Of a stretch of 64,000 bases of DNA, positions 1 to 64,000 are shown piece after piece. Each line of letters opens with the position of its first letter. The first letter of the stretch is position 1. Made by a program: the position numbers and the translations under genes. The notes under the pieces were generated by a model, which was not told where the DNA came from, made no database searches, and was given only the letters and a program-made list of their open reading frames with translations. The DNA comes from an uncultured Alphaproteobacteria bacterium (lineage in GTDB: Bacteria > Pseudomonadota > Alphaproteobacteria > Micropepsales > Micropepsaceae): the NCBI GenBank assembly GCA_903857685.1, contig CAIOFO010000070.1, positions 1 through 64,000 of the forward strand, written 5' to 3'.

Positions 1-66
1 CCGGATCAGGTTCAAAGGGATTCGCGGAATTGCGATCTCAGCTCTTTGCGGAGCACCCCTGGGAAA
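1..66 (-). promoter_or_regulatory. TPP (THI-box) riboswitch, truncated by the window edge
   Basis: Read on the minus strand, the segment carries the conserved THI-box blocks in order: GGGGTGC near 59-53, GCTGAGA near 42-36 and CCCTTTGAACCTGATC near 20-5. These are the thiamine-pyrophosphate-binding parts of the aptamer. The last block runs to base 1, so the 3' half of the closing stem and the expression platform lie outside. The controlled gene must be off the left edge, probably a thiamine synthesis or transport gene; the creatininase gene at 106-852 lies upstream of the riboswitch, not under its control. Confidence 0.9.
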
Positions 67-105
67 AACCCAGTTTAGGCCCCGCTGCGCCCCCGCGCAA
101 TCGGC

Positions 106-852
106 TTAACTGGCGGCAAACTGGCGAAATTCCGAAATTACGCCCTTGACCGACAAGGCGACGATTTTCTCGCCCGCCGCGATGCTGGCCTGGCTGGGGT
201 CGGAACCGATGCGGCCATCGGGGAAGCGGCGGCGGTAATCCGCGGCGTCCAGGATCGGGCCATGCGGGGCGATTTTGGGGCTCATGGCGGTGTGGTTCAC
301 CACATCGGGATAGCCGAACCAGGTGACCGAAACTTCGCTGGGGGTGGCGTGGCTGCCCTCGCCCACCGGGAACAATTGGCGGCAAAGATCGGTGACGCCG
401 GGCAATTCCCACCAGTTGCGCAAATGGCAGCGCAAAGGGGGACGGTTGCCGCCGGCGCCGGCAAAGGTGACGCCATGATAAATTTCCGAAAAAGCGGCGG
501 TGATGGTGGCGATGTTGCCGCCATGGCCGTTCAGCCAATAGATGCGCTCAAAACCGTGGCGCGCGAGGCTCTGGGTCCAGTCCAGCATCGCCGCGATCAT
601 GGTGGAAGGCCGAAGCGTGATGGTGCCGGAAAAGTTCATGTGATGCTGCGCCTGGCCGACATTGAAAGTCGGGCCAACCAGAATGCCGCCCTCGTCACCG
701 GCCCGGCGGGAAATGATTTCCGGGCACAGCGCATCGGTGCCGAGCAGCCCGTTGGGGCCATGCTGTTCGGTCGAGCCGATGGGAATCAGGATCGCCTTGG
801 ACTTGGCCAGATAGGTTTCCACTTCCGGCCAGGTGGAGAGTTGCAACTGCAT
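106..852 (-). CDS. creatininase-family amidohydrolase
   Basis: This 248-residue metal-dependent hydrolase belongs to the creatininase/creatinine amidohydrolase family, which acts on cyclic or formyl amides in the cytoplasm. The family's metal ligands can be seen: Glu29 and His31 in GSTEQHGP, Asp40 in GTDA, His110 in the NGHGGN motif and Glu173 in HATPSEVS. Length is normal for the family. Its ATG overlaps the stop of the upstream gene as TGATG, so the two are probably translated together. The family also includes deformylases and sugar-lactam hydrolases, so the substrate cannot be named. Confidence 0.85.
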
Positions 853-1409
853 CAGAGCAGGCCCTCGAGTTTGAACAGGGCCTTTTTCCAGGCGGCGCGT
901 TCCTTTTCAACTATGGCGGCATCGGCCAGCTTGCCGCTGTCTATGGCGATCTGCGCCTTTTGTCCCTTGGCGTAAAATCCGATGGAGAGGCGGCCGGCGC
1001 CGTTCCACTTGCCGCGCCAATATTTGTCCCTGGTGCGGGAGGTTTCCTCGAACTTGCCCCTGGGAAACCAGCCTCCCTTGGTCGCGGTCATGAACAGGCG
1101 CGAGAGCGGCGCATCAAACACCCGAGTGACGCTGACGGAAAATTCGCCATCGCATTTTTGATTGGCGGCGCGGATGCCACGCGCCCGTTCATAGCTCACG
1201 GACACCATTTGGCCGTGCCAGTCGCCGAGGCCCATCTTGCCGGTGAGCAAAAGGGCGATCGCCTTGTGATCCAGTTTGGCGGCGCCGGCCTTGTCCAGCG
1301 CGGCAAACCAGGCCTCCCAGCCCTTGCCGGTCTTCGCCGTGATGGCGGTATCGCTCATCATGGGGGCCGCGGGCCGCGACTTTGGCGCCGCTTGCCGATT
1401 TTGCGACAT
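852..1409 (-). CDS. SRPBCC (AHSA1-like)-type conserved protein
   Basis: A 185-residue cytoplasmic protein. Residues about 27-85 contain the pattern [17 protein letters not shown] followed by a segment ending in [12 protein letters not shown]. As I recall, this is the hallmark N-terminal module of proteins annotated as DUF4287/SRPBCC in soil bacteria. From about residue 90 ([17 protein letters not shown]) it resembles the first strand of an AHSA1/START-like ligand-binding fold. Function is unknown. It is the first gene of a two-gene unit with the creatininase-family gene and is divergent from acs. An internal Met pair at residues 17-18 is an alternative start. Confidence 0.65.
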
Positions 1410-1466
1410 GCCGTAATCTCCAAATTCGCAGCCAGCCTAGACCAGGCGCAGACAAAGGGGAACGTC

Positions 1467-3401
1467 ATGAATGACCTGGTCATTCCGGTACCGGACGCGT
1501 GGAAAAAGCGCGCTTTTATGACCATGGCGCAATATGAAGCGGCCTATGCAGAATCGGTGCGCGATCCCGACGGCTACTGGCGCAAGGAGGCGGCGCGGCT
1601 GGACTGGATGAGGCCCTTCACCAAGGTCGGCGACTGGTCCTATGACCCGGACAATCTACATATCAAATGGTTCGAGGACGGCGGCCTGAATGTGGCGGCC
1701 AATTGCGTGGACCGGCACCTGGCCAAGCGGGGCGGCCAGACGGCTATCATCTGGGAGGGCGATAATCCGGCCGAGAGCAAGCACATAACCTATGCCGAAC
1801 TTCACGTGGAAGTCTGCCGCTTCGCCAATGTGCTGAAGGCGCGCGGCGTCAAGAAGGGCGACCGCGTCACAATCTACCTGCCGATGATCCCGGAAGCCGC
1901 CTTTGCCATGCTGGCCTGCGCCCGCATCGGCGCGGTGCATTCCGTGGTGTTCGGCGGCTTTTCACCCGACAGCGTGGCCGGACGCATCCAGGATTGCGAT
2001 TCCAGGATCGTGATTACCGCAGACGAAGGCCTGCGCGGCGGCAAGGCGGTCGCGCTGAAGAAGAATGTGGATGAGGCGCTGGAAAAATGCCCTGGCGTCA
2101 AGGATGTGATCGTGGTCAGGCGCACCGGCGGCGCGGTGACGATGAAGGAAGGCCGCGACCGCTGGTATCACGATGAGGCCGCGCAGGTGAGCGGCGTTTG
2201 CCCGGCCAAGGCGATGAATGCGGAAGACCCGCTGTTCATACTTTATACATCGGGCTCGACCGGAAAGCCCAAGGGCGTGCTGCACACATCCGGCGGCTAT
2301 CTGCTGTGGGCGGCCTGGACGCATCATTATGTGTTCGACTACCACGAGGGCGAGGTCTTCTGGTGCACCGCCGATGTCGGTTGGGTCACCGGCCACAGCT
2401 ATATCCTGTATGGTCCGCTGGCCAACGGCGCGACCACCGTGATGTTCGAGGGCGTGCCGAATTATCCCACCAGCTCGCGCTTCTGGGAGGTGATCGACAA
2501 GCACAAGGTCAACACCTTTTACACCGCGCCCACCGCGATCCGCGCCCTGATGCGCGAAGGTGACGGGCCGGTGACAAAAACCAGCCGCGCCAGCTTGCGC
2601 CTGCTGGGCTCGGTGGGAGAACCGATCAATCCGGAAGCCTGGAGCTGGTATCATCGCGTGGTGGGCGACGGGCGCTGTCCGATCCTGGATACCTGGTGGC
2701 AGACCGAAACCGGCGGCCATCTGATCACCGCCCTGCCCGGCGCCACCGCTCTCAAGCCCGGTTCCGCAACCTTGCCGCTGCCCGGCGTCGTGCCGCAGAT
2801 CGTGGATGCCGACGGCGCGGTCCTGGAAGGAGCGGTGACGGGCAATCTGGTGATTGCGCGCAGCTGGCCGGGACAGATGCGCACAGTCTATGGCGATCAC
2901 CAGCGTTTCATCGATACCTATTTCAAGACCTATCGAGGCAAGTACTTTACCGGCGATGGCTGCCGGCGCGACGAGGACGGCTATTACTGGATCACCGGCC
3001 GGGTGGACGACGTGATCAATGTTTCGGGCCATCGCATGGGCACGGCGGAGGTGGAAAGCGCGCTGGTGGGCCACCCGCATGTCGCCGAGGCGGCGGTAGT
3101 GGGCTATCCCCACGACATCAAGGGCCAGGGCATATACGCCTATGTCACGCTTAAGGCAGGCGTGGCGGCCCATGACGGGCTGGCGCAGGAACTGAAACAG
3201 CATGTCGGCCATGAGATCGGGCCGATCGCCCGGCCCGATGTGATCCAGTTCGCGCCCGGCCTGCCCAAGACACGCTCGGGCAAGATCATGCGGCGGATAT
3301 TGCGCAAGATCGCCGAGGGCGAACTCGGCAGCCTGGGCGATACCTCGACGCTGGCCGATCCGTCGGTGGTGGACGACCTGATCAAGAACGCCAAGAAGTA
3401 G
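1467..3401 (+). CDS. acs: acetyl-CoA synthetase (AMP-forming)
   Basis: This 644-residue enzyme converts acetate, CoA and ATP to acetyl-CoA via acetyl-AMP. The adenylate-forming signature [11 protein letters not shown] lies at about residues 260-270, followed by the acetyl-CoA-synthetase-typical [19 protein letters not shown]. The C-terminal lid has RSGKIMRR with Lys606, the catalytic lysine that is regulated by reversible acetylation in this family. The start was placed at the ATG preceded by AGGGG (1456-1460) rather than at the longer upstream open frame, because MNDLVIPVP matches the length and N-terminus of Acs. A propionyl-CoA synthetase is less likely given the sequence context around the acyl pocket. 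Confidence 0.95.
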
Positions 3402-3557
3402 ATGCTGGTATTTTTCTGGGTGCTGGCGTCGATGGGCGTGGCCTATTGGGCCAAGATCAACGCGCGCAACCCCGCGCTGTGGTTTGCGATCGCCGTGCTG
3501 CTGTCGCCGCTTGTGGGGTCCATCGCGCTGATGGTGATGGACCGCCAGCGGCGCTGA
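3402..3557 (+). CDS. small two-helix membrane protein
   Basis: This 51-residue reading frame starts on the base after the acs stop codon (TAG-ATG) and is probably translated by readthrough of terminating ribosomes; only a weak AAGAAG lies upstream. The product has two hydrophobic segments (residues 3-17 and 27-45) separated by a short basic loop (KINARN) and ends in DRQRR. It resembles the many short uncharacterised inner-membrane proteins of proteobacteria with a W/G-rich second helix. No function can be assigned. Confidence 0.6.
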   Translation: MLVFFWVLASMGVAYWAKINARNPALWFAIAVLLSPLVGSIALMVMDRQRR

Positions 3558-3560
3558 ACG

Positions 3561-3728
3561 CTAGTGCTTGACGGTGACGTTGATTGCGGGCGCGGCCGGA
3601 TGCCCGCCGCTCTTGAAATTGTCCCACATGAAGAAGCCGACAATGGCTATGCCGACCATGACGGCGCCGACCAGGAAAGCCAGAAAGACGCTGCCGCCGT
3701 TGCCGCCACCGGAATTTTCGATGATCAT
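3561..3728 (-). CDS. small single-pass membrane protein
   Basis: A 55-residue product starting MIIENSGGGNGGS with one long transmembrane helix (about residues 15-37) and a short Gly/Pro-rich tail. The ATG at 3728 is chosen over the longer frame because AGGGAG lies six bases before it. Glycine-rich N-termini followed by one helix are common among short conserved alphaproteobacterial membrane proteins of unknown role. It ends three bases from the convergent small gene after acs. Confidence 0.6.
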   Translation of the reverse strand: MIIENSGGGNGGSVFLAFLVGAVMVGIAIVGFFMWDNFKSGGHPAAPAINVTVKH

Positions 3729-3781
3729 GGAATTCTCCCTGTATCTCTGCACCAGAACGGGCAGACGCGGGAATGGTTCCA

Positions 3782-4078
3782 TCAGCGGGCTGTCAGCGCG
3801 GCATAGCCGTCCATGGCGGTGGCCAGGTCGATGTCCTTTTGCGTCACACCGCCGGCGTCATGAGTCGCCAGGGTGACGTCCACCTTGTTATAGACATTGA
3901 ACCATTCGGGATGATGATCCATTTTCGCCGCCAGCAGCGCCGTGCGGGTCATGAAGGCGAAGGCGGCGTCGAAATCCACGAACTGGAACTTGCGGCTGAT
4001 GGCCTCCCTGTCTTTGGCCAGTTGCCAGTCGGGCAGCCTCTTCAAGGCGGCCTTCAGTTCCTCAATCGTCAGCTTCAT
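3782..4078 (-). CDS. phhB: 4a-hydroxytetrahydrobiopterin dehydratase (PCD)
   Basis: A 98-residue pterin-4a-carbinolamine dehydratase, the enzyme that dehydrates the carbinolamine form of the pterin cofactor after aromatic amino-acid hydroxylation. The active-site pattern is complete: MDHHPEW with His55 and His56, then THD with His73 and Asp74. GGAGGG sits five bases before the ATG at 4078, which decides the start; the gene therefore overlaps the end of thpR by 17 bases. No phenylalanine hydroxylase is present in the window, so its partner is unknown here. Confidence 0.9.
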
Positions 4079-4613
4079 AAAAACCCTCCAAGGGATAATC
4101 CTGCTCCATACGATAGATTCTGCCATCGCTGGTCAGCTTGCTGGAATAGAGCTGAAACGCGTGAGCCGTGAATTCGGGACTGGTATAAAGCGCGTGATGG
4201 GTCAGCCATTCCAGCGCTTTGTCCCCCTGCGGATGGCGCAGGCGGGCCAAGGTCACATGCGGGGAGAATTTGTGGGCGTCCTGCGGTTGGCCGACGCGAC
4301 GTATGGCGCTGTCCACCTTGCGCTGCAAATGTTCAAGCGCTTCGTTTCTGCGCACGCCTGCCCAAAGGGAATGGATCTGCTTGCCGCCGAACTGGCCCAC
4401 GGCATGAAGCTGCATTTCGAACGCCGGGGCATGGATGCCCGCCAGCGCCTCGTCCAGCAGAATGGCGGTCTGGTTGTCCACCTCGCCGATGAAACGCAGG
4501 GTGAGATGGAGCTGGCCGCTTGTCTGCCAGCGGGCGCCCGGCACACCGCCCTGAATCAGCAGCAGGGATTGCGCCACGGCATCCGGCAGCGGCAACGCCA
4601 CAAAAAGTCTCAT
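4062..4613 (-). CDS. thpR: RNA 2',3'-cyclic phosphodiesterase
   Basis: A 183-residue member of the 2H phosphoesterase superfamily (formerly 2'-5' RNA ligase, LigT). Both catalytic HxTx motifs are present, HLTL at residues 36-39 and HVTL at 119-122, with the usual spacing. The family hydrolyses 2',3'-cyclic phosphate RNA ends; its physiological substrate is unsettled. The ATG overlaps the stop of murJ (ATGA), so it is translationally coupled in a murJ-thpR-phhB run. Confidence 0.9.
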
Positions 4614-6136
4614 CGGGCAAATTTACCCAGCGGCAGCGCGCGGCGGAAGATCCATACAACCATGCTGTAGGCGATGATGCCCAGCAGCATGGCGCCCGCC
4701 AGTGCCGCGACATCGCTGAAGCGTCCCGGCAGCAGCGGCGCGGCGATCCAGGCGCCAAACCAGGCCGCCGCACCGGTGGCGATGGCGGCGATCAGCACGG
4801 GCGGCAGGGACTTCACAAAGGCTTTTTCGATGGCCAGCAGCGCCCGGCTGTGACCGAACCAGGTCAGCAGGGCGACATTGATCCATGCGCCCAAGGCCGT
4901 GCCCAGCGCCAGACCGGCGACGCCCAGATGCAGGCCCCAGACGAAAATCATTTTCAGCACGATGTTGCTGACCAGCGCCGTCACCGTGGCGCGGGCCGGG
5001 GTCATGGTGTCGTGCCGGGCATAGAAGGTGGCCTGGACAATCCGAAGCATCGCCATGGCGGGAAGGCCCGCGCCATAGGCGGCCAGCGCCAGCGCCGCCA
5101 GCCCCGCCGCACCAGCATTGAAGGCGCCATGCACGAACACCGCGCGCATGATGGTGCCGGGTATGGCAAGAAACACCGCCGCGAAAGGCAGAGTGAGGAG
5201 CAGGCTGGTCGCGGCCGAGCGGTTCTGCGCCGCGGCTGAGCCTGTCTTGTCGCCACGCGCCAGCCGCGCCGACATTTCCGGCAACAGCACGGTGCCCAGC
5301 GCGATGCCCAGCACGCCCAGCGGCAACTGATTGATGCGGTCGGCATAATAAAGCGCCGTGCGGCTGCCCACCGGCAAATAACTGGCCAGGATCGTGTCGA
5401 TGAAAGGCGCAATCACGATGCTCGCCGCACCGAAAGTGACCGCGCCAAGGGCGATGAAGAATTCGCGTATCTCGGGCGTCCAGCGCGGCAGGGCAACGCG
5501 CAGCCAAAGTCCTTCACGCCCGGCGGCCCACAAGATAAAGACCAATTGCGCCACACCGCCCAGGAGGACGCCCCAGGCCGCCGCGTAGGCGGCGTTGGGA
5601 AACCAGTGCCAGCAAACCAGGGTGGCGATCATGGAAAGATTGAGCAGGTTGGACCAGGCGGCGGCGGCCCAGAACTTCTCGATGGCATTGAGCATGGCGG
5701 AGAGCTGCACCGCCACCAGCGTCAGGATCAGATAGGGGAACGTGACGCGCGCCAGGCTGACGGTCAGGGCGAATTGGGCAGGATTGCCCTTAAAGCCGCC
5801 GGCAATCAGGCCGATAATTGCGGGCATGAAGATCATCGCCAGGACCAGCAGCACGATCTGGGCCGCCATCTGCCAGGCGAACACGCCATTGGCGAATTTT
5901 GCCGCCGCCGCATGCTCGCCCCTGGCGTGCAGCGCCGCATAGCGCGGCAGGAAGGCGGGGTTGATGGTGCCTTCGCCGAAGATGGCGCGAAAATAATTGG
6001 GAAAGAGAAAGGCGACGAAAAAGGCATCCGACAGGATGCCGGCCCCGATGGTCCATGCCAAAAGGGCGTCGCGGGCAAATCCCGTTATGCGCGACAGCAG
6101 GGTGAAGCCGCTGACCGAAAGGAGGCGCTTGAACAT
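4610..6136 (-). CDS. murJ: lipid II flippase MurJ (MviN)
   Basis: A 508-residue polytopic inner-membrane protein of the MOP exporter superfamily, predicted to flip lipid II across the membrane for peptidoglycan synthesis. The N-terminus, with LLSRITGFARD and then FRAIFGEGTINPAFLP, is characteristic of MurJ. Hydrophobic segments continue along the whole length, consistent with about 14 helices. It overlaps tesA upstream by one base (TAATG) and thpR downstream by four bases. Essential in most bacteria. Confidence 0.95.
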   Translation of the reverse strand: MFKRLLSVSGFTLLSRITGFARDALLAWTIGAGILSDAFFVAFLFPNYFRAIFGEGTINPAFLPRYAALHARGEHAAAAKFANGVFAWQMAAQIVLLVLAMIFMPAIIGLIAGGFKGNPAQFALTVSLARVTFPYLILTLVAVQLSAMLNAIEKFWAAAAWSNLLNLSMIATLVCWHWFPNAAYAAAWGVLLGGVAQLVFILWAAGREGLWLRVALPRWTPEIREFFIALGAVTFGAASIVIAPFIDTILASYLPVGSRTALYYADRINQLPLGVLGIALGTVLLPEMSARLARGDKTGSAAAQNRSAATSLLLTLPFAAVFLAIPGTIMRAVFVHGAFNAGAAGLAALALAAYGAGLPAMAMLRIVQATFYARHDTMTPARATVTALVSNIVLKMIFVWGLHLGVAGLALGTALGAWINVALLTWFGHSRALLAIEKAFVKSLPPVLIAAIATGAAAWFGAWIAAPLLPGRFSDVAALAGAMLLGIIAYSMVVWIFRRALPLGKFAR

Positions 6137-6777
6137 TACTCTGTTTTCCCCGGTGAAGCAGGCACCTGGCCCAGCATCTTTTTCACATAAGGCAGCATTC
6201 GGGCGACGATGATTTTGACCCCGGCGGGATTGGGATGCATGCCGTCGGCCTGGTTGAGCTTCGGATTCATCGCCACCCCGTCCAGCCAGAAAGGATAGAA
6301 GACGACTTTGTAATCCTTGGCCAGGCGCGGATAGATGGCGTCGAACTGCCGGACATAATCGGCACCCAGATTGCGCTGCGCCATCATGCCGACCAGCAGC
6401 ACCGCGACATGATCCTTTTGCAAGGCTGAAAGAATCGCGCGGAGATTTTTTTCCGTGACGTCCGGCGGAACGCCGCGCAGCATGTCGTTGGAACCGAGTT
6501 CGATGATCGCCGCCTCGGGATGATCGGCCAGCGACCAGTCCAGCCGCGACAGGCCGCCCGACGAGGTGTCGCCGGAGACCCCGGCATTTTCCACCATTGC
6601 GTCAACGCCCGACGCTTTCAGGGCGGCCTGGAGCTGGACGGGGAATTCTGTGCCCGGCGGCAGGCCATAGCCTTGCGTCAGGCTGCTGCCGAGGGCGAGT
6701 ATGTGGACGGGTTTGGCAATGGCCGGGCCCGCCAACATCAAAACGGCGACCAGGGCAAGCTTGAAACGCAACGTCAT
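6136..6777 (-). CDS. tesA: TesA-like GDSL/SGNH esterase (periplasmic)
   Basis: A 213-residue secreted SGNH hydrolase (arylesterase, thioesterase I, lysophospholipase type). Residues 1-21 form a signal peptide ending AIA. The nucleophile block reads GSSLTQGYG, so the usual GDSL Asp is replaced by Ser while Ser32 is retained. The Gly block (GVSGDTSSGG), the Asn block (GSND) and the C-terminal DGMHPN with the catalytic Asp and His follow. It is divergent from the YbbA/YbbP-type transporter, the same arrangement as tesA-ybbA-ybbP in Escherichia coli. Confidence 0.88.
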   Translation of the reverse strand: MTLRFKLALVAVLMLAGPAIAKPVHILALGSSLTQGYGLPPGTEFPVQLQAALKASGVDAMVENAGVSGDTSSGGLSRLDWSLADHPEAAIIELGSNDMLRGVPPDVTEKNLRAILSALQKDHVAVLLVGMMAQRNLGADYVRQFDAIYPRLAKDYKVVFYPFWLDGVAMNPKLNQADGMHPNPAGVKIIVARMLPYVKKMLGQVPASPGKTE

Positions 6778-6814
6778 GGTCGCCAGTTCTCTTTTCTTCC
6801 GCTAAACGGGTCCA

Positions 6815-7531
6815 ATGCAGAATCCGCAGGTTGCCATCAGCTTATCAGAAGTCCACCTGCAACTGGCCAGCGCCGCCGGGCCGGTCCATATCCTCAATGG
6901 CATCTCGCTGGTGGTCCCGGCCGGCCAAAGCGTGGCGCTGACCGGTCCTTCGGGTTCCGGCAAATCCTCGCTTTTGATGGTGGCGGCCGGGCTGGAACGT
7001 CCCACCAGCGGACGGATCACCGTGGCGGGCACCGACATCACCCGCATGGGCGAGGATGCCGCGGCGCGCTTCCGGCGCGGCCGGGTGGGCATCGTGTTCC
7101 AGGCCTTTCACCTGATTCCGACCATGACGGCGCTGGAAAATGTCGCCGTGCCGCTGGAATTGTCGGGCATTGCCGATGCGTGGGACCGGGCCGCCGCCGA
7201 ACTGAAGGCGGTGGGTTTGGGCGACCGCAGCACACACTATCCCGGGCAATTGTCGGGCGGCGAGCAGCAGCGCGTGGCGCTGGCCCGCGCCCTGGCGCCG
7301 CGCCCGGAGGTGCTGTTCGCCGACGAGCCCACCGGCAATCTCGACAGCGCCAACGGCACGGCCATCGCCGATCTGATGTTCGCGCTCAATGCCGAACGCG
7401 GCGCCACCCTGTTCCTGGTGACGCATGAGGAAAGCCTGGCGCGGCGCTGCCAGCGCGTGGTGCGGCTGCAGAACGGCAAGATCGTCTCGGATGCGTTTTC
7501 CGCTCCCCCTGCGCCGATCGGCTCGGCATGA
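6815..7531 (+). CDS. ABC transporter ATP-binding protein (YbbA-like)
   Basis: A 238-residue ATPase of the LolD/MacB/YbbA group. Walker A is GPSGSGKS, the Q-loop is VFQAFHLIP, the ABC signature LSGGEQQR, Walker B VLFADEPTGNLD, and the H-loop THE. It overlaps the permease gene as ATGA and lies only 37 bases from the start of the divergent tesA. The family powers type VII ABC systems that work on the envelope rather than import solutes; the substrate is unknown. Confidence 0.92.
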   Translation: MQNPQVAISLSEVHLQLASAAGPVHILNGISLVVPAGQSVALTGPSGSGKSSLLMVAAGLERPTSGRITVAGTDITRMGEDAAARFRRGRVGIVFQAFHLIPTMTALENVAVPLELSGIADAWDRAAAELKAVGLGDRSTHYPGQLSGGEQQRVALARALAPRPEVLFADEPTGNLDSANGTAIADLMFALNAERGATLFLVTHEESLARRCQRVVRLQNGKIVSDAFSAPPAPIGSA

Positions 7532-10062
7532 GCAGCTTGAAACGCGCCTGGGTATTCGCGCGGCGCGAGCTGCGCGGCGGCATTCGCGGCTTCCGGATTT
7601 TCTTTCTCTGCCTTTTGCTGGGCACCGCCGCCATCGCCGGTGTCGAATCCCTCAGCGACGCCTTTCTCAGCGGCTTGCGCGACCAGGGCCAGACTTTCCT
7701 GGGCGGCGATGTCGCGGTGCAGCTGGTGCATCGCCCGGCGACAGCGGCGGAGCATGCTTTTCTTGCCCGCACTGGCAGAATTTCCGCCGGCGTTTCGATG
7801 CGCGCCATGGCCTATGCGTTTCGGGGGGGCAGGCAGGCCGAACGCCAGCTGATCGAGCTCAAGGCGGTGGATGCCGCATGGCCGCTGTTCGGCGCACCCA
7901 GCTTCCTGCCGGACCAGAAAACTTCCGATGTCCTTTATTGCGAGGATGACGGCGTTTGCGGCGCGGCGGCGGAGCAGAGTTTGCTGGACCGGCTGCATGT
8001 TCAGCGCGGCGACCTGATCCGCATCGGCGACGCCACCTTGCGCATCATGGCGGTGATCAAAAGCGAGCCCGACCGCATCTCCACCGGCTTTTCGCTGGGA
8101 CCGCATGTGCTGATCGCGGCCAGGGCGCTGGCGGGCACCGGGCTGGTGCGGCCGGACAGCCTGATCGACTATTCCTATCGCGTGGCGTTCAGCCACAATA
8201 CGACGATTGAAGGCTTCAAGGCCGATGCGGCGGCGGCGTTTCCCGATGCCGGCTGGGAAATCCGCGACCGCACCGATGCCGCGCCCGGCATCCGCCGCTT
8301 TGTCGAACAGGTGGCGATGTTCCTGACATTGGTGGGATTGACGGCGCTGGGGGTGGGCGGCGTCGGCGCCAGCGAGGCGGTATCGGCCTTCCTGGACCGC
8401 AAGCGTTTCGACATCGCGATTCTGAAGTCGCTCGGCGCCGACGGCGAACTGGTGTTCCTGGTTTTCTTTTTGCAGGTCATGGCGATTGCCCTGGCCGCCG
8501 TGCTGCTGGGCGCCGTCATCGGCGCCAGCGCGCCTTTCGCCATCGCCTATTTCTACAAGGACAGTTTGCCGATGCCGCCGGAGCTGGGCATTTATCCGGG
8601 GCCGCTGCTGCTGGCGGCGGGATTTGGCTTGCTGTCGGCCATCCTGTTTTCGGTGCCGCCGCTGGGCCGGGCCCAAGCCATCCCGCCCGCCAGCCTGCTG
8701 CGCGAAACCGTGGCGCCGACCAGGACAAGACCCGCGCCCGCCTATTTGATCGCGGCGGGCATCGCGGGTTTGCTGATCGCGGCGCTGATGCTGCTGCTGG
8801 CGCCCTCGCCCATGTTCGCCGCCGAATTCCTGGGCGGAGCGGCGGCGGTGCTGCTGCTGCTGCGGTTGCTGGCGGCCGGCCTGATCAGGGGATTGCGAAA
8901 ATTGCCACGGCCGCATTCACCGCTGCTGCGGCTGGCGCTGGGCGACCTGACAAGGCCGGGCGCCGCCACCGGCGGTGTGATCACCGCGCTGGGGCTGGGC
9001 CTGACCTTGCTCGCCACCGTCACGCTGCTCGACCGTTCCATCGCCTCGGAAGTCAATGACGCGCTGCCCGCCCGCGCGCCCAGTTTCTTTTTCGTGGACA
9101 TCCAGCCCGACCAGGTGGCCAGTTTCGACAAGACCATCGCCAGCTTCCGCAGCCAGAGCGCCTACCAGCGCACCCCGATGATCCGTGGACGGATTACATC
9201 GCTGAACGGCGTGCCGCCGGCGGACGCGAAAATCAGCAGCGATGCCAAATGGGTGGTCAATGGCGACCGCGGCATCACCTATTCCGCCACGCCGCCGCCC
9301 GGCACCATCATCACCAGGGGCGACTGGTGGCCGGAAAATTATTCCGGCCCCACCCTGATTTCGCTCGACCAGGACATCGCCACCGGCACCGGCCTGAAAA
9401 TCGGCGACAGCATCACCCTCAATGTCCTGGGGCGGGAAATCACCGGCCGCATCGCCAATCTGCGCAAGGTGGATTTCACCACCGGCGGGCAGAATTTCGT
9501 GCTGGTGCTGTCGCCCGGACTGATCGACAAGGCGCCGCACAGTTTCATGGCGACGGTTCGGGTGGAAGGCGGCGAGGAGAACGCCATGTATAACCGCATC
9601 ACCGACCTGTATCCGGGCATCTCCACCGTGCGGGTGAAGGACGCCATCGCCCAGGTGGACACGCTGCTACAGCAACTGGCGGCGGGCATCGGCGCCGCCA
9701 GCCTGGTCACGATATTGGCGGGGCTGCTGGTGCTGGCGGGCACCATCGCGGCGGGGGCGCGCACAAGGCTTTACGACGCCACGGTGCTGAAAGTCGTGGG
9801 CGCGACGCGAGCCCAGATTGCCCTGGTCTATATCGCCGAATATGGGTTTCTGGGCGTGGCCACCGGCATCATCGCGCTGGGGGCTGGCAGCTTGGCTGCC
9901 GCCATCGCGGCCCGGCAAATCCTCAAGATCAGCTTTGTCTTTGACGGCAATGCCGCCTTGATGACCGTGGCGGGCGGCGGCGCGGCAGCCTTGCTGTTTG
10001 GCCTTTTGGGGGCGCTGGCGGCGCTGCGGGCCCGGCCGGCAGCGCGGCTGCGTAATGGCTGA
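7528..10062 (+). CDS. FtsX-family ABC permease (YbbP-like)
   Basis: An 844-residue membrane protein of the FtsX/MacB permease superfamily. An N-terminal helix (about residues 22-40) is followed by a large periplasmic region. A central block of helices follows (about residues 260-460), then a second periplasmic domain and a final helix block (about 720-840) that carries the ATLLKVVGATR-like coupling segment characteristic of FtsX repeats. Two FtsX domains in one chain and pairing with a YbbA-type ATPase match YbbP. It probably extracts or reorganises an envelope lipid or lipoprotein. Confidence 0.9.
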   Translation: MSSLKRAWVFARRELRGGIRGFRIFFLCLLLGTAAIAGVESLSDAFLSGLRDQGQTFLGGDVAVQLVHRPATAAEHAFLARTGRISAGVSMRAMAYAFRGGRQAERQLIELKAVDAAWPLFGAPSFLPDQKTSDVLYCEDDGVCGAAAEQSLLDRLHVQRGDLIRIGDATLRIMAVIKSEPDRISTGFSLGPHVLIAARALAGTGLVRPDSLIDYSYRVAFSHNTTIEGFKADAAAAFPDAGWEIRDRTDAAPGIRRFVEQVAMFLTLVGLTALGVGGVGASEAVSAFLDRKRFDIAILKSLGADGELVFLVFFLQVMAIALAAVLLGAVIGASAPFAIAYFYKDSLPMPPELGIYPGPLLLAAGFGLLSAILFSVPPLGRAQAIPPASLLRETVAPTRTRPAPAYLIAAGIAGLLIAALMLLLAPSPMFAAEFLGGAAAVLLLLRLLAAGLIRGLRKLPRPHSPLLRLALGDLTRPGAATGGVITALGLGLTLLATVTLLDRSIASEVNDALPARAPSFFFVDIQPDQVASFDKTIASFRSQSAYQRTPMIRGRITSLNGVPPADAKISSDAKWVVNGDRGITYSATPPPGTIITRGDWWPENYSGPTLISLDQDIATGTGLKIGDSITLNVLGREITGRIANLRKVDFTTGGQNFVLVLSPGLIDKAPHSFMATVRVEGGEENAMYNRITDLYPGISTVRVKDAIAQVDTLLQQLAAGIGAASLVTILAGLLVLAGTIAAGARTRLYDATVLKVVGATRAQIALVYIAEYGFLGVATGIIALGAGSLAAAIAARQILKISFVFDGNAALMTVAGGGAAALLFGLLGALAALRARPAARLRNG

Positions 10063-10107
10063 GATGAGCATAAGTTAATCATCTGAAATCAATGGCCTAA
10101 TCGGGCC

Positions 10108-10138
10108 TTGATACGCGCGTCGCAAATCACGATATACT
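10108..10138 (+). promoter_or_regulatory. possible sigma-70-type promoter of the Bax-inhibitor-1 gene
   Basis: TTGATA (10108-10113) and TATACT (10133-10138) precede the next gene; the 19-base spacing is long, but a GATATA offset by two bases gives 17. AAGGAG at 10148-10153 is a strong ribosome-binding site six bases before the ATG at 10160. Sequence inspection only. Confidence 0.4.
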
Positions 10139-10159
10139 GTAGGTTCAAAGGAGTTCCCC

Positions 10160-10900
10160 ATGGCCAATTTCGATCCCCGGTATGCGCCCGCCACCACGGC
10201 GGTTTCGATGGATGCCGGTCTGCGCGCCTATATGCTGCGCGTCTATAATTACATGCTGGTCGGCCTCGGCCTGACCGGCGGGGTGGCGTGGCTAACCGCC
10301 AACTCGCCCCTGATCAATGTTTTTTACAATCAGGTGCAGACCGCGAACGGCGTGATCGCCCAGCCCAACATTCTGGGCTGGATCGCGATGTTCGCGCCGC
10401 TGGGCATGGTGTTCTTCCTGTCCTTCCGCATCCAGAAAATGAGCTTCGCCACGGCGCAGCTGACCTTCTGGGCCTACGCGGCGCTGATGGGCGTTTCGCT
10501 GTCCACCATCCTGCTGCTCTATACCGGCGCCAGCATCGCGATGACCTTCTTCGTCACCGCCGGCACCTTCGGCGCCATGAGCCTTTATGGCTACACCACC
10601 GGGCGCGACCTCACCGGCATGGGCTCGTTCCTGTTCATGGGACTGATCGGGCTGATCCTGGCATCTGTCGTGGGAATGTTCTTCCACTCCAGCCAGCTAC
10701 AGTTCGTGATCTCGGTGGTCGGCGTTTTGATCTTCACCGGCCTGACCGCCTATGACAGCCAGAACATCAAGAACATGTATTATGTGGGCGATGACGGCGA
10801 GCTGGCCGGCAAGAAGGCGATCATGGGGGCGCTGCGCCTCTATCTCGACTTCGTCAACCTGTTCCTCTTCCTGTTGCGCTTCATGGGCAATCGCCGCTAA
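10160..10900 (+). CDS. Bax inhibitor-1/YccA family membrane protein
   Basis: A 246-residue inner-membrane protein with seven hydrophobic segments, typical of the BI-1/TMBIM family (YccA/YbhL). The family signature lies near the C-terminus: FTGLTAYDSQNIK followed by GALRLYLDFVNLFLFLLR. Members are proposed Ca2+-leak or proton-sensitive channels, and E. coli YccA modulates FtsH. Monocistronic: it has its own leader and a strong terminator directly after it. Confidence 0.92.
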   Translation: MANFDPRYAPATTAVSMDAGLRAYMLRVYNYMLVGLGLTGGVAWLTANSPLINVFYNQVQTANGVIAQPNILGWIAMFAPLGMVFFLSFRIQKMSFATAQLTFWAYAALMGVSLSTILLLYTGASIAMTFFVTAGTFGAMSLYGYTTGRDLTGMGSFLFMGLIGLILASVVGMFFHSSQLQFVISVVGVLIFTGLTAYDSQNIKNMYYVGDDGELAGKKAIMGALRLYLDFVNLFLFLLRFMGNRR

Positions 10901-10947
10901 TCGGCAGCGGCAAAAAGCCCGGTCGCAGGATCGGGCCACGGAACAAG

Positions 10948-10986
10948 GGAGCCGGTGACGCCTTTTGGCGGCACCGGCTCCTTTTT
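10948..10986 (+). terminator. intrinsic terminator after the Bax-inhibitor-1 gene
   Basis: GGAGCCGGTG (10948-10957) pairs perfectly with CACCGGCTCC (10972-10981); an inner CGCC/GGCG stem closes a TTTT loop. Five T residues follow at 10982-10986. It isolates the gene from asmA. Confidence 0.92.
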
Positions 10987-11087
10987 CATTTGCGCAATTA
11001 CCGCGTCCGCTTTGATCCGCCGGGGTGGTTCGGACACCAGCGCTGCGATAGAGTTCCATCCGGGCGAATACCGTTCGGGGGAATCAG

Positions 11088-13022
11088 ATGCGCAAACTGG
11101 CAATCGCTGCCGCAATAATCATCCTGCTTGTCGGCGGCGCCGCCGCCGTGCTTCTGCTGATGCCGCTGGACTCGTTTCGCGCCCCCCTCGAACAGGCGAT
11201 TTCGCGCGGAATTGGGCGCGATATACACATCGCAGGAGCCATGCATGTCTCGCTGTATCCGGAAATCGGCCTTTCGGCCGCCGATGTCAGCATCGACAAT
11301 GTGCCCGGCGGCCAGGCCAGGGAATTTGCCCATGTCGGCACGCTGGCGGTTGGCGCGAAATTGATACCGCTGTTTTCGCGCGAAATCGACATCACCAAGC
11401 TGTCCCTGAAAAATCCGACAATCAATCTGGAAGTTGACGCGAGCGGCAACGGCAACTGGAATTTCCAGACCCGCAAAAGCAGCAACAGTTCATCGGCAAC
11501 CCTGTCGCAACTTAGCATCTCGGGACTGACAATCAGCGACGGCGAAATATCCTATTTCGACGCGCGCACCGGCAAGCATACCGGCCTCAGCCAGGCCAAT
11601 GCCAGCTTGAGCATGGCGGCTCTCGACCAGCCCGCCAATTTCGACCTCAACGCCGTCTATGACAACGACAAATACGCCGTGACGGGGCGCGTCGACAGCC
11701 CCAGCAGCTTCATGCAGAAACAGCCGACAAGGATTCTGCTCGACCTGACTTCGTCTCCCGTTAATCTTCACTTCGACGGCACGCTGACCGGCGCCACGGA
11801 AAGCAGCGGCGCGGTCAAGCTTTCGGGGCCCTCCTTGCGGGCGCTGATCAAGGGCGCGGGCGCGGCGGCGCCGGGTGTAACGGGCCTTGGCGCCTTTTCA
11901 CTGGAAGGCGGCGTATCAGCCAAGGACCGGGTGTATTCCCTGAAAGACGCCAAGCTGGCGCTCGACGACATCAAGGCTTCGGTTGACCTGGCGGTTGACT
12001 TGAAAGGCGATGTCCCGTCGATCAAGGGCAATATTGCGCTGGACCGGCTGGATGCCGGCGCCTACATGGCAGGCAAGAAACCGGCCGCCACCACCAGCGG
12101 CTGGAGCACGGAACCCTTGTCGCTGGCCGGCCTGAAACTGGCGGACGCCGATGTCGGCATTTCCGCCGATACGCTTTCGGTGGGCAGTTTCGCGGTCACC
12201 CACGGCAAATTGAACATGGCGTTGCATAGCGGGGTATTGACCGCCGATCTCACCCAGGCGGCGCTGTTCAGCGGCAGCGTCTCGGGGCACATGACCGCCG
12301 ACGCCAGCACCGCCACGCCCAAATTCGGCGTGAAACTCGCCATCAACTCCGTGGCGATGAAAGCCCTGTTGCAAAGCGCCATGAAGGTCGACCGCATAGA
12401 AGGGACGGGCGTTCTGGCGGTGGACGTGACGGGCAGCGGCTCCAGCCAGAAGGCGATCATGACCAGCCTGGCCGGAACCAGCAGCGTGACGGTGAAGAAC
12501 GGCGCCCTGCGCGGCGTGGATCTGGCGGCTGTGTCGCGCACGATCCAGAACGCCCTGTCCGGGCAGCTGGGGGCGGCCACCAGCGCGCAGGCCAGCACCG
12601 ATTTCGCGGAAGCGGGCGGCACCTTCAAGATCAGCAACGGCGTAATGCACAACGAGGATTTTCACCTGCTCAATCCGTTCATACGGGTCACCGGCAGCGG
12701 CGATATCAATCTGGGCCCACGCACCCTGGCATTCGAGGTTGTCCCGAAGCTTGTGGCGACACAGCAGGGACAGGGCGGCGCCAGGGATGCCGCGGGCCTC
12801 GCGGTTCCCTTCCAGATTTCCGGTCCCTGGACCAAGCTCAGCTACAAGCCCGACATGAAGGCCCTGGGTTCGACCCTGGTGAACCAGTTCAAGAATGGCG
12901 GCAGCGGCCTGAGCGGACTTCTGGGCGGATTGGGCGGCAACAAAGCCGGCAGCGCCACGGATTCCAAAAACAGCAGTCAGCAGCCCGGCTTCAACCTCAA
13001 GGGTCTGTTCGGCGGCCACTAG
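11088..13022 (+). CDS. AsmA-family protein
   Basis: A 644-residue protein anchored by an N-terminal helix (residues 4-26, AIAAAIIILLVGGAAAVLLL) with a long periplasmic beta-rich domain. The AsmA N-terminal pattern is seen: a block ending GRDIHIAGAMHVSLYPEIGLSAADVS, then NVPGG and ITKLSLKNPTINLEV. The C-terminal AsmA-like region (about residues 400-580) includes GSGDINLGPRTLAFEV. AsmA-like proteins belong to the bridge-like superfamily thought to move phospholipids to the outer membrane. The C-terminus is Gly/Ser-rich and of low complexity. SD GGGGGA lies before the ATG. Confidence 0.88.
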   Translation: MRKLAIAAAIIILLVGGAAAVLLLMPLDSFRAPLEQAISRGIGRDIHIAGAMHVSLYPEIGLSAADVSIDNVPGGQAREFAHVGTLAVGAKLIPLFSREIDITKLSLKNPTINLEVDASGNGNWNFQTRKSSNSSSATLSQLSISGLTISDGEISYFDARTGKHTGLSQANASLSMAALDQPANFDLNAVYDNDKYAVTGRVDSPSSFMQKQPTRILLDLTSSPVNLHFDGTLTGATESSGAVKLSGPSLRALIKGAGAAAPGVTGLGAFSLEGGVSAKDRVYSLKDAKLALDDIKASVDLAVDLKGDVPSIKGNIALDRLDAGAYMAGKKPAATTSGWSTEPLSLAGLKLADADVGISADTLSVGSFAVTHGKLNMALHSGVLTADLTQAALFSGSVSGHMTADASTATPKFGVKLAINSVAMKALLQSAMKVDRIEGTGVLAVDVTGSGSSQKAIMTSLAGTSSVTVKNGALRGVDLAAVSRTIQNALSGQLGAATSAQASTDFAEAGGTFKISNGVMHNEDFHLLNPFIRVTGSGDINLGPRTLAFEVVPKLVATQQGQGGARDAAGLAVPFQISGPWTKLSYKPDMKALGSTLVNQFKNGGSGLSGLLGGLGGNKAGSATDSKNSSQQPGFNLKGLFGGH

Positions 13023-13056
13023 CGCGGACGCACGCGCGGTTCCGGCCGGGGATGCG

Positions 13057-14694
13057 TCAGACCATGTCGCCGGCGACGCCCAGTATCGCCTTGAAGAGGT
13101 GCACATCCTGCGGATTGTCCGCCGCCGGCACATTGATCAGGTGCGGCGTCAGCCCGCATCCCCGCGCAATCGCCTCTGCTGCCATCCGCGCGGTGGCGAA
13201 ATCGTCCGACGGCATCGCCATCACGACGAACGACAGATCCCGCGTCGTCTGCTGCAGCACGTGACCGCGATCGAACAGATTGTCGACATGCAGAACATTG
13301 CGGACGCCGAAGCGGCGCTCCATCCGACGAACCATCGCGGAAACGCTGTTTTTCGCACCCTGCCCGCCATTGACGCCGACCAGCAGGAACGTGCTGCCGG
13401 CATGCTTTTGCAGAAAATCGGAAAAGGCGGGATTGCCCCGCAACGCCCAGAGATGAATCCGCGTATAGATGTTGGCGATGGTGAAATAGCTGAGCGCGAA
13501 GATGATGGTGGCGGAGATATCAACAAGGTACAGCGTGTAGCTCACGCAATAGATGGTCACGGCGATGAAGCCGGTCTGCAGAGCCGAGAACAGGATGTTG
13601 ATCCAGCGCTGTTCCATCCGGTAGATGAAAGTCGCCGCCAGGCCCAGAACAGAGAGGATCGACAGCAGCGCCATCATCCATGCCGGAATGATGCGCAGAC
13701 TTGTTCCCGATTTCATGTCATCCATCGCCGTCGCCAGGATGGTGTTGTCGTCCGTCACCGCCGCGGCGGGAGTACCCTTGAGATCGCCCAGCCCGACAGC
13801 CGTTGCCCCAATGATGATCTGCCGACCGCGATAGCGCGCCGCGCGCGCGGGGTCGCCCGACGCGAGATCGGCGGCAACATCGGCGAAGGAACGGCGCTCA
13901 TAATCGCCGCGCTTGTTTCGCCAGTTGAGGATCATGCCGCCCGGAAAGCTGCCGGACGTGATGGCCGGCCGGATACCCCCGACCTCCAGGGCCCGCAGCG
14001 GCAGCGAGGGAAAGGAAAAGGCCGGCTCGTTCCAATAGGGATCGAAGCGGCGCACCGCGCCATCGCTGTCGGTGTGAAGATTGTTGAACCCCAGCCGGCC
14101 ATAGGCCGCGGAAAAGGCCGGGGCCAGCACCGCGATGGGCCGCGCCGCGGCAGCGGCATCGTGAATCTGCGCTCCGGCAAAACGGGTGATGGCCACCTGG
14201 CTCTGGGAGTCATTGGCGGGATTGAGGCGGGTGATCGGCAGCACCACATTGGGCGTATGCGCCAGCACATCCTGGAACGTGGCGTCGTCCTGCGGGTGAT
14301 CCTTGTCCGGATCGCTGAAGGTCAGGTTGATCAGGATGGATTTCGCGCCGGCGTCGGAAAGATCCGCGACGGTCTCGGCAATGACCGAGCGCGGCCATGG
14401 CCAGCGGCCATGCTCCGTCGCCAGCAAGGCCAGAGAGCGTTCATCAATGTCCACGATCAGGATGGACGGGTCGGGCCGGGGACTGGACAGGCGCAGGCGC
14501 ACCGCCATGTCCAGGGAGGAATCCTTCACGCCGGGCGACACATAGGACCAAAACAGATTGGCGAGTATCCCGATGACGAAAACAGCCGCCAGACCCAGAT
14601 AGAACATCATGGGGCGGCTGCGCGCGTGGGCGCCGACCCGCAAGGTCGCGCCGCGCCAGGCGTTTCGCGCGGGATTCGCCTTCGGACCGCTCAA
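13057..14694 (-). CDS. CHASE2-domain membrane receptor without a recognised output domain
   Basis: About 545 residues. One helix (about residues 31-49) is followed by an extracytoplasmic CHASE2 domain: LRLSSPRPDPSILIVDIDER and HGRWPWPRS, then ITRLNP and GFNNLHTDSDGAVRR. Three more helices (about residues 370-460) and a C-terminal cytoplasmic region of about 120 residues follow. That tail is not a kinase, GGDEF or cyclase I can recognise. The start is uncertain: a TTG at 14694 overlaps the M48 stop as TTGA and its 28 codons keep high GC at third positions; the first ATG is at 14610. It is last in a minus-strand unit with the M48 peptidase and SH3-like gene. Confidence 0.8.
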   Translation of the reverse strand: MSGPKANPARNAWRGATLRVGAHARSRPMMFYLGLAAVFVIGILANLFWSYVSPGVKDSSLDMAVRLRLSSPRPDPSILIVDIDERSLALLATEHGRWPWPRSVIAETVADLSDAGAKSILINLTFSDPDKDHPQDDATFQDVLAHTPNVVLPITRLNPANDSQSQVAITRFAGAQIHDAAAAARPIAVLAPAFSAAYGRLGFNNLHTDSDGAVRRFDPYWNEPAFSFPSLPLRALEVGGIRPAITSGSFPGGMILNWRNKRGDYERRSFADVAADLASGDPARAARYRGRQIIIGATAVGLGDLKGTPAAAVTDDNTILATAMDDMKSGTSLRIIPAWMMALLSILSVLGLAATFIYRMEQRWINILFSALQTGFIAVTIYCVSYTLYLVDISATIIFALSYFTIANIYTRIHLWALRGNPAFSDFLQKHAGSTFLLVGVNGGQGAKNSVSAMVRRMERRFGVRNVLHVDNLFDRGHVLQQTTRDLSFVVMAMPSDDFATARMAAEAIARGCGLTPHLINVPAADNPQDVHLFKAILGVAGDMV

Positions 14695-15569
14695 TGCCTG
14701 GCCTTGATGCGGGCGGCGGCGGCAGAGGGCTCGGCGGCAGCCTCGACCTGAGGGGTCGCGGCAGCGGTCAGCGCATCGATGCGGGCCTGGGGCGAGGGAT
14801 GGGTCGAGAACAGCATCGCCGTGTCGGCCTGGCCGGGCTTGAGCGCATTCAACTTTTCCATCACTGCGATCATGGCCGAGGAATCGTAGCCGGCCCGGGC
14901 CGCGATCACCACGCCGGCGCGGTCCGCTTCGAATTCGGCGGACTTGTCGAGCCCGCGGGCGAGCAGCTGGGCACCCAAATCCGCAACCAGCTTGGTGGCC
15001 TGCGCCGGATCGTTGCGCGCCACCGCGTTTCCGGCCAGGGCGATCAGTTTCTGCTTTTGAATGACCTTCCATTGGTGGCGCAGATTCACATGGGCGATCT
15101 CATGGGCAAGCACCGCCGCCAGCTCATCCTCGCTGGTGAGCAGCGCATACAACCCGCGCGTGATCACAACGATGCCGCCGGGAAAGGCCATGGCGTTGAT
15201 CGAAGGCGTATCCAGGACGGCGAAGCGCCAGAGCACATCCTTGCGCTCGACCTGCCGCGCCAGATTGCGGCCGACCAGGTTGACATAGGACTGGACCGCC
15301 GCATTGCGCCAGGGCGGCGCGGCACCGAACACAGGGGCGGCGATCACCGCGCCGGAGCTGGCTTCGTCATCGGCGCTCTGGCTGCCGGTCAGGTCCTTGA
15401 CCTGGCCGATAGCGTCGCCGAGGCCCGAGGGCAGCGGACTGGTTTTGCCGGAGCCCGATTTGGTCAGCCCGCCGAGATCGGGCAGCGAAAAGGACTGTGC
15501 GTGCGCCATGCCCGGCGCGGCGGCGATCACGGACGCGGCGATTGCCGCGATGAGGCGGGTGGCTTTCAT
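14691..15569 (-). CDS. M48-family zinc metallopeptidase, exported
   Basis: A 292-residue periplasmic protease. Residues 1-24 are a signal peptide ending AHA. The catalytic HEIAH is at 156-160 and the third zinc ligand lies in the following EFEADRAG segment, as in Oma1/BepA/YcaL peptidases. The family commonly degrades misassembled outer-membrane or membrane proteins. The ATG at 15569 overlaps the upstream SH3-like gene by four bases, and the longer upstream frame reads through that gene out of frame, so it was discarded. Confidence 0.9.
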   Translation of the reverse strand: MKATRLIAAIAASVIAAAPGMAHAQSFSLPDLGGLTKSGSGKTSPLPSGLGDAIGQVKDLTGSQSADDEASSGAVIAAPVFGAAPPWRNAAVQSYVNLVGRNLARQVERKDVLWRFAVLDTPSINAMAFPGGIVVITRGLYALLTSEDELAAVLAHEIAHVNLRHQWKVIQKQKLIALAGNAVARNDPAQATKLVADLGAQLLARGLDKSAEFEADRAGVVIAARAGYDSSAMIAVMEKLNALKPGQADTAMLFSTHPSPQARIDALTAAATPQVEAAAEPSAAAARIKARH

Positions 15570-16081
15570 CGTTTGCCGCCCGCGCCCAGATAGTCGAGAT
15601 GGCGCGTCTTCAGCCCGCCGGCATTGGCGAATTGCTCGGCTGCCGCTTCGCTCGCCGCGGTGCGGGCAAGGGCGGCCACCGCTGCATTGTCCGGCGTGGC
15701 GCGGGCGAAATCGGTTGCGTCCAGGCCCCGGCCGCCCGAGGCGCTGACCACATTGCCCGAGCCGGTGCGGCCGCTGGCCAGGGCGGCGATGTCGTTCCCC
15801 GATCCGCCGCTGTCCAGTGACAGGCGGCTCAGCTTCAGCCATCCGGTCAGGGCGCCGCCATGCACCTGGGCCCAGAATCCCTTGCGCGCGACAATATCAA
15901 CCGCGGCGCCGACCTTGATGGTGCCGGTGGATGGCGCCGCCGGCAAAGGTTGCGACTGGAGCGGTCCGGCGACGCGGACATGGGCCGGATCCGCCGCGGC
16001 GGCGCCGGCGCAAAGAAGCGCGCAAGCGACAATTACCATAGCCCGGATTGATCGCAATCTCGGCAAGCCTCGTCTCCCCAT
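15566..16081 (-). CDS. exported SH3-like domain protein
   Basis: About 171 residues. A basic N-terminus and a hydrophobic stretch (MVIVACALLCAGAAAADP) form a signal peptide. Residues about 35-85 look like a bacterial SH3 (SH3b) fold, with VRVAGPLQSQPLP, then GAAVDIVARKGFWAQVH and GWLKLSRL, typical of cell-wall or peptide-binding modules. The rest is Ala/Gly-rich. The start could be ATG 16081 or ATG 16039. Directly coupled to the M48 peptidase, which suggests it helps target or regulate that enzyme. Confidence 0.7.
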   Translation of the reverse strand: MGRRGLPRLRSIRAMVIVACALLCAGAAAADPAHVRVAGPLQSQPLPAAPSTGTIKVGAAVDIVARKGFWAQVHGGALTGWLKLSRLSLDSGGSGNDIAALASGRTGSGNVVSASGGRGLDATDFARATPDNAAVAALARTAASEAAAEQFANAGGLKTRHLDYLGAGGKR

Positions 16082-16165
16082 CCCCAATTCAGGCTAGCAC
16101 CCCGGCAGCGCCCTGTCTGGCCTGCCCGTGCCGGGCCCCGGCCTAATTCACACCTGTTTTTACCG

Positions 16166-16552
16166 CTATTGCGTCGCCAGCGCCTTCAGAAGTTTTTTGT
16201 CGAAGATGCGCAGGACCTGCGCCAGTTCATGACCGCGCTTGAGCACCAGCCCGCCCGCCGCGATCACGGCATATTGGCCCTGTTTGCCACGCAGCCGGGG
16301 GCGCTTTTCCACGCGGTACAGCGGCATCTCGCTGGAGCGGCGGAAAATAGAGAACACCGCCGCCTCTTCCAGGAAATCCAGGGCATAGTCGCGCCATTCG
16401 CCGGCTGCGACCATGCGGCCGTAAATCGCCAAAATCCGGTTTAGCTCCTGACGGTCGAAGCTGATGCGGGGCACCGGCCTCTCGTCCATCTGCCGCGCGG
16501 CCCCATCTGCAGAGCGGAGCGCGCGGTGAAACGCTATGGGTTCTTCCACCAT
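16166..16552 (-). CDS. DUF2794 domain protein
   Basis: A 128-residue conserved alphaproteobacterial protein. The family core is intact: ISFDRQELNRILAIYG, then GEWRDYALDFL, AVFSIFRRSSEMPLYR and the LKRGHELAQVLR segment near the C-terminus. The function of DUF2794 is not known. It lies upstream of the SH3-like/M48/CHASE2 unit and downstream of the O-methyltransferase, all on the minus strand. An internal Met at residue 22 is an alternative start. Confidence 0.85.
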   Translation of the reverse strand: MVEEPIAFHRALRSADGAARQMDERPVPRISFDRQELNRILAIYGRMVAAGEWRDYALDFLEEAAVFSIFRRSSEMPLYRVEKRPRLRGKQGQYAVIAAGGLVLKRGHELAQVLRIFDKKLLKALATQ

Positions 16553-16585
16553 TGCCGCGATGATGGGGGCTGAATCTGGCCGCGT

Positions 16586-17239
16586 CTAGCGTTTTCTGGC
16601 CAGCATCAGGCCATCGCCGATGGACGCCAGCGCCATGTCCACCCGCGAATCGCCATGAATTTTGGCATTCAGCGCCGCCAGCGCCGCGGCATTGCCGGAC
16701 GGGCGGGCAGCGGCCACCTCGCCCGAATAGAGCATGTTGTCGAGCGCGATCACCCCGCCGGGCCGCAGCAGTTTCAGGGCGGCTTCGTAATAGCCGTCAT
16801 AGCCGGGCTTGTCGGCGTCAATGAAGGCCAAGTCGAAAGGCCCTTCGCCGGCCGCGATCATCTTTTCCAGCGAGTCCTGGGCGGGTCCCAGGCGCAGCTC
16901 GATCGTGCCGGCGACGCCCGCGCGTTTCCAATAGCCCTGCGCGATATCGGTGAAATCCTTGCTGACATCCAGCGCCACGATGCGGCCGTCCTCCGGCAGC
17001 GCCAGCGCCATGGCGAGCGCGCTATAGCCGGTAAAGCTGCCCACCTCGATGCAATGCCGGGCGCCGGTCATCCGCACCAGCAGGCCCAGGAAAGCACCCT
17101 GCTCCGGCGCAATCTGCATCTGCGCATCGTCGCGGATTTGGGTTTCTGTCCGGCACCTTTCCTGTTCCTGTGATTCCCGGGCGCCGATTTTCGCCAGATA
17201 CGCCAGCACCCGGGGCGTCGGTTCGACCATATGACCCAT
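16586..17239 (-). CDS. SAM-dependent O-methyltransferase (family 3)
   Basis: A 217-residue class I methyltransferase of the caffeoyl-CoA/catechol O-methyltransferase type. The SAM-binding glycine loop is HCIEVGSFTGYSALAMA; the acidic end of strand 2 is IVALDVS. The divalent-metal and catalytic residues lie in FDLAFIDADKPGYDGYY and GGVIALDNMLYSG. AAGGA lies six bases before the ATG at 17239. Natural substrates in this family are catechols or hydroxycinnamoyl esters; the actual one here is unknown. Confidence 0.88.
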   Translation of the reverse strand: MGHMVEPTPRVLAYLAKIGARESQEQERCRTETQIRDDAQMQIAPEQGAFLGLLVRMTGARHCIEVGSFTGYSALAMALALPEDGRIVALDVSKDFTDIAQGYWKRAGVAGTIELRLGPAQDSLEKMIAAGEGPFDLAFIDADKPGYDGYYEAALKLLRPGGVIALDNMLYSGEVAAARPSGNAAALAALNAKIHGDSRVDMALASIGDGLMLARKR

Positions 17240-17409
17240 ATGTAATCCTTGCCTTTAAATGGTCACGTTTGAACCATGCGAGAGCCGTTTTCCATTCCGA
17301 TTATCGCTTCGTCGGTTGGCCGCGATTTTGACCGGTCCGGAACTCAAGCCCCCCAGCCCTTTCCGGGCCAGTCCCCGCGCCAACCGACAATTCCCCCCCA
17401 CAGAGTTAT

Positions 17410-17784
17410 TCAGCGCAGCGTTTTCAGGAAAGCCTTGAACATGGCGTCCATCTGGCCGAACAGGCCGCCGATGCCGCCGGTGAGAGTCGCGACCATCACG
17501 CCATAGGGAATATAGAGATCGGGCCGGTCGCCCAGCAGGCTGGCGGACGCCACCGCCACAATCCCGCACATCGCGCCGATGGCGGCGCCGCCAAGGGCAC
17601 CCGCGCCATAGCCGCGCGCCAGGTCGCGGGCATAGAGCAGCCCCGCCACCCCGGCGATCATCATGCAGCCGAACAGTTCGAAGGTCGGACGGAAGCGGGG
17701 GCGGAAATGGCCCATCGCCACCAGCAGCAGTTCGAAGATCACGCCCACCATCAGGGCGCGGCGCAGGATTTTCAGATCAACCAC
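17410..17784 (-). CDS. four-helix membrane protein of unknown function
   Basis: A 124-residue protein. The chosen start is a GTG at 17784 with GGAGGG six bases upstream; the much longer open frame runs through the divergent ABC gene and is not credible. Four hydrophobic segments are visible (about residues 10-26, 34-50, 56-82 and 94-112), and small residues (GAGALGGAAIGAM) line the third. No family is recognised. It diverges from the ABC-2 exporter operon and shares the 80-base intergenic region containing a 12-bp palindrome. Confidence 0.65.
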   Translation of the reverse strand: MVDLKILRRALMVGVIFELLLVAMGHFRPRFRPTFELFGCMMIAGVAGLLYARDLARGYGAGALGGAAIGAMCGIVAVASASLLGDRPDLYIPYGVMVATLTGGIGGLFGQMDAMFKAFLKTLR

Positions 17785-17834
17785 GTCATTCCCTCCGGGC
17801 AGGTCCGCTTGCGGAGCGCTGCCACTTTCTTTAA

Positions 17835-17846
17835 ACGGACGTCCGT
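17835..17846. promoter_or_regulatory. perfect 12-bp palindrome, candidate operator
   Basis: ACGGACGTCCGT is a perfect palindrome in the divergent region between the membrane-protein gene (start 17784) and the ABC-2 ATPase (start 17866), 19 bases before the latter. Size and symmetry resemble TetR-family operators, but no regulator gene is adjacent. Confidence 0.4.
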
Positions 17847-17865
17847 CCTTATTTTCCTCAGGACT

Positions 17866-18594
17866 ATGCTCGAAATTGAAAACCTCACCAAGCGATTTGA
17901 CGCCGTGACTGCGGTCGCCGGCCTGACCTTGTCCGTGAGACAGGGCGAGGTGCTGGGGTTTCTCGGCCCCAACGGCGCGGGCAAAACCACCACCATGAAG
18001 ATGGTCACCGGCTTCCTGACGCCGGATAGCGGCTCGGTGCGGGTCTGCGGCCATGACATCGGCAGCGACACGCTGCGGGCACAGGCGAAAATCGGCTATC
18101 TGCCGGAAGGCGCGCCCGCCTATGGCGAAATGACGCCGCGCGAATTTCTCGCCTTCATCGCCGGAGCGCGGGGCCTTCATGGCGATGCCGCCCGTGCGGC
18201 AAGGGACAGCGCCGTGGCGCATACCGGCCTGGACGGCGTGATGGACCGGCCGATCGAGACCCTGTCCAAGGGGTTTCGCCGCCGCGTCGGCCTGGCGCAG
18301 GCCATCCTGCACGATCCGGACGTGCTGATCCTGGATGAGCCCACGGACGGGCTCGACCCCAACCAGAAGCACGCGGTGCGGGAACTGATCCGCAGCATCG
18401 CGGCGCGCAAGACCATCGTGATCTCCACCCATATGCTGGAGGAAGTCGAAGCGATGTGTAGCCGCGCCGTCATCATCAATCGCGGCAGGCTGGTGGCGGA
18501 CGGTACCCCGGCAGCCCTGGCGGCCCGTGCGCCGGGCGGACGGCTGGACGATCTGTTCCGCGCCCTGACCAGCACGGAAGAGGCCGCGGCATGA
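17866..18594 (+). CDS. ABC-2 type transporter ATP-binding protein
   Basis: A 242-residue ATPase. Walker A is GPNGAGKT, the signature LSKGFRRRVGLAQ, Walker B VLILDEPTDGLDPNQ, and the switch His is in ISTHMLEEVE. The start is the ATG after AGGA; the frame extends further upstream without support. It overlaps the permease as ATGA. With the permease, Gldg and DUF4340 genes it makes a four-gene operon resembling the gldA-gldF-gldG set, but the role in non-gliding proteobacteria is unknown. Confidence 0.9.
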   Translation: MLEIENLTKRFDAVTAVAGLTLSVRQGEVLGFLGPNGAGKTTTMKMVTGFLTPDSGSVRVCGHDIGSDTLRAQAKIGYLPEGAPAYGEMTPREFLAFIAGARGLHGDAARAARDSAVAHTGLDGVMDRPIETLSKGFRRRVGLAQAILHDPDVLILDEPTDGLDPNQKHAVRELIRSIAARKTIVISTHMLEEVEAMCSRAVIINRGRLVADGTPAALAARAPGGRLDDLFRALTSTEEAAA

Positions 18595-19325
18595 GCGCCC
18601 TGGGAGCCGTATTCCGGCGGGAATTCGCCGCCTATTTCGCCACACCGATCGCCTTCGTCTTTCTTATCATCTTCCTGTTCTCGATCGGCGTGTTCACTTT
18701 CTATATCGGGAATTTCTTCAACAACGGCACCGCCGACCTGTCGGTGTTCTTCGGCTTTCAGCCCTGGCTTTATCTTTTCCTGATCCCGGCCCTGGCAATG
18801 CGGCTGTGGGCGGAAGAAAAGCGCAGCGGCAGCATTGAATTGCTGCTCACCCTGCCCTTGCCGGTCTGGGCCACGGTGCTGGGCAAGTTTCTCGCCGCCT
18901 GGGTGTTTGCCGGGCTGGCGCTGGCGCTGACCTTTCCCATCTGGATCACAATCAATTATCTGGGCCATCCCGACAATGGCGTGATCCTGGCCTCCTATCT
19001 CGGCAGCTTCCTGATGGCGGGCGCCTATCTGTCCATCGGGGCGGCGATTTCGGCGGCGACCAGCAACCAGGTGATCGCCTTTGTCATCACCCTGGTGGTG
19101 TGTTTTCTCTTCACCGTGGCGGGCGCTTCGGCGGTGATGGACGCCTTCCAGGGCTGGGCGCCGCCGGCGCTTGTGGATGTGGTGTCGTCCTTCAGTTTCC
19201 TCACCCATTTCTCCGCCATCACGGCGGGCGTGATCGACCTGCGCGACGCGATCTTCTTTTTCTCGGTGATCGGGCTGTTCCTCTACGCCAATGTCCTGAT
19301 CATCGACATGACCAAGAGCGGCTGA
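18591..19325 (+). CDS. ABC-2 type permease (GldF-like)
   Basis: A 244-residue inner-membrane protein with about six hydrophobic segments. It has the ABC-2 permease pattern: an N-terminal amphipathic start (FRREFAAYFATPIA), then LAMRLWAEEKRSGSIELLLTLP, the conserved E-G/S coupling segment of this group. It is coupled to the ATPase by a four-base overlap and two bases separate it from the Gldg gene. Confidence 0.88.
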   Translation: MSALGAVFRREFAAYFATPIAFVFLIIFLFSIGVFTFYIGNFFNNGTADLSVFFGFQPWLYLFLIPALAMRLWAEEKRSGSIELLLTLPLPVWATVLGKFLAAWVFAGLALALTFPIWITINYLGHPDNGVILASYLGSFLMAGAYLSIGAAISAATSNQVIAFVITLVVCFLFTVAGASAVMDAFQGWAPPALVDVVSSFSFLTHFSAITAGVIDLRDAIFFFSVIGLFLYANVLIIDMTKSG

Positions 19326-19327
19326 CG

Positions 19328-21124
19328 ATGATGCCGGAGCGCAAATTTGCCTGGTCGGCGCTGCTGCTCGCGGCGGTGCTGTTTTGCGGCATCAATATCT
19401 TTGCCAGCAATTTCTTCACCGATACGCGGCTGGACCTGACTCATGCCGGCACCTACACGCTGTCGGACGGCACCCGCGCCATCATCGCCAAGCTGCCCGA
19501 GCCGGTGACGCTACGCTTTTATTTCTCGAAGAAGAATTCCGCCAACTATCCCGTCACCGCAGCCTATGCCAAGCGGGTGCGCGACCTGCTGGGCGAATAT
19601 GCCAGCCTCAGCCACGGCAAGATCATCCTGGAGGATGTCGATCCGGAGCCCTTCACGCCGGAAGAGGATGAAGCCAACGCCGCCGGCATCCGCGCGGCGC
19701 CAACCACGGGCGGCAATACGCTTTATTTCGGCGTGGAAGGCACCAGCAGCATCGACGAGAAGGAAGCCATTCCCTACCTGGCGGTGGAGCGGGAGGCCTA
19801 TCTGGAATATGACCTGACCTCGCTGCTGTACCAGCTTTCCCATCCCGAAAAGCCCAAGCTGGCGGTGCTGTCTTCCTTGCCGCTGACAAACGCTCCGGCA
19901 ACGCCCGGCCAGCCCATGACCATTTATGCCCAGCTGCAGCGAGACTATGCCGTCACCCTGCTGACGCCGGATTTCAGCGCCGTTCCGGCAGGGACCAGCG
20001 TGCTGATGATCGCGCATCCGGGGAAACTCGGTCAGTCCCAGCTTGACCAGATCCAGTCCTTTGTCCTGCATGGCGGCAAGGCGCTGGTGTTCGTGGACCC
20101 GCTGTCGGAACTGTCGCGGCAAGGGGATAATCCCGGCGCGATAGCGTCTTCCGATCTTGCGCCGCTGCTGAAGGGGTGGGGCGTGGATTATTCGCCGCAG
20201 AAAATCGTCCTCGACAGCCAGCTCTCCCAGCGCATCCGCACCGGCGACCAGGGCCAGTCGGTCGCCTATCCCCTGTGGCTGCACTTGACGCAGGACAATT
20301 TCGCGCCCCGCGATCCCGTCACCGCCAGCCTCCAAGGTCTCAACCTGGCCAGCGTTGGTTCGCTGACGGCGGCCAAGGGCGCCACCACCCATTTCGAGCC
20401 GCTGATCCGTTCGAGCAACCAGGCTTCGCTGGCGGACCGCGATGCGGTGACGGTGGCACTGAGCGATCCCAGCAGCCTGGAACAGGTGATGCCGAGCGGA
20501 ATACGCTACACCATTGCCGCGCGCATCACCGGCCCGGTAACGGCCTCCGGCGTGGTCCAGGGCAATATCAACGCCATCGTCATCGCGGACAGCGATATCT
20601 TCGACGACCGCTTCTGGCTGCGCAATGACGGGCCGGCGGCGGAGCCTTTCGCCGACAATGAGGGCCTGGTGCTTGGCGCGGTGGAAAATCTCAGCGGCTC
20701 GGACGATTTGATTTCCCTGCGCACGCGGGGCGACACCGAGCGGCCTTTCACCGTGGTGCGCGCCATGCAGGCCGATGCCGAACTGAAATTCCGCGAGACG
20801 GTGACGAATTTGCAGGGCCGTCTCACCGCCTCCGAACAGGAGATCGCGCAATTGCAGCAGGGTGGCAGCGACAGCGGCATCGCCCTGACGCCGGCGCAGA
20901 CCGCCGAAATCGAACGGGTGCGGCGCGAAATCGCCGGCACGCGCGCGGTGCTGCGGAATGTGCAGCGCAGCCTGCGGGCCGACATTGACCGGCTGGGCAC
21001 CATCCTGGCCTTCATCAATATCCTGCTGATGCCGCTGCTGGTGACAGTTTTCGCCATCTGGTTCGGCATCCGGCGGCGCAGCCGCGCCCGCGGTGGACGC
21101 AAGAATGCCGGAGCGAAGGCATGA
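19328..21124 (+). CDS. Gldg-family protein (ABC auxiliary, periplasmic domain)
   Basis: A 598-residue protein with an N-terminal helix (about residues 8-27), a large extracytoplasmic domain and a C-terminal helix (about 565-585) followed by a basic tail. The opening FFTDTRLDLTHAGTYTLSDGTR, then LPEPVTLRFYFS and VDPEPFTPEEDEA are typical of COG3225/GldG proteins, which pair with ABC-2 exporters. A coiled-coil stretch lies at about residues 500-550. It starts with tandem ATG codons; the upstream open frame overlaps the permease and is rejected. Confidence 0.85.
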   Translation: MMPERKFAWSALLLAAVLFCGINIFASNFFTDTRLDLTHAGTYTLSDGTRAIIAKLPEPVTLRFYFSKKNSANYPVTAAYAKRVRDLLGEYASLSHGKIILEDVDPEPFTPEEDEANAAGIRAAPTTGGNTLYFGVEGTSSIDEKEAIPYLAVEREAYLEYDLTSLLYQLSHPEKPKLAVLSSLPLTNAPATPGQPMTIYAQLQRDYAVTLLTPDFSAVPAGTSVLMIAHPGKLGQSQLDQIQSFVLHGGKALVFVDPLSELSRQGDNPGAIASSDLAPLLKGWGVDYSPQKIVLDSQLSQRIRTGDQGQSVAYPLWLHLTQDNFAPRDPVTASLQGLNLASVGSLTAAKGATTHFEPLIRSSNQASLADRDAVTVALSDPSSLEQVMPSGIRYTIAARITGPVTASGVVQGNINAIVIADSDIFDDRFWLRNDGPAAEPFADNEGLVLGAVENLSGSDDLISLRTRGDTERPFTVVRAMQADAELKFRETVTNLQGRLTASEQEIAQLQQGGSDSGIALTPAQTAEIERVRREIAGTRAVLRNVQRSLRADIDRLGTILAFINILLMPLLVTVFAIWFGIRRRSRARGGRKNAGAKA

Positions 21125-22227
21125 TGGACAAACGCCGCCGCATCCTGATCGGACTTGGCAGCGCCGCGCTGGTCAGCGTCCTGCTGGCCGGCTTTGCCTT
21201 GGAACAACGTGCCGCGGAAGGCCTGCCGCATTACACGCCCACCGAAGTGCTGCCGGGCTTTTCCGCCAATGTGAAAAATTCGGCCTTGATCGAAATCACC
21301 AGTCATGGCGGAACGTTCACGGTCGTGGGCGAACAGGGCAAGGGCTGGGTATTGCCGGGCAAGGGCAATTATCCCGCCAATTTCGACGAGGTACGGCATA
21401 CCCTGATCGGAATGGCGGCGCTGGAGACCATCGCCCCCAAGACCAGTCGCGCCGACTGGCTGCACTATCTGGCGCTGGATGCGCCGCCGAAGGGAACGGG
21501 CACGCAAATTACGGTAAAGGACAGCAAGGGCGCCGTGCTGGCCTCGTTGATCATGGGCAACATGGAAGACCTGGGCGATCCCAACGGCACATCGGGCGTG
21601 TTTGTGCGCAAGCCCGGCGACAACCAGACCTGGCTGGCCCGCACGGTATTCACGCCGCACGGCGATGCCGCGTCCTGGCTTTCCACCAATGTGCTGAACC
21701 TGGGCGCCACGCGACTGGAGGAAATCGCAATGACGCCGGCCAAGGGCGCGCCCTATACCATCCACCGCGCCCATCCTTCGGACCAGGCTTACACTTTGGC
21801 CATCCCGCCGAAGCAGGGCACGCCCAACGCGCAAATGATCAACGCCATCGCCTATGCCGTGACAAGTTTCAGCCTGACCGATGTCCAGCCCGCTTCCGGC
21901 ATGGATTTCAGCAAAGGGAGCCATGCCGTGGCGCGCGGCTTTGACGGGCTGCTGGTCAGTTTCGACGTCATCCAGCAGGGCAGCGATGTCTGGGCGAAAT
22001 TGACCGCGTCCACCGCGCCGGGCGCCGCCCCGATGGTGGCCAACGAAGCAGCCAGCATCAACGCGCACAGCGCGGGCTGGGCGTATAAGTTGCCGCCGGA
22101 AAAAGGCGCCGCGCTGACGAGCGATCTGCCCAAGCTGATGACGCCGCCGCCGGCGCCCCAAGGGTTGTCGCAGGACTTGCCGCCGGGCATGACCGGGCTG
22201 CCGCCGGGCGCATCCGCGACGCCGTAA
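21121..22227 (+). CDS. DUF4340 domain protein, membrane-anchored
   Basis: A 368-residue protein with a basic N-terminus and one helix (residues 8-26); the remainder is extracytoplasmic, with repeated beta-rich modules of the DUF4340 type (GKGWVLPGKGNYPANFDEV and LETIAPKTS). The Pro/Gly-rich last 40 residues are disordered. DUF4340 proteins usually follow Gldg and ABC-2 genes, as here (ATGA overlap), and probably form part of the same envelope complex. Molecular function unknown. Confidence 0.85.
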   Translation: MMDKRRRILIGLGSAALVSVLLAGFALEQRAAEGLPHYTPTEVLPGFSANVKNSALIEITSHGGTFTVVGEQGKGWVLPGKGNYPANFDEVRHTLIGMAALETIAPKTSRADWLHYLALDAPPKGTGTQITVKDSKGAVLASLIMGNMEDLGDPNGTSGVFVRKPGDNQTWLARTVFTPHGDAASWLSTNVLNLGATRLEEIAMTPAKGAPYTIHRAHPSDQAYTLAIPPKQGTPNAQMINAIAYAVTSFSLTDVQPASGMDFSKGSHAVARGFDGLLVSFDVIQQGSDVWAKLTASTAPGAAPMVANEAASINAHSAGWAYKLPPEKGAALTSDLPKLMTPPPAPQGLSQDLPPGMTGLPPGASATP

Positions 22228-22327
22228 CCGCCGCGCCCGGTTAGGCCCGGCGCGCCTTTGGTGATATTAGGATCAGCATGAATTGCCGGCATTTTTTTCC
22301 TGACCGCAATTGCGCGAGCCTGACGCC

Positions 22328-23359
22328 GTGAGCGAAGAGCTTTACGTCCGCGACCTCTGGTACATGCCGGCATTGTCGTCCAGCCTCAAAGCCGGCCAGA
22401 TGCGGCGCGAGATGCTGCTGGGCGAGCCGGTGCTGCTGGGCCGGATGCGCGACGGCGCCGCCTTCGCGATGCGCGACATCTGCCCCCATCGCGGCGTGCC
22501 GCTGTCGGCGGGAAAAATCCTGGCCGAAAACACCGTCGCGTGCCCCTATCATGGCTGGCGCTTCCGCAAGGACGGGGTGTGCAGCGCCATCCCCTCGCTG
22601 GTCGAAGGCCAGGAGATGGATCCGGAGAAAATCCGTGTACGGAGTTACCCGGTGCGCGAACAGGACGGCCTGATCTGGGTCTATGTCGCCGCCAGGCCGG
22701 GAACGCCGCCCAGGACGGAGCCGCCGCGCGTGCCGGTGGAAAAACCCCGCATGCGCTGGACGGAGACGCAGACATTTCCCTGCGACATCGACCATGCCGT
22801 GATCGGGCTGATGGACCCGGTGCATGCCGCCTATGTCCACGACCATTGGTGGTGGAAACGCACGCCGCGCCCGAAGCAAAAGCAGTACGCCCCCCTGCCC
22901 ACCGGCTTTGTCATGACCAAGCACAAGCCGACCAAGCCGGCCTACAGCCTGCTCGGCGATGTCACGACGGAAATCACCTTTGAGCTGCCCTCCACCCGCT
23001 TCGAGATCGTCGAGGGCCAGCTGTTCGGCATTTCCTTCAAGGTGATCGGGCTGACCGTCTGCACGCCGCGGGATGCGGACCATACCGACGTGATGGGAAT
23101 CATGTACTGGCCGGGCTGGCTGAACTTCATCTACCCGTTTTTCTGGGCCCTGGGCCGCACCTTCATCGCCGACGACCGCAAGATCGTGGAACTGCAGCGC
23201 GAAGGCCTGAAATTCAGTCCGAATCTGATGCTGATCCAGGATTCGGACATGCCCGCCATCTGGTACCACCGGGTCAAGAAAGCCTGGGCGGAATCGACTG
23301 AAAACGGCACGGATTTCGTCAATCCTGTGCAGGAACGCACCCTGCGCTGGCGGAGCTGA
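22328..23359 (+). CDS. Rieske-type non-haem iron oxygenase, alpha subunit
   Basis: A 343-residue oxygenase. The [2Fe-2S] Rieske ligands are Cys52-x-His54 and Cys72-x2-His75. The mononuclear iron site is in GLMDPVHAAYVH (Asp with two His), so the catalytic chain is complete. Such enzymes hydroxylate or demethylate aromatic or steroid-like substrates and need an electron-donating reductase. None is adjacent; the ferredoxin/reductase pair at 38218-39746 is one candidate. The GTG at 22328 is preferred over a TTG 18 bases earlier, though neither has a good SD. Confidence 0.88.
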   Translation: MSEELYVRDLWYMPALSSSLKAGQMRREMLLGEPVLLGRMRDGAAFAMRDICPHRGVPLSAGKILAENTVACPYHGWRFRKDGVCSAIPSLVEGQEMDPEKIRVRSYPVREQDGLIWVYVAARPGTPPRTEPPRVPVEKPRMRWTETQTFPCDIDHAVIGLMDPVHAAYVHDHWWWKRTPRPKQKQYAPLPTGFVMTKHKPTKPAYSLLGDVTTEITFELPSTRFEIVEGQLFGISFKVIGLTVCTPRDADHTDVMGIMYWPGWLNFIYPFFWALGRTFIADDRKIVELQREGLKFSPNLMLIQDSDMPAIWYHRVKKAWAESTENGTDFVNPVQERTLRWRS

Positions 23360-23477
23360 AATATGGAGCGCGGCCCGGAAAAGTGTGGGCGGTTTTCGGC
23401 TAGGCCGCGCGACCAAAAATAAGGGGTTGCGCCGCCTGCCGCGCCGCACTAAACGGTCCCCTTAACCTACATCCTTG

Positions 23478-23512
23478 CCGCCCGCAGCGCCTCACCCGCG
23501 CTGGGCGGTTTT
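23478..23512 (+). terminator. terminator-like hairpin in the carB leader
   Basis: CAGCGC (23485-23490) pairs with GCGCTG (23498-23503) and CCGCC (23478-23482) with GGCGG (23504-23508). Four T residues follow at 23509-23512, 13 bases before the carB ATG. It could be an attenuator or the end of an upstream transcript. Confidence 0.45.
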
Positions 23513-23524
23513 GCGCGAGTTCTC

Positions 23525-26863
<3,339 letters not shown>

Positions 26864-26933
26864 GCGTGCTTGGTTGAGCGCGTTTTAAAAAGCTCAACAG
26901 TATCAACAGTTTACTTCGGCATCAGATCGCATC

Positions 26934-26964
26934 TCCGGACCAAAAGGCCGGACGCGGTTTTTTT
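26934..26964 (+). terminator. possible carB terminator
   Basis: TCCGG-A-CC (26934-26941) and GG-CCGGA (26946-26952) form a stem with one bulged A and an AAAA loop. Seven T residues follow at 26958-26964 after a five-base spacer, so it is imperfect but in the right place between carB and greA. Confidence 0.4.
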
Positions 26965-26998
26965 GCCCTTTTTGGGACCCCGTTTGGGGATTGTGGCG

Positions 26999-27472
26999 AT
27001 GGAAAAAATTCCGATGACCGCTTCGGGCTTCAGGGGCCTGGAAGAAGAGCTGAACCAGCTCAAGAATGTGGACCGCCATGAAATCATCAAGGCGATCGCG
27101 GAAGCGCGCGCCCATGGCGACCTGTCCGAGAATGCCGAGTATCACGCCGCCAAGGAGAAGCAGAGCTTCATCGAGGGCCGGGTGATGGAACTGGAAGACC
27201 AGATCGGCCGCGCCGAAGTGATCGACATTTCCAAATTGTCGGGCGGCAGCGTCAAGTTCGGCGCCACCGTAACCCTGGTGGACGAGGACACCGACGAGAA
27301 GCGTAAATACCAGATCGTGGGCGACGTCGAGTCCGACGCCAAGAAAGGCCGCATCTCGCTGTCATCGCCGATTGCGCGTGCCCTGATCGGCAAGAGCAAG
27401 GGCGACACGGTCGAAGTCGCCGCCCCCGGCGGCGCGCGGTCGTATGAAATCCTGAAGGTCGAGTTCGTCTGA
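26999..27472 (+). CDS. greA: transcription elongation factor GreA
   Basis: A 157-residue factor that rescues backtracked RNA polymerase by stimulating transcript cleavage. The N-terminal coiled coil has the acidic tip motif [18 protein letters not shown] (Asp and Glu pair at the tip), and the C-terminal domain has [17 protein letters not shown]. The start MEKIPMT at 26999 matches alphaproteobacterial GreA; the longer open frame upstream covers the intergenic terminator and was rejected. Confidence 0.96.
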
Positions 27473-27490
27473 TCTCTCAGTAGCGAGGGA

Positions 27491-27568
27491 TTTTGGCCGT
27501 CCGAGCAGGAGCGTCGTGCGGAGCGTACGGACGTAGGTGAGCACGCGCGACGCACTCGGCGGCCAAAA
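27491..27568. repeat. long interrupted hairpin between greA and the ICMT gene
   Basis: TTTTGGCCG (27491-27499) pairs with CGGCCAAAA (27560-27568), CCGAG (27501-27505) with CTCGG (27555-27559), and a 10-bp arm at 27511-27520 with 27544-27553 (one G-U). There is no U-tract after either arm, so it is not a classic terminator, although it lies between convergent genes. Confidence 0.7.
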
Positions 27569-27576
27569 GACCCGCT

Positions 27577-28257
27577 TTATATGAAGCCGAAGCGCTTTAC
27601 GCGCATGCGATACTCGGCATATTCCGGGTAAGCTTCGCTGAGCACCTTTTCCTCAAAGTGACTGCGCACCACCAGCATCAGGATCACGCCCGCCGCCAGC
27701 AGGCTGGCCTGGGGCTGCTTGTAGAGCATGGCCATGCCCAGGATGGTGACGATCTCGACGGCATAGAGCGGATGGCGGGCAAGCGCGTAGGGGCCGCTGG
27801 TCACCAGCAGCCGGGCTTCGGGCAGGATGGAAAAGGACCGGCCCAGTTTCGCCAGCACCATGAAGGAGCCCACGCTGCCCACCACCAGCAGCACGGTGGA
27901 GACCACCTGCAAGCCGAAGGGCAGCGTCACCGGACCCAGATAGGGAATGCCGACACTGAGAAAGGTGCCGACAAAGCCGCAGACATTCGGCAGCCAGCCT
28001 TTGGAGCGGCGCACCGGATTGCCGCGCATCACGATCAGGTAAACCGCCAGAAGATTGAAGGCGATGGACGCGAACAGCGAGACGAACCGCATATTGAGGT
28101 AGACGCTGTCCGGCTGCGCCAGCAACTGGCGGGCCGCAAACCCCAGCGATGGACGCGCCCGGATGCCCTCGACATAACCGAACCAGAAAATCAGCGGCAG
28201 GCCCATCAGAAGGTCGTATGCCTTGGTCTGCTGGAATTTTTCAAAGTCGAAACGCAT
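27577..28257 (-). CDS. isoprenylcysteine carboxyl methyltransferase (ICMT)-family membrane protein
   Basis: A 226-residue polytopic membrane protein with about five to six helices. The ICMT/phospholipid-methyltransferase C-terminal signature is present: [19 protein letters not shown], then the SAM-contact segment [22 protein letters not shown]. Bacterial members methylate unknown lipid or small-molecule substrates rather than prenylated proteins. It starts two bases after the stop of the upstream SAM methyltransferase gene, suggesting one transcript. Confidence 0.85.
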
Positions 28258-28259
28258 CT

Positions 28260-29066
28260 TTATTTTCTTTGCTCCGGACGCCGCGCCACCAATGCCACCA
28301 TTTCCGCGATCTCGATGAACTTGCCATCGGTGGCGAGCGGCGCCAGCGCCGCCCGCAGATCGCTTTCAAAAGCCGCCTGCCGGTCCCCCAACCTGTTTGG
28401 CGCGCAGGTGGACATGGAATAGGCGCGGCCGACGATCTCGTCCAGCCCAATTTCGGCGCGGCTGGTGACGCTGAGGCCGTCCAGCTGGGTGAAGGCGGAA
28501 TCAAAAAGATAGGGTTCATAGCGGCGATGCGCGCCGGTCTTGCGTTCGGCGGTGCGCGCGGCCGCATCCCTGGAATAGCGGTCGCTGATTTCACGCACGG
28601 TCTTGAACCAGCGATTTTCAGGCACATCGGGATGGGCGTCGTGAAAAAAAGCGATCGCCCCGCCCGGCGCAATGACGCGGTCCAGCATCTGGAGCGTGGC
28701 GGCGCGGTCCATCCAGTGAAAGGCCCGGCCAATGGCGACCAGCCGGTAGGGACCCATATCGGGCGTCAGGTCGTAGGAACCGCCCTGCCACAGCGACAGG
28801 GTTACGCCCGCCGACCGCGCCGCCGCCGCCGCCGCGTCCAGCATCAGGAGCTCGGGATCGGCAGCGATCACCGCCAGGCCAGCTTGCGCAAAAGGCACCG
28901 CCAGCAGGCCCGGTCCGGTCCCCAGGTCCAGCACCGCATCGCCGGGGGCAAGCCCGGCAAGCGCAATCACCCGCCGGATCAGCCGGTCCGGATAGAAAAG
29001 GCGATGGTGATAGAAAGCCGCCGCGCTCTGAAAGCGCCGCGGTTCGTAAGGACGGACCTGGTTCAT
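28260..29066 (-). CDS. class I SAM-dependent methyltransferase
   Basis: A 268-residue soluble methyltransferase. Motif I is [16 protein letters not shown], the acidic residue after strand 2 lies in [12 protein letters not shown], and motif III-like FHWMDR plus [11 protein letters not shown] follow. The FHWMD variant is typical of the ubiquinone/trans-aconitate-like Methyltransf_11 group. Substrate unknown. It is divergent from chvI, with 66 bases between the start codons, and pairs with the membrane ICMT-family gene downstream. Confidence 0.85.
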
Positions 29067-29132
29067 GGAGGCTTTGCTTTGACGGTCCTGGGCTTATACT
29101 GGCTTGGGACGGAAAATGCGATGAAGGACGAA

Positions 29133-29834
29133 ATGGCAAATATCGCCCTGGTGGATGACGACAAGAATATCCTGGCATCGGTCACCATGCTGCTGGAGCA
29201 GGAAGGCTATCATGTCAAAAGTTTCTCCGATCCCACGGCGGCGCTGACTGCGCTGACCGGCGCGCCGCCGGACCTGGCGATCCTGGACATCAAGATGCCG
29301 CGCATGGATGGGCTGGAACTGCTGCGGCGGCTGCGCCAGAGCGCCGCCGATCTGCCGGTAATCTTCCTCACATCCAAGGATGAGGAAATCGACGAATTGA
29401 TGGGCCTGAATGCCGGGGCCGATGATTATATCCGCAAGCCCTTCTCCCAGCGCCTGCTGCTGGAGCGCGTGCGCGCCGTGCTGCGCCGGGCGGAAGGCAA
29501 GAACGCGCCGGCCGAACCGGGCGAGCAGAAGAAGGAAGCGCTGGTGCGCGGCAAGCTGGCGCTTGATCCCCAGCGCCACGAATGCACCTGGGAGGGCAAG
29601 CCGGTGCGCCTGACCGTCACCGAGTTCCTGATCCTGCAGGCGCTGGCGCAGCGGCCCGGCTTTGTCAAAAGCCGCGACAGCCTGATGGACGCGGCCTATG
29701 ACGACCAGGTTTATGTCGATGACCGCACCATAGACAGCCACATCAAGCGACTGCGCAAGAAGTTCAAGGTGGTGGCCGACGATTTCGACGCCATCGAGAC
29801 GCTGTACGGCGTGGGTTACCGCTACAAGGAGTAA
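29133..29834 (+). CDS. chvI: response regulator ChvI (OmpR family)
   Basis: A 233-residue two-component regulator. The receiver domain has acidic Asp8-Asp10, phospho-acceptor Asp52 ([10 protein letters not shown]), Thr in FLTSKDE and Lys in YIRKPF. The C-terminal winged helix includes [17 protein letters not shown] and [30 protein letters not shown] closely fits the ChvI N-terminus and has AAGGA before the ATG at 29133; an in-frame ATG at 29121 is possible. With chvG it controls envelope and acid-stress genes in alphaproteobacteria. Confidence 0.93.
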
Positions 29835-29835
29835 A

Positions 29836-31395
29836 GTGCGGTTGCCGCATTTCTCGACGCTCACCTGGCGGATCATCGCCTTCAACGCGATCGCGCTTGT
29901 CGTGCTGACCGCCGGCGTGATCCTGGTGCAGTCCTCGGGCCGGGGGCTGGTGGAAGAACGCCTGACCGGAGTGCAGGAACAGGCCGCCATCGTGGCCGGC
30001 ACGCTGGCCGAATACGCCACCGATCCCGAAACCCATACGCTGAAAGTGACCGAAGCCGAGCCCTTGCTGCGCCAGTTGATCACGCCGACGCGGCTCCGGG
30101 CGCGGCTCTATTTGCCCAGCGGCCATCTGGTGGCGGATACCCGCCTGCTGCTGGCGCGCAACTCAGTGCAGATTGAAGACCTGCCGGCGCTCGACCGCTG
30201 GACCCAGGTCAAGGAATGGGGCCGGCGCATCTATGACGGCATCATGGGGGTCAGGCCTTTCGCCCGGCTGGCGCCCTATTCCGAGAGCGGCGATGACGGC
30301 CGCATCTACCAGGAGGTGGACGACGCCCTGCGCGGCGCCACCGCCAGCGCCCAGCGGGTGGACGACCAGAACAAGCTGGTGCTGTCGGTGGCGGTGCCGG
30401 TGCAGCGTTTCCGCGCCATTTACGGCGTGCTGTTCGTCTCCACCGAGGGCGGCGACATTGACGATATCCTGCGCCAGGAACGCTTCACCCTGATCGAGGT
30501 ATTCCTGGTCGCCTTCGCGGTGATGCTGCTGTCATCCCTGTACCTTGCCGGCACCATCGCCGAGCCGGTGCGCCGGCTGGCGGCGGCGGCCGACCGGGTG
30601 CGCCGCGAGGGCCTGGCGGGGCGCGACGCCATCCCGGCGCTGCCGGAGCGCAGCGACGAGATCGGCGACCTGGCCGACTCCCTGAAGGAAATGACCGCGA
30701 CGCTGTATGACCGCATCGGCGCCACCGAGCGTTTTGCTGCCGATGTGGCGCATGAACTGAAAAATCCGCTGACCTCGCTGGCCTCGGCGATGGAGATGCT
30801 GGTGCGGGCGCCGGACGATGCCGCGCGCCAGAAGCTGATGGCGCTGGTGCGCGCCGACGTCAAGCGCATTGACCGCCTGATCACCGACATTTCCGACGCG
30901 TCGCGGTTGGACGCAGAATTGTCGCGCGAGAGCCATAGCGTGATCGAACTGTCGCATCTGCTGAAAACCATTGTCGAGATTTACGATGTCACAGAAATCT
31001 CCAAGGACCAGGCGGTGACGCTGGTGGACGAATTGCCGCCCGGCACACGCGTCAGGGGCAACGACGAAAGACTGGGCCAGGTTTTCCGCAACCTGATCGA
31101 CAATGCGATTTCGTTCAGCCCTGCCAATGGCGTCATCACGGTCAAGGCGCAACGCCAGCATGGCGTGGCACGCGTCACGGTGGAGGATCGCGGCCCCGGC
31201 ATCCCGCCCGAAAATCTGGAATCCATATTCCAGCGATTCTATACCGAACGGCCCGCCATGCATTTCGGCAACAATTCGGGGTTGGGCTTGTCCATTGCGC
31301 GCCAGATCACCGAGAATGCCAGCGGCCGTATCTGGGCGGAGAACATCGATGGCGGCGGGGCGCGCTTTGTCGTCGAATTTCCGGTGCTGCCGTGA
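29836..31395 (+). CDS. chvG: sensor histidine kinase ChvG
   Basis: A 519-residue membrane kinase. Helix 1 spans about residues 12-32, the periplasmic sensor about 33-215 and helix 2 about 220-240; HAMP follows. The DHp domain carries His306 in FAADVAHELKNPLTSL, and the ATPase domain has an N box (NLIDNAISFSP), DRGPGIPP and GLGLSIARQ. It starts at GTG, one base after the chvI stop, with AAGGAG upstream. In rhizobia ChvG is restrained by periplasmic ExoR; no exoR is in the window. Confidence 0.93.
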   Translation: MRLPHFSTLTWRIIAFNAIALVVLTAGVILVQSSGRGLVEERLTGVQEQAAIVAGTLAEYATDPETHTLKVTEAEPLLRQLITPTRLRARLYLPSGHLVADTRLLLARNSVQIEDLPALDRWTQVKEWGRRIYDGIMGVRPFARLAPYSESGDDGRIYQEVDDALRGATASAQRVDDQNKLVLSVAVPVQRFRAIYGVLFVSTEGGDIDDILRQERFTLIEVFLVAFAVMLLSSLYLAGTIAEPVRRLAAAADRVRREGLAGRDAIPALPERSDEIGDLADSLKEMTATLYDRIGATERFAADVAHELKNPLTSLASAMEMLVRAPDDAARQKLMALVRADVKRIDRLITDISDASRLDAELSRESHSVIELSHLLKTIVEIYDVTEISKDQAVTLVDELPPGTRVRGNDERLGQVFRNLIDNAISFSPANGVITVKAQRQHGVARVTVEDRGPGIPPENLESIFQRFYTERPAMHFGNNSGLGLSIARQITENASGRIWAENIDGGGARFVVEFPVLP

Positions 31396-31850
31396 GCGTC
31401 AATATCCATGCCAGCTGCGTCAGCATCGGCGGCAAGGGCGTGCTGCTGCTGGGCGAAAGCGGCGCGGGCAAGTCCGACCTTGCGCTGCGACTGATTGATG
31501 ACGGAGCCAAGCTGGTGGCCGATGACCGCTGCAATCTTTTTTCGCGCGGCGGAAAATTATTTGCCAGCGCCCCGGCCAGTATCGCCGGACTGATCGAACT
31601 TCGGGGCATCGGCATCGTGGCGATGCCCCATGCCAGGAACGCGGCTGTGGCGATGGCGGTGCGGTTGGGGCAGAATCAGCGGCGGCTGCCCAAGCCGGCG
31701 TTTTTCAAGCCGCCCGCGCCGCTGGCGGGCCTGCGGGCCGTGCCGCTGATCGTGGTGAATGGCGGCAATGCCGCAGCCGGAGCGCGAATTCGCGCCGCCT
31801 TGGCGGCTTTTGCGGCAAATGGCTTCCGCGACACTTTTAACTTGGATTAA
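31392..31850 (+). CDS. hprK: HPr kinase/phosphorylase, short alphaproteobacterial form
   Basis: A 152-residue protein containing only the catalytic domain of HprK; Gram-positive HprK carries an extra N-terminal domain. The P-loop is GESGAGKS (residues 21-28), followed by DDGAKLVADDR and the ELRGIGIV segment. It phosphorylates a serine of HPr (Ser49 of the HPr here), coupling metabolism to phosphorelay state. The GTG start overlaps the chvG stop (GTGA), so envelope-stress signalling and PTS control are cotranscribed. Confidence 0.92.
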   Translation: MSVNIHASCVSIGGKGVLLLGESGAGKSDLALRLIDDGAKLVADDRCNLFSRGGKLFASAPASIAGLIELRGIGIVAMPHARNAAVAMAVRLGQNQRRLPKPAFFKPPAPLAGLRAVPLIVVNGGNAAAGARIRAALAAFAANGFRDTFNLD

Positions 31851-31925
31851 GGCCGCGACCTCGACATAACCCCCTTTCCCGCACGCGCGGACCCTTCTAT
31901 TTTCCGCCGCCCACACGGAATCCCC

Positions 31926-32321
31926 ATGATCGGTTTGGTACTCGTCACGCATGGCCGCCTCGCCCAGGAGTTCATCTCGGCGATGGAACATATGGTTGGT
32001 CCGCAAACCCATTTGCGCGCGGTCTGCATCGGCCCGGAAGACGATATCGAACGGCGCCAGCGCGAAATCGCCGCGGCAGCAAAGTCGGTGGACATGGGCA
32101 ATGGCGTGGTCATCGCCACCGACATGTTCGGCGGCACGCCCTGCAACCTGGCGCTGACGCTGCTGGAGCGCGGCAAGATCGAGGTGCTGGCGGGCGTGAA
32201 CCTGCCCAGCCTGATCAAGCTGATCGATATCCGGGCCAAGCTGCCGCTGGACCAGGCCGTCAAGGAAGCCATCGAGGCCGGCCGCAAATACATGCGCGCC
32301 GGGTCCGCGGACCTCGCTTGA
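31926..32321 (+). CDS. manX: PTS EIIA-Man-type component
   Basis: A 131-residue EIIA domain of the mannose class. The phospho-accepting His9 is in VLVTHGRLA, and the conserved IATDMFGGTPCNLAL and AGVNLPSLIKL segments follow. No EIIB, EIIC or EIID is nearby, so it is likely regulatory rather than a sugar-transport subunit, as in other alphaproteobacteria. Its stop overlaps the ptsH start (TGATG). Confidence 0.9.
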   Translation: MIGLVLVTHGRLAQEFISAMEHMVGPQTHLRAVCIGPEDDIERRQREIAAAAKSVDMGNGVVIATDMFGGTPCNLALTLLERGKIEVLAGVNLPSLIKLIDIRAKLPLDQAVKEAIEAGRKYMRAGSADLA

Positions 32322-32596
32322 TGGACGACAAGCTCAGTGCAACCGCCCTGATCGCCAACAAGCGCGGCCTGCATGCGCGGGCCAGCGCCAAGGTGGTGGA
32401 AGCAGCCGCCCGCTTTGAATCCGAAATCACCATCGTCAAGGACGGCCAGCGGGTTAATGCCCGCTCCATCATGGGCTTGATGATGCTGGCCGCCAGCCAG
32501 GGCAGCGAAATCGGCGTCGAGGCCGAGGGCCCGGATGCGCCCGCCGCCATGACCGCAATGATGGCCTTGATAGAAGCCAAGTTCGGGGAGGACTGA
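32321..32596 (+). CDS. ptsH: HPr phosphocarrier protein (NPr type)
   Basis: A 91-residue phosphocarrier. The EI-phosphorylated His18 is in RGLHARASAKVV, and the HprK target Ser49 lies in ARSIMGLMML. It receives phosphate from an EI (likely PtsP, outside the window), passes it to EIIA proteins, and is switched by HprK. The ATG overlaps the EIIA stop. The stop codon lies inside a 15-bp hairpin. Confidence 0.93.
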   Translation: MDDKLSATALIANKRGLHARASAKVVEAAARFESEITIVKDGQRVNARSIMGLMMLAASQGSEIGVEAEGPDAPAAMTAMMALIEAKFGED

Positions 32597-32624
32597 TCGA
32601 AGCTGCCTGCAGCTTCGATCAGTC
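32591..32624. repeat. 15-bp perfect hairpin covering the ptsH stop codon
   Basis: GACTGATCGAAGCTG (32591-32605) pairs without mismatch with CAGCTTCGATCAGTC (32610-32624) around a CCTG loop. The left arm includes the last codon and TGA stop of ptsH. A T-run follows only at 32642-32647, after a second short GCGG/CCGC stem, so termination here is plausible but not canonical. Confidence 0.8.
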
Positions 32625-32645
32625 TGCCAAGCGGGACCGCGTTTT

Positions 32646-32673
32646 TTGCCTGACCGGGCAAAATAGCTATAAT
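32646..32673 (+). promoter_or_regulatory. sigma-70-type promoter of the TraB/GumN gene
   Basis: TTGCCT (32646-32651), a 16-base spacer and a perfect TATAAT (32668-32673) lie 46 bases before the ATG at 32719. The -35 element overlaps the T-run after the ptsH hairpin. Confidence 0.6.
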
Positions 32674-32718
32674 CTGCCTGCTGGGCCATGCGAAACAGCC
32701 CTGCCCGGACGGGGAAAA

Positions 32719-33657
32719 ATGCCCATGGTCAGATTGCTTGCGGCTGTGTCCGCCTTGCTCGGAACCCTGATTTTTGCCGCCGTTCCCGCCCAGGCCGATG
32801 TCACCCCGGCGCTTCCCGAAGTCACCAAGGCCCATTCCGATGTCATCCCCGCCCATCCCGTGGTGTGGCACATCAAGGGGCCGCATGGCGGACAGGCCAC
32901 GCTGTTCGGCTCGCTGCACATGCTGCCCGCCAATACCGACTGGCTGACGCCGGATATCTGGCATGCCATCGCGCGCGCCGATGTTTTCGTCTTCGAGGTG
33001 GCGACCGATGCGCCGTCGCGCACGGTGCTGGACAGTCTGATTGACGCGCATGGCCGCCTGCCCGACGGGCAATCCCTGCGCACGCTGCTGCCCCCCGATG
33101 TCCAGAGCGATTACGATGCGGCGATCGCCACGGCGCATCTGTCGAGCGACGTCACCGATCACGAGCAGCCCTGGCTGGTGTCGCTGCAGCTGACCCTGGC
33201 CGACAGCATGAACAAGAGTTATTTTCCCGACGCGGGCGTGGATTACGTGCTGACGAACTGGGCCAGGCAGTATCACCGGTCCGTGCGTTACCTCGAAACG
33301 GTGGATGAGCAATTCCAGATGCTGGTGCCGACAGACAACAGCCTGCATCTGGACGAATTCGAATCCGGCCTCAAGCGCATCGGGCATACGCAAAATGATC
33401 TCGATCCGCTGATCTCGGCCTGGAGCCAGGGCGATGAGCAGGAGCTGGGGGCGTTGATGGATGTCAGTTTCGCGGCGAATCCCCAGGCCAAGAAAACCCT
33501 GGTCACCGACCGCAACCGGCGATGGGCGGGACAGATCGAAAAGATGCTGGACGAATACCGCAACTTCTTCATCACCGTGGGCGCGGCGCACTTGGCCGGC
33601 CCGGACGGCGTGCCGGCGCTGCTCAGGGCGGATGGCTATGAGGTCGATGGGCCGTAA
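32719..33657 (+). CDS. TraB/GumN-family exported protein
   Basis: A 312-residue protein with a signal peptide (residues 1-26, ending AQA). The TraB/GumN fold is indicated by the first GxxH motif in LFGSLHMLP, the DRNRRWAGQIEKML segment and the second GxxH, in FFITVGAAHLAGPDG. These two motifs form the proposed Tiki-like metal site. GumN and Tiki relatives are putative metalloproteases or chelators; the bacterial substrate is unknown. A GGGG SD and a strong upstream promoter suggest it is its own transcription unit. Confidence 0.88.
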   Translation: MPMVRLLAAVSALLGTLIFAAVPAQADVTPALPEVTKAHSDVIPAHPVVWHIKGPHGGQATLFGSLHMLPANTDWLTPDIWHAIARADVFVFEVATDAPSRTVLDSLIDAHGRLPDGQSLRTLLPPDVQSDYDAAIATAHLSSDVTDHEQPWLVSLQLTLADSMNKSYFPDAGVDYVLTNWARQYHRSVRYLETVDEQFQMLVPTDNSLHLDEFESGLKRIGHTQNDLDPLISAWSQGDEQELGALMDVSFAANPQAKKTLVTDRNRRWAGQIEKMLDEYRNFFITVGAAHLAGPDGVPALLRADGYEVDGP

Positions 33658-33739
33658 CTTGCGGCAGCGCGGCGTTTAAGCGCGACGGGACCGCGTTAAT
33701 TATTTGATATTGCTTGCAAAAGATCTAATTCGGCCAATC

Positions 33740-33759
33740 ATATGCAGAAATCTTTATAT
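33740..33759. promoter_or_regulatory. imperfect 20-bp palindrome upstream of sahH, candidate operator
   Basis: ATATGCAGA-AA-TCTTTATAT: seven of nine positions of each arm are complementary. It lies 61 bases before the sahH ATG, near a weak -10-like TAATTC. SahR, an ArsR-family SAH-responsive repressor, is known to control sahH genes in Proteobacteria. Whether this is its site is inference. Confidence 0.35.
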
Positions 33760-33820
33760 CCTTCTTGCCCGGCCCGAGAGCGGCTGCTATAGCCAGCCCG
33801 CAATTTTCGGGAATCCGCAC

Positions 33821-35224
33821 ATGGCCGCCGGCAATGACTACATCGTCAAGGACATCAGCCTGGCCGAATGGGGCCGCAAGGAACTGACGATCGCCGAGAT
33901 CGAGATGCCGGGCCTGATGGCGACCCGTGCCGAATTCGGCCCCAAGCAGATCCTGAAAGGCGCGCGCATCGCCGGCTCGCTGCACATGACCATCCAGACC
34001 GGGGTGCTGATCGAAACCCTCAAGGCGCTGGGCGCCGATATCCGCTGGGCTTCGTGCAACATCTATTCGACCCAGGACCATGCCGCCGCGGCCATTGCCG
34101 CCGCCGGCATTCCGGTCTTCGCCATCAAGGGCGAGAGCCTGAAGGATTACTGGGATTATACCCGCAAGATCCTGGAATGGGGTGACGGCGGCCTGCCCAA
34201 CATGATCCTGGACGATGGCGGCGACGCCACCATGCTGGTGCACCACGGCCTGCGCGCCGAAAAGGGCGACACCAAGTTCCTGGACGGCGCCAGCAATGAA
34301 GAGGAAGAAGTTTTCTTCGCCCTGATCAAGCGCACGCTGAAGGAAAAGCCGGGCTGGTTCGCCGCCCTGGCCGCCAGCATCAAGGGCGTGTCGGAGGAAA
34401 CCACCACCGGCGTGCATCGCCTTTACCAGATGGAAAAGGAAGGCAAGCTGCTGTTCCCCGCCATCAACGTCAATGACAGCGTCACCAAATCCAAGTTCGA
34501 CAATCTCTATGGCTGCCGCGAGTCGCTGGTGGACGGCATTCGCCGCGGCACCGATGTGATGATGGCGGGAAAGGTGGCGATGGTCGCCGGCTTCGGCGAT
34601 GTCGGCAAAGGCTCGGCCGCCTCGCTGCGCCAGGCCGGTTGCCGCGTGCTGGTGTCGGAAATCGATCCGATCTGCGCCCTGCAGGCCGCGATGGAAGGCT
34701 ATGAGGTCGTGACCATGGAAGACGCCGCCCCCCGGGCCGACATCTTCGTCACAGCCACCGGCAACCTGGACGTCATCACGGTGGAGCATATGCGGGCCAT
34801 GAAGGACCGCGCCATCGTCTGCAATATCGGCCATTTCGACTCGGAAATTCAGGTCGCGGGCCTGAAGAACCTGAAATGGTTCAACGTCAAGCCGCAGGTG
34901 GACGAGATCGAATTCCCCGACGGCAAGCGCATCATACTTTTGTCCGAAGGCCGTCTGGTGAATCTGGGCAATGCCATGGGCCATCCGTCCTTCGTGATGT
35001 CGGCCTCCTTCACCAACCAGACGCTGGCCCAGATCGAATTGTTCGGCAACACCGGCAAGTATGAGAACAAGGTCTATACGCTGCCCAAGAAACTGGATGA
35101 GAAAGTGGCCCGCCTGCATCTGGCGAAGATCGGGGTGCGGCTCACGGAATTGTCCGACAAGCAATCCGATTACATTTCCATTCCCAAGTCCGGCCCCTAC
35201 AAGCCAGATACCTATCGTTATTGA
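33821..35224 (+). CDS. sahH: adenosylhomocysteinase (SAH hydrolase)
   Basis: A 467-residue NAD+-dependent enzyme that cleaves S-adenosylhomocysteine to adenosine and homocysteine, relieving product inhibition of methyltransferases. Visible motifs are [15 protein letters not shown], the NAD-binding loop [25 protein letters not shown] and the conserved C-terminus KPDTYRY. The internal insert of about 40 residues typical of proteobacterial and eukaryotic-type enzymes is present. The ATG at 33821 gives the expected N-terminus; the longer frame runs into the promoter region. Confidence 0.96.
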
Positions 35225-35244
35225 TCGCTTGATCCGGTGAGAGA

Positions 35245-35278
35245 GGGCGCGCTAACAAGAGTTATGCGCGCCCTTTTT
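35245..35278 (+). terminator. sahH intrinsic terminator overlapping the next start codon
   Basis: GGGCGCGC-TAAC (35245-35256) pairs with GTTA-T-GCGCGCCC (35261-35273) around an AAGA loop with a single bulged T. Five T residues follow (35274-35278). The ATG of the downstream lipoprotein gene (35264) lies in the right arm and the U-tract encodes its Leu-Phe-Leu. Confidence 0.88.
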
Positions 35279-35557
35279 CTTGTCTGTGCCCTCGGTTTGC
35301 CGCTTCTGGCGGGCTGCAGCGCCGTCGCCCGGCAGAATGGCGACTATTTCGAGGTGGGCGCCGATACCGGCCGCTTCCAGCAGGACGACCAGGCGTGCGG
35401 CGACCAGGCCCGCGATTATGTCTCCTATACGCTGCGCGGCATGGACGGCACCGGCTATGACCGCAACCGCGCTTACAACGGGATTTACAGCCGCTGCATG
35501 CTCGGCCACGGCTATGCCCCCCGCCCCTATTCCAGGAACTGGCTGCCGCAAGGCTGA
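35264..35557 (+). CDS. small lipoprotein
   Basis: A 97-residue product. Residues 1-18 are a lipoprotein signal peptide with lipobox LLAGC (lipidated Cys18). The mature part contains two spaced cysteines (QACGDQARDYV and YSRCMLGHGY) and aromatic/Arg-rich segments, resembling short Gly-zipper-less lipoproteins with a terminal C-x-GY motif seen in alphaproteobacteria. The start codon is inside the sahH terminator stem, so expression may need readthrough or a promoter not seen here. Function unknown. Confidence 0.75.
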   Translation: MRALFLVCALGLPLLAGCSAVARQNGDYFEVGADTGRFQQDDQACGDQARDYVSYTLRGMDGTGYDRNRAYNGIYSRCMLGHGYAPRPYSRNWLPQG

Positions 35558-35618
35558 ATTCGGCGGTTTGGCGCGGTCCGGGCGCGGCCTTGCCGCCCAT
35601 TCGTTAACGCCCTGATTT

Positions 35619-35748
35619 GACTCATTAATTATCCACAGCCCCCCCACATATTGGGCTGTTAGCCGCATATAGATTTTCATAATTTCTTAACCACAATAGC
35701 TATGCGGACTCGCCCCCCGAAGCTATCTTGTTGATTCAACAGTGATTC
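35619..35748 (+). promoter_or_regulatory. regulatory region of the DivL-like kinase: DnaA box and GANTC cluster
   Basis: The 225-base gap before the kinase has a consensus DnaA box TTATCCACA (35629-35637) and a one-mismatch copy TTAACCACA (35687-35695), with an AT-rich stretch around 35661-35702. GANTC (CcrM methylation) sites lie at 35619, 35707, 35733 and 35744. TGTTGA-T-TCAACA (35729-35741) is a 13-bp inverted repeat enclosing one GANTC. No exact CtrA TTAA-N7-TTAA site is seen. Confidence 0.5.
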
Positions 35749-35782
35749 GCCGTTTGCGGCAGGGTTAACAGGGGCGGGGCGA

Positions 35783-38221
35783 ATGGGTCCCATCGGGGAC
35801 GAGGTTAGGGATTCGAGGGTCCGGGGGGGCTTAGACCGCCTGCCGGTCCTTGCCTTCTTTCTGCTCCTCCCCCTTCCCGCCCTCGCCGCCGGTCCCGAAA
35901 GCAGCTTCGACAACGGCCGCCTGATTGTGCTGTCGGCCCTGGCCGCCGGCGCGGTGGCGCTGGCCATCGCGGCCTCGCTCTGGGCCCTGGCGGAACAACG
36001 CAGCGCCCAGCGCATGCGCCGCGCCCTGAAAGGCGCGGGCGCGCGCACACGGGCCGCGGTGGGCGAACGCGATGCGCTGCTGGGCGCGGGGCGCGAGGCG
36101 CTGGTGGTGTGGGGCCGCGATGGCAGCGGGCCTTTTTCCTATGGCGGCGGCGATGCGCTGCTGGAATCCTGCCTCAAGGGTCCCGAGGCGCTGGCGCTGT
36201 CCCAGGCGCTCGATGCCCTGTCCGACAAGGGCGCGCCCTTCCAGATTGATGTGCAGGATGCCCATGGCCGCAAGCTGGTGGCGCGCGGCCGCGCCGTGGG
36301 CTCGATGGCGGCGGTATGGCTGGAGGAACCGGCCATCGCGGCTTCGGCGGCCGATTTCCGCGCCATTCTCGATGCGCTGCCGATCCCGGTCTGGCTGCGC
36401 GACAAGGCTTTGGCGCTGACCTGGGCCAATCACGCCTTCCTCAACGCCACATCGTCTGCCGATCTGGATGCGGCCCGCCGGGACCAGGTTTCCCTGGACA
36501 AGACCGAACGCGACCTGGCCGCCAGCGCCCGCAGCCAGAATCTGATGGTGGAGACCAAGCTTTTTGCCGTGGTGGCGGGCCAGCGCCGCGCCATAACATT
36601 CACCGAAATTCCGCTGGGCGATGCCGGCATCATCGGCACCGCCATGGATGTCACAGACGTGGCGGCGGCGGAAGCGCGGCTGCAACAGCATGTCGACGCC
36701 CATGCCGACACGCTGGACAAGCTGCAGACCGCGGTGGCGATCTTCGGCAAGGACCAGAAGCTGACTTTCTATAACCGCGCCTTTGTGAAGGTCTGGGGTT
36801 TCCCCGAAGCCTGGCTGGACCGCCATCCCAGCGATGGCGAAATCCTCGACCGGCTGCGCGAGATGCGCAAATTGCCGGAGCAGCGCGATTACCAGGCCTG
36901 GAAGCGCCAGCGCCTGGCGCTGTACCAGGGCGCGCGCGACGGCGCGCACGAAGATGTCTGGCACATTCCCGGCGGCCAGACGATGCGTGTGGTGGCCCAG
37001 CCGCATCCCTTTGGCGGCCTCAGCTTCCTATATGAGGACGTGACCGAAAAACTGGCGCTGGAATCCAGCTACAACACATTAATCCAGGTGCAGTCCGCCA
37101 CCCTCGACACCCTGGTCGAGGGCGTGGCGGTGTTCGGCCCGGATGGGCGCATGAAGCTGCACAATGCCGCCTTCGCGCGCATCTGGGACATGAGCGAGGC
37201 CGAACTGGAAGGCGAGCCCCATGTCCGCAGTATCGCGCAAAGCGCAACCCGCAAGTTCGGCGACGGCGAAATGTGGGACCGCCTGATCCAGCAGATCGTC
37301 TCGGGCGCGGCGCAGCAGCGCGACATGGGCGAAGTCGAACGCAGCGACCGCGCCATCCTGTCGCTGACCCTGTCGCCGTTGCCCGACGGCGCCACGCTGG
37401 TCACCTTCGCGGACGTCACCGACCGGTTCCGCATCGAAAGCGCGCTGCGCGACCGGGGTGACGCCCTGGAAGCCGCCGACAAGCTGAAATCCGATTTCAT
37501 CAAGCATGTCAGTTACGAACTGCGCACCCCGCTCAACACCATCCTGGGTTTCTCCGAACATCTGGCCAGCGGCGTGCCGGGCGCGCTCAATCCGCGCCAG
37601 AGCGAATATGTGAACGCCATCGTCAGCGGCGCCGGCACCCTGAAAGAGCTGGTGAACGACATCCTGGACCTGGCTCTGGTGGAATCGGGCGCGCTGCGGC
37701 TGGAGCTGGAGCGCATCGATCTTTACGGTTTGCTGGCCGATGTCGCGGCCCATGCCGGCGAATGGGCGTCCAAGGTGGAGTTGAAGCTGGAACTGGATTG
37801 CACGCCGGGCGCCGGCGTATTCCTGGCCGACCAAAGGCGGATGCGCCAGATCGTGTTCAATCTTCTCTCCAACGCCTTCAAGTTCACGCCGCGCGGCGGC
37901 AAGATCATATTGTCCGGGCGCATTGTCGGCGAGGATGTGCAGATTTCGGTGCGCGACAATGGACCCGGCCTGGCGCCGGACGTGAAGGCCAATGTGTTCG
38001 AGCGCTTCTCGGCGCGCAGCCAGGGCGGCCAGCGCGCCGGCGCGGGCCTGGGCCTGGCGCTGGTCAACCGCTTCCTGGAACTGCATGACGGCTGGGTGGA
38101 AATCGAAAGCAACGACAAGGCCGGCGGCACCCTGGTGCGCTGCCATATCCCGCGCCGCATCCATGACACGCCGCGCCCGGACGAGCGCACCGAGGGCGGG
38201 CAACGCGTAGCCTACCTTTAA
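35783..38221 (+). CDS. divL: DivL-like PAS sensor kinase with Tyr at the phospho-acceptor position
   Basis: An 812-residue protein: N-terminal helices (about residues 20-36 and 46-70), three PAS-like regions (about 190-300, 305-425 and 430-560), then DHp and ATPase domains. In the H-box the residue that is His in normal kinases is Tyr578, in [11 protein letters not shown], as in Caulobacter DivL (Tyr550). The ATPase part is intact: [21 protein letters not shown] and [12 protein letters not shown]. DivL senses DivK and controls CckA in the cell cycle. Its position before tsaE also fits alphaproteobacterial gene order. It ends in a four-base convergent overlap with the ferredoxin gene. Confidence 0.85.
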
Positions 38222-38538
38222 TGTTGTGAGACCGGCAGACGGACAATAAGTCCGTCCATGTCGCTCGTGACCCGGATCTGGCAGGACAGCCGCGAGTTGG
38301 GCGACGTCACCAGCGCGAAATCCAGCATCGCCTCTTCGGTGTCGGCCTTGGGCGGCAGTGACGCCGTCCAGGCCGGATCGATATAGACATGACAGGTGGC
38401 GCAGGCGCAGGCGCCGCCGCAATCGGCGTCAATGCCGAGAACGCCGTTCTTGACCGCGCCTTCCATCAGCGACCAGCCCACCGCGATTTCCACCACATGC
38501 GCCTTGCCGTCATGGGTGATGAAGGTGATTTTCGCCAT
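38218..38538 (-). CDS. [2Fe-2S] ferredoxin (adrenodoxin/putidaredoxin type)
   Basis: A 106-residue electron carrier. Cluster ligands are the C-x5-C-x2-C pattern in [18 protein letters not shown] and the last cysteine in [22 protein letters not shown] is the usual N-terminus and fixes the start at 38538, where the ATG overlaps the reductase stop (TGATG). It presumably receives electrons from that reductase and passes them to an oxygenase; no P450 gene lies in the window. Confidence 0.92.
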
Positions 38539-39746
38539 CAGGCCATCTGCTTGATCGGAATGGAGGGATCGGCAAGTTTTTCCGCGGCGATGCGTGCGCC
38601 ATCGGCGATCCATTTGCGGCCCGCCAGGTAATCCGGGGCGGCATTGACCGCTTCCACTGCGGCCACGATGCCGCCGCGCAGGTGAAAGACGGAAAATTTG
38701 CGCGCGGCGGGATCGCCGCGCAGCACGATCTGGTCCCCGGCCCGTGCCAGGCCGGCGATCTGAAGTTTCAGGTCATACTGGTCGGACCAGAACCAGGGCA
38801 CTTCGCTGTAGCTGGCGGGTTTGCCGGCGATCGCCAGGGCGCAATGCCTGGCCTGGTCTATGGCGTTCTGCACGCATTCCAGGCGAATGGCGGTGCCTTC
38901 GCGGCCGATATGGCGGGTGCAGTCGCCGGCGGCGAAGATGGCGGGATCGCCGGTCCTGCCGTTGCCATCCACCACAATGCCGTCTTGCGAAGCCAGGCCC
39001 GCGCGCGTCGCCAATTCGTCTTTCGGCAGCACGCCAATGCCCACCAGCACAATGTCGGCAGGATAAGCCTGGCCGCCCGCCTTGATCCCTTCGACCCTGC
39101 CATCGCCTTCGATGGCTTCGACGCCGGTGCGCAGCTTCAGTTTCACGCCGGATTTTTCATGTTCCGCGGCGAAGAAATCAGATACCGGCCCCGAGACGGC
39201 GCGGGCCATCAGCCGGTCCATCGCCTCGAACACCGTGACGTCGAGCCCGCGCTTGGCGGCAACCGCCGCCACTTCCAGTCCGATATAGCCGCCGCCGACA
39301 ATGGCGATGCGCGCGCCGGGGCGGAATACGGCCTGCAGCCCGTCCACATCGGCGATGTCGCGCAGGTAATGCACGCCGGCAAGATCCGCGCCGGGACATC
39401 TGAGCCTGCGCACCCTTGTGCCCGTGGTCAGCAGCAATTTGTCGAAAGCCAGCTTGCGGCCGTCCGCCAGCTCGACGGTTTTTTCGGCGCGGTGGATCGC
39501 CGCGACCCTGGCGCCCAGAATCAGGGTGCAGTCCGACTCGCGGTAAAACTGATCGGATTTCAGGAAAAGCCTTTCACGCGCGAAGCTGCCCAGCAGATAG
39601 GCCTTGGACAGAGGCGGGCGCTGATAGGGCGGCCATGCTTCGTCGCCGATCAGGGTGATGGGACCATCAAAGCCTTCAGCGCGCAGGCTTTGCACCGCCT
39701 GCGCCGCCGCCTGGCCGGCGCCGACTATGATCAGTCTTTCGGACAT
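38538..39746 (-). CDS. FAD-dependent ferredoxin reductase
   Basis: A 402-residue NAD(P)H-dependent flavoprotein of the putidaredoxin/rubredoxin reductase type. The FAD site is [13 protein letters not shown] at the N-terminus, [10 protein letters not shown] follows, the NAD(P)H-binding loop is [15 protein letters not shown], and the second FAD motif is [10 protein letters not shown]. It is coupled to the ferredoxin gene, forming a class I electron-transfer pair. Its physiological oxygenase partner is not adjacent. Confidence 0.92.
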
Positions 39747-39846
39747 GGCTCGAATTTCGCGGCTTCCGGCGCGGGGCTAGCACGGCCCGGAACAGGGCGC
39801 AATCAACCGCCTTTCCCGAGGCCAAACCACGGGCTAGAACAACCCG

Positions 39847-40308
39847 ATGGCCGATCACAACACCTTATTCCGGGCGGTATATCCCCTGCCCGACCTTGAC
39901 GCGACCAGGGCGCTGGGGGCACGCATCGCGGCCAGCCTTGGACCCGGAGACACCGTGGCGCTGGCCGGAGACCTGGGCGCGGGAAAGACCACCCTGGCGC
40001 GCGCCATTCTCGCCAGCCTGGGCGTGCGCGAGGCGGTGCCCAGTCCCACTTTCACATTGGTGCAGAGCTACGACACGCCGCGTCTTAGCGTCAGCCACTA
40101 CGATCTCTATCGCCTGAAAAGCGAAAGGGAGATGGATGAGCTTGGGCTGGAGGACGCGCTGGAGCATGGCGCCGCGCTGATCGAATGGCCTGAGCGGGCG
40201 GGAAACCGCCTGCCCGAATGCCTGACGGTCCAATTGCGCGCCGAAGCGGACGGCCGCCGCGCCGATCTTTCCGGTCCGCCCCGCTGGCGGGAGCTGGCGC
40301 ATGCCTGA
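39847..40308 (+). CDS. tsaE: tRNA threonylcarbamoyladenosine biosynthesis ATPase TsaE
   Basis: A 153-residue P-loop ATPase needed with TsaB and TsaD for t6A37 modification of ANN-decoding tRNAs. Walker A is GDLGAGKTT (Lys47), switch-like VPSPTFTLVQ and HYDLYRL follow, then the IEWPER motif. It heads the operon tsaE-amgK-murU-addB-addA-trxA and overlaps amgK by eight bases. It is divergent from the ferredoxin reductase gene. Confidence 0.94.
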   Translation: MADHNTLFRAVYPLPDLDATRALGARIAASLGPGDTVALAGDLGAGKTTLARAILASLGVREAVPSPTFTLVQSYDTPRLSVSHYDLYRLKSEREMDELGLEDALEHGAALIEWPERAGNRLPECLTVQLRAEADGRRADLSGPPRWRELAHA

Positions 40309-41407
40309 ACGCGACGCAACCGAATTTCTCCGCCGTTCCGGCTGGGGCGATGCCGATGTCACGCCCCTGCCCGGCGATGCTTCGACCCGGCGCTATGCGC
40401 GGCTGAAACTGGGCGGCCGCGGCGCGCTGCTGATGGACCAGCCGCCCGGCACGGAAATGCCGGTGGCGACCGAACATGCCGGCGCGGCCGAGCGCCAGGC
40501 GCTGGGTTACAATGCCGTGGCGCGGCTGGCGGGCGCCGACACAAGCCGCTTCCAGGCGGTGGCCGAGCATTTGCAGGCGCGCGGGTTGGCGGCGCCGCAG
40601 ATTCACGCCGCCGATCATGCCGGCGGCTTTGTCATTCTCGAGGATTTCGGCGACCGGCTGTTCGCCGATGTGCTGGCGGACGGCAGCGCCGAAGAGGAAC
40701 TCTACAAGGCGGCGGTGGAGGTGCTGGCGAAACTGCATGCGCATGCCGCGCCGGCGCGCCTGGCGGCGGACATGCCGCTTTATGAGTATGACGAGGCGGC
40801 GCTGCTGGCGGAAACCGACCTGCTTACCGAATGGTTTGTGCCGCTGGCCCTGGGCCGCCCGGCGACGGCGGCGGAATGCGCCGAACATCGCGCCTTGTGG
40901 CGGGTGGCGCTGGACAGCATCGCGGGAGGTGACCGGGTGCTGGTGCACCGCGACTATCACGCCCAGAACCTGATCTGGATGCCGGAACGGCCGGGCCTTG
41001 GCCGGGTGGGACTGATAGATTTCCAGGACGCAGTGGCGGGAAGCCGCGCCTATGACCTGGTGTCCCTGATTGAAGATGCCCGCCGCGATGTTTCGTCGGC
41101 GCTGGCCGAACGCACCATAGCGCACTATCTGGAGGCGATGCGGGCGCAAGGCACGCCGCTGGACGAAGTCCGGTTCCGCGCCGAGATGGCGGTGATGGCG
41201 GCCCAGCGCAATGCCAAGATCGTCGGCATTTTCGCGCGATTGTACAAGCGTGACGGCAAGCCGCGCTATCTGGCGCTGCTGCCGCGGGTGTGGGGCCATC
41301 TGGAGCGCGATCTGGCCCATCCGGCGCTGGCGCAGTTGCGCGACTGGTATGACCGGACCATTCCCAGCCAGCTTCGCCTGCCGCTGGCGGAAAAGGAAAT
41401 ATTTTGA
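40301..41407 (+). CDS. amgK: anomeric MurNAc/GlcNAc kinase AmgK (aminoglycoside phosphotransferase fold)
   Basis: A 368-residue kinase-fold enzyme. The catalytic Brenner motif is VHRDYHAQN and the Mg-binding motif is LIDFQDAVAG. Location directly before a MurU-like nucleotidyltransferase identifies it as AmgK, which phosphorylates MurNAc and GlcNAc at C1 in the peptidoglycan recycling route that bypasses de novo UDP-MurNAc synthesis (and so fosfomycin's target). Annotation pipelines often call it only phosphotransferase. Confidence 0.85.
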   Translation: MPERDATEFLRRSGWGDADVTPLPGDASTRRYARLKLGGRGALLMDQPPGTEMPVATEHAGAAERQALGYNAVARLAGADTSRFQAVAEHLQARGLAAPQIHAADHAGGFVILEDFGDRLFADVLADGSAEEELYKAAVEVLAKLHAHAAPARLAADMPLYEYDEAALLAETDLLTEWFVPLALGRPATAAECAEHRALWRVALDSIAGGDRVLVHRDYHAQNLIWMPERPGLGRVGLIDFQDAVAGSRAYDLVSLIEDARRDVSSALAERTIAHYLEAMRAQGTPLDEVRFRAEMAVMAAQRNAKIVGIFARLYKRDGKPRYLALLPRVWGHLERDLAHPALAQLRDWYDRTIPSQLRLPLAEKEIF

Positions 41408-42141
41408 GCCAGGCCTCTCCTTCAAGCAAAGTAAGCCGCGCGATGATCATGGCGGCGGGTTTCGGCACCCGCATGCGGCCCTTGACCGATGACCGGCCCA
41501 AGCCGCTGGTGACGGTGCGCGGCCGCACCCTGCTCGACCATGCGCTGGACCGGCTGGTGGCGGCGGGCGTCACCATGGCGGTGATCAACCTGCATTACCG
41601 CGCCCAGATGGTGAAGGACCATCTGGCGGGGCGCCGCGACATTGAAATCCATTATTCGATGGAGGACGAGATATTGGGCACCGGCGGCGGCGTCGCCCGG
41701 GCCCTGCCGTTATTCCAGGGCAAGTCCTTCTTCATTCTCAATTCGGATTCCGTCTGGGTGGAAGGCGCCGGCGCGGCGCTCACCGCCATGCAGAGCCTGT
41801 GGGATCCGGAGCGGATGGACGGGTTGTTGCTGCTGGCGGCGATGACCACGGCGATGGGCTATGAAGGGCGCGGCGATTTCCTGCTCGATGTCCATGGCCA
41901 TATCGCCCGCGTGCCGGAGCGGACCTCGTCACCCTATGCCTATCCCGGCGTGCAGATCGTGCATCCGCGCCTGTTTGCCGGAGCACCCGAGGGCGCCTTC
42001 TCCACCAACACCATGTGGGACCGCGCCATTGTCAGGGGCCGCCTCTATGGCACAAGGCTTGACGGGGTCTGGATTCATGTCGGCACGCCGGAGGCGCGGG
42101 ACGAAGCCGAGGCCTATCTCGCCCGGCTGACGCCCGCGTGA
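41404..42141 (+). CDS. murU: MurNAc-1-phosphate uridylyltransferase MurU
   Basis: A 245-residue nucleotidyltransferase. The signature GFGTRMRPLTDDRPKPLV and the metal-binding NSDSVW segment are present. With AmgK it makes UDP-MurNAc from recycled MurNAc. The TTG start overlaps the amgK stop (TTGA), and AAGGA lies at a suitable distance upstream; an ATG at 41443 is the alternative. The GTG start of addB overlaps its stop. Confidence 0.88.
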   Translation: MSQASPSSKVSRAMIMAAGFGTRMRPLTDDRPKPLVTVRGRTLLDHALDRLVAAGVTMAVINLHYRAQMVKDHLAGRRDIEIHYSMEDEILGTGGGVARALPLFQGKSFFILNSDSVWVEGAGAALTAMQSLWDPERMDGLLLLAAMTTAMGYEGRGDFLLDVHGHIARVPERTSSPYAYPGVQIVHPRLFAGAPEGAFSTNTMWDRAIVRGRLYGTRLDGVWIHVGTPEARDEAEAYLARLTPA

Positions 42142-45104
42142 CGTCACCACATCTCTTCACCATTGCAGCGGGGGCGAATTTCGCCGAGAGCCTGGCCGAT
42201 GGCCTGATTGCACGGGTCGGCGGCGGCCCCCTGGCGCTGTCACGCTGCATTATCTATCTGCCCACGCAGCGCGCGGCGCGCGGCTTCGGCGAAGCCTTCG
42301 CCAGACGGCTGGGCGGATCGGCGCTGCTGCCGCAATTCCGCGCCCTGGGCGACAGCGAGGAAGACGAGCTGCTGTTCGACATCGCCAGTGAAGATGTTGA
42401 CCTACCCCCCGCCATCACGCCCATCCGCCGCCAGCTTCTGCTGGCCGCTTTGGTCCGGCGCTGGGATGCCAAGGCGCGCGGCGGCGAACTCAATTTCGCC
42501 CAGGCCAGCCACCTGGCCGACAGCCTGGCAACGCTTATGGACGAGATTGAACGCCAGGGCGCCGATCTCGCCAAGCTGCCGGAATTGGCGCCGCCCGCCC
42601 TTGCGGCGCATTGGCAGGATGTGACGGGATTTCTCGAACTGATCAGCGGCGAATGGCCAAATATCCTTCGCGACGATGGCCGGATGAATCCCGCATCGCG
42701 GCGCAATGCGGTGCTGGCGCTTCTCACGGATCGGTTGACGCGCACCGCTTGCGAAGCCGGCGGCATGGTGATCGCGGCGGGTTCGACCGGCTCGATCCCC
42801 GCCACGGCGCGGCTGCTGGCCGCCATCGCTTCCCTGCCGAACGGCGCGGTGGTGCTGCCGGGACTGGACCGCGTGCTGGACGAGAAAAGCTGGCGCGCGC
42901 TGGACCCCGGCCATCCCCAGTTCGGCATGCGGCAATTGCTGGAACAGATCGGCGGCGCACGCGAGGCGGTGGCCTACTGGGACGGCGGCGCGATCAATCC
43001 GCCGCGCGAGGCCCTGCTGCGGGAGACGCTGCGTCCCGCCCCCACCACCGATGCCTGGCGCGCCATAGCCGAACGGGGCGCCGGTGAGATCGCCGATGGA
43101 TTGGAAGGGCTTTCGCTGGTCGAAGCCAATGATCAGGCGGAAGAAGCGCTGGTGATCGCCCTGGCGCTGCGCCACACATTGGAAACGCAAGGCCGCAGCG
43201 CCGCGCTGGTGACGCCGGACCGCACCCTGGCGCGCCGCGTCGCCGCCGAGCTGACACGCTGGGATGTGGCGATCGACGATTCCGCCGGCCAGCCCCTGGC
43301 ACATGCCAGCGCGGGCGTCTTCCTGTCGCTGGTGGCGGAGGCCGCCGATGCGGGATTCGCGCCGGTGCCGCTGCTGGCCATGCTCAAGCATCCCTTCGCC
43401 ACTTTGGGCGATGACCCGGCGCCGTTCCGGGCGCAGGCGCGGCTGCTCGACAAATATGTCCTGCGCGGGCCGCGTCCCGATCCGGGGCTGGGCGGAATTC
43501 AAAAAGCCATCGCCGCGGCGCGGGCGGAGAAGCGCAATCCCACAGAGGCGCTGGCCGGGCTGGCAGCATGGTGGGACGGCATCGCGTTGCTGCTGGCGCC
43601 GCTGGAGCAGGCCTTCGCACGCAAGACATTGCCGCTGGGAGAGCTTGTGAAAATTCACCTGGCGGCGGCGGAAACTCTTTCCTGCAGCGATGCCAAAGCC
43701 TGTCCGCTGTGGCGCGGCCCCGACGGCGCGGCGGCGGCGGAATTGTTCAATGCGCTGCTGGAAGCGGCAGGCGGCTTGCCGGAAATCGAACCGGCTTCCT
43801 ATCCCGCCCTGCTGCACACGCTGGCGATGGGCATCCCAGTGCGCCCCGCCTTCGGACGCAGCCGCGCCATCGCCATACTGGGTCCGCTGGAAGCAAGGTT
43901 GCAGCGTTTCGATCTCACCATTCTAGGCGGCCTCAATGAAGGCAGCTGGCCGGCGGCGACGGCCGCCGATCCCTGGTTCTCGCGGCCCATGCGCGCGGCG
44001 TTGGGACTGGAACAGCCGGAGCGCCGCATCGGCCTGGCGGCGCATGACTTTGCCAGCTTGAGCGCCGGACCGCAGGTTCTGCTCACCCGCGCCTTGAAGG
44101 CGGACGGCACGCCCACCATTGCCTCGCGCTGGCTGCAAAGGCTGATGCAACTGACGCGGGGCCTGGGGCTTGAGAAAAAGCTGATCCCGCCGGTGGATTA
44201 TCTCGGCCTGGCGCGAACGCTTTCGACAGTGGCGCCGGGTCCGCGCCTGCCTCGCCCAGCGCCCCGGCCGCCGGTGGAAGCGCGGCCGCGCCGATTGTCG
44301 GTGACGGAAATCGAGACCTGGCTGCGCGATCCCTATGCCATCTATGCCAAACATGTCCTGAAACTGCGGCCGCTGGATGCGCTGGACGAAGAGGTCGGGC
44401 CGCTGGAACGCGGCAATGTCTTTCATCGCGCGCTCGAGCTTTTCGTCGGCCGCCATCCCGGCCCCCTGCCCGCCGACGCGCTGGAGAAATTGACGGCGAT
44501 TGCGGAGGAGGTTTTTGCGCAGGCTCAGATTCCGGCGGCGCAGCGCGCCATCTGGCGGCCGCGCTTCCTCAGCGCGGCGGGGTGGTTCGTGGCCAATGAG
44601 CGGGAGCGGCGCGCCGGCATCACCGCCTCTTACCTGGAAGTCACCGGCCGCATGACGTTCGCGGCGCCGGGCGGGCCGTTCCTGCTCACCTGCAAGGCCG
44701 ACCGCATCGACCTGCTGGCGGGCGGTGGCGCGGCAATCCTGGATTACAAGACCGGCAACCTGCCGGACAAGAAATGGATGGTGAGTTTCCTCACGCCGCA
44801 ATTGCCGCTGGAAGGAGCAATCCTGGTCGCGGGTGGATTTGAGGGCCTGACGTCCACCGAACCAGAGGAACTGATTTATCTGCGCCTCTCTGGCGGCGTC
44901 AAAGGTGGCGAAATGAAAAAATATGAAGGCGCCATGGCGGCAGACGCCAAGGACCGGCTGACCCAGCGCATTGCCTGGTTCGACGAAGCGCAAACACCTT
45001 ACTATTCCCGCGTTGCCCCGCAGAGCGCCAAGAGCGTGGGCGATTACGACCATCTGGCGCGGGTGCGGGAATGGTCGCCCTCCGGCTGGACGGAGGAGAC
45101 ATGA
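42138..45104 (+). CDS. addB: double-strand break repair protein AddB (alphaproteobacterial type)
   Basis: A 988-residue subunit of the AddAB helicase-nuclease, which resects broken DNA ends for RecA. The N-terminal region is helicase-like but degenerate (IIYLPTQRAARGF and LVTPDRTLARRVAAEL). The C-terminal RecB-type nuclease has the catalytic AILDYKTG. The C-terminal cysteine cluster that holds the Fe-S centre in Bacillus AddB is not seen, as expected for the alphaproteobacterial form. GTG start, coupled to murU. Confidence 0.93.
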   Translation: MTSPHLFTIAAGANFAESLADGLIARVGGGPLALSRCIIYLPTQRAARGFGEAFARRLGGSALLPQFRALGDSEEDELLFDIASEDVDLPPAITPIRRQLLLAALVRRWDAKARGGELNFAQASHLADSLATLMDEIERQGADLAKLPELAPPALAAHWQDVTGFLELISGEWPNILRDDGRMNPASRRNAVLALLTDRLTRTACEAGGMVIAAGSTGSIPATARLLAAIASLPNGAVVLPGLDRVLDEKSWRALDPGHPQFGMRQLLEQIGGAREAVAYWDGGAINPPREALLRETLRPAPTTDAWRAIAERGAGEIADGLEGLSLVEANDQAEEALVIALALRHTLETQGRSAALVTPDRTLARRVAAELTRWDVAIDDSAGQPLAHASAGVFLSLVAEAADAGFAPVPLLAMLKHPFATLGDDPAPFRAQARLLDKYVLRGPRPDPGLGGIQKAIAAARAEKRNPTEALAGLAAWWDGIALLLAPLEQAFARKTLPLGELVKIHLAAAETLSCSDAKACPLWRGPDGAAAAELFNALLEAAGGLPEIEPASYPALLHTLAMGIPVRPAFGRSRAIAILGPLEARLQRFDLTILGGLNEGSWPAATAADPWFSRPMRAALGLEQPERRIGLAAHDFASLSAGPQVLLTRALKADGTPTIASRWLQRLMQLTRGLGLEKKLIPPVDYLGLARTLSTVAPGPRLPRPAPRPPVEARPRRLSVTEIETWLRDPYAIYAKHVLKLRPLDALDEEVGPLERGNVFHRALELFVGRHPGPLPADALEKLTAIAEEVFAQAQIPAAQRAIWRPRFLSAAGWFVANERERRAGITASYLEVTGRMTFAAPGGPFLLTCKADRIDLLAGGGAAILDYKTGNLPDKKWMVSFLTPQLPLEGAILVAGGFEGLTSTEPEELIYLRLSGGVKGGEMKKYEGAMAADAKDRLTQRIAWFDEAQTPYYSRVAPQSAKSVGDYDHLARVREWSPSGWTEET

Positions 45105-48100
45105 GCGATCCGTCCATTCGCGCTTCAGATCCCCATATCTCGGCCTGGGTGGCGGCCAATGCCGGTTCCGGCAAGACCTATACGCTGGCCAATCGCGTCA
45201 CCCGGCTGCTGCTGAGCGGCGCAAAGCCGGAGCGGATCCTGTGCCTCACCTTCACCAAAGCGGCCGCCGCCGAAATGCAGGGGCGCCTGTTCGCCCAGCT
45301 GGGCCGCTGGTCCATGCTGCCGGACGCGGAATTGCGCGAAGCCATCACAGGCATCGGCGCCGAGACGCAGGACCTGGCCAAGGCGCGGCGGCTGTTCGCC
45401 CAGGCGCTGGAAACACCAGGCGGCCTGAAGGTTCTCACCATTCATGCCTTCTGCCAGATTGTGCTGTCGCGCTTTCCCATCGAGGCCGGCGTGCCGCCCG
45501 GCTTTGCCGTGCTGGACGACAATTCGGCGCGCGGCCTGATCGCCGAAGCGCGCCAGGGGGTTCTCGCCAAGGCCGGCAGCGGCGATGCGCCCCTATCGGC
45601 CGCGCTGGATCTTCTGGTGGGCGAAAGCGGCGAGGAAAGCCTGAGCCGCATCCTGGGCGCCGCCCTGGGCAATGACCGGCGCAAGATGGACCGTTTTCTG
45701 GGAGACGATGAAGATTTCGCGCAAAAAGTGTGGCAGGCCCATGGCGCCGTGCGCGGTGAAGACATTGCCGGCAATTTCTGCGCCGCGCTGGATCAGGACA
45801 TCGATATCCTGCGGCAGGCGCGCGATTGGCTGAACGGCGGCACCGACGCCGATGCGGAGAATGGCGCCAAGCTTGCCGAATTTCTGGCGCTGGATTTTGC
45901 GCCCGGAAGTTTTTCCGTGTTGCGCAGCTATCTGCTCAAGAAGGACGGCGAACCCCGGCTCAAGCTGGCGACGGCGAAGCTGGGCAAGGCGCGTCCCGAC
46001 CTTTTGGACTATCTGACAAAGTTGCAGAGCCGCTTCTGCCAGGCGGAGGAACGCCGCCGCGCCGCCCACGCCGCCGCCCTGGCCGAAGCCGCCCTCACCT
46101 TGATCAGCAACGTGCGCCGGGCCTATGCCGCCGCCAAGCAGCGGCGCGGCATGGTGGATTATGACGACCTGATCGTGAAGACGCTGGAATTGCTGACGCA
46201 TCGCCAGGCGGCGCCCTGGGTGCTGTTCAAGCTGGATGAAGGCCTGGATCATATCCTGATTGACGAGGCGCAGGACACCAGCCCGGAACAATGGGCCATC
46301 GTCAAGGCGCTGACCGAGGAATTCTTCGCGCGCGAGGCGCGGGTCACCAAGGCGCCGCGCACCTTGTTCGCGGTGGGCGACGAGAAACAGTCCATCTTCA
46401 GTTTCCAGGGCGCCGATCCCGCCCAATTCGACATCAACCGCCGCCATTTCGAGGAACAGGTGGCGCGGGCCGGGCTGCCTTTCATCGAACAGCCGCTCAC
46501 CACCTCGCGCCGCTCGGCGCCGGAGATACTGCGTTTTGTGGATACGCTGTTCGCGAGCGAGGAAGCCCGCACCAGCCTGACCTCGCGCGGTGATGTCATC
46601 AGCCACCGCGCCCATCGCGAGACGGCGCAGGGCGGAGTGGAATTCTGGGAAGTGCTGCTGCCGCCGGAGGCGCCGGAGCCGGATTATTACCTGCCGGTGG
46701 ATGTGGAGCAGAAATCCAGCCCGATCGTAAAGCTGGCGTCGCGCCTTGCCGACGAAATCCGCGGCTGGACCTCCGGCAACCTGGCTTTGCCCGGCCACGA
46801 CAAGGCTATCCGGCCCGGCGACATCATGATCCTACTGCCGCGGCGCGAGCCTTTCGGCGGCGAAATCATCCGCCAGCTCAAGCTGCGCAACATTGCCGTG
46901 GCGGGCGCCGACCGCATCGTGCTGATCGAACAGATCGCGGTGATGGATCTGGTGGCCTTGGGGCGCTTTGCCTTGCAGCGGGAGGATGACCTCAACCTGG
47001 CGGCGCTGCTGCGCTCGCCGCTTTGCGGCCTCAGCGAAGACGAGCTGTATGCCCTTTGCCGCAACCGGGAGGGCAATGTCTGGCAGGCGCTGGCTGCGGC
47101 GCGCGGCGCGCCCTTCGAGGCGGCGCATATCTTCCTGTCGCAGATGCTGGAGCGGGCCGACTATGCCCCTCCCTTCGAGTTTTTCAGCTATGCCCTGACC
47201 CATCTGGGCAAGCGGCGCGCGCTGATCGCCCGCCTGGGCGCCGAAGCCGGCGACGCGATCGAGGAATTCCTTTCCTTGTCGCTGGGCTATGAACAGGGCC
47301 AGACGCCGTCACTGGAAGGATTCCTGGACTGGATCCTGCGCGGCGGCAACGAGATCAAGCGCGACATGGAGCGCGGCCGCGACGAAGTGCGGGTGATGAC
47401 GGTGCATGGCGCAAAGGGACTGGAAGCCGATATCGTCATTCTGCCCGACACCACCGGCCTGCCGGAAATGCCCTGGAAAAAGGGCCATCTGCTTTATACC
47501 GAAGCCGGTGTGCTGTTTCCGCTGGCCAATGACGAGGCGCCGGCGGTTGTGAAAGCCGCCAAGGCGCAGGTGGAAGCGGAAATCCTGAAGGAGCATCGCC
47601 GCCTGCTCTATGTCGCCCTCACGCGCGCCCGCGACCGGATATATGTCTGTGGTTTCCAGAACAAGATCGCGCCGCGCGACCAGACCTGGTACCGGCTGGC
47701 CGAGGCGGCGGCGCAGGAACTGGGCACGCCCCTGACGCGCGGCGAGACGGCGCTGCACGCCTTCGGCCATGTCGCCCATGACGCAATATCAAAGGATGCG
47801 GGTGCGGCAGGCGCAGAGCCGCCTCCGTCCGGATGGATGACGCGTCCGGCGCCGCGCGAGACCGTGCTGCCGCGCCTGATCCGCCCCTCGGATGCGGCGG
47901 AGGCCAGCGAAGGACCGGTGCTGTCGCCGCTCGAAGGAGCGCGCCGCTTCCGGCGCGGACAGGTGGCCCATACGCTGCTCGCCCGCCTGCCCGAATTGCC
48001 GCCCGCGGCGCGGCGCGCGGCGGCCATCGCTTATGCGCGGCAGAGCGGTTTTGACGATGCCCTGGCGGAAGAAACCCTGGCCGTGATTGGACATGCCGAT

Positions 48101-48469
48101 TTTGCCGCCGCCTTCGGAGCAGACAGCCAGGCCGAAGTCGCGTTCCAGGCGGCGCTGCCGGAATTCGGCGAGCAGGCCCAGGTGACCGTGCGGATCGACC
48201 GGCTGGCGGTGACGGCGGACGAGGTGCTGATCCTGGACTACAAGACCAACCGGCCGCCGCCGGCCCGGGAAGAGGAAGTGGACCCGGTCTATCTCGCCCA
48301 GATGGCGCTCTACCGCGACGGTGCGGCGCGCATTTTTCCGGGGCGGCGAATCGTCTGTGGATTGGTCTGGACCGACGGGCCCAGCCTGCTCAGGCTTTCC
48401 GACACTATTTTGGACCGCCAGATCGCGTCCCTGGCGGCACGCCTTGACCCGGAGAGGGGGCGTTCCTAG
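45101..48469 (+). CDS. addA: double-strand break repair helicase AddA
   Basis: A 1122-residue UvrD/RecB-type helicase with a C-terminal nuclease. Walker A is ANAGSGKTYTL (Lys25); motif Ia LTFTKAAAAEM, Walker B HILIDEAQDTSPEQW, motif III GDEKQSIFSFQGA, motif V MTVHGAKGLEADIV and motif VI LYVALTRARDR are all present. The nuclease catalytic segment ILDYKTNRPPP is near the C-terminus. The ATG at 45101 follows GGAGGAGAC and overlaps the addB stop. Confidence 0.96.
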   Translation: MSDPSIRASDPHISAWVAANAGSGKTYTLANRVTRLLLSGAKPERILCLTFTKAAAAEMQGRLFAQLGRWSMLPDAELREAITGIGAETQDLAKARRLFAQALETPGGLKVLTIHAFCQIVLSRFPIEAGVPPGFAVLDDNSARGLIAEARQGVLAKAGSGDAPLSAALDLLVGESGEESLSRILGAALGNDRRKMDRFLGDDEDFAQKVWQAHGAVRGEDIAGNFCAALDQDIDILRQARDWLNGGTDADAENGAKLAEFLALDFAPGSFSVLRSYLLKKDGEPRLKLATAKLGKARPDLLDYLTKLQSRFCQAEERRRAAHAAALAEAALTLISNVRRAYAAAKQRRGMVDYDDLIVKTLELLTHRQAAPWVLFKLDEGLDHILIDEAQDTSPEQWAIVKALTEEFFAREARVTKAPRTLFAVGDEKQSIFSFQGADPAQFDINRRHFEEQVARAGLPFIEQPLTTSRRSAPEILRFVDTLFASEEARTSLTSRGDVISHRAHRETAQGGVEFWEVLLPPEAPEPDYYLPVDVEQKSSPIVKLASRLADEIRGWTSGNLALPGHDKAIRPGDIMILLPRREPFGGEIIRQLKLRNIAVAGADRIVLIEQIAVMDLVALGRFALQREDDLNLAALLRSPLCGLSEDELYALCRNREGNVWQALAAARGAPFEAAHIFLSQMLERADYAPPFEFFSYALTHLGKRRALIARLGAEAGDAIEEFLSLSLGYEQGQTPSLEGFLDWILRGGNEIKRDMERGRDEVRVMTVHGAKGLEADIVILPDTTGLPEMPWKKGHLLYTEAGVLFPLANDEAPAVVKAAKAQVEAEILKEHRRLLYVALTRARDRIYVCGFQNKIAPRDQTWYRLAEAAAQELGTPLTRGETALHAFGHVAHDAISKDAGAAGAEPPPSGWMTRPAPRETVLPRLIRPSDAAEASEGPVLSPLEGARRFRRGQVAHTLLARLPELPPAARRAAAIAYARQSGFDDALAEETLAVIGHADFAAAFGADSQAEVAFQAALPEFGEQAQVTVRIDRLAVTADEVLILDYKTNRPPPAREEEVDPVYLAQMALYRDGAARIFPGRRIVCGLVWTDGPSLLRLSDTILDRQIASLAARLDPERGRS

Positions 48470-48501
48470 ATATAGTGACAGTCTTATTCAGGGAATCCGC
48501 C

Positions 48502-48819
48502 ATGCCCATCAAAGTATCCGATGCCTCGTTCCAGGCCGATGTCCTGGATTCCAAAAAGCCGGTTTTGGTGGATTTCTGGGCGGAATGGTGCGGCCCCTGC
48601 CGCATGATCGCGCCCGCGCTGGACGAGCTTTCCACCGAGATGGGCGACAAGGTCACCATCGCCAAGATCAATATTGACGAGAACCCGCATGTGCCGACCA
48701 AGTATGGCGTGCGCGGCATTCCCACAATGATGATCTTCAGCCAGGGCCAGGTGGCCGCGACCAAGGTCGGGGCGCTGCCCAAATCGAAGATCAAGGAATG
48801 GATTGAAAGCGCGATCTAG
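48502..48819 (+). CDS. trxA: thioredoxin
   Basis: A 105-residue thioredoxin with the redox-active WCGPC motif, the cis-Pro loop RGIPTMMIF and the DFWAEWCGP strand. It is a general cytosolic disulfide reductant. It follows addA by 32 bases, an arrangement shared with many alphaproteobacteria, and ends six bases from the convergent folC gene. The in-frame extension upstream of the ATG is not supported; AGGGA lies before 48502. Confidence 0.96.
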   Translation: MPIKVSDASFQADVLDSKKPVLVDFWAEWCGPCRMIAPALDELSTEMGDKVTIAKINIDENPHVPTKYGVRGIPTMMIFSQGQVAATKVGALPKSKIKEWIESAI

Positions 48820-48825
48820 GCGCGT

Positions 48826-50142
48826 TCACCCGTTCTCCGCCAAAACTTTTCCAGCCAGATAGAGCGAACCGCAAATCAAAATGCGCGGCGGGGTTTCGCG
48901 GCCATGCGCCCGTGCCCAGGCGTTCAATTGCAGCATGGCGTCTTCCAGATCCTCCGCCGGCGCCGCGTCCAGCCCCGCCGCGCGCGCCGCGTCATATAAT
49001 GCGCCCGCTCCCATGCTGGCCGCCTCGCCGGGAATCGCCACCGTCACAACATGCCGGGCAAGGCCGCGAAAGGCGCTGAGAAAACCCGTGGCGTCCTTGT
49101 TCTTGAGCATGCCGCAGATCAGATAGAGCGGCCGGTCAATCTTTTCCTCCAGGTCGGCGATGGCGCGCGACACCGCCGCGGCACCATGCGGATTGTGGCC
49201 GCCATCCAGCCAGATCTCGGCGTCGTCGGGCGCATCCACCACCAGCGGACCATGGCTGAGGCGCTGCAACCGCGCCGGCCATTCCACCGTGCGCAGGCCT
49301 TTTTCGACGGCGGCATCCTCGCCCCAGGCCTTGCCCGCGTGACGCAGGGCCGCGATGGCGACACCGGCATTTTCCACCTGATGGCGGCCGATCAACTTCG
49401 GCAGCGGCAAATCGAGAAGCCCCACCTCGTCTTCATAGACCATGCGGCCATGTTCCTGGTGGGCATGGAAATCCTGGCCGAACACGAACACGGGGACGGA
49501 GAGCCGGTCGGCCTGGCGCAGGATCACTTCGCGCGGGATTTCATCCTGCGGCCCAACCACCAGCGGCACACCCGGCTTGATGATGCCGGCCTTTTCGGCG
49601 GCGATGGCGGCGATGTCGCTGCCGAGAAATTCCTGATGATCCAGCCCGACCGGCTGAATGATGGTCATGGCCGGTTTGGGCACCACATTGGTGGCGTCGA
49701 ATTTGCCGCCCAGCCCCACTTCCAGCACCAGCGCGTCGGCAGGATGGCGCGAGAAAGCCAGGAACATGGCTGCGCCGGTTATTTCGAAAAAGGTAATCGG
49801 CCGGCCATCATTGACCCGTTCGACCTCTTCCAGCGTGGCGCAGAGTTCGCCTTCGGATATCAGTTCGCCGTCGATACGGATGCGCTCATGAAAGCGCACC
49901 AGATGGGGAGATGTGTGGGTGTGGACCTTCAACCCCTGGGCTTCCAGCATGGCGCGGCTGAAGGCGCAGGCCGAACCCTTGCCATTGGTGCCTGCGACAT
50001 GGATCACCGGCGGCAGCTTCAGTTGCGGATCGCCCAGATCGTGCAGCAGCCGCAGGATGCGGTCCAGCACCAGGTCTATCTTCTTGGGATGAAGCAGCAG
50101 CATCCGGTCCAGTATGGCCGTGCTGCGGGGCTGCTGGCTCAT
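48826..50142 (-). CDS. folC: bifunctional folylpolyglutamate synthase/dihydrofolate synthase
   Basis: A 438-residue ligase of the Mur family that adds glutamate to dihydropteroate and folates. The ATP-binding loop is [14 protein letters not shown], the second conserved block is [15 protein letters not shown], and [13 protein letters not shown] and DGGHNPHG follow. Last gene of the ihfB-pyrF-trpFBA-accD-folC run, its ATG overlapping the accD stop by four bases. Confidence 0.95.
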
Positions 50143-51062
50143 TCCGCGGCTACGGCTTTACCGTTGCCATTGCTATTGTGCGGCGGTGACGGGGCTTTGC
50201 GGGAACGCGGCTTCTTCATCAGCATGTGGGCCAGCCGCGACAGGGTGGCGCGCATCTCGGCCCGGTGCACCACCATGTCCAGCATGCCGTGGGCGAGCAG
50301 ATATTCGGCGCGCTGGAAGCCTTCGGGCAATTTCTCGCGGATGGTCTGGGCGATGACGCGGGCGCCGGCAAAGCCGATCTGCGCCCCCGGCTCGGCAATC
50401 TGGACGTCACCCAGCATGGCGTAAGAGGCGCTGACGCCGCCGAAGGTGGGGTCGGTCAAGACCACGAGATAGGGCAATCCGGCTTCGCGCAGCATTTGCA
50501 CCGCGATGGTGGTGCGCGGCATCTGCATCAGCGAAAGCATGCTTTCCTGCATGCGGGCGCCGCCGGAAGATACGAAGAGGATGAAGGGGCGCTTTTCGGA
50601 CACCGCCGCCTCGGCGGCGCGGACGAAGCCCTCGCCCACCGCCATGCCCAGCGAGCCGGCGAGAAAATCGAAAGGCTGCACCGCCACGATCACAGGCAGG
50701 CCGTCCAGTGTGCCGCGCGCCACGGTGAAAGCCTCGGGCCGCGAGGTCTTGGCCTTGGCGGCCTTCATCTCATCGGCGTATTTTTTCTCGGCCCGGAATT
50801 GCAAGGGATCAAGTTTGACGCTGACCGGCGGCAATTCCGAAAAGGAATGGGGATCGAAAATGTAGGCGAAACGCTCCGCCGGCCCGATGCGCATGTGATA
50901 ACCGCATTTCGGGCAGACCTGTAGATTGGCGGTGAGATCGCGATGGAAGATCATCTCGCCGCAGGCGGGGCATTTCTTCCAGAGATTTTCCGGGGTGTCG
51001 CCGCCGCTCTTGCCCATCAGCTTCTTGATGCGTGGGCGGACGATGTTGCTGATCCAGTTCAT
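50139..51062 (-). CDS. accD: acetyl-CoA carboxylase carboxyltransferase subunit beta
   Basis: A 307-residue subunit that with AccA transfers carboxyl from biotin to acetyl-CoA, the committed step of fatty-acid synthesis. The N-terminal zinc ribbon uses Cys31, Cys34, Cys50 and Cys53. The crotonase-like core includes [18 protein letters not shown] and [11 protein letters not shown]. It is coupled by four-base overlaps to trpA and folC, the usual alphaproteobacterial context. Confidence 0.96.
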
Positions 51063-51885
51063 GCGCTCACCTTACCATCTTGCGCAGCATGGGTAGAAGC
51101 GGCCAGGGTCCGGCAGAGTTCCACAACCGAGGCGATCAATTCGGGCCTGGGCACCTCCATTTTAGCCGCGATATGGCTGACGATGGCCGAGCCCACCACC
51201 ACCGCATCGGCAATGCGGGCGATCTCGGCGGCATGCTCCGGCGTCTTGACGCCGAAGCCGACCGCGACCGGCAGGCTGGTGGCCTTGCGGATGCGCGCCA
51301 CCGCCGCCGCCACCGCGCCGGACTCGAAATTCTTGGTGCCGGTGACGCCGGCGATGGAGACATAATAAAGAAAGCCGCTGGCGCCATCGAGGATCCTGGT
51401 GAGCCGCGCCGTATCGGACGTCGGCGTCGCCAGCCGGATGATATCGAGACCCTGGGCCTGGGCCGGCAGGCGCAGCACCTCGTCTTCCTCGGGCGGCAAG
51501 TCCACCACGATCAGACCGTCGGCGCCCGCCGCCGCCGCATCGCGGGTAAAACGCGCCGTGCCATAGGCGTGAATGGGATTGAAATAGCCCATCAATACGA
51601 TCGGGGTCCTGCTGTCGGCTTTGCGGAATTTTTTTACCAGGTCCAGGGTGCGGTTCATGTTGGCGCCCGACTTGAGCGCGCGCAGGCTCGCGGCCTGCAC
51701 CGCCGGTCCGTCGGCCATGGGATCGGAAAAGGGCATGCCCAGTTCGATCAGGTCGGCGCCCGCGCCGGGCAGTTTTTCCAGGATGGCAAAGCTGGTTTCG
51801 AAATCCGGATCGCCGGCGCTGATGAAGGGCACGAAGGCCTTGCGGCTCGCCGTTTTCAGTTCCGCGAAACGCGCAGCGATGCGGC

Positions 51886-51889
<4 letters not shown>
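51059..51889 (-). CDS. trpA: tryptophan synthase alpha subunit
   Basis: A 276-residue TIM-barrel subunit that cleaves indole-3-glycerol phosphate to indole. The conserved AGDPDFETS and [15 protein letters not shown] (with the catalytic Glu in the first strand) and the [10 protein letters not shown] phosphate loop are present. Four-base overlaps to trpB and accD. Confidence 0.96.
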
Positions 51890-53096
<1,207 letters not shown>

Positions 53097-53100
<4 letters not shown>

Positions 53101-53744
53101 GCCGCCGCCTTCTGGTGCGCGGCGGCGACGAAATCGCCGATCAGGCTTTCACTTTTGACTCCGGGAGCGCTTTCCACGCCCGAGGAGACATCCACCATCT
53201 GCGCGCCGCTGGCGGCGATGGCGCGCGCGACATTCTCCGGATTGAGGCCGCCGGCCAGGAACCAGGGCTTGTTCAGGTTCGCGCCATTCAACACCTGCCA
53301 GTCAAAGGCCACACCATGGCCGCCGGGGCGCGCCGCGTTTTGCGGCGGGTGGGCGTCGAACAGTAGCATCTCCGCCATGTCATAGGCGGCTGCGCGCGAA
53401 AGATCGGCGGCTTCCGCCACCGGCAACGCCTTGATCAGCGGAATTTGAAAGCGGGCGAAGATTTCGGCGGCGCGGGACGGCGTCTCCTTGCCGTGCAACT
53501 GGAAAAAATCGGGCTTCACCTCGGCGGCGATGCGGCCCAGCGTTTCGTCATCGGCATCCACCACCAGCGCCGCCAGCTTCAGGCGGCCCCGCATGCGTGT
53601 CGCCAGCGCCGCGCCGGAGGCGAGGGTGAGGTTGCGGGGGCTTTTGGCGAAGAACGCCAGGCCGCCGAAATCGGCGCCGGCGCGCATCACCGCATCAGCG
53701 GCGGCGGCCGAATTGATCCCGCAGATTTTGACGATAATCGACAT
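53097..53744 (-). CDS. trpF: phosphoribosylanthranilate isomerase
   Basis: A 215-residue TIM-barrel isomerase of tryptophan synthesis. The general-base Cys lies in VKICGINS, and the general-acid Asp in [15 protein letters not shown] and VDVSSGVES are the phosphate-binding loops. It starts the tightly overlapping trpF-trpB-trpA set, 66 bases after pyrF. trpC, trpD and trpE are elsewhere. Confidence 0.94.
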
Positions 53745-53810
53745 GGGATGGGGCTTATGGTCCCGTCAAAGCGATAAATCAAGCAAACCTGGAACCCATG
53801 CTTAAGCCCT

Positions 53811-54506
53811 TCAGATGCTTAAGCTTTGGGCGATCTCAGCGGCTGCCTTGGCGGGGTCCGGGGCGGCGGTGATGGGGCGTCCGATGACAAGAATGCTGGC
53901 GCCTGCAAGGTGCGCCTCGGCCGGACCCATTACGCGGTGCTGATCGCCAAGATCGCTGCCGGCGGGACGGATGCCCGGCACCACCAGCATGAAATCCCGT
54001 CCCAGCGCCGCGCGCAGCGGCGCAATCTCAAGCGCCGAACACACCACGCCGTCCAACCCGCACGACTTCGCCAACTGCGCCAGGCGCAGCACCTGTTCGC
54101 CGGCAGAGGGCGCCTGCCCCACCGCGGCAAGATCGCTGTCGGACAGGCTGGTGAGCACCGTCACCGCGATCACCTTGGTTTTGGGTCCGGCGCTGCGCGC
54201 CGCTTCCAGCGCCGCTTTCATCATGGCGGGGCCGCCGGCAGCATGAACATTGATGATGTCCACGCCCAGGGACGCGGCGGCCCGGACCGCCCCTGCCACC
54301 GTGTTGGGAATATCGTGGAATTTGAGATCCAGAAAAATCGGCAATTCCAGGTCCTGGAATGCCCGGACGCCCTCAGGCCCGTGGGCGGAAAAAAACTCAA
54401 GTCCCAGCTTCAGTCCGCCGACATGGCCGCGCAGGCGCTCGGCCAACTGGCGCGCATAGTCCAGATCGGTGGTGTCCAGGGCAACAAATACGGGATTGGC
54501 ACGCAT
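53811..54506 (-). CDS. pyrF: orotidine 5'-phosphate decarboxylase
   Basis: A 231-residue TIM-barrel enzyme that makes UMP from OMP. The catalytic Asp-Lys-Asp network is visible in [13 protein letters not shown], and [11 protein letters not shown] and VIGRPIT form the C-terminal phosphate loop. The ATG at 54506 follows GAGGG by six bases and gives [11 protein letters not shown], the normal N-terminus; 12 codons further upstream in the frame are not needed. Follows ihfB by 13 bases. Confidence 0.95.
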
Positions 54507-54519
54507 CGCAAACCCTCTA

Positions 54520-54813
54520 TCAGGATTCGGATGTTCCGCCATTCAGCCTCTCGCGCAATTCCTTGCCGGTGCGGAAAAAAGGCGCCCGCTTTTCGCCCAC
54601 CGCCACTGGCTCGCCGGTGCGCGGATTGCGGCCCATGCGCGACGGCCGCACTTTCACGGAAAAAGCCCCGAAACCGCGCAATTCCACGCGGTGGCCGTCT
54701 GCCAGCGCCTTGGTGATGCTGTCCAGTACGGTCGTGACGATACGTTCCACATCGCGGTGGTAGAGATGTGGATAACGTGCGGTAAGCCGCGCAACCAATT
54801 CAGACTTGATCAT
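54520..54813 (-). CDS. ihfB: integration host factor beta subunit
   Basis: A 97-residue DNA-bending protein of the HU/IHF family. The beta-arm tip that intercalates into DNA is [10 protein letters not shown], and [11 protein letters not shown] and [12 protein letters not shown] are typical of IhfB. It partners with IhfA (not in the window) in DNA architecture and recombination. It is the first gene of the ihfB-pyrF-trp-accD-folC run. In many relatives rpsA lies just upstream; here three unrelated genes intervene. Confidence 0.95.
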
Positions 54814-55071
54814 CCCAGCCCCTGTAGGGACAAAGCCGGGTGTGTAACGCCGCCCGGCCCGGTTAAATTGTCAGACGCCCCCTGCCCCGTCAACGGGAAC
54901 CCGCTGAAAAGTCAGTCTTTTTTCGGAATTTTGGGGTTCCATGGCGGATTTGATGCCATCTCCGAGGCGGCTTTGGCCCGGGGCTGCCCTTTTCGTGGGC
55001 AACCTGCGGCGCCATTCCCCGGCCCGCTCAGGGACGATTAGGCTGCTTGCTGCAATCGAATCGGAGCGCCC

Positions 55072-55638
55072 ATGGAACATGATCCCGCACTGGAAGCGCA
55101 TGAGCACGCCGAGCATGCCGAACATGCCGCCCATGAGAACAATCCTTTCATCTCCAAGGTTTCCATCACGGTGGCGGTGCTGGCGGTCATGGCCGCGGCG
55201 GCGGGCAGCCTGGAAACGGTTGAAGGCGGCAAGGCCATCACCCTGTCGAGCGAAGCGGTGCTGGCGCAGGACAAGGCCACCGATTCCTGGAACGAGTACC
55301 AGGCCGACAGCCTGAAGCGGCACATGTATGAGATTGCCGCCGATGGCGGCGGTGCGCATCTGCAGGACTACAAGAACGACATCAAGGAGCAGCGCACCGA
55401 CCAGGACAAGGCCCGAACAGAGGCCGAGCAGGCGGAGAAAGAGCGCGACCAGCGGGTCAAGGAAAGCGCCGAGCATGAAAGCCGCCATCACTGGCTGACC
55501 GGCGCGGCCACCCTGATCGAAATCGGCATCGCCCTGTCCACCATGGCGATCATCACAAGGCGGGCGCAATTCTGGTTTGGCGCCATGGGCCTGGGCGCGG
55601 TCGGATTGGCCCTGTTCGCGCTGGCCTATCTGGGCTGA
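55072..55638 (+). CDS. DUF4337 membrane protein
   Basis: A 188-residue protein with a His/Glu-rich N-terminus (HEHAEHAEHAAHENN), a helix at about 28-46, a long charged coiled coil (about 95-150, QDYKNDIKEQRTDQDKAR) and two C-terminal helices (about 145-162 and 168-187). This is the DUF4337 architecture, whose function is unknown. GGAG lies six bases before the ATG. The His-rich tail may bind metal, but that is inference. Confidence 0.85.
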   Translation: MEHDPALEAHEHAEHAEHAAHENNPFISKVSITVAVLAVMAAAAGSLETVEGGKAITLSSEAVLAQDKATDSWNEYQADSLKRHMYEIAADGGGAHLQDYKNDIKEQRTDQDKARTEAEQAEKERDQRVKESAEHESRHHWLTGAATLIEIGIALSTMAIITRRAQFWFGAMGLGAVGLALFALAYLG

Positions 55639-55718
55639 AGCGCGGCCGTTATGCGGAGATGACGGAGCCGGAATTGCGGACGCCCGCTATAGTGCAGCCT
55701 GCTTTGGGGACAAAAGCC

Positions 55719-56606
55719 GTGACTTCCACGCACCTATCCCTGCGCCATGCCCTGCTGGCGCTGGCCATCGTCTTTGTCTGGGGGACGAATTTCGTCGTCA
55801 TCCGCATCGGGCTCGATGCCCTGCCGCCGCTGCTGTTCGCGGCGCTGCGCTTTACCCTTGTGCTGCTGCCGGCGGCATTTTTCCTGCCGCGGCCCAAAGT
55901 GTCCTGGTCAAACCTGGCGCTTTACGGCGTCGCGGTCGGCTTCGGCCAGTTCGGCCTGTTGTTCCTGGCCATGGATGGCATGATTTCACCCGGTCTGGCG
56001 TCGCTGGTGGTGCAGATGCAGGTGTTTTTCACCATCGGCATTTCCATGCTGCGCAGCGGCGAGCGGCTGGCGGCCCACCAGATCGCCGCCTTTGTCCTGG
56101 CGCTTGCCGGAATGGGTGTGATCGCGGCCCATAACGGCCATGGCACCACTGTCCTGGGACTGGTGCTGACCTTGGCCGCGGCGGCAGGTTGGGCGATCGC
56201 CAACCAGGCCGGACGCGAAGCCGTCAAGACAAATCCCGGCCTGAACATTCTGGCCTATGTGGTGTGGGCCAGCCTGTTCGCGCTGCCGCCGCTTTATCTG
56301 TTGTCGCTGCTGCACGAAGGCCTGCCGGCCATCGAGCACGGGCTTTCCAACGCCACCCTGGCGACCTGGGCGGTCGTGCTGTGGCAGAGCGTGGGCAACA
56401 CCATGTTCGGCTATGGTTGCTGGGCCTATCTGCTGTCGCGCTACCCCGCCGCCACCATTACACCCATGTCTCTGCTGGTGCCGGTGTTCGGCTTCGGCGC
56501 CTCGGCCCTGCTGCTGGGGGAGCCGCTGGAAGGCTGGAAGATCGCCGCCACCCTGATGGTGATGGGCGGATTGGCGATCAACCTGCTGTGGCGCAAGCGC
56601 GCCTGA
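55719..56606 (+). CDS. EamA-family (DMT) transporter
   Basis: About 295 residues with ten hydrophobic segments in two EamA repeats. The repeat starts VFVWGTNFVVIRIGLDALPPLLFAALR, typical of drug/metabolite transporters exporting amino acids or small metabolites, and the second repeat contains ITPMSLLVPVFGFGASALLLGE. I prefer the GTG at 55719 (GGGGA upstream); an in-frame ATG at 55659 would add 20 residues. A bidirectional terminator follows. Confidence 0.88.
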   Translation: MTSTHLSLRHALLALAIVFVWGTNFVVIRIGLDALPPLLFAALRFTLVLLPAAFFLPRPKVSWSNLALYGVAVGFGQFGLLFLAMDGMISPGLASLVVQMQVFFTIGISMLRSGERLAAHQIAAFVLALAGMGVIAAHNGHGTTVLGLVLTLAAAAGWAIANQAGREAVKTNPGLNILAYVVWASLFALPPLYLLSLLHEGLPAIEHGLSNATLATWAVVLWQSVGNTMFGYGCWAYLLSRYPAATITPMSLLVPVFGFGASALLLGEPLEGWKIAATLMVMGGLAINLLWRKRA

Positions 56607-56624
56607 AGGCGCCGGACACCAAGC

Positions 56625-56658
56625 AAAAGACGCGCCCGCTTTCACGGACGCGTCTTTT
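56625..56658. terminator. bidirectional intrinsic terminator
   Basis: AAAAGACGCG (56625-56634) pairs with CGCGTCTTTT (56649-56658) around a 14-base loop. A-run and T-run flank the stem, so it can end both the EamA transcript and the convergent lysine-rich gene. Confidence 0.88.
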
Positions 56659-56680
56659 AAAGGCATGAAAGCCGGTCTGA

Positions 56681-56878
56681 TTACTTCTTTTTGGCCTTGC
56701 GCTTGGCCTTCTTGACGGCTTTCTTGACCGCCTTGACGGCTTTCTTCACGACCTTGGCCTTCTTGGCCTTGCGGCGCTTCTTCTTCTTGGCCGGGGCCAC
56801 GCCGGTGAACAGGCGGGTAACAGCCTCTTCCAGTTCGCTCGCCCGCTGGGCCAGTTTGCTCTTCTTCTTCGCAGCCAT
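56681..56878 (-). CDS. lysine/alanine-rich histone H1-like protein
   Basis: A 65-residue very basic protein. Residues 1-28 form a possible amphipathic helix (ELEEAVTRLFTGV). The rest is repeats of Lys-Lys-Ala/Val-Lys, similar to the tails of histone H1-like proteins such as Hc1 or AlgP. Such tails bind DNA or RNA without sequence preference. The start was set at the ATG with GAGGGAG upstream. It has its own terminators on both sides. A role in nucleoid or RNA binding is inferred from composition only. Confidence 0.7.
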   Translation of the reverse strand: MAAKKKSKLAQRASELEEAVTRLFTGVAPAKKKKRRKAKKAKVVKKAVKAVKKAVKKAKRKAKKK

Positions 56879-56974
56879 GAATTCAACTCCCTCAAACATC
56901 AACATTGATGGACGCGGACGCTATGCGATTCTGTGACAGGGACAAAGCGCGCGCATTCCGGTGCGATAGATAAC

Positions 56975-57007
56975 AAAAGGGCGGGAACTTTCGTTCCCGC
57001 CCTTTTT
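56975..57007. terminator. strong bidirectional terminator, probably ends rpsA
   Basis: A perfect 14-bp stem: AAAAGGGCGGGAAC (56975-56988) and GTTCCCGCCCTTTT (56993-57006) around TTTC, with a further T at 57007. On the minus strand it lies about 100 bases after the rpsA stop. Confidence 0.92.
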
Positions 57008-57020
57008 GCGTTTTCGCCGG

Positions 57021-57050
57021 CCCCTTCAATATCCCAGGACATTGAAGGGG
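57021..57050. repeat. 10-bp inverted repeat downstream of rpsA
   Basis: CCCCTTCAAT (57021-57030) and ATTGAAGGGG (57041-57050) form a perfect hairpin between the terminator and the rpsA end hairpin. TTCGCCGG occurs on both sides as a direct repeat. No coding potential. Confidence 0.7.
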
Positions 57051-57055
57051 CGTTC

Positions 57056-57114
57056 GCCGGACGAAAGGTCCCTCGCTAGCGACAGCGTAGGGCGAGACCT
57101 TTCGTTACTCCGGC
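57056..57114. repeat. hairpin covering the rpsA stop codon, with shared core
   Basis: GCCGG/CCGGC (57056-57060, 57110-57114), ACGAAAGGT/ACCTTTCGT (57061-57069, 57097-57105) and CTCGC/GCGAG (57072-57076, 57092-57096) stack into one long stem. The loop holds AGCGACAGCGTA (57078-57089), a 12-mer found twice more after tRNA-Ala. The right arm includes the last codons and stop of rpsA. No U-tract follows. Confidence 0.75.
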
Positions 57115-58874
57115 TCACCCTTCTTGGTCTTCTTCTTCAGGGCCGCGCCGAGAATATCGCCAAGCGATGCGCCGGAATCCGAGGACCCGAACTGGGCCAC
57201 GGCTTCCTTCTCCTCGGCCACTTCCCGGGCCTTGATGGAGAGCGAGACCTTGCGGCTGGCCTTGTCCACGCTGGTGACCATGGCGTCCACCTTGTCGCCC
57301 TTGCCGAAACGGTCGGGGCGCTGGTCGTTGCGGTCGCGGGCCAGGTCGGCTCTACGGATGAAGGAGCGCATGCCGCCTTCCAGTTCCACCTCGATGCCGC
57401 CGTCATTGACCTCGGTGACCGTGCCGGTGACGACCTGGTTCTTCTTGAGTGCGCCGCCGGAGGCTGAAGCGGCCGCGCCGGCCTTCTTTTCGGCCTTGCT
57501 GCCTTCTTCCAGCTGCTTGATGCCCAGCGAGACGCGTTCCTTCTCGACATCAATGTCCAGCACCTTGGCCTTGACGATTTGGCCCTTTTCATAGGCCTTG
57601 ATCGCTTCCTCGCCGGGGGTGGACCAGGAGATGTCCGAGAGATGAACCATGCCGTCAATGTCCGAATCCAGGCCGATGAACAGGCCGAACTCGGTGATGG
57701 ACTTGACCTCGCCCTCGATGATGCTGCCGGCCGGATGGTTGGCGGTGAAGCTGTTCCAGGGATTTTCCTGGGTCTGCTTCAGGCCGAGGCTGATGCGGCG
57801 CTTGTTGGAATCCACTTCCAGCACCTGGACGTCCACATCCGTGCCGGGGGTGACCAGCTTGGAGGGGGCCAGGTTCTTCTTGACCCACGACATTTCGCTG
57901 ACATGAACCAGGCCTTCGACGCCCGGCTCCAACTCCACGAAGGCGCCGTAATCGGTGACGTTGGTGACCTTGCCCTTGAACTGCACGCCCACCGGGTACT
58001 TGGCGGCGACGCCTTCCCAGGGATCAGTCTGCAGCTGCTTCATGCCCAGCGAGATGCGCTGCGTCTCATGGTTGATCTTGATGATCTGGACCGTGACGGT
58101 CTGGCCGACCGACAGAACCTCGGTCGGGTGGCTGACGCGGCGCCAGGCGATGTCGGTGACGTGCAACAGGCCGTCCACGCCGCCCAGATCCACAAAGGCG
58201 CCGTAATCGGTGATGTTCTTGACCACGCCTTCGACGATCTGCTTTTCCTGCAAGGACGCCACCAGCGAGGTGCGTTCCTCGGCGCGGCGCTCTTCCAGCA
58301 CGGCGCGGCGCGACACGACGATGTTGCCGCGGCGGCGGTCCATTTTCAGGATCTGGAAAGGCTGCGGCTGGTTCATCAGCGGCCCCACATCGCGGGTGGG
58401 ACGCACATCAACCTGCGAGCCGGGCAGGAAGGCCACGGCGCCGTCGAGATCAACCGTGAAGCCGCCCTTGACGCGGCCGAAGATCACGCCCTGGACGCGG
58501 CTCTGGTCGTTGAAGGCCTTTTCGAGCTTGATCCAGCTTTCCTCGCGGCGGGCCTTGTCGCGGCTCAGCACCGCTTCGCCCAGCGCGTTCTCGACCCGCT
58601 CCAGATAGACTTCGACCGTGTCGCCGACAGCCACGCTGGCGGGAATGCCCGGCATCGAGAATTCCTTGAGGCTGATGCGCCCTTCGGTCTTCAGACCCAC
58701 ATCCACCATGGCGAAATCATTTTCGATGGACACGATGGTGCCCTTGATGACCTGGCCCTCCTGGGGCGACTGGGTCACGAAGCTCTGCTCCAGCATCGCG
58801 GTGAAATCATCGCGGCTGGGAGCGGAAATGGAGTTGGCGGAAGGCGGACGGGAAAGAGTGGCGACGCGGACCAT
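57105..58874 (-). CDS. rpsA: 30S ribosomal protein S1
   Basis: A 589-residue RNA-binding protein with six S1-type OB domains; repeats are evident as GTIVSIENDFAMVDVGLKTEG, GVVKNITDYGAFVDLGG, GKVTNVTDYGAFVELEPG and GEVKSITEFGLFIGL. It helps the 30S subunit bind and unfold mRNA. The C-terminus (GDILGAALKKK) is typical of alphaproteobacterial S1. The ATG at 58874 has AGGA six bases upstream; the upstream frame is leader. Gene order aroA-cmk-rpsA is the common bacterial one. Confidence 0.96.
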   Translation of the reverse strand: MVRVATLSRPPSANSISAPSRDDFTAMLEQSFVTQSPQEGQVIKGTIVSIENDFAMVDVGLKTEGRISLKEFSMPGIPASVAVGDTVEVYLERVENALGEAVLSRDKARREESWIKLEKAFNDQSRVQGVIFGRVKGGFTVDLDGAVAFLPGSQVDVRPTRDVGPLMNQPQPFQILKMDRRRGNIVVSRRAVLEERRAEERTSLVASLQEKQIVEGVVKNITDYGAFVDLGGVDGLLHVTDIAWRRVSHPTEVLSVGQTVTVQIIKINHETQRISLGMKQLQTDPWEGVAAKYPVGVQFKGKVTNVTDYGAFVELEPGVEGLVHVSEMSWVKKNLAPSKLVTPGTDVDVQVLEVDSNKRRISLGLKQTQENPWNSFTANHPAGSIIEGEVKSITEFGLFIGLDSDIDGMVHLSDISWSTPGEEAIKAYEKGQIVKAKVLDIDVEKERVSLGIKQLEEGSKAEKKAGAAASASGGALKKNQVVTGTVTEVNDGGIEVELEGGMRSFIRRADLARDRNDQRPDRFGKGDKVDAMVTSVDKASRKVSLSIKAREVAEEKEAVAQFGSSDSGASLGDILGAALKKKTKKGEPE

Positions 58875-59004
58875 GATTGTTCCTGACAGTTTCGTGCATG
58901 CCGAACAGCGCTGCGGCTGCTGGACTTCCCAAACGGATGCATATCCGCCGGGCGGTGGGTTGCTGGGATAAGTAAGCGGGATGCCCGAAAGCCGCCGGGC
59001 CTCC

Positions 59005-59682
59005 TTAGCCCCTGGGACGGTCCTTGAGCGCGCTCTCGACCTTGGCTGAAACCAGGGCAAGAGCTGCCGCGAACGCCGCGTCTATACCCAAATCGGAGGT
59101 GTCGAGCAAGGCGGCGTCCGGGGCCTGGACCAGGGGGGAAACCGGGCGAGATTTATCGGCGGCGTCGCGGGCATTGAGTTCCTTCAGCAAATCCCCCTCC
59201 CCGCGCCGGATGCCCATGGCCTTCAGCTCGGTCCAGCGGCGGCGGGCCCGCACGTCCGGGCGGGCATCGACATAGAGCTTGGCGGTGGCGCCGGGGCAGA
59301 TCACGGTGCCGATATCGCGCCCGTCCATTACCGCGCCGGGGCTGCCGCCCGGAGGATGGGCCAGGAAATTGCGCTGGAAGTCGAGCAGCGCGGCGCGCAC
59401 CGCCGGAATGGCGGCAACGAAGGATGCCGCCTGGCCGATGAAATCGGTGCGGATGCGCGCATCGCCCGCCAGGTTGAAATCAATGGTCTGGGCGCCGCGC
59501 AGGGCATCGGCTTCGTTTTTCGGATCGCCCTTGGCTTCCAGCACGCTATAGGCGGCCAGACGGTAGAGCGCCCCGGAATCCAGATGGGCAAAACCGAAAT
59601 GCTGCGCCAGCTTCTTGGCCAGGGTGCCCTTGCCGGATGCCGCGGTGCCGTCAACAGCGATCACGATGGATTGGGGGCTCAT
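59005..59682 (-). CDS. cmk: cytidylate kinase
   Basis: A 225-residue nucleoside monophosphate kinase that phosphorylates CMP and dCMP. The P-loop is AVDGTAASGKGTLA, followed by HLDSGALYR, MDGRDIGTVI (nucleotide-binding Arg-Asp) and VDARPDVRARRR. MSPQSIVIAVDG is the expected N-terminus; an in-frame extension to 59724 would start inside the aroA coding end region and lacks support. It sits 25 bases after aroA. Confidence 0.95.
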   Translation of the reverse strand: MSPQSIVIAVDGTAASGKGTLAKKLAQHFGFAHLDSGALYRLAAYSVLEAKGDPKNEADALRGAQTIDFNLAGDARIRTDFIGQAASFVAAIPAVRAALLDFQRNFLAHPPGGSPGAVMDGRDIGTVICPGATAKLYVDARPDVRARRRWTELKAMGIRRGEGDLLKELNARDAADKSRPVSPLVQAPDAALLDTSDLGIDAAFAAALALVSAKVESALKDRPRG

Positions 59683-59707
59683 GGCGCTTCCATATCCGCG
59701 AATTTTT

Positions 59708-61051
59708 TCAATTGGCCGCTCCATCGAATTGCGCTCCCAAGCCGCGCATTAATTCCTGATATTCGGGAAAGCTGGTGGCGATCATGCCGGCGTCATCCAC
59801 GGTGACGGGCCTTTGGCTCGCCAGGCCCATGGTGAGGAAGCTCATGGCGATGCGGTGGTCCATATGGGTTGTAACCGTCCCGCCGCCCGGCACCTTGTCC
59901 ATGCCATGGACCGTCAGATCGTCGCCGTGAACGGATGCCTCTACGCCGTTGGCCTTGAGCCCGGCGATGATGGCGTTCAGCCGGTCGCTTTCCTTCACCC
60001 GCAACTCTTCCAGTCCCAGCATCACGGTCTGGCCATGCGCGAAGGCGGCGGCCACGGCAAGAACGGGATATTCGTCAATCAAAGAGGGCGCCCGGCCGGC
60101 GGGAACCGTGACACCGTTGAGAGTTGAATGGCGCACGAGCAGGTCGCCGATCTCTTCGCCGCCGCTGACGCGCTTGTTGGAGATCTGGATTTCCGCGCCC
60201 ATCTCGAGCAGCGTCTCAATCAGGCCGATGCGGCGGGGATTGAGCAGGATGCCCGGCAGCGTAATTTCGGAGCCCGGCACAATCAGGGCCGAGACAATGG
60301 CAAAGGCCGCGGAAGATGGATCGCGCGGCACTTCGACCGCGCAGCCGGCCAAGTTGGCCGGGCCTTCCAGCGTAATCGCTTCGCCGTCATCAAGTTGCCT
60401 GACCGAAATTCTTGCGCCGAACGCACCCAGCATCTTTTCGGTGTGATCCCGGGTCAGGGAGGATTGCGATATTACACTGGTGCCCTTTGCATTCAGCGCC
60501 GCCAGCAACAGCGCCGATTTCACCTGGGCCGAGGCGGTGGCGACGGCAAGCGTCTGCGCCCCGGCGTCTTTCGAGCCATGCAAGGTCAGCGGCATCAGCG
60601 CCTTGGGCCCCTGTCCTTCATAGCGCAAACCGAAAGCCAGCAAGGGTTCCACCACCCGCGCCATGGGCCGCGACCGCAAGGAGGCATCGCCGGTGAAGAC
60701 CGCCGTGACCGGGGTGGTCGCCATGGCGCCCATCACCAGGCGCGAGCCTGTGCCGGAATTGCCGAAATCCAGCGGCGCGACCGGACTTTTCCAGTTGCCC
60801 ACCCCGGTTCCCGTGACAAGCCAGCGGCCGGGCGCCTGCCGGACCAGTTCCGCGCCAAATCCCCGGAGGGCGGCGGCGGTGGAATGGACATCGCCCGACT
60901 CCAGCAGGCCGGAAATGCGGGTTTCACCCCTGGCCAGCGCGCCCAGGATCAGCGCCCGCTGGGAGATGGATTTGTCGCCCGGCACCTGGGCAATGCCCTG
61001 GAGAGGCGGCGACTTGCGGGCCGTGAGGGGGTGGGGGGTGTCGGGGTGCAT
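59708..61051 (-). CDS. aroA: 3-phosphoshikimate 1-carboxyvinyltransferase (EPSP synthase)
   Basis: A 447-residue enzyme of the shikimate pathway. The PEP/S3P-binding GDKSISQRALILGAL and GNSGTGSRL segments and the catalytic DEYP and ESDRL motifs are present. The segment GNSGTGSR rather than GNAGTAMR suggests a class II, naturally glyphosate-tolerant type, but that is inference. AAAAGG lies before the ATG at 61051. It leads aroA-cmk-rpsA and diverges from the TIGR02300 gene. Confidence 0.95.
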   Translation of the reverse strand: MHPDTPHPLTARKSPPLQGIAQVPGDKSISQRALILGALARGETRISGLLESGDVHSTAAALRGFGAELVRQAPGRWLVTGTGVGNWKSPVAPLDFGNSGTGSRLVMGAMATTPVTAVFTGDASLRSRPMARVVEPLLAFGLRYEGQGPKALMPLTLHGSKDAGAQTLAVATASAQVKSALLLAALNAKGTSVISQSSLTRDHTEKMLGAFGARISVRQLDDGEAITLEGPANLAGCAVEVPRDPSSAAFAIVSALIVPGSEITLPGILLNPRRIGLIETLLEMGAEIQISNKRVSGGEEIGDLLVRHSTLNGVTVPAGRAPSLIDEYPVLAVAAAFAHGQTVMLGLEELRVKESDRLNAIIAGLKANGVEASVHGDDLTVHGMDKVPGGGTVTTHMDHRIAMSFLTMGLASQRPVTVDDAGMIATSFPEYQELMRGLGAQFDGAAN

Positions 61052-61123
61052 GGCGGCCTTTTTATTACCTTTGACAAGGGGCGGCACCCGTGGCAAACGC
61101 GCCCCTCCGACAACCCCTTCTTC

Positions 61124-61648
61124 ATGGGAACACGCAGTTTGGTCAAGGCAGATCTTGGAACGAAACGGGGCTGCCCCAGTTGCGGCACGCGCTTCTACGA
61201 CCTTACGAAGCGTCCGATCGAATGCCCGAAATGCGGCTTTTCGTTCGAGCCCGAGGCGCTCTACAAGCAGCGCCGCGGCCGCCAGCCCGAGCCTGCCGTC
61301 GCCGCCACCGTGGTGCGCGCCGAGGAGTCGGAGGACGAGGAAGAAGACGACGAGAATGAAGACGGCGAATCCGAAGCCGAGGAAGAAGAAGAGGCGGCTG
61401 TCGTAGAGGCGCCGCTGGTCATCGCCGCCACCGGCGAAGACGAGGACGAAACCGCCGAGGAAGAAGAAGCCGAGGCGGAATCCGGCATGAGCGTTGTCGA
61501 GGGCGACGAGGAAGTCGCCATCGAGGACATCGAAGTCGAGGACGACGAGGAAGAAGAAGCCGATGACGGGCTTCTGGCCGAAGTCGAGGACGAGGAAGAC
61601 GACGTCGCCGGCATCATCGATCCCGGCATTGCCAAGGACGAAGCCTGA
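61124..61648 (+). CDS. TIGR02300 (FYDLN acid) family protein
   Basis: A 174-residue protein. The N-terminal zinc ribbon has two CxxC pairs (Cys17/Cys20 and Cys34/Cys37) around the family motif, here FYDLT instead of FYDLN. The remainder is an extremely acidic, Glu/Asp-rich low-complexity tail. The family is restricted to alphaproteobacteria and its function is unknown. A TTG five codons downstream (61139, giving a start at VKADLGTKR) is an alternative start closer to the family N-terminus. A TTGACA element lies at 61071. Confidence 0.88.
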   Translation: MGTRSLVKADLGTKRGCPSCGTRFYDLTKRPIECPKCGFSFEPEALYKQRRGRQPEPAVAATVVRAEESEDEEEDDENEDGESEAEEEEEAAVVEAPLVIAATGEDEDETAEEEEAEAESGMSVVEGDEEVAIEDIEVEDDEEEEADDGLLAEVEDEEDDVAGIIDPGIAKDEA

Positions 61649-61691
61649 TAAGTCTGTAACGGGCCGACACCAGACGGCCCGAACATGGAAC

Positions 61692-61767
61692 GGGGCCATA
61701 GCTCAGCTGGGAGAGCGCCTGCATGGCATGCAGGAGGTCAGCGGTTCGATCCCGCTTGGCTCCACCA
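61692..61767 (+). tRNA. tRNA-Ala (anticodon GGC)
   Basis: A 76-base cloverleaf with encoded CCA: acceptor GGGGCCA/TGGCTCC (one G-U), D arm GCTC-AGCTGGGA-GAGC, anticodon stem CCTGC/GCAGG with loop ATGGCAT (anticodon GGC at 61725-61727), five-base variable loop, and T arm AGCGG-TTCGATC-CCGCT. Reads GCC and GCT alanine codons. It lies 43 bases after the TIGR02300 gene. Confidence 0.97.
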
Positions 61768-61837
61768 TTTCCCGCCAATCACCAATCTTACCGACCCGCA
61801 CCGCCCTCACCGGGCGGGAAATGGTGGAGCCAAGCGG
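61752..61837. repeat. 25-bp perfect inverted repeat copying the tRNA-Ala 3' end
   Basis: The left arm (61752-61776) covers the last 16 bases of the tRNA, including the CCA, plus nine bases beyond it. The right arm (61813-61837) is its exact reverse complement. They are separated by a 36-base loop. No U-tract follows the right arm. Confidence 0.92.
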
Positions 61838-61838
61838 C

Positions 61839-61968
61839 CACGCCTGCGCTGCGGGGTGACGTAGCGACAGCGTACGCCACGCGGCCTAGCGCCAGCGCGG
61901 GCCGCCCTGCAGCGCGCGTGGCGCGCAGGCATCAGCGCGCCGCTACGCTGTCGCTGGGCGCAGGCGTG
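61839..61968. repeat. 130-bp compound palindrome after tRNA-Ala
   Basis: Nested arms: CACGCCTGCGC/GCGCAGGCGTG (61839-61849, 61958-61968), AGCGACAGCGTA/TACGCTGTCGCT (61863-61874, 61944-61955) and CGCCACGCG/CGCGTGGCG (61875-61883, 61915-61923), with a further GCGGCC/GGCCGC inside. It begins one base after the tRNA inverted repeat. No credible gene is present; short frames here are incidental. Confidence 0.8.
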
Positions 61969-62012
61969 CGAGGGGCGCAGGCGGGCAACAAGCTCCACCG
62001 GCACATCTCACA

Positions 62013-63137
62013 CTACGCCAACGCATTCTTGACCGTCCCCTCCACCTTGTAATTGAAGCTGATGGAGATGCGCGGGCTCTTGCCGCCATGGGGTTCGACG
62101 CCGTGACGCAGCCAGCTTTCCCACAGGAATAGATTTCCCGCCTTGGGCCGCATGGCGACGACGTCGCGGTTTTCCGGCCGTGCCGTCTTGGCGCGCGGCG
62201 GAGCCGACATCATCAATCCCGTACGCGGATCCTCGAAATAGAGCGCCGCCCCGCCCGGCGGCACGCTCACATAATAAGTGCCGCTGATAGCGGAATGGGG
62301 ATGGATATGCGCCGGGTGCGAGCCGGCTTCCTGCAGGACATTGACCCAGATGCTGTCCAGAACAAATCGCCGTCCCTGCATGTCGAATTCAACCGCCCGG
62401 GCGAAGGCCGCGATATGGCGACCCAGATTTTCGACCAGGGCGGCAAATACCGGAGCGCGGCTGGGCAAATCGTAGATCGAGGCATAGGAGGTATAGCCGC
62501 CGCGAAGGCCGTCCCGGGACCAGGCGCGCCCGGCCTCATCCTCCGCCGCGAGCTTGAGGCACGCCGCTTCCAGTTCGGCGTGCAGCGAAACGCCGAGCGG
62601 CGCGCCGTAGATGCTGGTGGGAAACAGCTTGTGGATTTCCGGCTGCAGCGCGGGCTGCGCGGTGATGGCGCTGGCAACGGCGATGTTCCGGGCCGGCTCC
62701 TTTCCGGTATCGGCGCGATAAAGGGCCGCGAAATCGAACGTGTCCAGATTCAGGGGCGGCAGGCCGCCTTTTTGAATTGTGTCGGCGGCAATGTCGCGAA
62801 GATGGGGAAAGAGCGCCGTGGGAGCGTCCACCAGAAGCGCCGATTGCACCGCGTCGGCGGGAATATTCTGCAAGCGGAACAGGCCGGCATAGGTCAATTC
62901 CAGGACAAAGCCCGACGCCCCGCCTTCCCTGGAATTGGCGCGCAATTTGATCTCGACTTCGTGATGTCCGTCATCGGCGCGCCGGGTGACCAGATCGCAG
63001 CCCAGATCAACCTGGCGCTTGAACGCCAGGCCAGCGGGACCGCCTTCATTCTTGAAGGATTGCTCTTTCACGTAATGGCTGACGAGCGTGAGGTTGCCCC
63101 CATTGCCGCCGCCCGCTGCATTGTCCCCGCTTTGCAT
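62013..63137 (-). CDS. SecB-like domain fused to a 2OG-Fe(II) oxygenase domain
   Basis: About 374 residues. Residues about 19-141 resemble the export chaperone SecB: HYVKEQSF, HHEVEIKLRA, LELTYAGLFRLQNIP, LFPHLRDIAADTIQKGG, then a segment ending FDFAALYR. Residues about 171-364 match the TIGR02466 / 2OG-FeII_Oxy_5 family: LFPTSIY at the start, HIHPHSAISGTYYV (His 277, 279, 281), FEDPR (Asp303), LRHGV (His345) and RISISFNYK (Arg356 as likely 2-oxoglutarate contact). The ATG at 63137 has AGGGG/AGGGA upstream; an ATG at 63206 is possible. Substrate unknown; probably cytoplasmic, since no signal peptide is seen. Confidence 0.8.
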   Translation of the reverse strand: MQSGDNAAGGGNGGNLTLVSHYVKEQSFKNEGGPAGLAFKRQVDLGCDLVTRRADDGHHEVEIKLRANSREGGASGFVLELTYAGLFRLQNIPADAVQSALLVDAPTALFPHLRDIAADTIQKGGLPPLNLDTFDFAALYRADTGKEPARNIAVASAITAQPALQPEIHKLFPTSIYGAPLGVSLHAELEAACLKLAAEDEAGRAWSRDGLRGGYTSYASIYDLPSRAPVFAALVENLGRHIAAFARAVEFDMQGRRFVLDSIWVNVLQEAGSHPAHIHPHSAISGTYYVSVPPGGAALYFEDPRTGLMMSAPPRAKTARPENRDVVAMRPKAGNLFLWESWLRHGVEPHGGKSPRISISFNYKVEGTVKNALA

Positions 63138-63272
63138 AGTCCCTGCCCCTATGGCCTTGCGGGCCGCGCCTGCCGTCCCTACCACTTCCGCCCCCTCCCC
63201 CGCCATATTTCCGACAAGACAAGCCAGTACCCGCGGGCCTAGAATTTTACCGGCCCTTTCCGGACAATTATT

Positions 63273-64000
63273 TTGACCGCCATCCTCGACGCCCGCACCC
63301 TTCCGGCCGGAACGGTCCTGACCCCCGACCTCGCCATCATTGGCGGCGGACCGGCCGGCATTTCACTGGCGCTGGCAATGGAGGGCAGCGGCCAGAAAGT
63401 CCTGCTGCTGGAATCCGGCGGGATGAATTTCGATTCCAGGGATCAGTCCCTGTATGGCGGCAGCCAGAGCGGCGTCGCCTATACCGCGCTGGATGGCGGG
63501 CGCCTGCGTTTCCTGGGCGGCAGCACCAATCACTGGGGCGGCTGGTGCCGGCCGCTGGACGCGATTGATTTCGAGACGCGGGACTGGGTGCCCCATTCCG
63601 GCTGGCCGATCGGCCGCCGGGAGATCGAGCCCTATTTCGCCCGCGCCCAGTCGCTGGTCGAGGCCGGTCCCTGGATCTATGACGGCGCCGACAGCATGGT
63701 GACGGACAATGGCCCGATGCTGCCACTGGACAAGGGCGGCATCTACACCACCTGGTTCCAGTTCTCGCGCACGCGCGGCGATATCCTGCCCACCCATTTC
63801 GGCCAGCGCTATCAGGACGATCTCAGGCGCGCCGCCGGAGTGACGCCGCTGTTTCACGCCAATGTCACCGGCATCCGCCTGGCGCGGGATGGCGGGCATG
63901 TGGACCATCTGGATATCGCCACGCTGACGCCCAGCGGCAGCGCCGGCAACCGTTTCCAGGTCAAGCCGCGCTATGTCGTGCTGGCCTGCGGCGGCATGGA
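63273..64000 (+). CDS. GMC-type FAD-dependent oxidoreductase, 3' end outside the window
   Basis: The first 242 residues of a flavoprotein. The FAD-binding loop is LAIIGGGPAGISLALA, followed by the acidic end VLLLESGG and the GMC-like segment GGSTNHWGGWCRPLD. The putative start is TTG at 63273 with no clear SD; no ATG is available after the in-frame TAG at 63240. It diverges from the SecB/2OG-oxygenase gene, 135 bases between the chosen starts. GMC enzymes oxidise alcohols or sugars; the substrate here is unknown. It stays open through base 64000. Confidence 0.85.
   Translation, partial: MTAILDARTLPAGTVLTPDLAIIGGGPAGISLALAMEGSGQKVLLLESGGMNFDSRDQSLYGGSQSGVAYTALDGGRLRFLGGSTNHWGGWCRPLDAIDFETRDWVPHSGWPIGRREIEPYFARAQSLVEAGPWIYDGADSMVTDNGPMLPLDKGGIYTTWFQFSRTRGDILPTHFGQRYQDDLRRAAGVTPLFHANVTGIRLARDGGHVDHLDIATLTPSGSAGNRFQVKPRYVVLACGGM

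Follow-up and report, generated by a model that had tools for sequence, protein, structure and literature searches.

Background

The known roles of SecB lie in protein export, in type I secretion and in the control of toxin-antitoxin systems. In export SecB, residues Asp20 and Glu24 are part of an acidic SecA-binding cluster (PMC6377645), and mutants in this cluster are defective in SecA binding (PMC4257090). In M. tuberculosis, the SecB that serves a toxin-antitoxin pair is altered at the same two positions, 20 and 24 (PMC6377645). This protein, Rv1957 (structure 5mtw), is separate and is encoded beside its toxin-antitoxin pair. The TIGR02466 oxygenases (PF13759) are widespread in Alphaproteobacteria and have distant relatives in cyanophages; a substrate for them was not found in the literature searched.

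The window analyzed here is a stretch of 64,000 nucleotides of one contig (C70) of an uncultured member of the Micropepsaceae (Alphaproteobacteria), whose draft genome comprises 3.0 Mb in 160 contigs. It carries a gene in which a SecB domain precedes a TIGR02466 oxygenase, an enzyme that stands alone in related bacteria. The preliminary description of this DNA did not know of any described SecB-oxygenase fusion, and none turned up in the literature or the collections searched; as far as these show, the architecture is new. That such an enzyme is naturally joined to a domain binding unfolded polypeptides hints directly that the TIGR02466 substrate may be a protein, and targeting an enzyme would be a further role for SecB.

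Architecture of the fusion gene

The gene and its parts are as follows.

62013..63137, minus strand: SecB-oxygenase fusion gene, 374 amino acids, a single open frame with unbroken coding periodicity
62709..63092, minus strand: SecB domain, residues 16-143 (PF02556, E=1.3e-28; AlphaFold model matches SecB structures 1qyn and 1fx3)
63051..63065, minus strand: changes in the SecA-docking cluster, residues 25-29 (E. coli SecB 20-24), Asp20 to Glu and Glu24 to Lys
62634..62708, minus strand: linker, residues 144-168 (about 25 residues), with no start codon in frame
62043..62633, minus strand: TIGR02466 2OG-Fe(II) oxygenase domain, residues 169-365 (E=2.1e-65; PDB relatives 3bvc and 2rg4)
62301..62309, minus strand: His277-Ile278-His279, putative metal-binding motif, both His invariant in 46 relatives (role inferred)
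62070..62105, minus strand: His345 to Arg356, putative distal metal ligand and putative 2-oxoglutarate-binding Arg, conserved in relatives (role inferred from the fold)

The frame of 374 codons contains neither stop nor frameshift, and G+C content by codon position is of the coding type in the SecB part (0.69/0.44/0.70), in the linker (0.70/0.52/0.91) and in the oxygenase part (0.65/0.50/0.77), so that the single uninterrupted frame reported earlier stands. The start at 63137 agrees with the N-termini of ordinary SecBs; an alternative start at 63206 would give a longer protein of 397 amino acids. Between residues 103 and 224 the frame contains no ATG, GTG or TTG, and a complete oxygenase would thus be made only within the fusion.

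Profile searches covered both domains nearly end to end, indicating that each is essentially complete. PF02556 scored 100.1 bits on residues 16-143 (cut-off 26; profile positions 8-137 of 141) and TIGR02466 scored 220.3 bits on residues 169-365 (cut-off 62.5; positions 1-200 of 201). The two halves were also modelled separately with AlphaFold, from alignments of 47 rows each, with pLDDT values of 80.4 (SecB half) and 87.5 (oxygenase half). The model of the SecB half retains the long helix of the SecB fold; its top matches were the SecB structures of E. coli and H. influenzae (1qyn/1fx3; E about 2e-8, probability 1.00), followed by a weaker match to Rv1957. The oxygenase half matched 3bvc and 2rg4 at Z about 26, both uncharacterized proteins that are also its relatives in sequence. 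The SecB-like N-terminal fold and the complete TIGR02466-type oxygenase noted in the preliminary description were thereby borne out, and the thought that the N-terminal part might resemble SecB no better than random folds does not apply. The fusion itself is real and both folds are confirmed.

The SecB half

With a score above the curated cut-off, a complete domain and the SecB fold, the N-terminal half belongs to the domain family PF02556, and it shares fold, length and most core positions with canonical export SecB, including the ordinary SecB of the same genome (C105:70546-70998). It differs from canonical SecB in its fused enzyme and in 8 changed residues among 22 invariant positions, which include Asp20 to Glu, Glu24 to Lys, Pro38 to Arg, Arg112 to Asp, Arg119 to Gln and Asp120 to Lys. 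These positions are given in E. coli numbering; the residues named at 112, 119 and 120 are those of alphaproteobacterial SecBs. For Asp20, Glu24 and Glu77 the numbering agrees with that published (PMC6377645). The other 14 invariant positions (64%) are retained, compared to 45% agreement with the consensus at the most variable columns.

Asp20 and Glu24 are unchanged in all 46 ordinary SecBs, and the cluster formed by positions 20, 24 and 77 reads Asp, Glu, Glu in each of them, versus Glu, Lys, Glu in the fusion. The acidic SecA-docking cluster of export SecB is therefore not intact, with Glu77 as the residue retained. Scores also fell below the NCBIfam equivalog cut-offs for export SecB (73.8 bits vs 102.8 for TIGR00809; 108.5 vs 143 for NF004392). 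As both the equivalog scores and the SecA cluster depart from those of export SecB, the SecB half is not to be called an export SecB. That it still serves SecA, with the enzyme merely carried along, would be in line with the retained fold and Glu77, but the substitutions at positions 20 and 24, the low equivalog scores and the presence of an ordinary SecB elsewhere in the genome make this highly improbable.

The SecB half is either reshaped or relaxed. Its changes fall in the SecA cluster and elsewhere among the invariant positions, whereas the oxygenase half has stayed conserved (see below), so it probably represents a chaperone domain put to a new use, not an export SecB plus an enzyme. The 8 lost invariant positions fit relaxed constraint as well as they fit repurposing. 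The combination of a changed SecA cluster with a conserved enzyme half is new relative to the earlier reading of this gene. Rv1957 is likewise a repurposed SecB fold with altered SecA-docking residues; unlike Rv1957, the fusion has no toxin-antitoxin genes beside it, its neighbours being a tRNA-Ala and a FAD-dependent oxidoreductase gene (C70 ends 0.9 kb upstream).

The oxygenase half and a proposed function

The oxygenase half keeps 39 of the 41 positions that are invariant in 46 relatives (95%), compared to 29% agreement with the consensus at the most variable columns, and is, judging from this difference, under purifying selection. Of the positions conserved at 93% or more, 52 out of 56 are kept, including His274, His277, His279, Asp303, His345 and Arg356 (invariance of His277 and His279 from alignment A3 of 46 relatives). 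By score and conserved residues the C-terminal half is thus a TIGR02466 member, resembling the ordinary enzyme of the same genome (contig C19, L086:602-1195) as well as 3bvc and 2rg4 throughout, with all putative active-site residues retained. The ordinary host copies of both genes keep 95-100% of such invariant positions.

Outside TIGR02466, the nearest folds were P. putida prolyl-4-hydroxylase (Z 17.0), PHD2 (Z 16.4) and SnoN (Z 16.2). The two peptidyl prolyl hydroxylases share the double-stranded beta-helix fold (Z 16-17) at 12-18% identity. The sequence HxH at 277-279, the putative metal ligands, is family-wide in TIGR02466 relatives, while peptidyl prolyl hydroxylases presumably have HxD here (PHD2 aligned by eye). 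A small-molecule epimerase, SnoN, reaches almost the same score, so the likeness does not fix the substrate, and the modelled fold may be taken as a lead and not as substrate proof.

We tentatively propose, as the likeliest reading though at slightly less than an even chance, that the fusion acts as a tethered peptidyl hydroxylase uncoupled from SecA and aimed at unfolded polypeptide. In this scheme the SecB half would hold an unfolded polypeptide for hydroxylation by the Fe(II)/2-oxoglutarate oxygenase joined to it; with SecA docking weakened or lost, clients would not be passed to the Sec translocon. The completeness of both domains in one frame, with an oxygenase that lacks its own start codon, is consistent with this proposal, as are the conserved enzyme half (His277, His279, His345 and Arg356 among its residues), the SecB fold with its altered Asp20/Glu24, and the peptidyl prolyl hydroxylases as nearest folds outside the family. 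Against it stand the retained Glu77, the lack of a TIGR02466 substrate in the literature searched and the lack of an orthologue (see below). We infer the polypeptide substrate, the oligomeric state, the loss of SecA binding and any activity of the fusion. The preliminary description suggested that the oxygenase hydroxylates proteins that are nascent or unfolded, or that the SecB part leads it to a client; either would be plausible. With lower probability, the fusion may be the first chaperone-guided protein hydroxylase: independently of the Sec pathway, its SecB-derived module would capture non-native polypeptides and hand them to the 2OG oxygenase covalently joined to it.

A comparable arrangement in the same genome also speaks for the proposal. 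A protein of 601 amino acids (C23, L186:1035-2840) ends in a 2OG-FeII_Oxy_5 domain at its C-terminus, preceded by many TPR repeats, and long frames matching it in a similar way were seen in many genomes of the genus. Like the fusion, it joins an N-terminal protein-binding module to an oxygenase of the same Pfam family; it differs in that the module is TPR instead of SecB and in that the oxygenase is distant (29% identity). The Pfam family of TIGR02466 may thus take up N-terminal protein-binding modules, and this distant relative shows that such a module, here a predicted one, on an oxygenase of this type is already a known kind of arrangement.

The SecB half could instead be a mere scaffold for oligomerization or solubility, with the oxygenase doing the job of the stand-alone paralogue and no client being targeted. 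The lower constraint on the SecB half (64% of invariant positions kept, vs 95% in the conserved enzyme) and its intact fold, long helix included, would suit such a role. However, 14 of the 22 SecB invariant positions are still there, and client binding, a general property of the known SecB-fold proteins, might be expected of it by analogy; we consider the scaffold explanation unlikely on balance.

Distribution and origin

The preliminary description proposed a search for the same domain order in other genomes. Such a search was made in the genus, class and phylum and in phages, plasmids and viral contigs, and no second example came up. The fusion was not seen in 68 other genomes of the genus, nor among the 385 genomes sampled from the class and the 398 sampled from the phylum; searches of phages, plasmids and viral contigs gave single domains or nothing. 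A pattern scan across 84,980 species genomes, which finds close relatives only, did not show it either. The fusion is so far a singleton from one draft genome. Of 96 genomes examined from the order, nearly all have a single SecB, and two full-length SecBs are found in the host only, with a partial second match in G092 and G063. A secB-oxygenase operon as source of the fusion was not seen in relatives, where the two genes, on shared contigs, lie more than 100 kb apart.

In maximum likelihood trees the ordinary host copies of both genes are sister to those of G024. The SecB half of the fusion falls at the base of the genus on a branch of 2.36 changes per column and the oxygenase half inside a subclade of the genus on a branch of 1.02. 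The SecB half has a median identity of 44% to the genus, compared to 66% among ordinary SecBs, and the oxygenase half one of 54%, compared to 63% among ordinary ones. Simplest would be the reading that both genes were duplicated, fused and then changed fast, the long branches leaving their exact placement unsure; duplicates of secB and the TIGR02466 gene of the host lineage would have been joined in one frame between the tRNA-Ala and the FAD oxidoreductase gene. Horizontal gain from outside the genus is unsupported, both halves lying at or within the genus, with placement unsure on such branches. The long branches, the altered SecB positions and the occurrence in one genome would also fit a duplicate fusion that has no selected function as a fusion and is decaying. 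An open frame over 374 codons and an oxygenase half apparently under purifying selection speak against decay, which we regard as decidedly unlikely.

The frameshift or assembly error raised in the preliminary description as a possible source of the fusion is judged unlikely. The idea that two genes were artificially joined during assembly or binning gains some room from a draft of 160 contigs and from the position of the gene, 0.9 kb from the end of C70 that lies upstream of it. It is nevertheless very improbable: ordinary, separate copies of both genes are present on other contigs, both domains are complete and in frame across the junction, and neither half is close to any ordinary copy, whereas short branches would be expected had two ordinary genes been joined into a chimera. 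The three C70 genes tested for their closest relatives, which we take to be cmk, rpsA and a TIGR02300-type gene, are closest to G091 or G024. The same holds for three neighbours of the ordinary secB on C105, a gene adjoined by putative dnaQ- and coaE-like genes. The aroA gene on C70 is the single copy in the genome and has its best match in G090 (80%; G024, 77%). C70 thus appears to belong to the lineage of the host genome; contamination or a binning error is judged unlikely, as most of the tested genes of C70 and C105 share G091 and G024 as closest relatives (aroA being closest to G090).

The tRNA-Ala locus

Two features flank the fusion gene.

61692..61767, plus strand: tRNA-Ala (GGC), the downstream neighbour that anchors the conserved synteny
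63273..64000, plus strand: divergent FAD-dependent oxidoreductase gene that runs off the window (Pfam DAO, 1.3e-8)

The gene order aroA, TIGR02300-type gene, tRNA-Ala is common to relatives. In G013 and G087 a FAD oxidoreductase gene follows within a few hundred bases after the tRNA-Ala, and in G035, G090, G079 and G030 a gene that by its motif is short-chain-dehydrogenase-like lies just before the FAD oxidoreductase gene; the fusion is absent from this place in all six.

A perfect inverted repeat of 25 nt is present at 61752-61776 and 61813-61837 of the window. Its left arm consists of the 3' end of the tRNA-Ala plus 9 bases, and its right arm lies 36 nt downstream. No further close copy was found in the genome itself. 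Some genomes of the genus are without the repeat; many others have it, with matching changes in both arms (e.g. TTTCCCGCC/GGCGGGAAA and ATTCCCGCC/GCGGGAAT). In the close relative G091, transposase-like frames (L148:11688-12850), presumably of the IS3 type, adjoin the tRNA-Ala, which suggests that this site may receive insertions.
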